Below, one piece after another: positions 1-64,000 of a stretch of DNA of 64,000 nt. The stretch comes from Undaria pinnatifida (taxonomy: Eukaryota; Sar; Phaeophyceae; Laminariales; Alariaceae). Both the position numbers and the translations under genes were made by a program. The stretch lies in NCBI GenBank assembly GCA_012845835.1, contig JABAKD010000027.1, positions 13,500,487-13,564,486 of the forward strand. Direction: 5' to 3'. Position 1 is the first letter of the stretch. Each line of letters opens with the position of its first letter. Under the pieces are notes generated by a model. It saw only the letters and a program-made list of their open reading frames with translations. It made no database searches and was not told the origin of the DNA.

Positions 1-1720
1 TCCCACCCTGGGGTTGTCTCCTTTTAACGTAAATCTTGTGCCGTGAAATTTCATCGAAAATGGTGTCGTCCTCTTTCACTGTTGGGCTTGCCAACTCAAT
101 GAATGCATGCCAATTCATGTGTATACGTGCTATCAATGCTGAAACCGATACTCAGAAGATAAAAAAAACCAAGAGTGCTGCAATACATTCAGGCCCGCGA
201 GTTGACGGCGGCAGTGTGGAGATGTAGACAGGTTCTCATGTATTTCAAACATGCTTCTGGCGTGGATACCGGCCAGACTCTGAAATTTTCAAACGTCTGT
301 TGAATAGCATCAATGGCCTTTTTCAACTCACTAGGTGTGTCGTAACGACTGCCTTTTTAAAAGACAAACGCAAGGGTTCAAATTCTAACGTGTGTTGCAC
401 TGACCTCGAAAACTATTCAAGTGATTCCCATAAGAATGCCACACAAAAGTGCACGTTACAGCGTTCCGCGTGTTGCCCCCCCCGCTCTATGACCCAACAA
501 TGGTTTGAGCCTAAGAAGCTACTGAGGAAGCTGAAGCAGCAGATGTAGCTGATGCAGTCGAAGCTGAAGCTTATGATGAAGCTGAAGCTTGTGATGACGC
601 AAACGCAGCTGTTGAAACTGATGCAGTAGATGCCGCTAGTCTTGTTGTCGCCGCCTTTTGCGATATATGTAGTAGTGATGGGGCTGATGTAGCTTCCGCC
701 AGGTTGGCTGCAGTTGCACTGCTGATGATGATAATGATGACGATACTGCTGTCGAATATGTTTGCTCCGTGTCTTGATCCGCTTAATGTTCCGTGTCGTA
801 ATTTGATGAACGCGCCATTTTCGAGTGCGGTTGAGACGTTGATATTCGTGGTGATGACGGCACTGTGATGGATGGTGGGTAGCTGCTGCGAGAGGAAGTC
901 GTTTGAGAAGCTGACGGGCGTGATGATGACGTCGCAGCGGTGGGTGTGTAGCTGATGGGATAATGAAGGAGTAATAGTAAAAATGTAGCAGGACACGAAG
1001 TAGCTGGGGTAGTCTCAGAGGTACGTTCCATGGGAGAAGGTAGCTAGCCTGTAGACGTTGTTGCTGCTCCAGGTTCCCATCTCCTTGCCCATGCGTCCCT
1101 CCTATGAGCTGCGTCCGGTAGTCCCCCACGACTTTTGAAGGGTGTTCTGAATTCGGTTTGGATGAACGATGCCATGACTGAGGAATGATGGTTTTTGAGC
1201 TTGTATCACAAGGGGCTGATGGTATGTGCTGTGTGGTTTGTGTAACCGTAACACATCTGCGGAGATGCGTCGGGACTCATGGTTTCCCGAGAACGGGTAT
1301 ATAATTCGGTATGTGACCGTGACACGGGGTCACGTACAAAACAAAGGGCCAAGCCCCCACGTCAGGACTTGAACTTATCTTCTTCATGGGACCCTAACTC
1401 GATCAATTTAAAACTTTCTCTACTCGTGTCCTCGCCTCATGGCGCTCCTGGCACTGAGACTGCTGTGCCCGTGAGCCAGGCAACCCCTTGTGCACGTGGT
1501 TCATCGATTACATGCGTCTCGACAAAGTACACGAGGGAGGAGGGTTTTCCCTTCCTCTTCTCCTCCTGGGCTTCTCTCTCTCTCTACAGTACACGTCTCA
1601 CCAAACCCAACACAACAGCTCCTGGGTAGATTTATTATGCTACATATACGTGTCGGCCTGCCTTCAATATCACCCGGTTTCTTATTTCATGCCCTCAATC
1701 ATGCTACACAATAGAGGCAT
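1..1720. other. left end of window, no gene recognised
   Basis: Apart from the acidic open frame at 512-868 and its low-complexity minus-strand shadow there are no splice-bounded coding stretches, repeats with clear ends or RNA genes that I can support. CT microsatellite-like sequence at 1550-1600. Confidence 0.4.
512..868 (+). other. open frame rich in Glu, Asp and Ala, no start codon at its head
   Basis: Between a TAA at about 509 and a TGA at 868 the frame stays open for about 118 codons. The first third is EEAEAADVADAVEAEAYDEA-like, from GAAGCTGAAGC repeats, and it then becomes mixed. No ATG near its start, no domain, and the minus strand is open over the same stretch. Most likely a decayed GAAGCTGATGC repeat; an exon of an acidic protein cannot be excluded. 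Confidence 0.2.
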
Positions 1721-2617
1721 AATAGCCCTTTTTGGCTGAAAGGCTCTCTGAACGACGGGGATTCTTAACCCAATTTTGTCGGGTTTTACCGGTTTGTTGG
1801 TTTTAGACTAGCTTTTGTTGTAGACCTATAAATCATGGGATTGTTCATGGGGTATTATTTAGTTTTTTCCCCCGAAAAATATTTTTTTTTTGTTAGAGGG
1901 GTCCTCTCAAGTGGTTAGGAGCCTCAGGAACTAAATGGCGCACCTCTAACGGAACATGCGCGTCCCCTGTACTATCTGCATACGTTGAAGATATCGACCG
2001 AGGGAATTGGCCTCAGCGGGACCCGTACCCCGAACGGAAAGATCGTCCCGCGACAAGCCGGGACAGCTTGCTCTTATCTGTTGGGGGCAATATGTGGGCT
2101 TTGGTACACACAGGGACATCATGCCGATTTGACCGCTTCTTTTTCGGTTAACTTCTCGATACTCTCGTCTTGGGTGCTCTTAGATCTCGCGAGTGCCCGT
2201 CGTATACCTTAAAACTCCTCCCCCCCCCCCCCACTGTATTAAATATGCTTCAAAACATAGTACATTGTAGTTAGAAGCGTGGCCCGATAGAGGTACCGAT
2301 TTTTTTGGCTGAAACGGTTTCTGAACGACGCAGGGGCTCCTTAACCTGTAAATAAAACCGTCGGAACTTAAATTCTTGTTTTTTTTCATATTGTATTTTC
2401 GTTGTGAATACCTACAGTAGGCCATGTTTTTTTTTTTTTTTTCATCGACGAGCTCGAGTATTATCGTAGAACTTTTGGATTTTTATCCAAATCAGTTTTT
2501 GGCTGTGAGGTATACTATTAACAGTACAGAGCTCCTCAAGCGGTTAGGAGCCTCGGAAAACAAAAAATGTCACACCTCTCGAGACCGCAGCGTGACGCCC
2601 TATACCCCCACCTTCAC

Positions 2618-2893
2618 TGACGCGTGCTACGACAGAGGTGCGCGCCACTTTTCTTTTCCGAAGCTCTCCTCAATTTGGGAGCTTAAGAAGAGACCTATCT
2701 CAAAAACTGATTTGGAAAAAAAATGAACTGCTATGATACCGGATGAAGAATCCCATGGCCCACGTATATGGAACGAGAATATCATGCAAAAATTAAGGGG
2801 GCGTATTTTCCAACGATTTGGGTTAAGGAGCGCCGTCAAAAATTCGGACACCATTTCAGACGAAAGCTGCTACCTCTATATCCCACTGCCGAG
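2618..2893. mobile_element. TIR element copy with degraded right end
   Basis: Left end TGACGCGTGCTACGACAGAG; inner CTCAATTTGGGAGC and GGGTTAAGGAGCGCC; the right side reaches GCTGCTACCTCTATAT, but the terminal repeat is lost. Related fragments without clear ends lie at about 1725-2000, 2275-2590, 3890-4000 and 43440-43570. Confidence 0.5.
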
Positions 2894-4412
2894 CATAGGT
2901 CACTCGCAGCGGGTGGCCCTCCACCTCGCGCAAAGCCGAAACGTAAAGCGTTTGGTAGGCGAAGCGCAACAGCCAAGTCCACGGCAACGGCGCGAACCGC
3001 TAAATCGTTAAGCACGGGAACTCCAAGGCAGCAAATGAATAGATTGGCCACTCACGCTATAGGGCTCTATCCTCAAAAGTTACCCCCCCCCCCCCCTCCC
3101 AGGCGCCCACGAGGCGTTTTTGTGTAGGGGACCTGGACCTGCCAGAAAGACGAAACAGGTACTGTACAACGGTAGTCGCGGGTGTGAAGGAATGGTGTGT
3201 GCCAAGGCCCTGACTCTGTGCGAAGAGCTGCAGACACTTCGGTGCCACCTCTGAAGCCCTTCTCACAGAGGCAGAGCCTCGACACACATCATTCCTTGTT
3301 CAGGATGGGGAGGAGGGAGAAGGGGCATCAGAGGTGCCCTCTTGTGGCCGGGAAGCCGAGCGTAGAGCCCACATAATAGAGGGAGAACAATGTTAACTAT
3401 TGTACAAGGAGAAACGGGATGTGCTAGAGAATATGAGAAAATACACGAACGTTGTACTATGGTGAAGCTTGGTACATGAGATAGTAGCTAGAAAACAATA
3501 ACTAATATATCCTGGGAGCTGGGTGGCGGTCACAGGCGGCCAAACAGGAAGCAGATAAGATGAACAAGAAGTTTTAAGGCAACGTGTGGAAGAAAAGGCA
3601 TTAGATTTTCATGAGCAAGAAGTTTCAAGGCAATATATGGAAGAAAGGTATTGAGCAACCCATTTTTTTTCAGAGGTGCTTCGATGAGGAGCAAGAACTG
3701 TGCTCCGTCTCAAAAAAGGATGCGAGGGTATACGGTCGAACGACTACGCCTAGGCATGAAATGAGTACCCCCCCACTGCCCCACCCCTAGCACAACCGTG
3801 ATCGTATAACATCGTACACGGCGATAAGTCCGAGCCATCTGAGGACGAGTTCCCTCACTCCGCCATCGTTGTTCGACGCGCGTTACGATATCGAGAGGGG
3901 AAACTTTTTTGGCTGAACCACTTTTTCAGAATGACGGTAATATCCTCAAAAACCCCAAACCGTTGAAATTTCGTCCCTTAGAAAAAAAAACACACACACA
4001 CACGGTTGTTGCATGCCTCGGCCATGGGATTGATTGTTTCATCGATGAGGCTGATTCTACGATATAGGCCCACCCCCCAGCGATCTTCTTCAACGAAACG
4101 TTTCATGGCTGCTCGACACGAGTAAGGATGCGAATTATATAGCAATATCTTCCATGATTTGTTCTCTCTTGTTTCGCAAAGAAAGGGCTATCGAACGATG
4201 ACGTCGGGGGGGGGGGGGCAAGGAGGGGTCCCGTATTTTTCAGGAGATACTGCCGGGAGCGGGAGCTGGTTTCAAAAACCGGCGATTTCGGTAAAATATG
4301 AGTTGGGTGGGCTACCGTATTTCCAGAACGACTTGAAAAAAAATAAACTTCTCTCAAGTTTTTTTCCAAGAAACCAGTTTATTTTCGGCGAGGTATGCAA
4401 AGCTTATCAAAC

Positions 4413-4751
4413 TGACGCGTGCGACGTACGATATAGAGGTAGCAGTTTTCGTCTGAAACGGTTTCTGAATTTGACGCCGGGGCTCCTTGACCCAAAATAC
4501 GTCGGAAAAAAAATAAATAATAGGCCATTTTTGTTTTTGCGCGATTTTTTTTCCGTCGTGTGCACCCAGAGAGGCGAGATCTGGGATTTTTCATCCGGGG
4601 TATGTATGTATGTATAGAGTGCTCAGTTTTTATTTTTTGATCCATTTGGTGGATCCCAGTTTTTGTTGGGAGAGGTCTCTCAAGCTCCCAAATCGAGGAA
4701 ACCTTGCAGAACAAAACTGGTGCACAATGCTCGCTATCGTAGCACGCATCA
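4413..4751. mobile_element. non-autonomous element with TGACGCGTGCKACG terminal inverted repeats
   Basis: Left end TGACGCGTGCGACGTACGAT followed by AGAGGTAGCAG; right end CTATCGTAGCACGCATCA, its imperfect reverse complement. 339 bp with no coding. Related inner sequence (CAATTTGGGAGC, TTTTTGGCTGAA, AAGGAGCC) is found in other copies. The DNA transposon superfamily is not determined. Confidence 0.6.
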
Positions 4752-5280
4752 AGTGACGAGCCTCAGAAGGAAAATGGCCTACCCTTACACCGTAGCGTGG
4801 CTTGTAAGCACACTGTACCATGCTTTCTTCTTGCTGCATAGTACCGTCGCTGGCAGATGGACACGTTTCTTGGGCTGTGGTGGTGATCCGCGCTCTTGTT
4901 TGTGTGCTAAAAATCTTATGGGTTTGGTTCTTCAAGTCCACAGGTAAAGCCCCGAAGGCGCGCTCGGTGGCCGAAACCTTGACGCCTCTGCCTCTCCGGG
5001 TTGAGCGGAGGCTACAGTGCAACAGCACCTGGGGTGATTGCGATTTACAAAAATTCGTCCAGGTTGGCAAAAAATAAATAAATTATATCATAGCGTTGAA
5101 GCCGAGACGAACGTCATAACCCACGGCCATTGCAACCATGCCACGAAAAAACTAGGTTGGATAGACGAAAAAAAAACAAAAAAACAAAATGGTGGAGGGA
5201 AAAATACGTTTCTGACCTATTTTTTTGGGCTGTTTTTTATTGGGCTGGGTTGGCCTTGGATTTCGACGTTGGACGGTTTC

Positions 5281-5466
5281 GATATTCTAGTAACAGTATA
5301 ATATGTTTTCCCACCCCCGAGTCTTACTACGGTAGCCCCCCCGATATTCTAGTAACAGTATAATATGTTTTCCCACCCCCGAGTCTTACTACGGTAGCCC
5401 CCCCGATATTCTAGTAACAGTATAATATGTTTTCCCACCCCCGAGTCTTACTACGGTAGCCCCCCC
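5281..5466. repeat. three perfect 62-bp tandem repeats
   Basis: Unit starts GATATTCTAGTAACAGTATA and ends GGTAGCCCCCCC; three copies, nearly identical, so recently expanded. Confidence 0.95.
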
Positions 5467-6659
5467 GACTTTTCTTTAACGAAATCGCCGGTTTCAAAAC
5501 CAGCTCCCGGTCGTATCCTCCTGAAATACGGTGTGTCCCTTGACACCCCGACGTCATCGATCGATAGGCCTTTCTTTGAAGCGCACAAGAAAATATACCC
5601 GTGGATATACTTTGTTTTCAATTGTATTCTTCCTCGTGTCGAGCAGCCATATTATAGCGTTCGTTAAACAAAATCGCTGATTTGGGGGGGGCAGCTACGC
5701 CGAAACGCTAACCGACGACCAAAGCTGGTAGCACTCGCAGAACACCCTGGTCTACGCCGTAGTTAGACTGGCGCGAAGGGGCCTCTCGATTGCTTGATTC
5801 GTTTAGAACGTCCGAACAAATTTCAGTCTCGATCGAGATGTTATTTTATTGGAACTAATCGTGGAGCCGTGCTTAAATGCCAGGCGCATCATGACGCACA
5901 CTGACACGTAAGAAACGGTGTCGTTTTTACGTACCAGTAGTATCACCTTCGAGGGCGCGACAAGTCAATACCAGGCATCAGGTACTACTACCTGTCGTAG
6001 GCATGCTTTATGGGGTATATACCCCCGGTACTGCTTCTACATCATAGTACTGCAGCTGCGGCATACGTATATGGGGCAGAAGTGATGTACCCAATCAGCC
6101 GTTTTCGGAAGAGGTGAATGCCGAAATGGGAAATATGAAACATGTAACCCTACAGCCAGTATACTAACAACCAGATAAAAGAAACGTTTGCAGGGGTATG
6201 TACTGGATTGGTCAGCAGCGTTCGGGCTGCATATCGTACACCGCGGGTCTTTGTTTCCACGCCCCTATGGTGCCGACGAACGAAACGGACGGGGGGGGCG
6301 GGGGCGGGGGGGGGGGGGGTGAGATGACGGAGCTTTCCAGCAACGGGGAAGCGGGGAAAGAGCGGGCGAGGGGTGTGACGTAAGGGATGCAGCAGCTGCT
6401 CCGTATTTGTAAGCATACTCGACTCCTACACCGGCCGAATCATGGACGTACGTGTAGGCTCAGCACAGGACGCTTAAGAACTAGGGGAAGTCTTGAGTTC
6501 TTCTTTGAGAAAGGGTGCGCGGTCTACACTATACCTGTTCAGTATCGAGACTCTCGAATTTCTTATTTTCATGTACGTATATTTCAGGCTGGTTTTCTTG
6601 GTAAACTGTTTCTTATTAATAATAATTTATCTGCGATGACTATATAGTATGTAATGTGT

Positions 6660-6975
6660 ATTTCCTTCCACAGCTGTCAGATTTTGTCCCCCTCAAAAAC
6701 GTGTTTTATAGTTTCCGCGCACAGATTGATTAACATCACCCTGTTGACCCTGGTACAAGCTACACTGTAGTTCAACATCACCCTGTTGACAAGCTACAAG
6801 ACTTAGTGCTGTGGTTCCAAGGGGAGTCGCCGACCTATATATATATATCCTTAATGAGGACACACACCCAGTAATACGCGCGATCGGAGTATCACACACA
6901 GCTTGCAAAGATTTTGAGTTTCGACCAAATCTTCGATCTCACAATCACAGCTGGATGGAGTGTATTTTCATTTTT
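6660..6975 (-). repeat. G-tract repeat family copy
   Basis: Reverse of the order seen at 37780: TGTCAGATTTTGTCCCCCTC, then GGGGAGTCGCCGACC, GTATCACACACAGCTTGCAA and CTCACAGCTGGATGGAGTG. A 25-bp part (CAACATCACCCTGTTGAC) is duplicated at about 6730 and 6773. A G run of about 25 lies nearby at 7067-7099. Confidence 0.65.
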
Positions 6976-7599
6976 ATAACATATAGACTATATGCGTATC
7001 ATAATACACTGATTGATTGCTGGATGGCAAGCGAGATACTCGGAAATGAATGCATCCTTGCGCTTGGAGGGGGGGGAGGGGGGGGGGGGGGGGGGGGGGT
7101 GACCAGGAGGACACGCGGGCGCATACGTAGTACACGTACTACTTCTTCTGCTAGTTGTTGGTTGTTTGGATACTTGGATACTATTAATACGTTGTTTTGC
7201 GCTTTCACTTTTTTTGGTGGTCATATTAATAGTAACACAGCACACTGCCGGATGAAAAAAAATGAAAAAATGAAAAAAATATACCCGGTACCAATAAATA
7301 GAGCACAGGCAACAACAGCAGCAGTTCACTACTGCTTGCTGCTGCTGCTGCCTGTAGTACCTGGCATGTAGTACCTGCGGTGATACAAATAAACGAGAAC
7401 CAACTTTGTCTTGTGAGATCAACAAGCTACCACAGGTGTATACTTTATCCAGTTGTTGCTATCAGTTACCAGGTGCCCCAGGGTATTCGCGTGAATAAGG
7501 GGTTGTGGCTGCGCACTATTAATATTTGTTGTTCATTGTGCCCTCCGACAAATTGTATACCAGGTAGCGTAGCGTAGATGCCTTTCCGATATATATATA

Positions 7600-8700
7600 T
7601 GTTATAAAAAATTGAAATACACTCACAGCTGTGAGATCGAACATTTTGTCGAAACTCGTCTTTACAAGCTGTGTGTGATACTCCGATCGCGCGTATTACT
7701 TGTTGTGTGTCCTCATTTAAGGATGTAAGTCGGCGACTCCCCTTGCAACTACAACAGTTAACAGTGTAGACCTATCAGGGTCAACAGAGTGATGTTAGTC
7801 AGTCTGTGCACGAAAAATATAAAACCCGTTTCTGAGGGGGACACAATCTGACAGCTGTGGAAGGAAATGCATCAGTTCATCAAGCGAATCCTGTAAGTCC
7901 AGTAGCCGGTGAGGGGAGGGCGGAGTTTTTAAGGACGTGGGGGCCTGATTTTGATCAAAAGGGGGGCGGGAGGGGGGGGGAGGGGAGGAGGGACAGGTGG
8001 GGCAGCTCAATTTGTGCGTGGAAACTACTCCGGAGTATAAATCCTTCTTTTGGGGGAGGGGGGGGGTGTGTGGGGGGGGGGGGAGGGCTTTAGGTCGCAT
8101 ATATGTAGGGGTTTGCTATACGCGTGTTGCTAGGTGTAGGCAATGTTGCGGGTGGTGGGGAAGGAGAGGGCGTTAGGGGCGGGGGTGTGTGGGAATTGCA
8201 GCAGCGGCATGGACGGCTCTAAAACGATAATGAGGTGATACCCAGGGCGTGGAAGTGTTTAGTACTCTGGCGGATTTCGATATTAGGTGGGGAGTTTAAG
8301 CAAGAGAGAGCGAGGAAAAAAAGGGGGGGGGGGGGGAAGGGTGTCCAAGAGGTTTAGGTCACATACAATATTAAAATACACTCCAGCTATGAGATCAAGG
8401 ATTTGGTTGAAACTCATCTTGGCAGCATTGTGTGTGATACTCCGATCGCGCGTATTAATCACGTATGTAGGGGCTTGCTATACGCGCGGTGCTGGGTCTA
8501 GGCGATCGTGCGGGGTGTGGGGAAGGAGGGGGCGTTGGAGGGGGGGAGGGGGGATGAATGAAAGATACGTCATGGATGGGTAGAAAGATAATGACGTGAT
8601 ATTAATTGCGTAGAAAGTGTTTAATACTCTGGCCGGTTTCGATTGTATGTGGGGCGTTTGAACGAACTGGGCGGGGAACAAAGGGGGGGGGGGGGAGGAT
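7600..8700 (+). repeat. two adjoining G-tract repeat family copies
   Basis: Copy one runs from about 7612 (ACTCACAGCTGTGAGATCG) through the G-rich sub-repeats to about 8280. Copy two starts about 8372 (AATACACTCCAGCTATGAG), lacks the middle and passes straight to the GCTTGCTATACGCGCGGTGC sub-repeat. Minus-strand proline-rich and plus-strand glycine-rich frames here are products of the G runs. Confidence 0.6.
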
Positions 8701-8719
8701 ATATCAAACAGGACATAAA

Positions 8720-9180
8720 GGATAAATCAATACATTCCTTCCACAACCAACCGTCAGATTTGTTCGCTTAAAGGGTTTATAGTTGCCGCGCGCAGATTGA
8801 GCTGCCCCTCCCCCCCCCTCCCCCCCTCCTGCCCCCCTTTTGATCAAAATCAGGCCACCACGTCCTTCAAACTCTGCCCTCCCCTCACCGGTTGTTCGAC
8901 TTGCAGGATTCACTTCATTAACTGATGCATTTCCTTCCACAGCTGTCAGATTGTGTCCCCCTCAGAAACGGGTTTCATAGTTTCCGCGCACAGACTGCCT
9001 AACATCACCCTGTTGACCCTGATAGCTACACTGTAGTTGCAAGGGGAGTCGCCGACTTATACCCTTAATGAGGACACACACCCAGTAATAATACGCGCGA
9101 TCGGAGTATCACACACAGCTTGCAAAGACGAGTTTCGAAAAAATCTTCGATCTCACAGCTGGAGAGTGTATTTTTATTTT
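8720..9180 (-). repeat. G-tract repeat family copy
   Basis: Reverse copy with C runs at about 8810-8840, then the core TGTCAGATTGTGTCCCCCTC ... ATCTTCGATCTCACAGCTGG. Confidence 0.65.
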
Positions 9181-9593
9181 TGTAATATACCAACTAGATC
9201 CTCTTCCGGAAAGCAGAATCAATATACTGCACGTATGCATGGCATTAACCGTCGTGTCTCTCCCGTGACTTGCCAGCCGTTTATCAGTTTCCCTTCTCCA
9301 CAACTTTTCATCTTAATTTGGAGCTATCGCGGTGTACTACATGCACTGCTATCGCTCGTAGCACTCATTCATGCAAAGCCCTCATAATATACTGCTGCTG
9401 CTTGTTGTGTTGTAGGTGTTATAAGGCTAAGGTTGCCGTATCTTAACATATGTGCGTATGCCATCCAATGAAGGGAGGGGGGCGACGGAAGGAGCTGGGA
9501 TAGCGGGGAAACAGATTATCTGTAGCACTTAGCCACAGAAAATTATTTTACTACACGCTACAGTTCCTATTATCAAGATTGTAGACTAGTCTA

Positions 9594-10449
9594 TGCTAAG
9601 GTATTAGTGGGGTATTAGTCCGTTTGACCACTTGCAATAAAGGTTAACCAATAATATAGCTCACCCAAACTAAGCCTTATAACACTTCCCCCCCCCTGAA
9701 ACGGCGGGATAGCAGGTCGGACGGATATATATATATATTTATACGGGCGGACATGTCAATATCCAAGCGGTTTCATTTCCTGGAGATACCGACCGCGGGG
9801 GAGAGTATTTTCAAGTTTGACATACATGGGGAAAGAGTCTGAAAAAAAAATTTATTGTGGTCTGGATGTGGGACTCGAACCCACGACCCCAAAAGCCCAT
9901 GGTCTGTCGACGACGCCATTTGTAGTATGGTATTTGTGGGGTATCAGTCTGTTTGACCACTTGCACAATGTTAACCAATAATAGCTTACCCAAACTAAGC
10001 CTTACAAGACTCCACCCCCCCCCTGAAACGGCGGGATACCAGGTCGGCCGGGGGTATACGGGCGGACCTGTGTTAAGGTATTAGTGGGGTATTAATCCGT
10101 TTGACCGCTTGCAAAAGGTTAACCGATAGCTTACCCAAAGTAAGCCTTATAACACTCTCCCCCCCTTGAACGGCGGGGGATAGCAGGTCGGCCGGATATA
10201 CGGCGGACCAGTCTATATCCAAGTCGTTCCATTTCCTGGGCATACCGGGGAGAGTATTTATCAAGTTCGGCATGCTATGGGGAAAGTCTGAAAAAGTTCA
10301 TTATGGTGGATGTGGGGCTTGAACCCACGACCCCAAAAAAACCATGGTCTGTCGACGACGCCATTTGTTAAGGAATTAGTGGGGTATCAGTCCGTTTGAC
10401 CACTTGCAACTGGTTAACCGATGGCTTGCCCAAACTAAGCCTTGTGACA
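9594..10449 (-). mobile_element. tandem array of TRIM-like miniature LTR elements (LTR-int-LTR-int-LTR-int-LTR)
   Basis: Four copies of an 84-91 bp terminal repeat lie at 9594-9684, 9921-10009, 10071-10154 and 10366-10449. On the minus strand each begins TGTTATAAGGCTTAG (or TGTYAYAAGG) and most end CCTTAACA, so TG...CA termini as in LTRs. Just inside the 5' LTR is TGGCGTCGTCGACAG, a primer-binding-site-like sequence. Just before the 3' LTR is a purine run (AGGGGGGGGGAAG), a polypurine tract. Internal regions are about 236, 61 (truncated) and 211 bp, too short for any protein, hence TRIM. The internal region holds GGGTTCGAGTCCCAC, a tRNA B-box-like sequence. Shared LTRs suggest unequal recombination. 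No clear outer target duplication was found. Confidence 0.75.
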
Positions 10450-10999
10450 CCTGTCATTATCCAAGCGGTTTAAATTCCTGGAATGTACCCCGGGGAGAGT
10501 ATCTTGGTTATACTACTAGCTTGTCCGTCCGGGTTATATGATATCAAATTTTGCCGCCTTGCTCAGGCCGGCTTAATTCCGGCCCCCACACTGTGAAATC
10601 GGGAGGTCGTACACTAGTAGTACTCGTCGTATAACAACTGTGTCGTTGCCGTGGAACACGGACGGTGGTAAGTGGTGTGTGCAGTGTACCGGTCCTAGAG
10701 TACTCTCAGATCCCGGACCCATATAAAATATTGGGTCGTTGCCTATCTATGCCTTTTTTCCGTTGTCTGCTGTCTGCTGTTGCCTGCTGCCACGCTATAT
10801 ATATTTATTGTGTGCTGTATCTAGTCTATACAGTCTAGTACATATGTCCTCGCTAAGTACTGTACCACCCATGTCCAGCTACACTACTGCCGTCACAACA
10901 ACCAACCCTTGGACCAGTTCAGAGTCATACTCCGGAGTATTACACATCAGTACGTTCAACCGGGTAGTTGTTATTGCCCCTCTCCTCTTCTAGACTATA

Positions 11000-11315
11000 C
11001 TCTCTGTGCATATACATATTCTGGTTTGTGTGTGAAAGAGTGCTGCTTGCTGTGTGTGAGGTTTGTTTATAGGCACAGTGCAAGCTTCAATTATAATTTA
11101 CTACACTCTCTGTACATACACATATTCTGGTTTGTGTGTGAAAGAGTGCTGCTTGCTGTGTGTGAGGTTTGTTTATAGGCGCAGTGCAAGCTTCAATTAT
11201 AATTTACTACACTCTCTGTACATACATACACATATTCTGGTTTGTGTGTGAAAGAGTGCTGCTTGCTGTGTGTGCAAGGTTTATAGTCTAGGCACAGCAG
11301 TGCAAACTACTATTA
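11000..11315. repeat. three tandem repeats of about 108 bp
   Basis: Units contain CATATTCTGGTTTGTGTGTG, AGAGTGCTGCTTGCTGTGTG and GTGCAAGCTTCAATTATAAT. The third unit is diverged at its end. Confidence 0.9.
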
Positions 11316-12566
11316 TACTAATGAATGATATAGTACGTACGTGCCACCGGTCCTACAAGAGAGGCTGCATAAAATACAGGCATGCCAGGCAGGTACCAGG
11401 TTCTTTCTGGTGCACGTTACGATTAACTGTAATACTTGTGTTGCATGCACAGGCAGCGATGTCTCCGCGACGATCCTATTATTCCAGCTGTCCGTTATTG
11501 GTTCATACGCACCCCTTGGTTGAGTGCCATTCATATGTTGTACACAGCACCCCGACGGGTAGTGTAGTAGTATAATATAATATTAATAGTCTAGACTAGT
11601 GAGTGAGTCACCAAGTACGGCGTTTAAAAGCTTTGCTCTTACGATTTTACTTTTCTCGAATCTATTATTGCATGTACACGATGAGCACTATTAATAGAGA
11701 GTACAACAGAGTAGTAGCAGTGTTTTCGGCTGTTTGTATGCAATGCGTTATAATACGGGGTGCCAGGTAGTATTATTATTATAGTATCAAAACACCCTGA
11801 CACACACCAATAAATTATTATTGTGAAATTATTAGTCTATATGTGTGGCGGTCAAAATCGCTTGGCGCACTCAAAAACCTGGAACGAGCATATGTATGTG
11901 GCGGCTTCCCCCACAACAAGGCAGGCATAGCATTCATTCGTATTGTTCTGGCACACCGCCGCCTTACCGACCGAAGGGGGGCCCTAAATTGTAGCCTCAA
12001 CCTTTCGCCCAGGTGATTATTCGCCGGTTCGTGGGTTAACTCTTCTTAGTCTTCTATATACTCCTCCTCCTGGAGGCTCCTGCATTTTATTATCGCCCTC
12101 GATGGTCGGTCACGGCCAAGCAGTGAGGGGTATGGTAAGTGCGATGCATATGGGCTGTTGACTCGATATAGCCCATGGATTGATGGGGCACTGACACAGC
12201 AGTAGATACATACTTACTTGTGGCCCACGAACTTTTGATTATGCTCGAGTTAATTTGAGAACAACAACGTACTTGTACGGTAGATATAAGGTGTAAGTCG
12301 CAAAGGTATTACAGTACATACCGGTGTTGTGTACCGGTTTAGACTATATACGAAGTATGATGGTATGATGTTGGTGTACGGTGTAGTCATTTCTGGACCG
12401 GGGGGGGCGTTTTTCGTCGTTTTAAGTTTTTTAAGGCCCATAAACGAAACCGTCGTTAATAAACATGCAACCTTTGTTTCCTGGAAAACCTTTTCCCGCA
12501 ATCCGCAATCGAAGCACAATCCTCTCTGTCAACCCCCACAGCCCGCCCTGTGCGTCGTTCCCCACA

Positions 12567-12647
12567 ATGGACATCAACATCCAGGAGCTTCTACGAAAGC
12601 TAGAGGTTGATGATGGAGACGCTCGTATTCTTGGCGAGGCGGAGACG
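12567..12647 (+). CDS. ORC6: probable ORC6 first coding exon (N-terminal 27 residues)
   Basis: ATG in strong context (CCCCACAATGG), 27 codons, then the donor ACG|GTGAGC. It begins MDINIQELLRKLEV and continues GDARILGEAET. ORC6 N-termini have the pattern M-x-x-x-I/L-x-x-L-x-x-K/R-L/M-G/E-L/V-x-E/D followed by I/L-x-K/G-A-x-E, so the fit is good but rests on a short stretch. It sits on the same strand as the ORC6 exons, with no other recognised gene between, but 35 kb upstream. At least one more exon is needed to join them. It could instead be the first exon of an unrelated gene. Confidence 0.45.
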
Positions 12648-13221
12648 GTGAGCGCTGCAGACGGCGAAATTTTTTCGTCACAAAATCTGATATATCTGTC
12701 CAAAATATTTGAATTTGTCACTGTATTTTAGTGTGCAACGGAGTCGTCCTGTGGTTGACCTGTTGACTGCTGTTGACCCACTGCCTCGTGTGGTAGTACT
12801 GCCATACTGCTACGTGTGCTGTTGCAGTGCTGCACCTCGGGTATCGCAAGCGCAAGGAAGTCTCCCACCCAACTGTCCAGCCACCCATCTATCTAGTTCT
12901 CGGACAAGTCGATCTCATGGCTTACGTGTGTTTCAATGACCGATTACCGATGACATGATTGACACGAACCAGGTGCCATGGTTTTCGTATCGGCCAGTAC
13001 GAGTGCACACGCAAGCGAGCGGTGTCATCGTACCTACTGGGACAGCAGTAGGACAGCCCTAAGAGTTGGCGCGACATTGGCGAACTTGAATGACTTCACC
13101 ACCCTCTCGTACCGGTACTACCGTACCTGCTATATCACAGCAATACAGGATACGCACTACAGCTGAGATGCAGGGGAATAATCACTCTTACTCACTATCT
13201 CAACCCTCAGTGATCTTCTAG

Positions 13222-13475
13222 TTAAGCCATGGTGACAGGTGTTTTCCACTTTCCACCCCGGTACAGTAGACCATCATTTTATTGGGCACAGCAGTGTTCA
13301 GCATTCCCGATTGCTCGTCGATTTTCATCGAGTGTTGCTAAATCACGCTCTCTCTCGCGATTTTCATCGAGTGGTGCTAAATCACGCTCTCTCGCTTTCC
13401 GCTACAAATACCAGAGGTACTTATTGTCGTTTTTTACGCAAGAGAAAGTCCCAACGACTATGATACGAGTATGCA
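13222..13475 (-). mobile_element. SINE copy, reverse, partly duplicated inside
   Basis: On the minus strand this follows the type I body. A 50-bp inner segment (CGATTTTCATCGAGTG on the plus strand) occurs twice in tandem. The head is not recognised. Confidence 0.5.
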
Positions 13476-14089
13476 CTATTGATAGAAGGCCCTCGAAATT
13501 GCGTCTTCGACCTTAGTTATTAATACCAGGTAGTATTAATAGTTACCTGGTACTATGGGGTTAACTTACTAGATAGAATGACAGGCCGATGCTTACAAAA
13601 AATAAGAAATCCAGCAGCCGGTATGTCGAAGTTAGTGCACAACGCGCCCTCTCCCAAAATAAGAAATTCAGCCTGGGATAGTATTTCTGTTTCTTGAAGT
13701 AAGAAATCCAGGAGCCGTCGCACTGAAATGAGTGTACAACGCATTCTCTCCGAAAAAGAAACCAGCCAGGGAGCGTACTTGTGTTTCTCATTAGGTGACC
13801 TGTACAGGTGCCGTACTCCAACAAGCATGCTCTGTGCGCTGAAAAACATGCCGCGCCACTTTTCTCGTTCTATCGGCCGTGTGGTTTTTCGGTCATGTAC
13901 GCGCGGTGTAACAGCTAAAAAGCTGGGCCGAGCTGTTGCGATTTGCAGCTTTGTCGTGTGCTCGATCGACACCACGGGGTTCAGGTGGTAAACGTCCTAT
14001 ACACTCTCCAACACCTCCTTGACCACCACCACACCACACCCCACCACCGTCACCGCCACGGTTCTGCTCTGTGCCTGTGCCTGTGTCTG

Positions 14090-14091
<2 letters not shown>

Positions 14092-14125
<34 letters not shown>

Positions 14126-14129
14126 TGTG
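14092..14129. repeat. (GTGC)n microsatellite
   Basis: About nine perfect GCGT units next to CTGTGCCTGTGCCTGTGTC, just upstream of the TRIM at 14197. Confidence 0.9.
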
Positions 14130-14196
14130 TTCTTCGCGTTTTTTCTACCCACCGACCTCCAGCACACCCAGTGCCCGTGTCGATTGTTCACCTTAG

Positions 14197-14703
14197 CGTT
14201 TCAAGGCTTCGTTCGGGTGGGCAATTGGTTAACCTTTCACCAGGAGGTCAAACGGACTGTTAATAGTACCCTTTAGTACCTTAACAATTGGCGTCGTCGG
14301 CAAGAAATGGGGCAAAAAATGGCGTCGTCGGCAAGACATGGGGCAAAAAATGGCGTCGCCGGCAAGACATGTGTTTTCGATTCGTGGGTTCGAATATCGC
14401 CTTGGGTTCGAATATCGCCTTGGGTTCGAATATCGCCTTGGGTTCGAATATCGTCTTTCCGCCAGTAACAAATATTTACGACTTTCCCCGTGTCGAACTC
14501 GAAAAAAGCTCTCCCCGGTACCCCCAGGAAATAGAACCGCGCCGATATTGGTACGTCTGTCCGTATGTCCGCTCGACCTACTGCCCTGCCGGGCCACGAC
14601 GGAAGTGTTATAAGGCTTAGTTTGGGTAGGCAATTGATCAATTGATTAACCTTTTACCAGTGGTCAAGCGGAGTATTCACAGTACCCTCGAACACCTTTA
14701 ACA
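14197..14703 (+). mobile_element. complete TRIM-like element with multiplied primer-site and B-box repeats
   Basis: Same family as the array at 9594-10449, opposite orientation. The 5' LTR is 14197-14286 and the 3' LTR 14606-14703 (TGTTATAAGG...TTTAACA). The primer-site-like TGGCGTCGTCGGCAAG begins at 14289, two bases after the LTR, and is part of a 30-bp unit present three times (to about 14370). It is followed by four 18-bp copies of GGGTTCGAATATCGCC (about 14387-14456), a B-box-like motif. The last internal bases before the 3' LTR are GACGGAAG. No coding capacity. Confidence 0.7.
14387..14456 (+). repeat. four tandem 18-bp B-box-like repeats inside the TRIM
   Basis: GGGTTCGAATATCGCCTT repeated four times, preceded by GTGGGTTCGA. 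GGTTCGA is the invariant core of the pol III B box (GGTTCGANTCC). In sister elements at 9860-9890 and 10305-10335 (minus strand) the same position carries a single motif, once in full as GGGTTCGAGTCCCAC. Confidence 0.7.
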
Positions 14704-14999
14704 CTAGAGAGACGCGACTTTCAAGCCGTGTGGTCACAACCGACTTCTGGATACTCTGCCCTGTGCCCGTACTCCGTTACGGCATACGGCAGTCCTGTAT
14801 GCCACGTGGAGCAGTCGGTAACGCTCGTATCACGCCCTCACTGAGGGTAGCATACCATTTTGTGCGAGAAATTGAGAGTAGCGTAGCATTGTCGCGAGAA
14901 GTTCTTCGCTGGCTGCATGGCCTACCCTCGTTTTGCTGCGACCGACACGTGGGACGACGGTTCGCGCTTCGCGCGACGCGGCCTCGGATGCCCCCCCCT

Positions 15000-17900
15000 G
15001 CGGAGGGCTGATCGTATTTTATAAAGTTGTTTCGAGCACGTCAGCTGTGTTGAGGTCGATCAAGTCAACGGTCGATACTTATCTTTGCGAGCTGCGTAAT
15101 ACATCGGCAGGGCCGGGCGTTTTTGCAGATGTATTAGCCTTTGGAGACGTACGTCAATGCCTCCCAGGCGTGCTGCCAGGGTCAACAGGACAATTTTTCA
15201 CGAGAGCGATTTGGGTCCATAATCGTTCTGCGCGCTGATACTATATGGCTGATTGTATTTCCGCACCACTACGTGCGATCAAGTTGGGGGGGGATTAGGC
15301 CTGGGCGGGGCGGGATCAGAGGTGTGTGCCTAGTGAAAAAATAGTGTATGTGCGTGTGTTCACCAATGAAACATCCCGACGCATCAGCATTTGACCAAGG
15401 AAGAGGTTTCTCGAACAAGCGGTAAACCCTACTGCCCTCACAAGCTGCCTATAGCTGCGGTTACCAACGCACGTGTCTTGTGCACGAATCGACCGGTGAT
15501 GGGTGTTACAGCCAATCAGGGACACAAATCACCCGGTTTTCACGCCAAATCAGCTGTTGTTATTGTTTACGCGAGTTACGGCAGAATATGGGAATGATCA
15601 AGAATATTCCCCGGGTTTCACAGTATTTTCTCAACGCTTGAACCTTTGCTGAAATATCCCCGCTGCAGTTCCAAGTAGTGTGTTCCGGAAAAGGGGTTGC
15701 AGTTCTTAGAACGTTGCTAATGGCAAGCCGATGTAAGAAAATCTACTACCGAAGATTCCAGCCAAGGTTTGACTCAACGGTTGTCTATGGGCCCAATTTT
15801 TTAAATTTTTTGTTTTTGGAACTGTCCAATTTTCCGGGAAAAATGGATTTCTGGCGGGGTTCTTGAAATATCTATTACCGAAGATACCAGCCAAGGTTTG
15901 CCTCAACGGTTGTCTATGGGCCCGATTTTTTTTATTTTTGTTTTTGGAGCTTTACAATTTTCGGGAAATATGCATTTCTGGCGGGGGTCTTGGGCAATAC
16001 CTGCTTGAGAAATTTCAAGCAGATTTTGGGTTAGAAGCGGCGTGATTTCGTGTGTTCCACACACCTCGTTCGACGAAATCAACAACAGCGTCGAGAAATC
16101 TAAACGCGGCGAGCTCGTCAGGGGCTCCAACCGACGGTGTACAGTGCTCACACTACGCCCGGTGATGTGTGGCGAGCGCCGACCAAGCTTCTGTTCAAAA
16201 TACATTTGGCGGTTGGTGTGTGGAAAACAGAAACCATAGCACTCGATCGTCTCCCAACGGGCAAAAACAGAATATCGAGGTTTCTTGACGGAAGACCACA
16301 GGTTGACGTGGGCAAACCTCTCACGCCCTAGATCATGGATTTCATGTGTGCAAGGAGCGACTATTCCAAATAATATGTGTGAACACTCAGGTCGCGATTT
16401 CGCGCAGAGTTCATCGATATAGACTCTCTCTGAGGGATCGTCAGGCCGCGAGGGGAAGGGAGGAAGAATCGGGAGGACTACGGCCACTGGCCTGGGGTGG
16501 CAATGTTGATGAGGATAAAGGTAGACTCTCAGCTATAAACATACCAGGTATATATAGGGAAAGGAAATAGTAGATGAAAGGAGAAGATGTGGGGAAAGGA
16601 ACTGGGGAAATGGTTGGCGGAAGATACCACTGCATTATGGTGAGATCGATCATTCGACTTCATGGGAACTACTTTTTGCTTCATGGAAGGATGTTCGATT
16701 TACATCGGAACGGCATCTACGCTGTACTGTCGCAGGGCAATTTTTTTTTTCTTTCAATTAATCATTCGGCTGTCGCTTGCATTCATGTGGCTTTTCCCGG
16801 AATGAAGAGGGGTGGTCGTGGGTTGCTTCTATTTGGAGATCGAAGTTCAATCGTGGTTGGTGGACTACGTTGATCGTGGCTTTTGGTGGAAATTGACCAC
16901 TTGGGCCGCTTGACGAAAACAAAGCCAGCAACACATTTTTTAAATTATTTTTTGCCCACAAGAACGGTACGAAAATCTCTTCGGCAAAATTCCCCCCCCA
17001 TTTTTTTTTGTTTTTTTTTTTGCTTTGCTATCGCCTTGCCGCTAGCGATGATCTTAAGGGATGAAGCGCGCAGGAAGAAAGGCGAACATTTTTTCAACTG
17101 CGTGCGGATTTAACAATGTAGCGCTCTGAATACCTTACAGCGGGCATCGCCTCGAGCATGCCTGGTATGATATGAGCGCATCACTGCTGTAAAGTTTAAG
17201 TGTTCTTACTTATTTTCGGCTTTTCGTTGTATGAAAAGAAAGGGTTTCCACCGGATTCTTGGAGGCGTTCTGCCTTTCGAAGGTGCGGGGCTGATACAGC
17301 TACGAAAAAAAAAGAAAAAGCGCTTGCGGTGGACACGCGTTCCCTGTAAGTAAACGTACTGTGCCGCCATAGACCCCACGACTGGGTGTTGACCGCTGCA
17401 TGCTGTAAGTTCCTGTGTACACATGCTGTCGCCGGAACAGAAAACGCCCGCGGTTCGTGTTCGTATGATAGCCCCCCCGGCTTTCGTCGGTCTTGACTGC
17501 CACGCGGTCTGATGGTGTGCTGCCACGCAGTCTGATCGTGTGCGGTACCGGACAGCTATTGGTCCCTTGGTCATCATCCCGCGACAGGGTTACGTTTTTT
17601 TTGGGTTAACCAGTGTTTCTGACCGGTTGGACTCCCCAACTGCTGTGGATTTCTGGGTCAAGATGATAACTTTACGAATTTAGCGTTTTCGGGACTGCTG
17701 GTGCGCATGTAAATGTTGGGTGGGTTGCGCGAAACGAACGAATGCCTTCCAAGTCATGTTTCGGGGGATGTTGATGCTGAGATTGCGCTAGCTTCCTGTC
17801 ATGATATTTTACGGAGATCTATTGTTAACAGGATGAAATTTCACGACAAAAAAAATGGGGAAGCATCGCCACTTTATCTAGGCGTGCTCTCCTCCTGCGC

Positions 17901-18690
17901 TACAACAACTGTGTTCGATCGAGAGGCTCTGTATGTACTCGGCAAGACCGGCCAACGAAATAGACTGTAGCCGAGCGCTTTTACACAAAGCCCCGGTGGC
18001 TTTTTTGCCCCCTTTGTTGTTTGATAGTTCATTAATCCTGCTAACAATGGATCTCCGTAAAAATAGGCGCTCAGAAACTTCTTAGAATATGCTTGCACCG
18101 CCACCGTGGGGTGACTACCCTCTATAGTGCCGCTTGAGTGGTGCCGGTTTTGCCCGCTATGGCTAGACCGCAAACTCGTGTTGGCTGCTAGTAGTCGGGG
18201 TTACCCGGTTGGTTTGAGTTTTGGCTAGCTCACTTTTCGTTGGGTTTTCATCAGCTTTTGTCCCACCTTGGTTTCAACTTTGCCACGCCCCCCCGGGATT
18301 TCGAGCCGACTACATCCTGAGTCGGAGGCTTGTAGTCAGTGCATTGCTGTTTCGTTTGCGCGGTGGCTTTTAGTTGTTTTTCTCCATTTTTTACAAGAGT
18401 TTTGCCCCCCCCCCTCCTTTCAGCTCGCGACAACCCCGGTGGTTGAAGCCAACCACATCCCGACGGTGATCTTGCGGCATAGACTACGTTGCAAGGTCGT
18501 TTTGGGCTGGTCGGTGGTAGTCTCGCCGGGTTACTTGCGCTGTGGCTAATCATCTTTTGAGCCAGTTTTCAATAGCTTTTCCTCCTCTTGTCAACTTTAG
18601 GCACCCCCGCGATCCCGTTCAAGCTAACCTCATCACGAAGGAGAAGCTTGTACTAGTAGCACCTACGGAAACACACACCTGGTATATATA
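15000..18690. other. presumed first ORC6 intron, mostly unassigned
   Basis: Besides the tandem pair at 15737-15990 I see only short open frames without domains. A match FDREALYVLGKTG at about 17916 looks like an ORC6 helix but lacks usable splice sites. Confidence 0.35.
15737..15990. repeat. two tandem repeats of about 124 bp
   Basis: Each unit has CTACCGAAGATTCCAGCCAA (or ATTACCGAAGATACCAGCC), CAACGGTTGTCTATGGGCCC, a T-rich stretch and ATTTCTGGCGGGG. The minus strand stays open through parts of both units, but stops separate them. Confidence 0.85.
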
Positions 18691-18965
18691 CCAGGTACGG
18701 GAAAAACAAACAGAAATGACGTATGCGTAGTAGTGCTGGTCGCCGCTATAGTGCTATATCCCACGTATGGGAAAAAACAGAAATGATAGCATGCGGAGTA
18801 GTGCTGGTCGCCGCTATAGTGCTATATACCACGTATGGGAAAAAAACAGAAATGACAGTATGTGGAGTAGTGCTGGTCGCCGCTATAGTGCTTGTAAATT
18901 TGCTAGGCACACACGAGAACAACCAGTAATGGCAGTATGCGGAGTAGTGCCGGTTGCCGATATAG
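18690..18965. repeat. four diverging tandem repeats of about 62-65 bp
   Basis: Core GTAGTGCTGGTCGCCGCTAT, then AGTGCTATAT and CACGTATGGGAAAAAACAG; the last unit is the most diverged. Confidence 0.85.
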
Positions 18966-19569
18966 TGCCGGTGTTTTCATTCATAGTGCACATACCGGCA
19001 CTACAGAGGGACCGAAGGCTGGGTTTCTTGTTTGAGAGGCGGTGCAATCTGCTACACTATCTTTAGTGTAACGGCTCCCGCATTTCTTGTCTACCTTCAT
19101 GTATCAGCGAGCAAGGCAGAGAGGGAAGGGGGTTCCGTTTTAGAGGACATGGCGTCGATGGCTACCCGACTTTTTTTTTTTAATGTTAGCCTTTTAGTTC
19201 TTTTCAGTTTCGCGATAATTCACCGCCGCCATGGACGGGCTTTTTGTTACGCTGTGTACGCCACCACCCTATTTTTTGACTTGGGAGTTTCGAGCGAGGT
19301 AGGGAGAGCCTCGCGCGGTTGGCCCGCATGCCCGGCATTGAACACAGGGAGTACCAACCTTTCCCGTAGCCTTAGTCCAGCCTGGTGTTTCGTATTTCCG
19401 TGGTTCTTCTTAGGAATCCTGCGTTTTTTTTTTTTTGCCGACGAGGAAAGAAAAGGGCTGAGGTTTTCTCAGTATAAAAATGGCGGCGCGTATCGTGGGG
19501 GGGGCGGGGGCGGGAGAAGAGACTGCTCAGTGGCCCCGGATCTGAGTAAAGGTCTAAAAAAGACAAAGT

Positions 19570-19765
19570 GACAGGTGCGGGAAATTAATATATGGGCTGG
19601 CCGAACCCCTCCCCCCCAAAAAACAAACACTACGCAGGGAGAACGTACAGTAGGGTGAGCAGCCGACCGAGGGGAAGTTAATAGATGGGCTGGCCGATCC
19701 CCCCCCCCGAAAGAAAACATACAAACACTACGTAGGGTGAACGTACAGTAGGGTGAGCAGCAGAC
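19570..19765. repeat. two tandem repeats of about 100 bp
   Basis: Both contain ATGGGCTGGCCGA, a C run, ACAAACACTACG and GAACGTACAGTAGGGTGAGC. Confidence 0.85.
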
Positions 19766-19909
19766 CGAGCTCTCTGGGAAGGAGTTCTGACGGTTACGTG
19801 CATGCCATAACGCCTCCGGAAGGGTGAACAGGGTGCTTGCGGGAGTATACCAAATTCGGCTGGGTAGGAAAACGTCTCCATATTAGTTATGACGAGGAAG
19901 GAACGTTAT

Positions 19910-20160
19910 AGTACCGTCAGATTTTGTCCCCCTCAAAACACGGGGTTTATAGTTTCCGCGCACTGGTTGAATAACGTCACCCTGTTGACCCTGGTACAAG
20001 CTACACTGTAGTTCACCAAGGGGAGTCGCCGACCTATATCCTTAATGAGGACACTCACCCAGTAATACACGCGACCGGAGTATCACACACAGCTTGCAAA
20101 CATGAGCTTCGACGAAATCTTCGATCTCACAGCTGGATGGAGCGTTTTTTTTTTTTTTTT
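19910..20160 (-). repeat. G-tract repeat family copy, core only
   Basis: CGTCAGATTTTGTCCCCCTC to CTTCGATCTCACAGCTGGAT, ended by a run of 19 T at about 20144. Confidence 0.65.
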
Positions 20161-20334
20161 TTGTGATATCCCGAGGCCGACCCAACCCACAAAAAATGAG
20201 CTAAAACGGGCCAAAACGGCATTTAATACCTGTTTTTTGCGGCTTGGTTATGACGTTCGTCGGTTTTTAAATTATGAAGTGTTTTTTGCCTGCCCAACCA
20301 AATTTGGTATCCCGTAAAACACCCTAATGAATGA

Positions 20335-21050
20335 ACTCCACACCCATATCTTCCGCTATGTCGGTTGACGACTCTCTAGTCCCTTGACGGACGTCCGTCA
20401 AGGCCGCCCGTCAAGGTTCTCCTCCCACTAAAACTAGTATACTTCGTCTACCGAGGCCTTGACGGGGCTAAACTTCACCGTCCCTTCACTACAACTAGTA
20501 TGTTTTGTCGAACGAGGCCTTGGCGGGTCTAGCTAGCTAGACCGTCAGCTGACCTCATTGCGTGTACCTCTTCGTTGCTGGCAGATCCAACGGAAACCCT
20601 CACTGGTCCTTCTTGCGTGCATATTTGTCCTTCAACAGGTGCTACTGCTGTACGCAAGTCGAAAGTGAAATGCATAGGTTTGAATGACGGAGAGACGCTG
20701 AGAAGCTACTTCGGTTGACGGGTCTTTTACCCCTTGATGGACAACCGTCAAGGATGTCCACACTGCGACTACTTTAGTTTTCTAAAGAGACCTTGACGGG
20801 TCTGCACTAGACCGTTTCCCCACTAAAAGGAGTATATTTTTGTCTAAAGAGAGGTTGGCGGGTCAAACTCGACCGTCAACGGACATATTTGCGAATAACT
20901 GGTCATTTTGCTAGCAGATCCAGCGAACACCCTCCCTGATTCTTCGTGCGCGTGTTTTGTCCTGCGGCAGGTACTACGCAATTCAAAGGTAAAATGCAGA
21001 GACTTACAAAACGGAGAGAGGCTGAGAAGCTACGTTGCTACGGATCTGGC
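20335..21050. repeat. two diverged tandem copies of a 340-370 bp unit with GTCAAGG palindromes
   Basis: Each copy has TCGGTTGACG, CCCTTGACGG/CCCTTGATGG, palindromic CGTCAAGG/CCTTGACG motifs, GCAGATCCA, a GTCCTNC..CAGGT segment and ends GAGAGRCGCTGAGAAGCTAC. No coding seen. Confidence 0.7.
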
Positions 21051-21659
21051 TCTCGGGTGAGTCGATACTTTAGTTGGGGGTGATCTCCTTGTGCCCTGTG
21101 TGTCAATGTAGCGGAGGGGACTACGTGGGACAAGTAAGAGTGAGCCTCGATGCTCCGCCTCTCTAAACCTGCATCCCATGATAACGCCTGTGAAGGTGTA
21201 TATGCTCCAGTACAACTTATCAATGCTCATGGTACATCCAAAACGAACATTCCTTTGAGACCTAAACGTATAGCGGTAGGCCATCACGGGGAGACTACAG
21301 TAACAGGAACCCATGATCAAGACGAAATCCCACGTATCCCCCAGGGGAAAACACACGGAAAAGAGAAAAGGGAGCCACACTCCTGAGAAGGTCAACACGA
21401 AAAAAAAAAAAAAATCGAAGCGTTGTGATTTCTGTGCGAACCGAGAAAACACGACGTTTTTTTTTTTTCTTCTTTTTTTTACATTTGTTTTTTCAACTTG
21501 GTTTTAGTATAGTAACCCTCCCCTGTCGGGCAAGATTTTTTTTTTTACCGTGCTCCTCTGTACCCCCTTGCTTTTATTACCCATGCACGTATGTGGTTCT
21601 GATTTTCACGTCGCTCAGTAATATATTTTTGTAATATTATATAATACCTGGTATATTCC

Positions 21660-22565
21660 AAAAAAAGAATACCCTGCAGCTGTGAGACCGAAGATTTTGT
21701 CGAAAATAAACTCATCTTTGCAAGCTGTGTGTGATACTCCGATCGCGCGTATTACGGGTTGTGCGTCCTCATTAAGGATACTCGTATAGGTCGGCGACTC
21801 CCCTCGGAACTACAGTGTAGCTATCAGGGTCAACAGGGTGATGTTTAGTCAGTCTGTGCGCGGAAGCTATAAAACCCGTTTTTGAGGGGGACAGAATCTG
21901 ACAGCTGTGGAAGGAAATGCATCCGTTTATCAAGCGTATCCTGTAAGTCGTGTAACCGGTGAGAGGCGGGCGGAGTTTTTAAGGGCGTGGGGGCCTGGGT
22001 TTGAACAAGAGGGAGCCGGGGGGAGGGGGGGGGGGGGACGGGCGGGGCAACTCAATCTATGCGTGGAAGCTATAAATCCTTTAAGGGGATAAATCTGACG
22101 GTTTTGGAAGGAATGAACCAGTTTGTCATGTATATCCTGTAAGTCGTACAACCAGTGAGGAGAGGGCGGAGTGTTCGAGGGGGTGGGGGGGGAGGGGGGG
22201 GGGGCAAAAGGGTTTTCAACAGCTTTAGGTCGCATAGATGTTGGGGGTTGCTATACGCGTGGTGCTAGGTCTAGGCGATGGTGCGGGTGGTGGGGGAAGG
22301 AGGGGGCGTTGGGGGGGGATGAATTGGAGCAGCGGCATGGATGGCTCTAGATACTGAGGTGATTGCGATGTCAGGCGGGGCGTTTGAGCAAGAGGGAGCT
22401 GGGAAAAAGGGGGGGGGGGGGGGGGGGTTGGGGGGGGGGAGGGGTTTTTAAGAGGTTTAGGTCGCATATATGTAGGGGCTTGCTGTACGCGTGGTGCTAG
22501 GTCTAGGCGATCGTGCAGGTGGTGGGGAAGGAGGGGGCGTTGGGGGGGGGGGGGGGTAATATATA
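21660..22565 (+). repeat. G-tract repeat family copy
   Basis: Same order as at 37780, with the inner unit starting AAATCTGACGGTTTTGGAAG and the GGTGCTAGGTCTAGGCGAT unit repeated, and G runs to about 22557. It ends next to a TA microsatellite at 22557-22575. Confidence 0.65.
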
Positions 22566-22629
22566 TATATATATTTGTTTGATGTATCACTTTTACTCTC
22601 CGGCTCGACCTGTATGTACCGTATAAATT

Positions 22630-22755
22630 TCTACCCTCTCTGCAACCTTCTGGACAAGCCGTGGCTACAGGTGTCGCCCCTTCTCCCCCCCGGCACATAC
22701 CTTCGTTTTTGTCGCGCACGGGGTTCGGTGTTCCCGCTATTCAGCTTTTCATGCC
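22630..22755 (-). mobile_element. SINE 3' fragment, reverse
   Basis: On the plus strand it reads TTCTGGACAAGCCGTGGCTA, then a C-rich run and a TTTTTGTCGCGCACGGGG segment: the reverse of the 3' part of the type I SINE body. Confidence 0.5.
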
Positions 22756-23194
22756 CGCCGACCGTCATCGACTTTCTTAATAGTACAGCACGCCTAAGAG
22801 AGAATAAGCTAGCGGTCGCTGTCGTACACGTGCCGGGTTACTTGCCATGCGGCTAATTTTTTTGTTTCTTGTAGCTTTTCAAGGGTGTCTAGCCAACCAC
22901 ATCCCGACGGGAATACTTGTTATGTACCAGTACGAGAACGAGAAGTGCGGCTTGTTTCGTCCTTAGAAGGTTGGTATTATGCTAATAGAAAAAAAACACT
23001 GTTTCTAACTTTTTTTTTTTGGGCCGCTGCACAAGGATCCCCGAAAGGTTGTAATAACATAAGTGATGTACCCGTTTTAAGACCGTCCCGTTTAACCCTT
23101 TTTAATACCGCACTCCCGCTTTGGGGACGAAGCACTTGGCATCAGGAATCAGACTGAGGATTATTTAAGGAGTTGGGGATGGGTTAAGACCTGT

Positions 23195-23460
23195 TGGGAG
23201 ATAAGACCAAGTAAACGGGCTTGTCACGACAGAAAACGTTCTCGGAATTTTGAAATCGGTGTGGGATCATTTTTGCAGTGTACACCGTGTAGTGAAAGGT
23301 AATGAAGACCTGAGAAGCGATAAGACCAGGTAATTCGGCTTGTCACGAAAGCTCGTCTACTTAGAATTTGTATGGGATCGTTTTTGCATTATTCATAGCA
23401 AATGATAAGACCATGAGTAGAAATAAGACCGCTTAGATTGGCTTTTCACGGGGTGGTCCT
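23195..23460. repeat. three diverged tandem repeats of about 110 bp (GATAAGACC units)
   Basis: Units share AGATAAGACCAAGTAAACGG, GCTTGTCACG and GGATC(A/G)TTTTTGCA. A lone related unit (GGGAGATAAGACCGGGTGAA) is at about 45930-45985, and again at 56022. Confidence 0.65.
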
Positions 23461-23546
23461 AACCCCTTTAGAGCCCCCGAACCCCTCCCTACACTTAATC
23501 CAAGTAATTTTGTCCCCAAAAACGAGTTTCCAGTTGTAAAAGGGTT
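23461..23546. mobile_element. TTAA-type foldback MITE
   Basis: AACCCCTTTAGAGCCCCCGA ... CCAGTTGTAAAAGGGTTAA: short terminal inverted repeats (AACCCCTTTA / TAAAAGGGTT) next to TTAA or CTAA. About 86 bp. Confidence 0.6.
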
Positions 23547-24004
23547 AAAATGGTGATATGGTATTCCCCTGAGAGACTAACCAACAAGGCGTACGATATG
23601 GGATACGGCTGGATATAAAAGGGTTTCACATGCCTTTGGAGGCATGTGCGTATAGGAATAAGGGAATGATGCTTCTGCCTCGCGGAATTGAACGCTATTA
23701 CTCGGTTCGTCCGTGGCGTGTGTGGAACTAAAAACACAAGAGCTTGTCTAGTACAAGTGAGTGGCCAACGTGAAACCTGCCTAGTAGAGAGGAGTCTGCA
23801 AAGGGTGGCCTGTGTCTGTAATAGCCCCTTGATCTCATTATACTGGGTACACCACTGGACATATATATACGTATGGATCATATGTGCGGTTTTTCACAAA
23901 CATGTTGCAATAAAGGGACACAAATCTTTTTTTCGCCGTCTGAGGGTGGCTGCTTGAGGAGCTCTATTTTTTTTCTTCTTTTCTTTTTTACACACTTGTT
24001 ACTA

Positions 24005-24145
24005 CTTTCCAGCTTCTGGACAAGCCGTGGTCACAGGTGTCACCCCTTCTCCCCCCTGGTTCGTGCCTTCAATTTTTATCGCGCATACATAGGGTTCAGC
24101 AATCCCACTGCTCGCCGATTTTTCATCGAGTGTTGCACGTCACCC
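24005..24145 (-). mobile_element. SINE 3' fragment, reverse
   Basis: Same as the fragment at 22630 (TTCTGGACAAGCCGTGGTCA), continuing further into the body with CTCGCCGATTTTTCATCGAG. Confidence 0.5.
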
Positions 24146-24624
24146 CAGGACTTATTTTGAGCAAGCTGAAAGTGCATCCTTATTACCAAAGCCCATGGCC
24201 TAGATATAACACAGCAGTGTTCCTTTTCCAAAACAAGAATGACATTCCGATTGAGTTTGTCTTAGTAACCCTTTTAGCACCGCCCTCCCCCCATGGGGAA
24301 CAAAACACTTGGGAGTTGGACTAGGATAGTATGGGCTGTTGGAAAAGCGCAAGGGAGCGCTGTCATTCATAACCTGTTTTCCCGAAAAAGTGGTATATAC
24401 CCTTAATACTCCCATATCAGCGCGCGTCGTGCGGTTCAACAACTGCCGCACAGGGCCGAGCGTGCACCAGCAGTACAGCAGGAAAGTGTGCATCATCCAT
24501 GCTGCGCACGTGTCCCGCGTTGTTGTAGAGTGCTCTACGTAGATGGGCAGGCAATGTGTTGGATACGAAACCGTGCCATAGTTCGTTTGCGACTTTTGTT
24601 CGCGGGAAGAAGCAGCTGGGTTCT

Positions 24625-24755
24625 TCGCGCGATACAAACTGAAGGCACGCGTCCGTAGTGGGGTGTGGGGAGAAGAGCCTGCACAGTAGTGGCCCTGGAT
24701 AATCCGAGTCACGTCTAGGGAGGGAGACCGAGAAAGGAAACGTGCGAAGATAACA
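24625..24755 (+). mobile_element. SINE body fragment (type II)
   Basis: GCGCGATACAAACTGAAGGC followed by GTAGTGGGG, GAAGAG and GGCCCTGGATAATCCGAGTC, matching the body of the SINEs at 42415 and 42776. No head. Confidence 0.5.
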
Positions 24756-25341
24756 GAAGGGGTCATGTCAAACCCGGTAACAGACAGTGGTGACCATCTG
24801 TTAGTACTCATATCATACGTACGTATTCTGGCGGGATTTATATGCACGGGGGATGCTCAGAAGGCGAGCGTCTACTGCTGTTCCATATGACCCACGTTTT
24901 TTTTTTCTTTTTCCCTTATCTGCCTTGCGGGCGACCTGTGAGCTTCCTGGAGACGAACGAACGAATGAAATACGCCATGGACCACGAGGAGAGCGCAGAG
25001 CACGCGCCACGGAGCTTGGTCGGGATCGGGCATGCGTCGTAATGTACCCGTCGCCCCGTCGCTTGCCCGGCAGCCGAAAGCGCGGGAAAACGTGCTCGGC
25101 CGCGGGAGAACAGCATGCCCCCGCCCCCCCCCCCCGCAACGTGCATCTTTAACGTAGACACTATATGCGGGGCCAAATAGTCTACGACATTTAGTATAGA
25201 AATGCCAAAAGAAAACACGTACCAGGCATAACGAATTATAACATAATCGACATTGTCCCCGTTTTTTTTTTTTTGTTTGCCCGTTTTTTTTTTCTTGTCC
25301 ACGGACAAAAACTTCCACACGGGTCGGCCCGCGGTTGGCGT

Positions 25342-25384
25342 TGGGGTTACAGGGTTTAGGGTTAGCGCTGGGGTTAGGGTTAAA
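25342..25384. repeat. interstitial telomere-like tract
   Basis: GGGGTTACAGGGTTTAGGG and GGGGTTAGGGTTA: degenerate TTAGGG/TTTAGGG units within otherwise unique sequence. Confidence 0.6.
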
Positions 25385-26394
25385 CGGTTCGCTGTGATTC
25401 GTCTTTTTCGTTGGACACACGTAACAGGTATCGGAGTGGGTAGCCAGGAGGGTTATATAGTTAGGCTTCCGGTCCGTGGTCCGACGAAGGCTCGGCGCGC
25501 CCCCCCCCCGCGAGCCCTCCCCGGAGCGCCGCCGGAGTCCAAATTTGGACGTTACAAATAACGCCTGATTATACTCACAATGCGCGTCTTACACGCTCTT
25601 TTTTATCCTCTCGTAGTAGGCGGGCATCGGGGGTCCTTTTGGCGGTACTGTAATGTGCTGCTCTGAAATATAAGAAATACGAAGGCAAAAAAAAAAAAGC
25701 GAGGATCGAATCGAGAGCATCGCCTTTTTTTATGGCGGGATGATCGTGGACGGACTCTTAGCGTAGCTCAGGGCGAGCATCGCTCGAACGCTCAAGCTTC
25801 CTCGTCCACTTGGCACACTCATGAGAGATAACACGCTTGTTTTAGAGCGCGTTTGGGACAGGATCGTCCTCCCGACAGAGTCAGGCAAGGCTGACAGGCC
25901 GTGTGCGATTACAGCAGCGGCAGCAATCCGTCGCACACCCGTAATATATGCCTATAATATCTACCTATAATAATGCCCTAAGCTTGAGCCTGCCTATGCT
26001 CTACCTGAATGCATGATGGCTGTTTCGAGTCTCGGATCGGCGTGTCGAGCGTCGAGCATATAGACTATATGGCAAAAAGAGGGCCTTAACATTTGCACCT
26101 GGCGAAAAAGCCGTTACAAGTTTTACCCAATTCAATACTTGACTTTAAAAAAGCTCCTGCGTCGGAAAAACAAACTACACAAAAAAGAATTTAGCCGATG
26201 GCGAAACGGATCCGAAAAATAATTCGACTACTCGTACTCGTACGGTGAAATGGACCCCCCCCCCCCCCCAAAAGTCCCCTACGGCGAAATGACTGATTTT
26301 GTTTTTTCGCATAAACATACGGTGAAACGGACCCGAAAAGTGTTTCGCCTACGACTTTGTACACTTTTTGTCGCCTGTTTCGCCTGCTGCGAAA

Positions 26395-26985
26395 ATATGT
26401 GCGGCACAAAAGAACGGGGTGTCCGGGAAGCCGCACATTGGCTCCAGGGCATGGGGCGCTAAGCGGAATTATCGCGACAAAGGTGCGCTAGCGCACCGCC
26501 GCTCGCCCTATCGGCTCAAAAAAACGGGTTTCTGGGAAGCCGTACATTGACTCCGGCGCATGGTGCGCTGAGCGGAATTTTCTCGAAAAAGGTACGCAAG
26601 CGCACCGCCGGTCGTCCCAAGTATAACCCTGGTAGGCAGTGATGTGCAGGTTTTATCAGCTGGACGCGTATGCACATCACGATTCATCGGTACGTACGAG
26701 TACGCGGTACAACTTTCTGCCATTGTGGCTGTTTCTTAGTGTCGGTTCAACAGGCAGAGTGAGCTTGTCGGTGGAGTACGTGACGTGTAACAGCAAATAC
26801 GTCAAGTCCCTCAAATGCTAAAACAAATCTCTGGTACGTAGCCGGTGGCGTGATTTTTTCATCGGCCGGACTATGCACATCATGATTTCATCGGTACGTA
26901 CTAGTACGCGGTACAACTTTCTGCCATTGTAGCTGTTTCTTAGTGTCGGTTCAACAGACAGAGTGAGCTTGTTAGGCCTTGACCT
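26395..26985. repeat. two successive tandem duplications
   Basis: First, about 26410-26500 and 26520-26610 share GGGAAGCCGYACATTGRCTC, GCGGAATT and GCGCACCGCCG. Second, about 26672-26775 and 26872-26972 share ATTCATCGGTACGTACKAGT and CTTTCTGCCATTGTRGCTGT through GAGTGAGCTTG. Confidence 0.8.
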
Positions 26986-27729
26986 TCAAGGCTTGCCTTA
27001 GAAATCGCCTCAGCGCTTTTTTCTGAAAAGGGCGAGCCTTGAGGGCCTTTTCGAGCCTTATGAGCCTTACTCTACGTAAGGCTCGTTGCCTGACGGCGCA
27101 AAGGTCTTTCAGGGACGTTTTAGGCCAATGTCGCGTTGAAAAAATAACGCCGTCGCGTTGAAAAAATAACGCCGTTAGACTGGAACTCGGAAAAAAAGGG
27201 GACAGGGGTTATACATTCGGTGTGCGTGCCATGCGGAGAGACCCGGAGACACACACGTCGGACGCCAGCACGCCAGCTCCTCAGGTGCCAGCTCTTGCGG
27301 ACACGGACATAGTAACACCTTTCACCTGCCTTCGGAGCGGCGCACTGTCTACCAATCAGGGGATCCCACCGCTACAAGGAATACCTATTGGGTGGTGATT
27401 CTGCGCAAGATCGGTCTGCATATGAGTGATGACAACGTAATACCTAGACTTGCTGGCTACATGCATATCATAGACTCATTTGGCTACATACATATCATAG
27501 ACTCATTGTTTCTTGTTTTCGTTTTTGCGCCCAAACATATTTTATTTATTTATTGTTCAGCGTTACACACATTGAGTCATGCGGTCAAGAATACCAATCG
27601 GCACCACCGCCATGTACATCAGTACCGCCATGTGATGTACCTGGTACGTCACAAGCCCGACACTTCCTTTTCTATCACAGACGTTTCAAGGCGAGACGCA
27701 TATTGATCCCTTTAGGACTGCAATGCCGG

Positions 27730-28012
27730 CGTCCCCGGTGGTTTGGTAGGTTATCCTCGTGCCTACTACAATCAATTTCGCGAGTTCAATTCTCACCGAG
27801 TGCACATGCTCGTAGGGACTTTTCTCTTCTGGACTAAGGATTGATTGTCGGAAAGCGCGAACGCCTGAGTTAATAGCAACTTTCGAGAGGAAAAATCGGC
27901 GAGCGGTGGGACTGCTGAAGAACCCTGCGCGCGATAAAACTTGACGGCAAGAACTGGGGTGGGAGAAAGGACGACACTCCTGTGACCACGGCTTGTCCAG
28001 CAGATAGCTGAG
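27730..28012 (+). mobile_element. tRNA-headed SINE (type I body)
   Basis: The head at 27730-27802 reads CCCCGGTGGTTTGGTAGG and has a B-box-like GAGTTCAATTCTC. The body contains ATCGGCGAGCGGTGGGACTG, CGCGCGATAAAA and ends CCTGTGACCACGGCTTGTCC, an end shared with the copies at 34485 and, reversed, at 13230, 22640 and 24010. Confidence 0.6.
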
Positions 28013-28310
28013 GGTAAGTGAGACCTCTTTTTTAGGAGTTGAGCTGGAACGTAAGAGTGATGAGTAATACACAAAAAAACGAACCAAAAACAGGAACAAA
28101 AACAAAAACGAAAACGAAACAACCATTTCGGGGACAAAGTTTTTAGTTACTTATAGTGTGGGATACTTTTTTCGATTTTTTTTGTTTCTTCTTTTTTTTC
28201 TTTTTTCAAATGTCAACAGCAAAAAACGGTCGAAGACTCGCTGACGGCTTTCTTTTTTTTTTTTTTAAGGGAAGACTCGTGCCTCTCTGGTTAAGGCTCG
28301 TTGAGGTTCG

Positions 28311-28588
28311 TTAACCCCTTTAGAGCCCCCGAACTCCTCCCTATACTAAATCCAAGTAATTTTGTCCCCACAAACGGGTTTCCAGTTGTAACAGGGTGAA
28401 GGCTCGGACCCCTTTAGAGCCCCCGAACCCCTCCCTATACTATATCCAAGTAATTTTGTCACCCAAAACGGGTTTCCAGTTGTGAAAGGGTTAAGGCTCG
28501 GACCCCTTTAGAGCCCCCGAACCCCTCCCTATACTAAATCCAAGTAATTTTGTCCCCAAAAACGGGTTTCCAGTTGTAAAGGGGTTAA
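28311..28588. mobile_element. three tandem copies of the TTAA-type MITE
   Basis: Each unit is about 94 bp, runs from ACCCCTTTAGAGCCCCCGAA to TTTCCAGTTGTAAAGGGG, and is joined to the next by TTAAGGCTCGG or a variant. The outer left is GTTAACCCC and the outer right GGGGTTAAGG. The three units are more similar to each other than to the copy at 23461. Confidence 0.6.
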
Positions 28589-28650
28589 GGTTCGTGCCTG
28601 AAAACGCTCCTTAACCCCCGTTTTTTTCGGCCGCCCCTAACCGCGAGCCT

Positions 28651-28740
28651 CAACCCCTTCCCAGCTTGAAACTCGTTTTCGGGGAAAAAGAACTTGGACT
28701 TAGTATAGGGAGAGAGGTTTTGGGGCTGTACAAGGGTTAA
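28651..28740. mobile_element. TTAA-type MITE, reverse orientation
   Basis: CAACCCCTTCCCAGCTTGAA ... GGACTTAGTATAGGGAGAG ... CAAGGGTTAA: the reverse of the units at 28311. Partial copies are at about 33340-33395 and 53415-53468 (and the latter again at about 63517-63571). Confidence 0.5.
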
Positions 28741-29424
28741 AGGCCAGGACCTGGAGCTTGTCCGTGGAGTAGGTGATGTGTAACTGCAAATACGCTAAAT
28801 TCCTACGAGGTACCAGGTATATGATGCGTGCTCTACATGTCCTGCCGTTTAGCTCTTTATAGCTGCACCCACGGGTCCGGAGATACACTGCTTGAAAATT
28901 GAGTTGGGTAATGTTTTCTACCTGTCACCCCCTCACCAACACGTTTTTTGATGACCCAAAACGGCTTGGAATTTGAGTTTGGACAGCAGTTTTTCAAGCC
29001 GTAAAAGCCGCCCCGGGTCCCGACGGTATGTGCGTGTGTTCTTCTCATGAAGCTCAATCTACATCCAGCACAACCAGCGTCCGAGCCTTTGCCTCCACCT
29101 ATGAGTAGAGCGACGAACTCGGTGCTGGTCACAAACGACAAGACAGAGATACACATCGCAAGATACTCACAGTCAGGTTTATGATACTACAATATGCAAT
29201 TTTTTTTTCATACAACATACTGGTACACCGTGGCATGATACCCTGGTACAGTGAGTACTCCGGTTCAAGATAACCTTGTGACAAGCCGAACCAGCCGCGC
29301 TCTTGACTTCACATTGCTCTTATCTGTGGCGGGAAATATGCAGCATTAAGCATGGCGGAACACGCCGATGTGACCGCTTTTCAGCCCCGAATGCTCTTGT
29401 TTTGGGGTGCTCTTAAATCGGGGT

Positions 29425-29535
29425 ACCCGCTGTACCCTGGTACCCTGTTACCCTGGTACCCCGGTACCCCGGTACCCCGGTACTCCGGTACCCCGGTACG
29501 CTGGTGCCCTGGTGCCATGGTATCATGGTACCCTT
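29425..29535. repeat. 10-bp GGTACCCCGG minisatellite
   Basis: About ten imperfect units of the near-palindrome GGTACCCCGGTACC, decaying to GGTGCCATGGTATCATGGTA. Confidence 0.9.
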
Positions 29536-30540
29536 GTCTTGCAAGCACTGATTTTTGGTCCGCGCACGTACGACACGTACGACTCGCGGAGATCCTGATG
29601 CGAGCCCTTTTCTCACTTAACTTACGGGCAGGTAAAGTCTCGGAATCTTTGTAGAATTTTGAATGGTAAAAAAAAAAAATGCTGTGAGATACGTGACGAT
29701 TTACAGCGGAGGGCTACACCGAGCAGCTCGCCGGCTACTGAGCGAGATCAGGGGGGCGTGTTTACCCTAAACTGCAATGCACGGTTAGTCTCCCATCTCC
29801 GACCCTTGCGCGGCAAGATACCAGTAGTGGTCGCCGTGGTGCGCGCTCCCTCCAGACGCTGGGACGGCTGGTAAGATGGCACCCGCGAGATTGTTGGACA
29901 CTACCTCGGTCCCGAAAGGGTTATGACCGTTGATGATTCAGTTATCGCCCCTTTTGCAACCCTTTGGTTCTTCCAGGCGGGCAAGCTGAATGTGTATAAT
30001 GTGACCATTTCGGCACCGGCGACACGGAACAGCCAGGGGTGCTGACGTGGGAGGTGTCTGTACCCTAGCTGCAATGCGCGGAGATTCTCCGGTCTCCGAT
30101 CCTCGGCGCAGTGAGATAATGGTCGCAGTGTTGCCCGACCCCGCTATGCCGCTAGGCGGGCGGTTAGATAGAACCCCGAAGACTGTTTGGTCGCTATGCC
30201 TGGGTCCCACAAAGATACGCCATTTAGAACAACAGACTTTTGTTGGGGGCGGGTGCGTCACCTGTGTTGCTTTGCCCACAAAACGAAAAATGCGACAAAA
30301 CGAACAATGCGGTGTCACACGACCTATAAACGTCAAATGCTATTGAAACCGGGGTTTTGTTCAAGACAGCCCCGCACAATTCCCTGTAGGCCGTTCAGCG
30401 CCATATGCTCTCTTTCACCGGCGCCGTGCTCTCCACTGAAGCCTTCAAATGACACACCACGCCCGTGGGAACCCCACCAAGTCATGGTATCGTCTGATCT
30501 GTAGCTTCGTTGTGTGGCCTTTGTCTTGCTATATTTGGAG

Positions 30541-30650
30541 AAGTCCGGTGCGCCGCGGCCATGAAGGCTATCGTTTGCGCCGTTGCTACGTATGCTCCCA
30601 GCAATCGCGCCGCCAGTTTCGGCATCGATTTAAGGTCACTGTCGCTGTTG
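30541..30650 (+). CDS. candidate missing ORC6 exon (domain A, helices 2-3), weak
   Basis: The frame here reads CAAAMKAIVCAVATYAPSNR, then GIDLRSLSLL up to the donor TTG|GTGAAC in phase 0, which would join to AYIAVY of the next ORC6 exon. ORC6 normally has C-x-A-V-I-C-L-E-I-A at the first position and I/V-K-L-S-G-L-S-x-K-x-Y across the junction. The spacing is within two residues, but the L-S-G motif is not intact, and no acceptor here gives phase 0 with the putative first exon. Similar short chance matches exist elsewhere in the window, so this stays a candidate only. Confidence 0.2.
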
Positions 30651-32104
30651 GTGAACGTGGATGAAATCGCCCAAGATTCGCCGTGTGCTCGTGAATACAT
30701 GCAGGGAACGTATTCCAGGGCGGCGGAGCTTTGGATTTAGGTCACCGACGCCGCAGTCGCTGAAGATGCGTGCTTCAGAAAAACAACGAAATGTGGACAA
30801 AAAAAAAGCGCTGCGTTGCAGTGAGGTAGCGCTTGATCCCAGAAAAAGCGTTGAACAGAAAAAAATTGCTCGTACACACGTACTGGCACTTGATCATCGC
30901 TATGTTCTGCAGCAACGAAATAAGTTGGCCACAGCAGTGCGAGAAACATAAAATCGATGACCTGGCACCAACACATTTTCAAAAGCTTACCACAGTATGA
31001 GAAATATGGAATCCGACGACCTGGAACCACATTTCCAAGCTTGATCGACACTGTCGCGGCGCTTACAGGTCACCAGAACTGCTGCCGCTTTGCCAGACTG
31101 TAGTGAGAGCACCCAAGATCCCACCGCAGGGCGGTACACTTTTCGATCAGACGTGACGCTGGAGTTATGGCACATTACGAATCTGGTACAACCAAAAAAA
31201 AGACGGTAGATGTGCTTCCAGGTGTTACTTTTTTTATTTCATACACTCGGCAAACATAAAAAAACGGTTCTTTTTTCACAGGACAGGAGGGATGTGTGTC
31301 ACAACCGCAGCACATGCTACACGGGGCAGCCCGGGCTGCTGATCCATGTAGGGAACACAAGAAACCCCTTCGGCGTGTAGATGGATACTCGGGGGTCGGG
31401 GCGAGAACCAAAGCGGGTGACGCAAGATACACACTCCCACGACAAAAAAGACGAGGAGTGAAACGTGTTTTACACCGGTATGACGGGTATGATGTACAGG
31501 ACTGCGTGTTTTGTACACGCACTTCAAATCCGTCAGCTGTGAGTTCGACCATTTGAATGATCGATACTCATATTTGCTAGCTGCTGCTGTTGGCCTGTTT
31601 TCAGCGACCGATGGGTACACCGCCAGTTTTAGGGAAAATCGTAAAATACTTGTTCTTGGTTTCTCTGTTTCGCAGTCTGTGACCATATAACTTGTATCTC
31701 TCTAGTAATAGCATGAAGAGTCGGGATTGCCACTCGGTGTTCTACTGATGATGACGTTGGGTAGAACCGAGTTAGGGCCGTCCCCAACGAGCATAACAAA
31801 TGCGAGGAATTCTGACGAGAAAAAGGCGACATTTTCACGAATCGTAATAACTGCCAGGAATTCGGACTTAAAATCGTTTTGATATTTTTCCTTGAAGATT
31901 GATGTCCGCATTTCTTCCGAAAAAACGTGATTGTTTATTTTTAAACGTGACATGACGACACCGCAGAATTTCAAAATGTCAGGAATCGTGACGTTTTGTC
32001 AGGATTCGTTCGTTTTTTTTTTTTTCGCGTTCGTAAGGAACGACCCTTAATGTGAAAAAGAAGACAACCCACAACGCACAACACGTAAGGTGAGGGCGCA
32101 ACGT

Positions 32105-32520
32105 CAATGGCGCAAGCAAGAAGATGAGTAGCGCCAGTAGCAGCTGCAACAGCAGAGAGGATGGCAATGGTAACAACATTAGCAGCAGCAGCAAGCAGCG
32201 TCACGGCAGCAACACCAAAAACAGCTGCAGCAGAGGAAGGATAGCAGCAGTAGACAACAGCAGTAGCAGCAGGGACTGCACGCATGCGGCACGGAGGGGT
32301 ATACGCACGTCTCTACCAGACAAACAGGGGCGAGCAATGTTGTATGCTGTTGTGCTTGTACCAGCACCTTACGCCACAGAGGAAATGTGGCCTAAATAGC
32401 AACAGAGACAAAGCCAGCAGCAGTATTAAGTAATACTTCGAAGTATCACAACAGCAACGGCAGCAGCATGCAGCAGCAGCAGCGGCCGCAACAACCAGCA
32501 GCAGAGAGAGGGAGATCGCG
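32105..32520. repeat. degenerate (AGC)n / (CAG)n region
   Basis: Long stretch rich in AGCAGC and AACAGC on the plus strand, with interruptions. Frames on both strands read as Ser/Ala/Leu/Cys-rich low-complexity peptide and show no domain. Confidence 0.8.
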
Positions 32521-32863
32521 ATAATCGTGTGGTACCATCAGAGATGACACTACCACCAGCAGCGGCATCGGCAACACGCATGCATACAGGCGTATGTCAT
32601 ATCATCCACGCGAAGGGCACAGCTGCCTGGCGTGTACAGCCTGCCCGTCGACAGCTGCTGATAGTATCAGGCTGTTCGGTAACGTTGTAAACAGCTGCTG
32701 ACGTATGGTGGATTTTTCGGTGACGTCTTGAAAACACCTTCGCAGTATGCGTCAACAATCAAATATCCTTTTCATGTGAACGACTGCCTGAGGACATTGC
32801 GCAGACGCATATGTGTTTCTGCATATCCCAAATGCTGTTTATCTACCCGACCTGCAATGCGGA

Positions 32864-32868
32864 GGGTT

Positions 32869-32911
<43 letters not shown>
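32864..32911. repeat. 8-bp (CCGGTCTC)n microsatellite
   Basis: Five to six perfect CCGGTCTC units, grown out of the single GGTCTCCGGT seen in relatives of this dispersed repeat (30080, 35090). Confidence 0.9.
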
Positions 32912-32912
<1 letters not shown>

Positions 32913-33073
32913 CCACAAGTGCGCGGCAAGACACCGGTGCTGCGCTTTCCCACTATTATTATTGTATATTTGAAGACAGTTGGTAAGATCACACCCACCC
33001 TTGGAAGATTTGGTCGCTATGCCTGGGTCCTAAGAGAAAAAATCCGTTTCAATCCGTTCTTAACCCCTTGAGG

Positions 33074-33314
33074 TGACGCGTGCTACCATAGCATTAGGTG
33101 CACCACTCTTTTTCTGAGGTATCCTCAATTTGGGAGCAAAGAAAGTAAAACTGCTATGTTACCGGATGAAAAATCCCCATGGCCTAGGTCGTAACCAACG
33201 AGACTCATTCAAAAACTAAGGGGGGCGTATTTTCCGACGGTTTTGGGTTGAGGAGCCCCGCCATTCAGAAAACACTTTCGCCGAAAAAAGGTATACCTCT
33301 ATCGTAGGATGCGT
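33074..33314. mobile_element. non-autonomous TIR element, same family as at 4413
   Basis: Left end TGACGCGTGCTACCATAG, right end CTCTATCGTAGGATGCGTC; 241 bp. The inner part has TCCTCAATTTGGGAGC, TTGGGTTGAGGAGCCC and CATTCAGAAAACACTTTCGC. Confidence 0.6.
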
Positions 33315-33569
33315 CTTTTACTTTCGCCTTCTCCCTGTCTATACCAACTCCAAGCAAATTATCCCCAAATTGTCCCCCAAAACGGGTTTCCAGTTGTATG
33401 TTGCGTCAACAACCCTTCTGGGGCCCGTGTATATCTTGATTATAGTATAGCGACCAAAAAACCGCGATTGCGCACGACGTTTTCAAGCGTCTGCGAGTAG
33501 CGTGAGCGCGCAGCGGTACGAGCAGGACCATGCCGCACCCGTTCCTGTACGACCCCCTTGCATGCATTG

Positions 33570-33570
33570 G

Positions 33571-33649
<79 letters not shown>

Positions 33650-33650
33650 G
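33570..33650. repeat. (TTG)27 microsatellite
   Basis: Perfect trinucleotide array of 81 bp. The minus strand reads as polyglutamine in a short open frame (33660-33406), but nothing outside the array supports a gene. Confidence 0.95.
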
Positions 33651-33784
33651 CTTCGGACACGAATGTTTTTTATCCCCCTATCAGCAGTGCGCGATGCTGA
33701 AAATCGTCTTTTTTCAGCGTCAATTTTTCCGTCTTGAATACAACCCTTTTCGGACTTCCAGCGGGGTATATGATATTCACAATA

Positions 33785-34045
33785 AACTGGTGCATTCCAC
33801 AGCCGTCAGATTTTGTCCCCCTCGAAAACGGGTTTGATTGTTTCCGTGCGCAGATCGATGGACATCACCCTGTTGACCATGGTACAACCTACACTCTGTT
33901 GTTCCAAGGGGAGTCGCCAACCTATATCCTTAATGAGGACACACACACCCAGCAATACGCGCGTTCGGAGTATCACACACAGCTTGCAAAGATGATTTTC
34001 GACAAAACCTTCTATCCCATAGCTGAAGTGTATTTTTATATTATA
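33785..34045 (-). repeat. G-tract repeat family copy, core only
   Basis: GTCAGATTTTGTCCCCCTCG to CTTGCAAAGATGATTTTCGA; no G runs attached. Confidence 0.65.
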
Positions 34046-34064
34046 TACTCCGCGCATATGCTTG

Positions 34065-36012
34065 CGTGAGAATGACGGCGCCGGCCACGCGGAGCCCGCC
34101 TGCTGACGTGGTGGACGCTTTATTTATATATGTGAGAATTGCAGCACCGGCCACGTGGAAAGGCACGGGCTGCTGTGTGTGTTGGACGTTACACATATGT
34201 GTGAGTTAGAATTCCAGCACCGGCCACGCGGAGAAGCCCCGGCTGCTGTGGTGGTGGACGTTATATATGTGTGTGTGAGAACTACAGCACCGACCACGCG
34301 GAGAAGCCCCGGCTGCTGCGGTGGTGGACGTTATATATACCTGTGTGAGAATTACAGCACCGGCTTCACGGAGAAGCCCGGGCTGTTGAGGTAGTGGACC
34401 TATTCTTTACAGCAATGCACGGAGTCTCCGGTTTCCTGCACTTGCATAGCGACTTCATAGTCGCAGTGACCGGCATACACTGTCAGGCGTCCCCCGTAGA
34501 GTGGTAGGTGAATCTTGCCCCCCCTAAATTATGTCGATCGTGCTGGTTCGCATCCCCCCTCCCGGATGCATACTCCTGTGCGCAGGGATTTTTTTCTTGC
34601 GTAAATAATTGATTGGCGGAAAAAAAAGCGTGAGAGCGTGAGCAGGCAATGTTCAATGCAAATCGACGTTCGCAAAGAGGTGAAAAAGTGGAAATGCTGA
34701 GCCCTATGCGCGATAAAAATGAGGGCACGCGCCGCGGGGGGGGGAAAGGAGGGAAGACAACTCCTGTGACCACGGTTTGTCCAGAGTATCGCCGAGGGCA
34801 GCACCTCTTACTAGCAAAAGTTGAGCTGGAAAAATTACAAAAAGAAAGTGTTACCCGCTCCCACTATCAATGGACGGTTGGTATAATCGCCCCCGAGCAT
34901 GGTTTCGTCGCTATTCCTGGGTCTGCCCAAAGGGGGAGATTCGCCCATTTCAAACAACCCTTTTGACAACTTCCATTGGGGGGGGGGGGGCGAGAATGGC
35001 AGCACATGCCACTCGGAGGAGCCCGGGCTGCTGGTGTACTAGGTATACATACGATAGGGAATCTGCCCACACTGCAATGCAAGGAGAGTCTCCGGTCTCC
35101 GACAATAAGTGCACCGCAAGATATGTACCGGGCACTGTTTACTCATAGTCGCTGTGCTGCACGCTCCCACTATGTACTGCCCCTCCAGGAGCTTGAGACG
35201 AAAAAAATGGCGGAGTAGGCAGATCGACGATTGATTGCAGCGTCGACAAGAAAAAAACGCAAGCGGGGTGCAGGCTCAGCGGGTGCAGCAGTGGTTAGTT
35301 TACGTCTCGAACTATGACGCTATCCAAGGAGTTGCACGACACACGCGCGGCCGGCATGGTAGTTGCTGCTCATCCTGTTTACCTGCGCTGCGCGCACTAA
35401 ACGGGTCGTAAGGCCGAACACCTCGATTGCTTTGATGGCGTTTTTCGGTTCCCAACTTGGTCAATGGGCGGTTGGTAAGATCGCGCGCTTGGAACGTTTG
35501 GTCGCTATGCCTCGGCCCAAAAAAATCCGTTGTGACCCCTTTATGACCCCTTTTTAACACCTTTTTTTCGCGACTTCTAGCGGGAAAAAGTAATTGTGTC
35601 ATGGTGACCTCGCCGGTCACACGGAACAGCCCGGGCTGCTGAGATACGGGGTATAATATATGCATTCCGAAATGCAGTGAACGGAGATTCTTGCGCTGCA
35701 TTCCGAAATGCAGTGAACGGAGATTCTTGCGCTGCAGGATGTTGATCCGCAGCGCTTGCGTGCTCCCACTACTACACCAGCTGTAGTATTGATCCTTTTT
35801 ATAACCCCATTTACAGCAACTCTTTTTGCGACTTACAGCGGGAGGAAAAAATCGCAATGTGATGGTGACCGCGCCGGTCACACGGAACAGCCCGGGCTGC
35901 TGAGATACGGGACGTATCCAAAGTGCAATGCGCGGACGTTCTTGCGCGGTAGGACGTTGATCTGCAGCGCTTGCGTGCTCCCACTGCCACGGCCAGTACC
36001 TGGTAGTATCAA
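34065..36012. repeat. cluster of a dispersed repeat (GCCCGGGCTGCTG family), partly in tandem
   Basis: About five 64-bp tandem units at 34068-34400 (CAGCACCGGCCACGCGGAG, CCCCGGCTGCTG, GTGGACGTTATATATG), then longer copies at about 34870-35180, 35440-35760 and 35860-36010. The full unit runs through GCAATGCGCGGAGATTCTCC, a GCGGCAAGA segment, GCGCTCCCACTAC and GGTTGGTAAGATCGC to TTGGTCGCTATGCCTGGGTC. Further copies are at about 29777-29890, 30015-30220, 31300-31345 and 32850-33035. The 241-codon minus-strand frame at 36037-35312 arises from these repeats. Confidence 0.7.
34485..34810 (+). mobile_element. tRNA-headed SINE (type I body), diverged
   Basis: The head has GCGTCCCCCGTAGAGTGG and a B box TGGTTCGCATCCC near 34548. 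The body has ATGCGCGATAAAAATGAGG, a G run, and ends CTCCTGTGACCACGGTTTGTCC. Confidence 0.55.
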
Positions 36013-36471
36013 TCCTTGTTACTACTGCTAGAACCATCCGACTCCTCGGTTCTAAGCGGATAAGATGATAGGCGCTCGGTAGTTTGTGACCGCAGAGCTT
36101 GTCTCTTTAGGAGGAGGCATCGGCACGGAGGACGCTGGTTGTGCTTCAATGGGAACCTAAATACACAACTTCCTTAAATCGTAAGACGGTGGAAACCCTG
36201 GGGACGGTAAGTATCATCCCCGTGTCCCGGGTTGTCACCGGTGTGGGTAAAAACGCCAATTGCTGAAAATAGAGGATTTCCGGTAAGTTACTTTTTAGAT
36301 CAGGGTTACTGTGTACCATCGCTGATCTGTGGGTCTGCAAAAGGTGCATGGATGTTTTGTCGGATCGCAGCGGGGATGATCTTTTGGAAGTTATGCTTGG
36401 GCCCCAAAGGGCTATAACCCCTTTCGAACGTGGGGCTGTACCCACGCCATCCCGTTTTTGCGGACAAACTG

Positions 36472-36604
36472 CTCGGGATTGATGTAGGATGACTCTTTTG
36501 TGGTTGCTAGCACCACCCCCGTCAAGGCCCAGGCCAAGGCCCAGTACTAGGTCCTCGTGGTGTACCGCCTCCAGCTCGTCTTCAAGCAGCTCCGAGTTCA
36601 TCAT
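36472..36604 (-). other. possible start of a minus-strand coding exon, unassigned
   Basis: Reads MMNSELLEDELEAVHHEDL then a short Leu-Gly repeat and NHKRVILHQS, with codon use that looks less random than its surroundings. It begins 20 bp upstream of the tRNA-Ser. No domain is recognised and no clear donor is seen. The plus strand over the same bases reads as a serine run, so low complexity may explain it. Confidence 0.2.
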
Positions 36605-36623
36605 GACAACACGTGATCTTTTT

Positions 36624-36707
36624 GTCGACGTGCCCGAGTGGTTAAGGGTATGGATTCGAAACCCATTGTGATTTCACGCGCAGGTTCGTGTCCTGCCGTC
36701 GACGCCA
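36624..36707 (+). tRNA. tRNA-Ser(CGA) with an encoded 3' CCA
   Basis: A full class II cloverleaf can be drawn. The acceptor GTCGACG pairs with CGTCGAC at 36697-36703. The D arm lies in GCCCGAGTGGTTAAGG. The anticodon loop TTCGAAA gives anticodon CGA; the stem closes with one A-C mismatch. The long variable arm GTGA-TT-TCAC is typical of serine tRNA. The T arm is GCAGG-TTCGTGT-CCTGC with a perfect stem. The discriminator is G, and the next three bases are CCA (36705-36707). No intron is seen. The mismatch and the TTCGTGT loop (TTCRANY is usual) leave some chance of a decayed copy. Confidence 0.85.
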
Positions 36708-37294
36708 CATGTGAAATTTAAGGTGGAGGACACAGAGTGCCCCCTGCAGGTCTGCCAATTGAGCAGGTCCTCGGAGAGTACTCACTTTCGTTCCTTCGTA
36801 GAGATGTAGCTTTATTCGTTTCCACCAGAGCCCGGGATAGCTTCTGAGATCGGAGGCGCGTGCCTCCGATCTAATTCCTAACTTCCCCGAATATAAACCG
36901 CCAACCTTATCATACGAAACCCATCCAAATGATCTCAAATTCGGATACCTACAGGACTTTCAAGGCCGTATCTTAACATTGCTCGTACGTCCCAGGTGTT
37001 GCGCTATATCAGAGAGATCGACCCTACGAGGTGTCATGGTAAGAAAACGGGCTTTTTTTTTTTCGCGTGTTCGTCATGTGGTAGGCAGCCCATCGTTCTA
37101 CCGACCTCGTATGCATGTACCTTGACGGGAAAAAGAATGGCGCGTGCACGACCGGTTCCGACGTAAAGGCGTGCGGAGTGCAGAAGCCAGGCGTCGATGC
37201 TTGTGTGTTCGTTTGCAAGAGTTTGTCAAGACCAAGACTCAGATTTCTTTTGCTCGGGCGGAAATAACAGCTTGGGGAGGAGAAGTACGCATGG

Positions 37295-37510
37295 GATATC
37301 ATATCGTACGATGATATCATATCTTATGATGATATCATATCGTATGATGATATCATATCGTATGATGATATCATATCTTATGATGATATCATATCGTATG
37401 ATGATATCATATCGTATGATGATATCATATCGTATGATGATATCATATCGTATGATGATATCATATCGTATGATGATATCATATCGTATGATGATATCAT
37501 ATCGTATGAT
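37295..37510. repeat. 18-bp satellite, 12 copies, each with a perfect palindrome
   Basis: Unit GATGATATCATATCGTAT repeated 12 times over 216 bp with only a few C/T or G/T changes. Each unit has the 10-bp palindrome ATGATATCAT. All plus-strand frames stay open because 18 is divisible by 3; the peptide repeat MISYRM is not evidence of coding. Confidence 0.9.
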
Positions 37511-37684
37511 GCGAACTGTATAATAAATGGATCTATACCAGGTATATCATACTTAGCACCTGGTGGTGTATCGGAACATACATATTCGTGTTTATGTCAA
37601 CAAGTTTCCCCTTCGGAGGGGCAACATGGCGGATGTATATTTGTTGCCATACTTGTTGCCATAGACTGTATTGTCTGTGGAGCC

Positions 37685-37762
37685 GGTCTCTCCGGTGGTC
37701 TAGTGGTTATCCTCGAATGCTACTAGCGTTGGTCCTTGAGTTCGGTTCTCACCGTGATGATG
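37685..37762 (+). mobile_element. tRNA-like SINE head joined to a G-tract repeat
   Basis: CTCCGGTGGTCTAGTGGTTA with B box GAGTTCGGTTCTC and closing CACCGTGATG: the same head as at 42653. It is followed after about 25 bp by the start of the G-tract repeat family, not by a SINE body. Confidence 0.6.
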
Positions 37763-37779
37763 TTTTGATTTAGTTGCAA

Positions 37780-39200
37780 ATATATATTATAAAAAATGAA
37801 AATACACTCCAGCTGCGAGATCGAAGATTTCGTCGAAACTCATCTTTGCAAGCTGTGTGTGATACTCCGATCGCGCGCATTACGAGTTGTGTGTCCTCAT
37901 TAAGAATATAGGTCGGCGACTCCCCTTACAACTACAGTGTAGCTATCAGGGTCAACAGGGTGATTTTAGTCAGTCTGTGCGCGGAAACTATAAAACCCGT
38001 TTCTGAGGGGGACAAAATCTGACAGCTGTGAAGGGAAATGTATCCTTTTATCAAGTGAATCTTGTAAGTCGAATAACCGGTGAGGGGGGGGGGCGGAGTT
38101 TTGAAGGACGTCCGGGCCTGGTTTTGATCAAAAGCGAGCGGGTTTGGAGGCGGGGGGGGGGGGGTGGGGGGGGGAAGGGGGGGCAATTTGTGCATGTAAG
38201 CTATAAGTCCTTTCAAGGGGATAAATCTGACGGTTTTGGCACCAGTTTATTATTGGGGGGGGGGGGGGGGGTTGGGGCGGGGGGGGGGGGCGGGGGGGGC
38301 AGCTCAATATGTGCGTGGAAACTATACATTATTTTGAGGGGATAAATGTGACGGTTTTGGAAATAATGCATCATTTTATCATGTATATCCTGGGGTAAGT
38401 CGTACAATCAGTGAGTAAAGAGAGGGTGGAGTGTTCGAGGGGGTGGGGTTGGGATGGGTTGGGGGGGGGGGGGGGGGGGGGGGCGGGGGGGGGGCGGGGG
38501 GGGGGGGGGCTTTAGGTGAGGGGTTTGTTATACGTGTGGTGCTAGGTCTAGGCGATGGTGCGGGTGATGAGGAAGAAGGGGGCGTTCGAGGCGGGGGGGG
38601 GGGGGGGGGACACAGCGGCATGGATGGCTCTCGAAAGATAATGAGGTGATATCCTGTGCGTGAAGTGTTTATTAATCTGGCGGATTTCGATATTTGGTGG
38701 GGCGTTTGAGTAAGGGAGAGCAAGAGGGGCGGGGGGGGGGGAGATTTTTTAGGAGGTTTAGGTCACAAATAATATTCAAATACACTTCGGCGGTGAGATC
38801 AAAGATATGTAGCAGCTTGTTATACGCGTGGTGCTAGGTCTAGGCGATCGTGCGGGTGGTTGGAAAAGAGGGGGCGTTGGAGGGGGGGGGGTTGGGGGGA
38901 AAATAATTGAAAACTACGTCATGGATGGTCAGAAAGATAATGACGTGATATCAACTGCGTATAGGTGTTTATTACTCAGGCCGATTTCGATTGTGAGTGG
39001 GGCGTTTGGACAAACTAGGCGGAAGGGGGGGGGGATCGGGGGACGGGGGACGGGGGGGGGGGGTTGGGGTTTTTTATGAACACGAGGGGTCAGGGGAGGG
39101 GGAGGGGAGGGGAGGGGTGGGGGGGGCGGGGGCGGGACATTTCAATATGTGCGCGGAAACTATAAATCCTCAAAGGGGACAAACCTGACGATTGAAGCAA
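37780..39200 (+). repeat. dispersed G-tract repeat family, longest copy
   Basis: Starts with AATACACTCCAGCTGCGAG, continues with GTGTGATACTCCGATCGCGC, TCGGCGACTCCCCTTACAAC, AGGGTCAACAGGGTGA and TCTGACAGCTGTGAAGGG, then alternates sub-repeats (GGTGCTAGGTCTAGGCGATG, GGAGTTTTGAAGGACG) with G runs of 8 to over 20. It gives no open frame of interest. Other copies on either strand are listed separately. The ends are not sharp enough to assign a transposon class. Confidence 0.7.
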
Positions 39201-39344
39201 TAAGACATCCCTTTATATCATCTGGCTTGTGATGTTTACTATTCTAGAAGGTTTGATGTTAGATGCAGCATGCAACCCATTGTTCAAGTGTAGTAAATAA
39301 CGTGTTAAATCTTCATAATTTGTTGTTGTATGATACATGGATCG

Positions 39345-40520
39345 AAAGCTAGAATATTTTATAGAATATTTGTAGTTACCATTATTTTCTGACATCGCTA
39401 ATTATAAGAAAGAGATACGTATTGTCAAATACAACAGGCGAGGTGATGTGGTCATGCACTGTTTGTCACCATCATCATACAGTTACCATTATTTTCTGAC
39501 ATCGCTAATTATACGAAAGAGATACGTATTGCCAAATACAGCATGCGAGGTGATGTATGTGGCCATGTACTGTCTCCGCCATTGAGCATTAGAGGGAGGG
39601 ATGCGAATCGTCAGTTTTAAAGGAACGCTTGGTATACATGTGCTCAATTGCGTTACCTCGTTAGTCATACTTGGTATACACGCGCTCAATTACGTTACCT
39701 CGTTAGTTTTACTTCGCCTGGCATAGGTTGGGAGGCGACCATGCAGACGGTATGTACGAAATACCCTACCTAATGGGTTGGTGAGGTTGTTTACCGCAAT
39801 TTCAACACATCTGCCTGTGCCTCCTTTTCCAAATTATCTTTGTCTCAAATAAATGTACGATTTCACGCCTATGATTTTACCTTGTCGATGTGGGGCTCTG
39901 CGGTCGTCAATTTTAAGTCAGAGATACGTCCTACAAATACATCAGGCGAGGTGGGTATGTGATGTCATATATATGCGATGTCATCACTATTGATCGCGAG
40001 GGTGATTTTACTTCGTTAGGTATATGGTACTGTGTTTCGTAGAGGTCGTCCCAGGAGGGATGGGTCGGCAGTGTGGTTTATCGCAAATTTATCAGGTCTG
40101 CCTGTGCTTCCTTTTCAACTTATTATTGTCTCAAATGTACGATTTCACGTCCATGATTTTTACCGTGTCGCTGTGGGGCTCTGAGGTCGCCAATTCTAAG
40201 ACAGAGATACATCTTACAAATACTGCAGTTGAGGTGGGCATGCAACGTCATATATATATGCGATGTCACTACTATTTAACGCGAGGGTGACTTTACTTCG
40301 TCAGGCATATGCTACTGCGTTTCGTAAAGGTTGTCTCACGTGGACATGCGATGTTACCACTATTGAACGCGAGGGTGACTTTACTTCGTTAGGCACATTC
40401 CACTGCGTTTGGTATGGTAGAGGTTGTCAGGCAATCATGTAAGCCGATGGAGGCACGAAATACCCTGCGTAATAGGTTGGTCGTGTGGTTTACCGCAGTG
40501 TTAACATCCCTGTCTGTACT
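39345..40520. repeat. diverged tandem repeats in an AT-richer region
   Basis: Segments sharing CATCGCTAATTATAAGAAAG and GAGATACGTATTGTCAAATA (39390, 39498), and later CACTATTGAACGCGAGGGTG and ACTTTACTTCGTTAGGCA (39980-40400, three to four copies). No gene found. Confidence 0.7.
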
Positions 40521-41190
40521 TACTTTTCACATTATTATAGACTATAGTGTACGCTTATACGTCCTGTTTTCTCCCCACTGTCGTCGAAGATGTTGTAGTC
40601 CTGTAGATGTCGCGTGCATGTCTGGTGCTCTTGTTAGTGGTGTTCATGAAAACATGCCCTAACATGTAGTAGATGATCGCTGAGTGGTGTTCCTTTCCTT
40701 GACATCAAGCCAGGTTGTATATGCCAACGCAACCGCTTGCTTGAAAAACGACAAAGAAATTCCTCACACACCTGACACAGAGAAGACGCGCCCGAAGATT
40801 TTTCAGTATACCGACGGTCAGGAACAGGTTATCGAGCAGCGCACTTGATTTTTACTACCGCTCCTCACTCCACCTAAGACACTACGGGCATGCGTTGGAC
40901 CCAGTTCGCTGATGCCCGAAACCAATTTCAAAGGAGGTGATGTGGTGGGCGAATGCTATAATGATTTGCGCTGCTGCGATTACCCTGTCTCTCGTTCTGT
41001 TTGTTCTTGCGTTCTTGATGAACCTGTCATTTGGCAACGAGCAGTTGTGACGCATTTTTAGGTTTGTGTAAAGACTTTATGTGGACTATGTGATGTTTCT
41101 GACTCGTAGGGACCTCAATTTGGAACCCAGGGTGTATGGGTTCCATCTTTTGACTGGTGTTCGTATGCGGACGTATATATGGTTTTAGTG
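40520..41190. other. no feature recognised
   Basis: No repeat with ends, no RNA gene and no splice-bounded coding stretch could be supported here. Confidence 0.35.
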
Positions 41191-41580
41191 TGTCGTGTGT
41201 CCGCGTGGTTTTTGTTTCACGTATGTTTTGGTTGATATTCTAGACTTGGTTATCGTATTGTTTCAAAGTGGTGCTTTCCGCGTTTTTGATGCTACACGTA
41301 TATGTTTTGGTTTATGTTCTAGGCTTTGTTACCGTGTTGTTTCAGAGCGGTATTTTTGAGTACATGTTGTTTTGTAACCACGTAGTTTTTGCTACACGTG
41401 TGCGTTTTGGTTGATGTTCTAGGTTTCGTTATCGTGTTGTATCAGGGTGGTGTTTTCGAATACATATTATTTTGTTTTGTTTGTCTTGCAACCACGTGGT
41501 TTTTTCTACACGTAATTTTTGTTTGATGTTCTAGACTTCATTATCGTATCGTATCAGAATCGTGTTTTCGAATATATATA
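41190..41580. repeat. four tandem repeats of about 100-120 bp
   Basis: Units share GTTTTGGTTGATGTTCTAG, TTATCGTGTTGTATCAGA, GTGGTGTTTTCGAATACATA and CCACGTGGTTTTTGCTACACG. The last is followed by a G-rich run at 41600-41640. Confidence 0.8.
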
Positions 41581-42084
41581 TTGGTGTACAGTGGTCGGGG
41601 GGGGGGAAGGGGGGGAGGGGGGGAGGGGGAGGGGGGGGGCTGTTGTATATATCTGCAAAGCGTGTTTTTGTACGCCGAGGAAAACTGCTTCGGGGGGCTA
41701 AAAACGAAGTTGCGAGGGACGTTTGGGAATTTCAACGTTCCCCCTCGCGGCTTTTGTCAAGTATGGTTAAATGCATATTTATCCCTGAAGATAGACATGC
41801 AGTAACCAGCCTTGACAACTATGGGTTGTAGCGGTATCATAATACACTTATAATACCGTTACTCTTCATAGTTTGGCTATGTGTGTATTATTTATTTTGC
41901 TACACGGTGTGGGTTGAATTGAAACCCGGAGTGAGGCTAGGGTTTAAGAAAAAGGGGGGGGGGGGGGGGAGGGGGGGGGGGGGGGGATTCGACAAAACAG
42001 CGTTTGTATGTATAGGTAGTCTGCTTATTGAGTATCCCGTCATGTTGGTGGGTGACATGTGGTGAGTTGTGGGAGGTTTGGGGA

Positions 42085-42415
42085 TGTTTCGGCGACTCCA
42101 CTTGCAACTACAGTGTAGCTATCCGGGTCAACAGGGTGATGTTAGTCAGTCTGTGGACGGAAACTATGAAATTCGTGGAAGGTAATGCATCAGTTTATCA
42201 AGTGAAGTCTGTAAGTCCAATATCTGGTGAGGGAAGGGTGTGTGGAGGGGGGGGGGGGGGGGAGGGGGTGAATTGCAGCAGCGGGATCTCCAGCACGTGT
42301 AAGTGTTCAATACTCTGGCGAATTTCGATGTGGGTCGTTTGAAGGAAAGTGAGGGAGGAGCAAAAAAAAAAAAAAAAAAAAAAAAAACTGTATATATATT
42401 AAAAGGGAATACACT
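42085..42415 (+). repeat. G-tract repeat family copy, 5' truncated
   Basis: Begins at TCGGCGACTCCACTTGCAAC and ends after a G run and the sub-repeat AATACTCTGGCGAATTTCGA. A further fragment (GTGCGACTTCGATCGCGCGC) lies at about 43830-43935. Confidence 0.6.
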
Positions 42416-42625
42416 GTTGAGAGCGCCTAGAAGCGTGTGGGTAGACACAATTCGACGCGAGTAGACGAGGGAACGAAATGCTGAATTCTTTTCACGCTAA
42501 AAATGAAGGTACACAACGTGCCGTAGTGGGGAGGGGGGAAGAGGGCCCGGCTATGTGGCCCTGGATCTGAGTCACTGCTGGGAGGGAGAGCGAGAGAAGT
42601 GCGAGGATGATAATTGGGTCGAAGG
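42415..42625 (+). mobile_element. SINE body copy (type II), head missing
   Basis: Near-identical to the body of the SINE starting at 42653 (GAGAGCGCCTAGAAGCGTGT and the following 200 bp). It is preceded by a 20-base-plus A run at about 42362-42387, which may be the tail of another insertion. Confidence 0.65.
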
Positions 42626-42652
42626 AAAAAAAAAAAAATGCACAGTGGCCGG

Positions 42653-42980
42653 TCACCCCGGTGGTCTAGTGGTTACCCACGCATATTACAAGCGTTGGTC
42701 CTTGAGTTCGATTCCCACCGTGGTGAGATTTGACTTTATTTGCAAAAATGCAACAAAAAAGAGGTTCAACTAACTGGTGAGAGCGCCTAGCAGCGTGTGG
42801 GTAGGTAAAATTCGACGCGAATCGACGAGGGAAGAAATGCTGAATTATTCTCGCGATAAGAACGAAGGCACGTACCGTAGTGGAGAGGGGGGAGAAGGGC
42901 CCACTATGCGACCCCGGATCTGAGTTACTGCTGGGAGGGAGGGCGAGAATAGTGCGAGGATAATAAATGGGATGGAAAAA
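42653..42980 (+). mobile_element. tRNA-headed SINE, most complete copy
   Basis: The head at 42653-42726 has an A-box-like TGGTCTAGTGGTTA and a B box GAGTTCGATTCCC. Its two ends (TCACCCCGG and CCGTGGTGA) pair like an acceptor stem with one mismatch. The body follows from about 42776: GCGCCTAGCAGCGTGTGG, then a segment ending in a G-rich GAGAAGGG tract, and a tail to about 42980. A second body copy without a head lies just upstream at about 42415-42625. There is no open frame, as expected for a SINE. Confidence 0.7.
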
Positions 42981-44282
42981 AAGAAAAAAAAGGAAAAGAA
43001 AAGTGGGTACCCCGAGTTATGATTGCCCCGTGACAAGCGGGCACAGGCGCTCTTAACTACACATTGCTCTGTTCTATGTTGGGAAACATAAGCTCAAGAC
43101 CCGAACCGCGGGCCGGGTCATGACCCGTGGAAAGCCCTCCTAAAAGTATCCTAATGGTCCGATTTTGTCGGTTTCGTCCCGATATCGGGAATGGCGGTGC
43201 TAACTTTTCCAACGTCTAAAAAAACGATGGTAATATTGTAGTGTAATTTCACGTGTTTTTGTCCTCCTTTCGGGAGTGCGTCGCTAAATCGCCAAAACGG
43301 TTACGGTGTTGGTTACCAATCTAACGGTGTTATGTGATATGTTTGTTTTGCTGCCTGTTTTGTCCTACGAACATATCACACAAATCCCAAGTGGTTTGTG
43401 CACGTATCGGGAGTGCTCTGCTATTTTTTTGTTTTTTGTGTGGGAGGCGTGCTACGACAGGGGGTGCAATCCACAAAAAAATCCCATGGCCTAGGTATAC
43501 AACGAATAAAAAACTGAAGAAAAAAAAAATGATTTGGGGTTAAGGAGCCCGGTCATTCAGAAACAAAAAACCGGCACTATAGCGGCAACTGGCACTATAG
43601 CGGCGACCGATACTATTGCGGAAACCGGCCCTGTAGAAGCAACCGGCACTATAGAAACAAGAAACAAAATGCCGACAAGTGCTAGTCCCTATCGTGTAGC
43701 ACGCGTCTTGGGATCAGTGCGGGGTAAACCTTGCAGTTCGCTTGTAAAGAAGGGTTCGTCCTGTTGGAAGTATGTCCACGTTTTCGGGGACACACTACTG
43801 TGACATAGTTGGGAAATAACAGACTTCTGCTGTGAGATGCGGAGATTTTCTGTCTAAATTCATCTTTGCAAGCTGCATGTGCGACTTCGATCGCGCGCGC
43901 GACGGGGTGCGTATGTGTGTCCTCATGAACGACATCGATCGGTCGAATGCAACAAACTGTTTAGCTCTAGTATAATGCGTGGCGATTGACCCTCTATCGT
44001 TGTCGTCTTGCGTTGTGCCTTTTGGCAGGAAGCTGGGGATTCCTTTCCCCCAGGAAGCGCTGATCAGAGCGTCGCGTGCGAAAGAGAAGGTGGGTGCCCC
44101 CGTCCAAGGGTACGGTAGACGACGCGGGCTACGATGGAGGTGATCTTGACGTAGACCGCAGGGACCAGTCGTGAGGTGGTCATTGGTGGCCACGTCCGTT
44201 GTATCGGTCGTTCCCAGCGATTTTGAAGCCTTCTTTAGGGATAACGCCTCACGAGTATTGGTAACGCCGTATTCGGGGACCA

Positions 44283-44490
44283 CGATGAAGGAGGCTGCTT
44301 TTTCCCTGCTGTGATGGTCGGTATACTTTGCCATGTAGGCGTATCCTCCGGTCGCCTTGGGCGCCAGCTGGCCCTGGCTATTTCCCCCCATAACGTTTTA
44401 GGAAGGTGTGTCTCGTCGAGTCAACAGCGAGTCATGTCCATAATGGTACGTCCGTGACGTTCCGCACGCACCCGCAGCAGAACGGTGTTT
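44283..44490 (-). pseudogene. scrambled Ty1/copia integrase fragment
   Basis: Minus strand. One frame (about 44466-44360) reads AERHGRTIMDMTRC, a stop, then DETHLPKTLWGEIA, matching the copia integrase end (N-G-V-x-E-R-x-x-R-T ... L-P-K-x-L-W-x-E). A second frame (44346-44283) reads GGYAYMAKYTDHHSR, the start of the integrase core with its first catalytic Asp. The order is reversed relative to a normal element, where the core start precedes the E-R-x-x-R-T block. The T-H-P-Q-Q-N-G-V piece expected just before A-E-R is present on the opposite strand at about 44464-44487. A dead, rearranged remnant. Confidence 0.6.
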
Positions 44491-45190
44491 TCTGCTGCAC
44501 CTTTAGCATGGGACCCAAAAGGGCGAGCCTCTTTTCTACGCACGTTTTTGAGGGCGACCATCTACTTGAAAATTCGTGATGGATGAGTTTTGCAGTTCTA
44601 GAATAATTCAGAATGGAACGATACTATTTTTTTTCTTTGCCTCGACTGTTGCACGGAACACAAGAAAATTGGTCTTTCTGCTGATGTTGGTGTAGAACAC
44701 ACTTCCACACGTAAGAATTTTGAGTCTCTGGCCCAAAGTACAAATTTGCTAAGTGGTCTAATAGGCGTATTATAGCCTGCGTTTGAGTGGAGATGGCGAG
44801 GGTTGCAGTACCGGGACATCTGTTTATTGGCAAGGTACTGCGAGAGGCAGGATGATAGTTTCAGGAATATAAATAAACTACCAGGTAGGTGATAGAGCTG
44901 GCCCCTCCTCCCCCGTGGCCGAGGGGCTGTATTTGGACCTACCAAGGTTCTGCACAGTCACAAGTGATATGTGTGCTTTAGTTGGCGTGGCTTGATTATT
45001 GTGCAGCTAGTCGCCTACTGCTTGCGCGAAACTTTAAACACCCAACACCCTGCCACAGGAGCTACTGCTGCCAGAAAGAGAGGTTACGTCGAAAGTATTC
45101 TACGCAAGCCGCGTATGATACCAGACTAATTTTACGCTTGTTTCTGAGCAAAACAGCAAATAACCATATATCGCCGTGCTGCGTGCGGAC

Positions 45191-45737
45191 ACCCCCTAAC
45201 CCAAGCGGCCCCGGCTGCTTAAGCGACCCCGGCTGCTTTGGCCCCGGCTGCTTTATAACCCAAGCGGCCCAAGCAGCCGGGGTCGCACGGGTTTCAAGTT
45301 TAAAGCAGCCGGGGTCGCTTAAGCAGCCGGGGCCGCTTGGGTTGTAACCTGTTATAAAGCAGCCGGGGTCGTTTGGGTTTAAAGTTCAACCCAGCCGGGG
45401 CCACAGCAGCCGGGGTCGCTTAAGCAGCCGGGGCCGCTTGGGTTGTAACCTCTTATGCAGCAGCCGGGGTCGCTTGGGTTTAAAGTTTAAAGCAGCCGGG
45501 GCCACAGCAGCCGGGGTCGCTTAAGCAGCAGGGGTCGCTTGGGTTATAACCCACGCGGCCCCGGCTGCTTCATAACCCAAGCGGCCCCGGCTGCTTTATG
45601 GACCGATGCTGTGAGAACCCAAGCTGCCCCGGCTGCTGTGGCCCCGGCTGCTTCAAACTTTAAGCCCAAGCGGCCCCGGTTGCTTTATAACCCAAGCGGC
45701 CCCGGCTGCTTCATGACCCAAGCCGCCCCGGCTGCGT
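45191..45737. repeat. palindromic GC-rich minisatellite (GGCCCCGGCTGCTT units in both orientations)
   Basis: More than 20 units of AAGCGGCCCCGGCTGCTT or its reverse complement, separated by TATAACCC or GGGTTTAAAGTTT spacers. The first and last parts run in one orientation and the middle (about 45268-45538) in the other, so long stem-loops can form. Only the last two units of the second copy survive the gap (55785-55830). Confidence 0.85.
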
Positions 45738-46249
45738 TATGGATCGATGCGGTGAGTTTCGTTTTTCGTTTTTCGTTTTTTTTTTTTTTTACCTCTAAAA
45801 GCCCCAACAGAGTTGGAACCCAGCGGTAAGCGTCAAACGAACGAGAAGTTAGGTCTTGAATGTTATCAACCCCTACAAATACGGTGATGTGCTGATGTGC
45901 CCATTTCGAGAGCATCCGCTTTAAGACTTCTCGGGAGATAAGACCGGGTGAATCGGCCTTTTGTTTAGGGGGTGGTCGTAAACTGGGTACACCATTGCAG
46001 TATGATCGCGCAGCAGTGGGGCTAGTGCTGTGCTGCGCGCGTGTCGAACGTCTCCTTGCACAGCCGCGGTAGATCTGCCCGCGCGGGCGCGGTCGTTTTC
46101 AGTGCCCACGTGAAACGGTGCTGTTTTTCAATGGACTTAAGGGGTTTTCTGTCACGAGACCTGTTTCGGATTTTTTTTCCCTAATGGGTTTTTTTTTTTC
46201 CGGTACCGGCGGCCACCACCCTGAACCGGAACCCTGACAACATCCCCCA

Positions 46250-46271
46250 ACCCTATCCCTAACCCTAACCC
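46250..46271. repeat. interstitial telomere-like tract
   Basis: CCCTATCCCTAACCCTAACC; about three CCCTAA units. Repeated in copy 2 at 56337-56361. Confidence 0.6.
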
Positions 46272-46873
46272 AAGTCTAGCCAGAGGCCTGCTTGGTGGGT
46301 GTGTCGTGGGGTTGTTGTTCTTGGGAACACTCTATCACGGAGATTCATTGCTGGTAGGACTGAAAACGAAACAAACACGGAGGTGGGGGTAATCCCTGTT
46401 TCCCTTTTTTTTTTTTTTAGCTTTGTCATTCTTTGTTGGATATGTTGTCATTCTTTGTTGGATATTTTCGTTTCCCGGTTCACGTACAACACAGAGCGTC
46501 ACACGAACACAGTCGTCGTGCAGGAGAGCTCCGCTGACAAAGGCGGATATTTTTGTTTTCGTTTTTCTGCGGTTAAGTTCGTCCTATATTGAGGATGGGT
46601 CTCCATAAAAGAGTCGCTGTGCGGGTATACCGAAGAAACATTGCCTTCGCGGGTAGATCTACGCGAATTCCTCCTTACATGGCAGTTCGGACAACGGTAG
46701 CACCCCCCCCAACACGCAGTGGCCGATGATGTAATCGTCAATTTTTTTGGTGTCACTTTTTTTTTCGTGAAGCCCCCAAAAGGGGGAACAATACGCAATC
46801 TGCAACAAAAACCATTCCGTACGTCGGACAGATCACGATACAGATCATCTAGATCCCATACCTGACGGCATGC

Positions 46874-46899
46874 AACCCTAACCCTAACCCTAACCCTAT
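46874..46899. repeat. interstitial telomere-like tract
   Basis: Four perfect AACCCT units flanked by TGCC(G)GCATG and ATATCTGACGCCATG. Repeated in copy 2 at 56961-56987. Confidence 0.7.
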
Positions 46900-46979
46900 A
46901 TCTGACGCCATGGTATATTGTGCAGGATCTGTGTGCCGCAAATCCAAGCAAGGAAAGCATGCGCTAGAGCATTCAGGTC

Positions 46980-47185
46980 ATCCGGCTCTCACCCGGCAAC
47001 ATGATCTATAAGCCATGCAGATCATATTGACCAGGGATCTGTCTGCCCTGCAATACACAGATCATCTATAGATCGTTACCAATCAATAGGGATATGATCT
47101 GTCCGAGGTGTGACCTGTTTCCGACACGGATCATCTATAGATCATTACTATTTTTCTATAAGGATCTGATCTGTCCGAAGTGTGA
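46980..47185. repeat. diverged tandem repeat with GATCATCTATAGATC palindromes
   Basis: Two to three units of about 85 bp share GGATCATCTATAGATCATTA, ATAGGGATATGATCTGTCCG and AGGTGTGA. It lies just before the ORC6 exon at 47611. Confidence 0.75.
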
Positions 47186-47610
47186 ACCATTCGGCGCGTT
47201 TTTCAGTCGCCGCCTGTGCGATAAAAATTACCTGGTATCCGGTACCTGGTTTGTGTTGCGCCAGTTTGCGGAACGTTTCCCTGGTTAAATTTTGCCCTCG
47301 CTCCGTTCGAGTAGCCGCGCCCGAGTGTTTATTTTAATTTGAAGGCTTTCCTCCTTCCCACCTATAGAATTTTCTTTGCACGTTTTTCTTCAGCTCCCTA
47401 TTTTTTTCTTGTGTCAGAGCCGGGGTCACATACTGTAGCAGCCCCCCCCCCCCCCCCCCCCCCCTACACTATGGTGCACGCCTTCATGCTGTCGCGAGGA
47501 AGGGTTCTGATTATTCCTTCTTTCGTCCTCGTCTCTCGGTTGGAATTGTGATGCAATCGTGTTTTTTCGGTGTTTTTCGTTTACTTTTTCCTCCTCGGCT
47601 TTTGGTTCAG

Positions 47611-47752
47611 GCGTACATTGCCGTCTACACCCGCCTACGCAATGTCCTGGGCGATCAAGTTGCGCCCAAGGGAAGGGACATCGAGCAACTCGCTGTGAAG
47701 TTTGCAGGAGGCAGCGTGGAGCGCTCACGGGAGCTGCTGCAAAAATATTCAG
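47611..47752 (+). CDS. ORC6: ORC6 exon (domain A end), copy 1, with one extra base at its 3' end
   Basis: The acceptor is a T-rich tract ending TTCAG and the donor is CAG|GTGACG. Reading starts AYIAVYTRLRNVLG. In this copy the end reads aaaatattcag, 142 nt in all. The second copy (57690-57830) reads aaaatatcag, 141 nt, which keeps phase 0 into the next exon. The extra T would shift the frame across the junction and is most simply a consensus error in this copy. Confidence 0.75.
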
Positions 47753-50700
47753 GTGACGAGCGCGGCGGGCGGTGGCCCCATGCTACGGTATGCCACCGGC
47801 CTCTCCAATAAGACGAGCCCCACAAGAAAACCCAGTCCAAGAAAAACACAGAAAATATGACATTCGACAGCGCGTTTACCGGAGTAAATATGGGACACGA
47901 CCTTCTCAAGTATGAAATCTAGCCTACAAGCAAACATCATACCCGCCCCCTTCATGAGAGGGCCAGTACTGCTGTATGGGTGCCTCCATTTCTTGCGGGC
48001 CTCATCGCCGGGGAGCATTGGACCTCTCGTCCAAACTTAGCAAACATTGAGGTACTAATCGATGCACGGTCTCGCGGCCTAGCATAAAACACTTGATAGT
48101 AATTATACGAAACCCAAACAGTATTCAAACGGTTTGTCTCAAACCGCACTGCTTGCGAGACATCGCGGTAGTCTGTGGACGCCCCCCCCCCCCCCCCCCC
48201 CCCCCCCCTCATTGCTGCAGTTACACACTTCATGCGACTCGCCGAACACCTCATTGCGCTTCGTGCTTGGTGCAAGCAATGTCTGCCTGGTTGATGAACA
48301 CACGGCGTGCTCCGTCCCGGCATAGTAGGGATACGAGGGTCTATGGTCATACGACTACGCCGTGCACAAACTGAGCCCCCCTTCCCCTCATTGCTTTTAT
48401 GTTATTTTAAAATATATATACAAATACGCAGCTGTGATGTCGAGGATTTTGTCGAAACTCGTCTTTGTTTTGGGAGTAGTCAAGGCGAGAGATCGCATCG
48501 TTGGCTGAGGCTGAACCCATGAATTATAGGGCTTTTTGCGGGTCCGGTCGCTGCTCATGGGTCGGGCCGGGTCACCCTGACCCGACTGGTGACCCGGCCT
48601 GGACCCGTGAGATTTCCAAATCCTCCTGACCGGACCCGGCCCGTGATATTTCGAACACCCTCTTAACCTGACCCGACTCGAATCCACCGGCGAGACGGCG
48701 GGTCGGGTCGGGTCGTGACCCGTGAGAAGCCCTGATAACTTCCAGTCACGAGGGTGGCAGTATCTACTCTAGCGCCACCTGCAACACGTGTGCGAGATCA
48801 ACCAACCCGACGAAATGTCGCAGAAAGAGGTGGCACGCGTTGAAATCAAACGAGAACGTTTATTCTGCCACTCCGTAGTCATTGGAGCCTGTCTTGACGA
48901 CACGATCACTCGTGTGGGCTTCTGACCGCTTATTCTATCACCGCCATAGGTCTATGAGCCCTTGTCGTACTACTTTTTAAGGTAGAGCGATTAGTTTATG
49001 TCAGCGCCAACAGCAACAACGACGACAACAACAACACCGCGACAACGGCGACATCAGCAACAACACATACATGGTACATGCATGAGTCGTTCCGCCCCTC
49101 TTGAGCCGCGATTTTTTGTTTGTACTGACTCCTCCCGCTGCGTACCGTTCGTCGCCGGTTTTCAAATTGTCAGGAGGCATGTCGGCGAACTGTTACGGCG
49201 GAAAAACGAGACCTTTTGAACTACACCACGCCCGAATATCACGCGGCGGCCTTCTTAGTCGCGACCGTCGAAGCCGGGGTGAGGTGTTTAAGGTTTCACG
49301 AGTGGAGCCTTGCTCGCAAGGACCTGAAATCCACGAACAACAAAATGTGCTGCTGGCCTGAATTGAAGCCGTGTACAACTTTTGGCTGGTCACATGCGCT
49401 ACTCGCTGGACTACGTACGTACTGATAGTTGCGTAACTAAAGCAGGGATCGACAGTACCTACCGCTTACATTGGAAATTGCCGGTAACCACAGTGGACGG
49501 TAGGTAATGAGAAAAATCGCGGCAATATCGTGGTAGAATCAGGTCCCTAATGCCTCCTATTTAAAAGCTAACACATTTTAATGCCACGATTCACATGCAA
49601 GCTCGACTCCACACATGCATACACTGCGACGAGCACGTAACCGGCACATCAGCACATTAATCATGTGTCTTTGGGAGGTTGTAACAGACTTGCATTGGTG
49701 TTGCAGAGAAAAAAGTGGAAACCCGGGGGTTTTTTGACCGTCCCCGACCTTGCGGTACGGTAAATTACATGTTCGGAAGTACGACCAACAGCTTGTTTGC
49801 GTATTTTACTGGTAGGTAAGTGGTCGACCCATAGGAAATACCAATCCTTGAAGTACAGTTGCTCAACAGGTGGTTCCTTCTAACGCGCGACAAAAGCTAC
49901 GGTGCGGGGGTGTACTAGCCGTAGTCGTATGACCCTATAGACAAATAGACCCTCGCACCCCTGCACGGATGGGACGGGGCACGTCAGGTGTTCACCGACC
50001 AGGCAGACACCCCGTGCAACAAGCGCGAAGCGCAGTGAGGTTGTTCGGCGAGTCGCAGGAAGAGCGAGCTAGCTGCATCCTACTAAGAACCGCTTGTGAT
50101 ACGCATATTCCGGCACCATGTGCGTTCCTTTCTTGCTCACGGATGACAGCTTCGAGTGGTTTACCTTTTTCGCTGGTGTGACCACTGAAGCCACTCTTGG
50201 GGGTGTTTTTGTGATCGACTCGGAGGCACTCGCTCTAGCGGCTACCATTGTGCTTTCGCGGTTTCGATTTCGGGATATACGCCGCCATGGACGTGGTCTG
50301 CACGTTGCCCCGACAAGAAATATTTAAGTCCGTTTTTGAGTGGCCTAATATCAGAAGCGACAATGGGGGGGGGTATATATACCCCCCCCCTACCGCACCC
50401 CTTGAAATATACCTGGTATATATATGTATATATAATAGTTGGCCTCGGTTGGCACCGACGCTGTAAAACATTATGCGTATATTGGGGTTGGCGTTGGTTG
50501 GCAACAACGCTGTAAAACATGCCAATCACTGCGTGAGCTAGACAACCAGGGCACCCTTTTTTTTTTTTTTTTTTGGGCGTTCACCGTGATGGTCATCGAG
50601 TTAGATCATATTGTGCGGGGTGGAGAACCCTAATTCCGCACAAGGGGAATGATCGAATGATCGCATCACGTAGTGTGAGCATGGTAAGGCACCCACGAGG

Positions 50701-53248
50701 CAGGTACAGAGTAATATCCAATATTGCTGCCTCTGGAGTGGCCACACCAGATAACGAAGTAAATCATTGGCGCTGTCATCCATCAGCAAAAAGTAGGCAC
50801 AAGATGCCGAAGTCCGTCTTACTAGCGGTTCTTGGAAGGATGCAGTTTACCCTTCATGCGACTCGCCGAACACCTCACGGCGCTTCGCGCTTGGTGCAAG
50901 CAAATGGCTGCCTGGTTGGTGAAAACCCGACGTGCTCCGTCCCGGCATAGTAGGGATGCGAGGGCCTATGGCCATACGACTACGGCCATGCACAAACTGA
51001 GTACACCCCCCCTACCGTATTTCGATAGACCACGCGCGGCCCAAAAACGAGCGATGGTCAACGACCGTCTGGGGTATATAGCCTGCGTTGCAACCTTCGA
51101 AGCCAACGTGGTCGCAGGTTTTAAAGGTTTCACGAGTACAGCCATAGGAATGGCACAGACTCGGTGGGTGGATGGGCGGGTGGATGGGTGGTTGAGTGTG
51201 TGGGTGGGTAGGTGGCTGGGTTGTTAGGTGGTTGGGTGGCTAGGTGGATGGGCGAGTAGGTGAGTGAGTGGGAGGGTGGGTAGGTTGTTGAGTGGGTGGG
51301 TGGGTAGATCGTCGCAAAGGAGTCTCGGTGTCCATGGCGTTTGCTGGCGGGAATTTTCGGTTGCCCTGGAGGATAGCAGACTTCACCCATCCAGCCAAAC
51401 GAAGCGATGCTGGTCATCGAGCCAGAGGGGTGCGGGAGTGTCTTCGACTCGTACACCTTCGAACTCCGGTGTTTCGGTGCCATGTCCGCGTCGACTGTAA
51501 ATGGCCGGGAAAAGGCTAGAATTTTTTTGGATGTTGTAGCAAAGTACGTTTTCAGAGCACCTGCGGTACTGTTAAGGTTCCCACGTCACGGCGCGAGACC
51601 TGTCAATGACCTCCGGCTTACGCTACAAAGGTTGCGACGGCCGTCGGTTGCCGAACAGCAAAGTGCTTAGGTGACGGGAATAAACTCATTGGTTGGGTGG
51701 TTGGTTGATTTGTTTGCCCGTTGAGTGATCAGCTTCCTCCCCCTCTGGCCCCTACCCCCCCCCCCAAACCCCTCCCGGCACGCGCACGCCCCTGATGTAC
51801 TCTGCCCGGTCCTTCCCCCCCCTCTCTCCCCACCGTCCCGCTTCGGTCTCTCTCCCTCGCCGCGCAGGTTAAAGTTCAAGCGGTGCGCAAATTCGTGGCG
51901 GCGGAGGTTAAGATGAATGTTCAAGATCTCGATAAGATCTGCGTCGACGTCGTGGTGAGTCATGTATGGGAGTTGTGCTTGTCGCTGGAAAACGGTGCGA
52001 TGGTCCTTCGCGCGCTTCGAGCAGCCGCTAGTTCCTAATTTTCCCTAGTTCATTGTGCGTCTAAACAGCTTGTCTGGTAAAACTCGTAAACCCGTTCGAC
52101 ACTTTGAAAGCGAAAACTGACGGAATAAGCATGACGGTTACAGCGTCGTCGGTCCAGCCGAGATCGTCACGATACCTACCTTATCTAGGGTCACCACCGT
52201 CGCCACCGTGCTTCTTTTTCCCGCTCTTAGAGAAAGTGCGGGCTCGCTGACAACGAGCACGTTGCGAAGGCGTTCCGCATGACTGCTCCAGGCTCGGCGG
52301 ACAGGGGACAGAGGAGCGAGGGCAAGAGAAAACAGGTTTTGCCGGCACCTGCGGGAGGCGGGTGCAACAGCGATGGCTCGCCGGCAACGGCTACGGCAAC
52401 GACACGTCTCGGCGTGCCGGAAGGTTCGTCGCCGCTTTTCCGAACCCCTCTTCAGGGGGGTGCGTGTGTGCTTCCATGGTTTTCGGAGGTTGCTTCCTCT
52501 CGTTTGGGCTTGGGTTAACAGCGCGGGGTGACTGCTCTGTTGTTTTTTTCTACTTGTCTGAATGATTGAAAACCCATGGATTTGTTTCGCACAAACCAAC
52601 ATTGTGAATCCTTTGGGAGCCGCTCACGCGTTTTGGCCGAAGGCTACTTATATTTTTTTCTTTTGCGGTGGATAGAGGGTTAGACCCCTGTATATAGGAC
52701 GATTAACGCCTATGGGTCTGTGGGTGGGTATATCCTAACGTGTTGACTAGGGACTGAACCAGCACGTACTGACAACCCTTGGCCCCACGCGGTTTTCAGC
52801 TCCTTTCAACCACGCCGACCGGAACGATCGTACGCCGATCCGGGCTCGGAATTTTGTATACCCCATTTTTTCCCACATGTGACCCCACCGCTGCCGACGG
52901 TTTGCGCTACGCCATCCCTTTCTACGCCATCTCTTCCGCGTTTAACCCCCTCCGGCGCGAAAAATCTGGACCTTGAATACCGACCGCTGTCGACTGTTCG
53001 CGCGACGCCCTCCCCCTCTACCCCCTTGCACCCTCCGCACCGCAAAACCTCCAGACGTCCCTTCAGAATTGCCGGAAAAACGCCTTGACTTCTCTAAAGC
53101 GGCACCGGGGTCCTCCGGAGCGCAAGCGGGCTCGGCGGCGGGAACAGCACAGTTAGATCCCGCCGCACCTTTGAAAACGTTCGTGAAACGGATTAGGACG
53201 CTTGAATCGCCCCTTTACGCGGAGTGGTGTCGTCAGGCTTTAGCCTGA
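47611..53248 (+). CDS. ORC6: ORC6-like origin recognition complex subunit 6, 3' five exons (copy 1)
   Basis: Spliced gene. Exons: 47611-47752, 49174-49278, 51868-51954, 52231-52459 and 53055-53248 with a TGA stop. ORC6 is the TFIIB/cyclin-like subunit of the origin recognition complex and acts in the nucleus in replication licensing. The first exon has RDIEQLAVKFAGG and RSRELLQKY, matching the domain A-B linker and helix of plant and animal ORC6 (RDLAVQF / RELAVQFG). The second has YTTPEYHAAAFLVATVEAG (family: F/L-T-x-x-x-F-x-x-A-A-F/L). The third (VKVQAVRKFVAAEV) continues as the K-V-D-K helix. The fourth has a basic EGKRKQ segment. The last ends PLYAEWCRQALA, the conserved C-terminal Y-x-E-W helix that contacts ORC3 in the human protein. 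Splice phases are consistent (0,0,0,1), and most acceptors follow a polypyrimidine tract. These exons give about 250 residues; the N-terminal part of domain A lies upstream. Family recognition is from memory, not a search. Confidence 0.8.
48222..48378 (+). repeat. 155-bp dispersed repeat, copy a
   Basis: TTCATGCGACTCGCCGAACA, then GTGCTCCGTCCCGGCATAGT and CATACGACTACG to GCACAAACTGAG, preceded by a C run of about 28. The copies at 49915 (reverse) and 50850 are alike; a fragment is at 3695-3790. Confidence 0.75.
48537..48735. mobile_element. foldback element rich in GGGTC/GACCC
   Basis: Left end AGGGCTTTTTGCGGGTC, right end GACCCGTGAGAAGCCCT: imperfect terminal inverted repeats of about 17 bp. 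The inside is built of GGGTCGGG, GACCCGAC and GACCCGGCC blocks. About 200 bp. A related fragment (GGGTCATGACCCGTGGAAAG) is at about 43100-43138. Copy 2 has it at about 58619-58823. Confidence 0.6.
49174..49278 (+). CDS. ORC6: ORC6 exon (start of domain B), copy 1
   Basis: 105 nt, phase 0 at both ends. Acceptor TTTTCAAATTGTCAG, donor GGG|GTGAGG. It encodes the basic stretch RRTVTAEKRDLL, then YTTPEYHAAAFLVATVEAG, the helix that opens the second cyclin fold of ORC6. The counterpart in copy 2 is 59265-59369, also 105 nt. Confidence 0.75.
49910..50068 (-). repeat. 155-bp dispersed repeat, copy b (reverse)
   Basis: Reverse order: GTACTAGCCGTAGTCGTATG, GCACGTCAGGTGTTCACCGA, GCGCAGTGAGGTTGTTCGGC. 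In the large ORC6 intron between 49278 and 51868. Confidence 0.7.
50850..51006 (+). repeat. 155-bp dispersed repeat, copy c
   Basis: CCTTCATGCGACTCGCCGAA to CATGCACAAACTGAGTAC, followed by a C run. Same intron as copy b. Confidence 0.75.
51160..51310. repeat. GGGT/GGAT-rich minisatellite in an ORC6 intron
   Basis: Degenerate 4-bp units (GGTG, GGTT, GGAT, GGCG) for about 150 bp on the plus strand; the minus strand reads as a threonine/proline-rich low-complexity frame. Four-G-run spacing would permit G-quadruplexes. Also in copy 2 at about 61260-61410. Confidence 0.8.
51868..51954 (+). CDS. ORC6: ORC6 exon (domain B helices), copy 1
   Basis: 87 nt, phase 0 at both ends. Acceptor CTCTCTCCCTCGCCGCGCAG, donor GTG|GTGAGT, both close to consensus. 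The sequence VKVQAVRKFVAAEV then NVQDLDKICVDVV lines up without gaps with the ORC6 segment K-V-D-K-x-x-x-x-x-x-x-x-V-x-x-x-x-F-D-x-x-C. The counterpart in copy 2 is 61969-62055. Confidence 0.78.
52231..52459 (+). CDS. ORC6: ORC6 exon (end of domain B and basic linker), copy 1
   Basis: The acceptor is TTTTTCCCGCTCTTAG. It starts RKCGLADNEHVAKAF, then turns into a disordered Gly/Ser/Thr/Ala-rich linker with the basic EGKRKQ. I place the donor at G|GTGCGT (52459) because its phase 1 end joins in frame to the last exon. A shorter alternative donor, CAG|GTTTTG, ends at 52335. Which is used cannot be decided without a transcript. The copy 2 counterpart is 62332-62560. Confidence 0.6.
53055..53248 (+). 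CDS. ORC6: ORC6 terminal exon with C-terminal Y-x-E-W helix, copy 1
   Basis: The acceptor is AAAACCTCCAG. The frame runs through an Ala/Gly/Ser linker to KTFVKRIRTLESPLYAEWCRQALA and a TGA stop. The Y-x-E-W pattern close to the C-terminus is the ORC6 signature: human ORC6 has Y-L-E-W near its end, and its Tyr232 is mutated in Meier-Gorlin syndrome. The acceptor could also be the CAG 12 bases downstream, which keeps the same frame. The copy 2 counterpart is 63156-63349. Confidence 0.72.
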
Positions 53249-53896
53249 ATGGTCGACCTGAGGGGCGGACGGGCGGCGCGGGGCACCGGGGCGGGAGCGA
53301 CGACACGCCCCATGCGTTAGGATAATCACTATTAAGGCGTGCAAAAGCAGCATTTTTCCCGCGTAGCCCGTTTAGTCCCGAAAAAAAAAACCCCAAATCT
53401 AACTTGCACTATACAGAGTTTGTCCCCCAAACATGAGTATGCCCCGTTACAGTTTTGGAGGGGTTAAGGTCAAGTTACGTTTTTGTAGAGAGGCATTTTG
53501 GTTGGATTGGGGTGAGGGGCAGACTCTTCGCTGACGAGCGCAGGCTTTCCCCCCAAAACGCCTCCTTGTGTTTTACGCGCACCCACAAGTTGACCGAGTA
53601 TCGCATCGGGATGCGATCGCGAACTCATTTTTTTTTTTCTCTTTGTGTCTGTCGCTCCCCAGCGCCGTGTTACTGTATAGGGGGTGGGTAACGGTGTGGC
53701 AAGACGAGCGTACACGAAGAGATAACTCAACGTATCCACAGCATGCTTGGAGTGCGTAGGCGTATATCCATCCTCGCCCAGAGGTGCGACAGGGAGTGAG
53801 ATATTTACGAATGACTTTTTTTAGGAGACTGTATGGGGTGCGATCCTGACCGCGGTGGAAATTCAAGTAAAGGTAGGGCAGGTCTCGCTAGAATTC

Positions 53897-55284
53897 CCGC
53901 TGGTGGACGCATGTAACCGTCGTCAATGTGTGCGCTGGCGTAGAGCAAAATGGCTGATGCTTTCTGTTTTTTCATGGCTATTTGTTGTCTCTTTCCCGGG
54001 GGTGTTCGACCGGACTGCGCGGGTCTCCGGCTGTATCCAGCTCAATGGCGGCCCCTATCGGTTTTTGGCGACCTTGTAAAATAGCCCTGTAGGTATAGCT
54101 TTGGCGGGCGCTTGAATAAGTACCGTCGCTTCGCTCCTAATTCGTTTCAACTATCAAGTTACAGTTCTTCTGGGTACTGGGTACGGGGATGCTTGCAACA
54201 TTTCCCCGAAGATTCGTGCCGTCTAAATCACAAACAGCATAAGCATCTGCCCTAGGCATGCATGCCCTGCAAGACGACCGTCTTGACGACCGTCTTGTGT
54301 CATTGCTTCCCTCGCCATCATCACGTAGTAGATGTGCGCGGTACAGCTGTAGGAGGCTATTAACCGAACCACGGCATTGCACCACTTTATGGCACTGCAC
54401 CACCATAACACCGTGTGACCGTCGCACTACCGATACTTTGACAACGAAGCCCTGTCTTTTGCCTCTATCGCAAGGTTTGCCCTTGCGTAGCAACAACGCT
54501 ATACTATCGCAACAAGACCCCCCCCTTGGTCCCACGCCCATCCCTATACAAGACCCAGCGAAAATGCCAGTCCTCCACTCCTTCAAAATCTCCACCAGGA
54601 AAGTTTAAAGTCGAAGGCCCTACGCGTTTCACGTGGCGATCATTGCGCAGTGCCCTCTGTCACCCCCCTGTGCCAAACCCTAGTCATCACGCGTGCCACC
54701 CCTACGTGCGCCGGTTGCTTATTCCGTCACACTCTTCAAACCATTCGATGAGACGACGTTTGGCACGTGCTCCGCGCTCTTTGCCCGCGTTATTTCTGAG
54801 CGACAAGGCGCCTCAATCGAGGAAATCGTAACTGTTTAATAAGGACTGCCCGAATAAACGTATGAATGCCACATGTGTAGTTCACTACTTGTCCTTAGTG
54901 TACCAAGGCCATGGGATTGCTCATCGGGGAAGGGTGAGAACTGCTCAAGCGGGGGGCTTCAGAAAGACATCTAGGTGCACACCTGCCGTGGCCTGCTTGG
55001 CCTTCCTCGCCTTAGCAGTAAAGGCCGCTCGCCTACCGTCGACGAGCTTGACCTCCGCAGTGAAGACGAGAGGTTGGGCGCCTATACTGCCCATTTGCAC
55101 ACGTTTGTAGCCCGCGGCCTGTTGGCCATGACTGCCACGCCGTCTAGCGGACATTGCCTCTTTGATGTGTGTTACTGCGAAGGAACAGGATATCATGCAT
55201 AGTGAGCAGCCTTTCGAGCTCTCCACGAGAGAGCTCTGGTGGTGACGCGTATACGGTACCATAACGCCTCCAAAGATGACGAAT
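53897..55284. other. single-copy tail of the left contig, no gene recognised
   Basis: The only sequence to the right of ORC6 copy 1 that is not seen again. It has a 17-bp inverted and direct motif (GACGACCGTCTTG) at 54275-54300. On the minus strand (about 55150-54945) a frame reads GAQPLVFTAEVKLVDGRRAA and ends KPPA; on the plus strand another frame is open over the same stretch. Neither is recognised. Confidence 0.4.
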
Positions 55285-55784
55285 NNNNNNNNNNNNNNNN
55301 NNNNNNNNNNNNNNNNNNNNNNNNNNNNNNNNNNNNNNNNNNNNNNNNNNNNNNNNNNNNNNNNNNNNNNNNNNNNNNNNNNNNNNNNNNNNNNNNNNNN
55401 NNNNNNNNNNNNNNNNNNNNNNNNNNNNNNNNNNNNNNNNNNNNNNNNNNNNNNNNNNNNNNNNNNNNNNNNNNNNNNNNNNNNNNNNNNNNNNNNNNNN
55501 NNNNNNNNNNNNNNNNNNNNNNNNNNNNNNNNNNNNNNNNNNNNNNNNNNNNNNNNNNNNNNNNNNNNNNNNNNNNNNNNNNNNNNNNNNNNNNNNNNNN
55601 NNNNNNNNNNNNNNNNNNNNNNNNNNNNNNNNNNNNNNNNNNNNNNNNNNNNNNNNNNNNNNNNNNNNNNNNNNNNNNNNNNNNNNNNNNNNNNNNNNNN
55701 NNNNNNNNNNNNNNNNNNNNNNNNNNNNNNNNNNNNNNNNNNNNNNNNNNNNNNNNNNNNNNNNNNNNNNNNNNNNNNNNNNNN
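55285..55784. other. assembly gap, exactly 500 N
   Basis: A round-number run of N marks a join of two contigs of unknown spacing. The left contig ends in unassigned sequence. The right contig begins inside a palindromic GC-rich minisatellite that is hard to sequence and assemble. Open frames reported across it are meaningless. Confidence 0.99.
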
Positions 55785-58263
55785 AAGCGGCCCCGGCTGC
55801 TTCATGACCCAAGCCGCCCCGGCTGCGTTATGGATCGATGCGGTGAGTTTCGTTTTTTCGTTTTTCGTTTTTTTTTTTTTTTCCTCTAAAAGCCCCAACA
55901 GAGTTGGAACCCAGCGGTAAGCGTCAAACGAACGAGAAGTTAGGTCTTGAATGTTATCAACCCCTACAAATACGGTGATGTGCTGATGTGCCCATTTCGA
56001 GAGCATCCGCTTTAAGACTTCTCGGGAGATAAGACCGGGTGAATCGGCCTTTTGTTTAGGGGTGGTCGTAAACTGGGTACACCATTGCAGTATGATCGCG
56101 CAGCAGTGGGGCTAGTGCTGTGCTGCGCGCGTGTCGAACGTCTCCTTGCACAGCCGCGGTAGATCTGCCCGCGCGGGCGCGGTCGTTTTCAGTGCCCACG
56201 TGAAACGGTGCTGTTTTTCAATGGACTTAAGGGGTTTTCTGTCACGAGACCTGTTTCGGATTTTTTTTCCCTAATGGGTTTTTTTTTTTCCGGTACCGGC
56301 GGCCACCACCCTGAACCGGAACCCTGACAACATCCCCAACCCTATCCCTAACCCTAACCCAAGTCTAGCCAGAGGCCTGCTTGGTGGGTGTGTCGTGGGG
56401 TTGTTGTTCTTGGGAACACTCTATCACGGAGATTCATTGCTGGTAGGACTGAAAACGAAACAAACACGGAGGTGGGGGTAATCCCTGTTTCCCTTTTTTT
56501 TTTTTTTAGCTTTGTCATTCTTTGTTGGATATGTTGTCATTCTTTGTTGGATATTTTCGTTTCCCGGTTCACGTACAACACAGAGCGTCACACGAACACA
56601 GTCGTCGTGCAGGAGAGCTCCGCTGACAAAGGCGGATATTTTTGTTTTCGTTTTTCTGCGGTTAAGTTCGTCCTATATTGAGGATGGGTCTCCATAAAAG
56701 AGTCGCTGTGCGGGTATACCGAAGAAACATTGCCTTCGCGGGTAGATCTACGCGAATTCCTCCTTACATGGCAGTTCGGACAACGGTAGCACCCCCCCAA
56801 CACGCAGTGGCCGATGATGTAATCGTCAATTTTTTGGTGTCACTTTTTTTTTCGTGAAGCCCCCAAAAGGGGGAACAATACGCAATCTGCAACAAAAACC
56901 ATTCCGTACGTCGGACAGATCACGATACAGATCATCTAGATCCCATACCTGACGGCATGCAACCCTAACCCTAACCCTAACCCTATATCTGACGCCATGG
57001 TATATTGTGCAGGATCTGTGTGCCGCAAATCCAAGCAAGGAAAGCATGCGCTAGAGCATTCAGGTCATCCGGCTCTCACCCGGCAACATGATCTATAAGC
57101 CATGCAGATCATATTGACCAGGGATCTGTCTGCCCTGCAATACACAGATCATCTATAGATCGTTACCAATCAATAGGGATATGATCTGTCCGAGGTGTGA
57201 CCTGTTTCCGACACGGATCATCTATAGATCATTACTATTTTTCTATAAGGATCTGATCTGTCCGAAGTGTGAACCATTCGGCGCGTTTTTCAGTCGCCGC
57301 CTGTGCGATAAAAATTACCTGGTATCCGGTACCTGGTTTGTGTTGCGCCAGTTTGCGGAACGTTTCCCTGGTTAAATTTTGCCCTCGCTCCGTTCGAGTA
57401 GCCGCGCCCGAGTGTTTATTTTAATTTGAAGGCTTTCTCCTTCCCACCTATAGAATTTTCTTTGCACGTTTTTCTTCAGCTCCCTATTTTTTTCTTGTGT
57501 CAGAGCCGGGGTCACATACTGTAGCAGCCCCCCCCCCCCCCCCCCTACACTATGGTGCACGCCTTCATGCTGTCGCGAGAAGGGTTCTGATTATTCCTTC
57601 TTTCGTCCTCGTCTCTCGGTTGGAATTGTGATGCAATCGTGTTTTTCGGTGTTTTTCGTTTACTTTTTCCTCCTCGGCTTTTGGTTCAGGCGTACATTGC
57701 CGTCTACACCCGCCTACGCAATGTCCTGGGCGATCAAGTTGCGCCCAAGGGAAGGGACATCGAGCAACTCGCTGTGAAGTTTGCAGGAGGCAGCGTGGAG
57801 CGCTCACGGGAGCTGCTGCAAAAATATCAGGTGACGAGCGCGGCGGGCGGTGGCCCCATGCTACGGTATGCCACCGGCCCTCTCCAATAAGAACGAGCCC
57901 CACAAGAAAACCCAGTCCAAGAAAACACAGAAAATATGACATTCGACAGCGCGTTTACCGGAGTAAATATGGGACACGACCTTTCTCAAGTATGAAATCT
58001 AGCCTACAAGCAACATCATCCCCGCCCCTTCATGAGAGGGCCAGTACTGCTGTATGGGTGCCTCCATTTCTTGCGGGCCTCATCGCCGGGGAGCATTGGA
58101 CCTCTCGTCCAAAGCTTAGCAAACATTGAGGTACTAATCGATGCACGGTCTCGCGGCCTAGGCATAAAACACTTGATAGTAATTTATACGAAACCCAAAC
58201 AGTATTCAAACGGTTTGTCTCAAACCGCACTGCTTGCGAGACACTCGCGGTAGTCTGTGGACG

Positions 58264-58300
<37 letters not shown>

Positions 58301-61300
58301 ATTGCTGCAGTTACACACTTCATGCGACTCGCCGAACACCTCATTGCGCTTCGTGCTTGGTGCAAGCAATGTCTGCCTGGTTGATGAACACACGGCGTGC
58401 TCCGTCCCGGCATAGTAGGGATACGAGGGTCTATGGTCATACGACTACGGCCGTGCACAAACTGAGCCCCCCTTCCCCTCATTGCTTTTATGTTATTTTA
58501 AAATATATATACAAATACGCAGCTGTGATGTCGAGGATTTTGTCGAAACTCGTCTTTGTTTTGGAGTAGTCAAGGCGAGAGATCGCATCGTTGGCTGAGG
58601 CTGAACCCCATGAATTATAGGGCTTTTTGCGGGTCCGGTCGCTGCTCATGGGTCGGGCCGGGTCACCCTGACCCGACCTGGTGACCCGGCCTGACCCGTG
58701 AGATTTCCAAATCCTCCTGACCGGACCCGGCCCGTGATATTTCGAACACCTCTTAACCTGACCCGACTCGAATCCACCGGCGAGACGGCGGGTCGGGTCG
58801 GGTCGTGACCCGTGAGAAGCCCTGATAACTTCCAGTCACGAGGGTGGCAGTATCTACTCTAGCGCCACCTGCAACACGTGTGCGAGATCAACCAACCCGA
58901 CGAAAATGTCGCAGAAAGAGGTGGCACGCGTTGAAATCAAACGAGAACGTTTATTCTGCCACTCCGTAGTCATTGGAGCCTGTCTTGCGACACGATCACT
59001 TCGTGTGGGCTTCTGACGCTTTATTCTATCACCGCCATAGGTCTATGAGCCCTTGTCGTACTACTTTTTAAGGTAGAGCGATTAGTTTATGTCAGCGCAA
59101 CAGCAACAACGACGACAACAACAACACCGCGACAACGGCGACATCAGCAACAACACGATACATGGTACATGCATGAGTCGTTCCGCCCCTCTTGAGCCGC
59201 GATTTTTTGTTTGTACTGACTCCTCCCGCTGCGTACCGTTCGTCGCCGGTTTTCAAATTGTCAGGAGGCATGTCGGCGAACTGTTACGGCGGAAAAACGA
59301 GACCTTTTGAACTACACCACGCCCGAATATCACGCGGCGGCCTTCTTAGTCGCGACCGTCGAAGCCGGGGTGAGGTGTTTAAGGTTTCACGAGTGGAGCC
59401 TTGCTCGCAAGGACCTGAAATCCACGAACAACAAAATGTGCTGCTGGCCTGAATTGAAGCCGTGTACAACTTTTTGGCTGGTCACATGCGCTACTCGCTG
59501 GACTACGTACGTACTGATAGTTGCGTAACTAAAGCAGGGATCGACAGTACCTACCGCTTACATTGGAAATTGCCGGTAACCACAGTGGACGGTAGGTAAT
59601 GAGAAAAATCGCGGCAATATCGTGGTAGAATCAGGTCCCTAATGCCTCCTATTTAAAAGCTAACACATTTTAATGCCACGATTCACATGCAAGCTCGACT
59701 CCACACATGCATACACTGCGACGAGCACGTAACCGGCACATCAGCACATTAATCATGTGTCTTTGGGAGGTTGTAACAGACTTGCATTGGTGTTGCAGAG
59801 AAAAAAAGTGGAAACCCGGGGGTGTTTTTTGACCGTCCCCGACCTTGCGGTACGGTAAATTACATGTTCGGAAGTACGACCAACAGCTTGTTTGCGTATT
59901 TTACTGGTAGGTAAGTGGTCGACCCATAGGAAATACCAATCCTTGAAGTACAGTTGCTCAACAGGTGGTTCCTTCTAACGCGCGACAAAAGCTACGGTGC
60001 GGGGGTGTACTAGCCGTAGTCGTATGACCCTATAGACAAATAGACCCTCGCACCCCTGCACGGATGGGACGGGGCACGTCAGGTGTTCACCGACCAGGCA
60101 GACACCCCGTGCAACAAGCGCGAAGCGCAGTGAGGTTGTTCGGCGAGTCGCAGGAAGAGCGAGCTAGCTGCATCCTACTAAGAACCGCTTGTGATACGCA
60201 TATTCCGGCACCATGTGCGTTCCTTTCTTGCTCACGGATGACAGCTTCGAGTGGTTTACCTTTTTCGCTGGTGTGACCACTGAAGCCACTCTTGGGGGTG
60301 TTTTTGTGATCGACTCGGAGGCACTCGCTCTAGCGGCTACCATTGTGCTTTCGCGGTTTCGATTTCGGGATATACGCCGCCATGGACGTGGTCTGCACGT
60401 TGCCCCGACAAGAAATATTTAAGTCCGTTTTTGAGTGGCCTAATATCAGAAGCGACAATGGGGGGGGGTATATATACCCCCACCCCCTACCGCACCCCTT
60501 GAAATATACCTGGTATATATATGTATATATAATAGTTGGCCTCGGTTGGCACCGACGCTGTAAAACATTATGCGTATATTGGGGTTGGCGTTGGTTGGCA
60601 ACAACGCTGTAAAACATGCCAATCACTGCGTGAGCTAGACAACCAGGGCACCCTTTTTTTTTTTTTTTTTTTGGCGTTCACCGTGATGGTCATCGAGTTA
60701 GATCATATTGTGCGGGGTGGAGAACCCTAATTCCGCACAAGGGGAATGATCGAATGATCGCATCACGTAGTGTGAGCATGGTAAGGCACCCACGAGGCAG
60801 GTACAGAGTAATATCCAATATTGCTGCCTCTGGAGTGGCCACACCAGATAACGAAGTAAATCATTGGCGCTGTCATCCATCAGCAAAAAAGTAGGCACAA
60901 GATGCCGAAGTCCGTCTTACTAGCGGTTCTTGGAAGGATGCAGTTTACCCTTCATGCGACTCGCCGAACACCTCACGGCGCTTCGCGCTTGGTGCAAGCA
61001 AATGGCTGCCTGGTTGGTGAAAACCCGACGTGCTCCGTCCCGGCATAGTAGGGATGCGAGGGCCTATGGCCATACGACTACGGCCATGCACAAACTGAGT
61101 ACACCCCCCCCTACCGTATTTCGATAGACCACGCGCGGCCCAAAAACGAGCGATGGTCAACGACCGTCTGGGGTATATAGCCTGCGTTGCAACCTTCGAA
61201 GCCAACGTGGTCGCAGGTTTTAAAGGTTTCACGAGTACAGCCATAGGAATGGCACAGACTCGGTGGGTGGATGGGCGGGTGGATGGGTGGTTGAGTGTGT

Positions 61301-64000
61301 GGGTGGGTAGGTGGCTGGGTTGTTAGGTGGTTGGGTGGCTAGGTGGATGGGCGAGTAGGTGAGTGAGTGGGAGGGTGGGTAGGTTGTTGAGTGGGTGGGT
61401 GGGTAGATCGTCGCAAAGGAGTCTCGGTGTCCATGGCGTTTGCTGGCGGGAATTTTCGGTTGCCCTGGAGGATAGCAGACTTCACCCATCCAGCCAAACG
61501 AAGCGATGCTGGTCATCGAGCCAGAGGGGTGCGGGAGTGTCTTCGACTCGTACACCTTCGAACTCCGGTGTTTCGGTGCCATGTCCGCGTCGACTGTAAA
61601 TGGCCGGGAAAAGGCTAGAATTTTTTTGGATGTTGTAGCAAAGTACGTTTTCAGAGCACCTGCGGTACTGTTAAGGTTCCCACGTCACGGCGCGAGACCT
61701 GTCAATGACCTCCGGCTTACGCTACAAAGGTTGCGACGGCCGTCGGTTGCCGAACAGCAAAGTGCTTAGGTGACGGGAATAAACTCATTGGTTGGGTGGT
61801 TGGTTGATTTGTTTGCCCGTTGAGTGATCAGCTTCCTCCCCCTCTGGCCCCTACCCCCCCCCCCCCAAACCCCTCCCGGCACGCGCACGCCCCTGATGTA
61901 CTCTGCCCGGTCCTTCCCCCCCCTCTCTCCCCACCGTCCCGCTTCGGTCTCTCTCCCTCGCCGCGCAGGTTAAAGTTCAAGCGGTGCGCAAATTCGTGGC
62001 GGCGGAGGTTAAGATGAATGTTCAAGATCTCGATAAGATCTGCGTCGACGTCGTGGTGAGTCATGTATGGGAGTTGTGCTTGTCGCTGGAAAACGGTGCG
62101 ATGGTCCTTCGCGCGCTTCGAGCAGCCGCTAGTTCCTAATTTTCCCTAGTTCATTGTGCGTCTAAACAGCTTGTCTGGTAAAACTCGTAAACCCGTTCGA
62201 CACTTTGAAAGCGAAAACTGACGGAATAAGCATGACGGTTACAGCGTCGTCGGTCCAGCCGAGATCGTCACGATACCTACCTTATCTAGGGTCACCACCG
62301 TCGCCACCGTGCTTCTTTTTCCCGCTCTTAGAGAAAGTGCGGGCTCGCTGACAACGAGCACGTTGCGAAGGCGTTCCGCATGACTGCTCCAGGCTCGGCG
62401 GACAGGGGACAGAGGAGCGAGGGCAAGAGAAAACAGGTTTTGCCGGCACCTGCGGGAGGCGGGTGCAACAGCGATGGCTCGCCGGCAACGGCTACGGCAA
62501 CGACACGTCTCGGCGTGCCGGAAGGTTCGTCGCCGCTTTTCCGAACCCCTCTTCAGGGGGGTGCGTGTGTGCTTCCATGGTTTTCGGAGGTTGCTTCCTC
62601 TCGTTTGGGCTTGGGTTAACAGCGCGGGGTGACTGCTCTGTTGTTTTTTTCTACTTGTCTGAATGATTGAAAACCCATGGATTTGTTTCGCACAAACCAA
62701 CATTGTGAATCCTTTGGGAGCCGCTCACGCGTTTTGGCCGAAGGCTACTTATATTTTTTTCTTTTGCGGTGGATAGAGGGTTAGACCCCTGTATATAGGA
62801 CGATTAACGCCTATGGGTCTGTGGGTGGGTATATCCTAACGTGTTGACTAGGGACTGAACCAGCACGTACTGACAACCCTTGGCCCCACGCGGTTTTCAG
62901 CTCCTTTCAACCACGCCGACCGGAACGATCGTACGCCGATCCGGGCTCGGAATTTTGTATACCCCATTTTTTCCCACATGTGACCCCACCGCTGCCGACG
63001 GTTTGCGCTACGCCATCCCTTTCTACGCCATCTCTTCCGCGTTTAACCCCCTCCGGCGCGAAAAATCTGGACCTTGAATACCGACCGCTGTCGACTGTTC
63101 GCGCGACGCCCTCCCCCTCTACCCCCTTGCACCCTCCGCACCGCAAAACCTCCAGACGTCCCTTCAGAATTGCCGGAAAAACGCCTTGACTTCTCTAAAG
63201 CGGCACCGGGGTCCTCCGGAGCGCAAGCGGGCTCGGCGGCGGGAACAGCACAGTTAGATCCCGCCGCACCTTTGAAAACGTTCGTGAAACGGATTAGGAC
63301 GCTTGAATCGCCCCTTTACGCGGAGTGGTGTCGTCAGGCTTTAGCCTGAATGGTCGACCTGAGGGGCGGACGGGCGGCGCGGGGCACCGGGGCGGGAGCG
63401 ACGACACGCCCCACATGCGTTAGGATAATCACTATTAAGGCGTGCAAAAGCAGCATTTTTCCCGCGTAGCCCGTTTAGTCCCGAAAAAAAAAACCCCAAA
63501 TCTAACTTGCACTATACAGAGTTTGTCCCCCAAACATGAGTATGCCCCGTTACAGTTTTGGAGGGGTTAAGGTCAAGTTACGTTTTTGTAGAGAGGCATT
63601 TTGGTTGGATTGGGGTGAGGGGCAGACTCTTCGCTGACGAGCGCAGGCTTTCCCCCCAAAACGCCTCCTTGTGTTTTACGCGCACCCACAAGTTGACCGA
63701 GTATCGCATCGGGATGCGATCGCGAACTCATTTTTTTTTTTCTCTTTGTGTCTGTCGCTCCCCAGCGCCGTGTTACTGTATAGGGGGTGGGTAACGGTGT
63801 GGCAAGACGAGCGTACACGAAGAGATAACTCAACGTATCCACAGCATGCTTGGAGTGCGTAGGCGTATATCCATCCTCGCCCAGAGGTGCGACAGGGAGT
63901 GAGATATTTTACGAATGACTTTTTTTAGGAGACTGTATGGGGTGCGATCCTGACCGCGGTGGAAATTCAAGTAAAGGTAGGGCAGGTCTCGCTAGAATTC
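55785..64000. repeat. 8.2 kb direct duplication, copy 2 (runs off the window)
   Basis: Starts at the first base after the N gap, with the same minisatellite unit found at 45694, and continues to the last base of the window (equivalent to 53896). It repeats everything in copy 1: telomere-like tracts at 56337-56361 and 56961-56987, foldback element at about 58619-58823, the 155-bp repeat in three places, the GGT-rich minisatellite at about 61260-61410, and the ORC6 exons. Confidence 0.9.
57690..63349 (+). CDS. ORC6: ORC6-like origin recognition complex subunit 6, 3' five exons (copy 2)
   Basis: Second occurrence of the same five exons: 57690-57830, 59265-59369, 61969-62055, 62332-62560 and 63156-63349 (stop). 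Splice sites and protein motifs are those of copy 1 (RDIEQLAVKFAGG, PEYHAAAFLVATVEAG, PLYAEWCRQALA). Here the first exon has its expected 141 nt and all junctions stay in frame, so this is the better model of the protein. No N-terminal exon can belong to this copy alone, because the copy starts right after the N gap. It may be the same locus assembled twice rather than a second gene. Confidence 0.78.

Follow-up and report, generated by a model that had tools for sequence, protein, structure and literature searches.

The window analysed here, a stretch of 64,000 nucleotides of the Undaria pinnatifida genome (C34:13500487-13564486; the genome analysed comprises 511,146,479 bases in 68 contigs), contains two long and almost identical direct copies of one sequence on either side of an assembly gap, which raises the question whether the kelp has recently duplicated this locus or whether the assembly contains the same locus twice. 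An earlier note on this DNA, which described a near-identical direct duplication of 8.2 kb beside a gap of 500 N, leaned towards an assembly artefact over a recent duplication, and this leaning is supported by the end-to-end overlap of the copies, the indel-type differences between them, the read-sized length of the duplicated unit and the published haploid sample. We consider it very probable that the duplication, 9.6 kb long in full, is one locus written twice, that is, a homotype false duplication at a contig boundary.

Within the window, blastn aligned positions 45694-53896 with 55785-64000 over 8,239 columns at 99.26% identity, with 2 mismatches and 45 gap openings. The near-identical repetition described in the note is confirmed, and it is longer (9.6 kb) than the window reveals: when the adjoining bases of the scaffold were included, the match covered 45694-55284 and 55785-65398 (9,648 columns, 2 mismatches, 67 gap openings), and the segment 53897-55284, whose repetition past position 64000 had been proposed as a check, was indeed repeated there to the last base before the gap. 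The features involved are the following.

45197-45740, no strand assigned: G+C-rich minisatellite with inverted arms; it contains the point (left-contig position 45694) at which the right contig starts
45694-55284, plus strand: copy 1, occupying the terminal 9,591 bp of the left contig (overlap suffix) and aligning end to end with 55785-65398
55285-55784, no strand assigned: scaffold gap of 500 N, presumably placed by 3D-DNA
55785-64000, plus strand: copy 2, the start of the right contig (overlap prefix), running 1,398 bp past the window to 65398

The gap directly adjoins both copies, following the final base of copy 1 and preceding the initial base of copy 2, and the pair is an exact suffix-prefix (dovetail) overlap of two contigs that reaches both contig edges. 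The final letters of the left contig are '...gatgacgaat'; the corresponding letters of the right contig are '...gatgaacgaat', after which it continues into other sequence. No repeat running across position 65398, which would mark this boundary as not natural, was detected with a probe placed there (5 matches, 3 of them short fragments). The gap itself measures exactly 500 N and is the sole run of at least five N in the surrounding 314 kb of the same scaffold (C34), which we analysed as the neighbourhood of the window. A chance match is out of the question because the next longest repeat pair in these 314 kb spans only 1.5 kb, at 92% identity. At the other boundary, the start of copy 2 at the contig edge inside a palindromic minisatellite, as had been claimed, was borne out: the array at approximately 45.2-45.7 kb is built from 15- to 36-base units (with a single row of period 101) in both orientations, with inverted arms of up to 71 bases.

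A dispersed repeat of approximately 1-1.5 kb, with copies about 83-92% alike, also occurs in both orientations across the neighbourhood. The following copies were located by blastn, in window coordinates extended rightward.

37780-39239, 94650-96132, 133029-134109 and 224957-226219, both orientations: copies of the dispersed repeat

The differences between the two copies were counted in affine global alignments under four scoring schemes; a MAFFT global alignment, which listed 81 events, rendered adjacent indels as runs of substitutions, and the affine alignments were used instead. In three of the four schemes, the 9,648 columns contained 2 substitutions and 66 indel events, which comprise 91 bases; the fourth scheme gave 5 and 64, respectively. 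Single-base indels account for 55 of the 66 events. Fifty of the 66 lie in runs of at least two identical bases, which make up 47% of the bases of copy 1 (binomial p about 2e-6), and 32 lie in runs of at least three, which make up 21.5% (binomial p 1e-6), both tests being rough because run length was taken from the longer copy, which favours longer runs. The differences had been described from the letters as mostly one-base indels and changes of homopolymer length; with 2 substitutions against 66 indels, mostly in short single-base runs, this description holds, and the proposed count of substitutions against indels favours the artefact.

As a yardstick for how repeats of this neighbourhood diverge, we took from the 314 kb analysed the 27 other repeat pairs that blastn aligned over more than 600 bp, a set whose members overlap one another and cannot be treated as independent. 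Together they contain 1,406 mismatches and 551 gap openings, a ratio of 2.55 (range 1.6-4.1), as opposed to approximately 0.03 for the 9.6 kb overlap. Even the three most alike pairs, at about 96% identity and representing three copies of one repeat, show 33 mismatches to 13 gap openings versus 2 to 66 in the overlap (Fisher p 9e-16, calculated on pairs that are not independent).

The sample and the assembly procedure have been published for the strain M23, and these details should apply to the genome analysed here, although it is not fully identical with the published set: it holds 511,146,479 bases in 68 contigs, compared with 511,280,173 bases in 114 scaffolds with a scaffold N50 of 16,510,065 (PMC7058681). 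For M23, a haploid male gametophyte, grown clonally from a single zoospore, was sequenced as PacBio Sequel subreads with an N50 of 11,463 bp at about 120x, and the assembly was made with FALCON, Arrow and Pilon followed by 3D-DNA (misjoin, scaffolding and seal steps); the passages that describe the scaffolding do not mention a step in which overlaps are merged (PMC7058681). With its 9.6 kb, the overlap is about one read long by the published subread N50, the length of the corrected reads not being given in those passages. The difference between the published scaffold and contig totals is 252,000, which by our arithmetic equals 504 x 500 N and fits the gap seen here (PMC7058681). The same source reports a k-mer heterozygosity of 0.48% for this haploid clonal sample, a value that needs explaining by repeats, contamination or a mixed culture.

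A real tandem duplication, 9.6 kb long, head to tail and very recent, could also present itself as unit, gap and unit on one strand if the assembler had failed to resolve it and its junction had been lost in the gap, and nearly zero substitutions would be compatible with a duplication too young to have diverged. The geometry alone is not decisive because a very young true tandem pair has the same outer geometry. However, with long reads at about 120x (PMC7058681), many reads should cross the junction of a true pair and the contig ends would be expected to overshoot it, whereas neither contig includes a single base of a junction between unit end and unit start, although the gap could hide one. 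The length of the unit, about that of one read, also speaks against a true tandem, and so does the combination of 66 indels with 2 substitutions, which is unlike that of the 27 other repeat pairs of the neighbourhood. On this evidence, a genuine tandem duplication is very unlikely.

Adjacent and near-identical copies might alternatively be the two alleles of a diploid, placed side by side as a heterotype (haplotype) false duplication, a reading to which the k-mer heterozygosity of 0.48% lends some colour (PMC7058681). At this rate, however, about 46 substitutions would be expected over 9.6 kb and 2 were seen, and according to the publication the DNA came from a haploid clone, a male gametophyte raised from a single zoospore (PMC7058681). 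Given the published haploid sample and the near absence of substitutions, we rejected the allelic explanation, which is even more improbable than a true tandem pair. Contigs frequently terminate in repeats, and a misjoin of contigs from different places that share a long repeat would agree with this tendency. Against it, two probes, one made of the initial 1 kb of the unit and the other placed across its far end (499 bases inside the unit and the rest beyond), matched at full length only at these two places, and the other probe matches among those listed were fragments of no more than approximately 250 bases. A shared dispersed repeat was rejected on the strength of these probes with only two full-length places, which covered the start and the far end of the unit only, and we give a misjoin of this kind next to no chance.

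The preferred reading, one locus written twice, would predict consensus errors related to the contig ends, and the distribution of indels along the overlap, which is uneven (KS p 0.012), agrees with it in part. Two stretches stand out.

49700-53699, no strand assigned: cleanest stretch of the overlap, with 7 of the 66 indels in 4 kb, its limits chosen after the list had been seen
47700-48999, no strand assigned: dense indel cluster with 23 of the 66 events (14 and 9), including a poly-C run of 27 versus 35

In the first 2 kb, adjoining the start of the right contig, a base is absent from the right contig nine times and from the left once, and at 49.0-53.9 kb it is absent from the left contig 11 times and from the right once. 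Ranked along the overlap, left-missing and right-missing indels are shifted against each other in the way predicted (one-sided p 0.027); compared by halves of the overlap, the side lacking the base shows no difference (Fisher p 0.45). No differences at all separate the copies from 51755 to 53309, and the binomial p of 3e-8 for the 7 indels at 49.7-53.7 kb is to be discounted, this stretch having been picked post hoc. Two observations count against the artefact. In the last 1.3 kb, adjoining the end of the left contig, the base is absent from one contig 11 times and from the other 10 times, which is not predicted by weak contig ends alone. The cluster at 47.7-49.0 kb lies away from both contig ends and, apart from the poly-C run, is without explanation.

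The duplicated unit had been labelled with ORC6, with the corollary that the window would hold a single copy of this gene if the duplication were false. This label finds no support: no match was obtained among the window peptides scanned, and the only PF05460 match of the genome lies on another scaffold. Specifically, 20 plus-strand peptides, of which 19 belong to the duplicated stretch and one of these is part of another, produced no ORC6 match in Pfam scans and only weak matches below the curated cut-offs, and three PDB scans of frames and a tblastn search of one frame against plasmids were likewise without an ORC6 match. Searching the whole genome for PF05460 in six frames, with E values up to 1, returned only C1:3614221-3614388 (25.0 bits, E 0.009). 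Because exon-wise searches are weak for short exons, these results leave ORC6 in the window unproven without excluding it. The peptide encoded at approximately 47.6 kb may show some likeness to the final part of the first ORC6 domain. Elsewhere in the window, the frame at 20953-21051 resembles part of the PF05460 frame on C1 (46% over 35 columns, E 0.048); Pfam made no ORC6 call for it. Whichever gene lies in the unit, the assembly shows two copies of it. The match of the shared peptide at approximately 47.6 kb ends four residues earlier in copy 2, beside a base that is missing from copy 2, and a difference of this kind could pass for divergence between paralogues.

Collectively, the best explanation would be that the long-read assembler split one locus, in truth probably single-copy, into two contigs, each of them containing this 9.6 kb sequence of roughly one read length. 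Our guess is that the foldback minisatellite at 45.2-45.7 kb stopped the assembler, and FALCON may have broken the sequence at this inverted array. The Hi-C scaffolder would then have placed both contigs side by side, correctly oriented and with 500 N between them, leaving the overlap unmerged. The differences between the copies would be leftover consensus errors, and polishing with short reads may have been hampered because such reads fit both copies equally well.

Most likely, the scaffold should be approximately 10.1 kb shorter, with a single copy of the locus; the earlier estimate that the true distance would be about 10 kb shorter if the duplication were false agrees with the measured 9,614 + 500 = 10,114 bp. 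The case is of little biological consequence and is useful as a warning: gene counts, calls of tandem duplicates and distances on this scaffold are probably off by approximately 10.1 kb and one copy, and the 504 gaps of 500 N implied by the published totals (PMC7058681) merit the same check for end-to-end overlaps before expansions of gene families are claimed. A weak test for further dovetail gaps in the genome, made by eye on kinase matches (135 matches; 131 of 844 candidates scored) and ABC matches (18 matches; 19 of 211 scored), revealed no pair of equal score on the same strand about 10 kb apart. The nearest pairs were on C33, 34 kb apart (96.8 and 96.6 bits), and on C2, separated by 12 kb and differing in both score and range; another near case, on C57, consists of two matches with equal scores on opposite strands, 52 kb apart. 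Our literature search turned up no paper naming both Undaria pinnatifida and 'false duplication', and where PMC12116465 names the M23 assembly, no such error is reported.

In the same searches, the six best ABC-transporter matches of the genome, among the best-scored matches, all fell on C45, C49 and C50, where their frames run for 246-752 aa without interruption; long uninterrupted kinase-like frames are likewise present on C45 and C50. These three contigs may stem from contaminating bacteria and have remained in the kelp assembly.

Among known arrangements, the locus resembles a recent segmental tandem duplication in its head-to-tail, near-identical copies but is unlike one in that neither contig contains the junction and in that its copies differ by indels, chiefly within short runs, instead of by substitutions. 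An intervening gap counts among the hallmarks of false duplications (PMC9516828), and an algorithm that merges overlapping contigs has been used with a modified 3D-DNA (PMC6421076). With heterotype (haplotype) false duplications, or undercollapsed heterozygosity, as described in these two sources, our case shares two copies of one locus lying side by side with a gap, and it departs from them in the published haploid clone and the almost complete lack of substitutions (PMC9516828; PMC6421076). Homotype false duplications have been characterized as dovetail overlaps about one read long that were left unmerged with a gap between the copies, and one example was traced to a FALCON bug that has since been fixed (PMC8081667). 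Judged from sequence features alone, we found no difference between our case and this description, and the artefact is most likely of an ordinary, already described kind: like the homotype false duplications of PMC8081667, it is a read-sized dovetail, arranged in tandem with a gap, without signs of haplotype variants and presumably produced by FALCON from PacBio reads.
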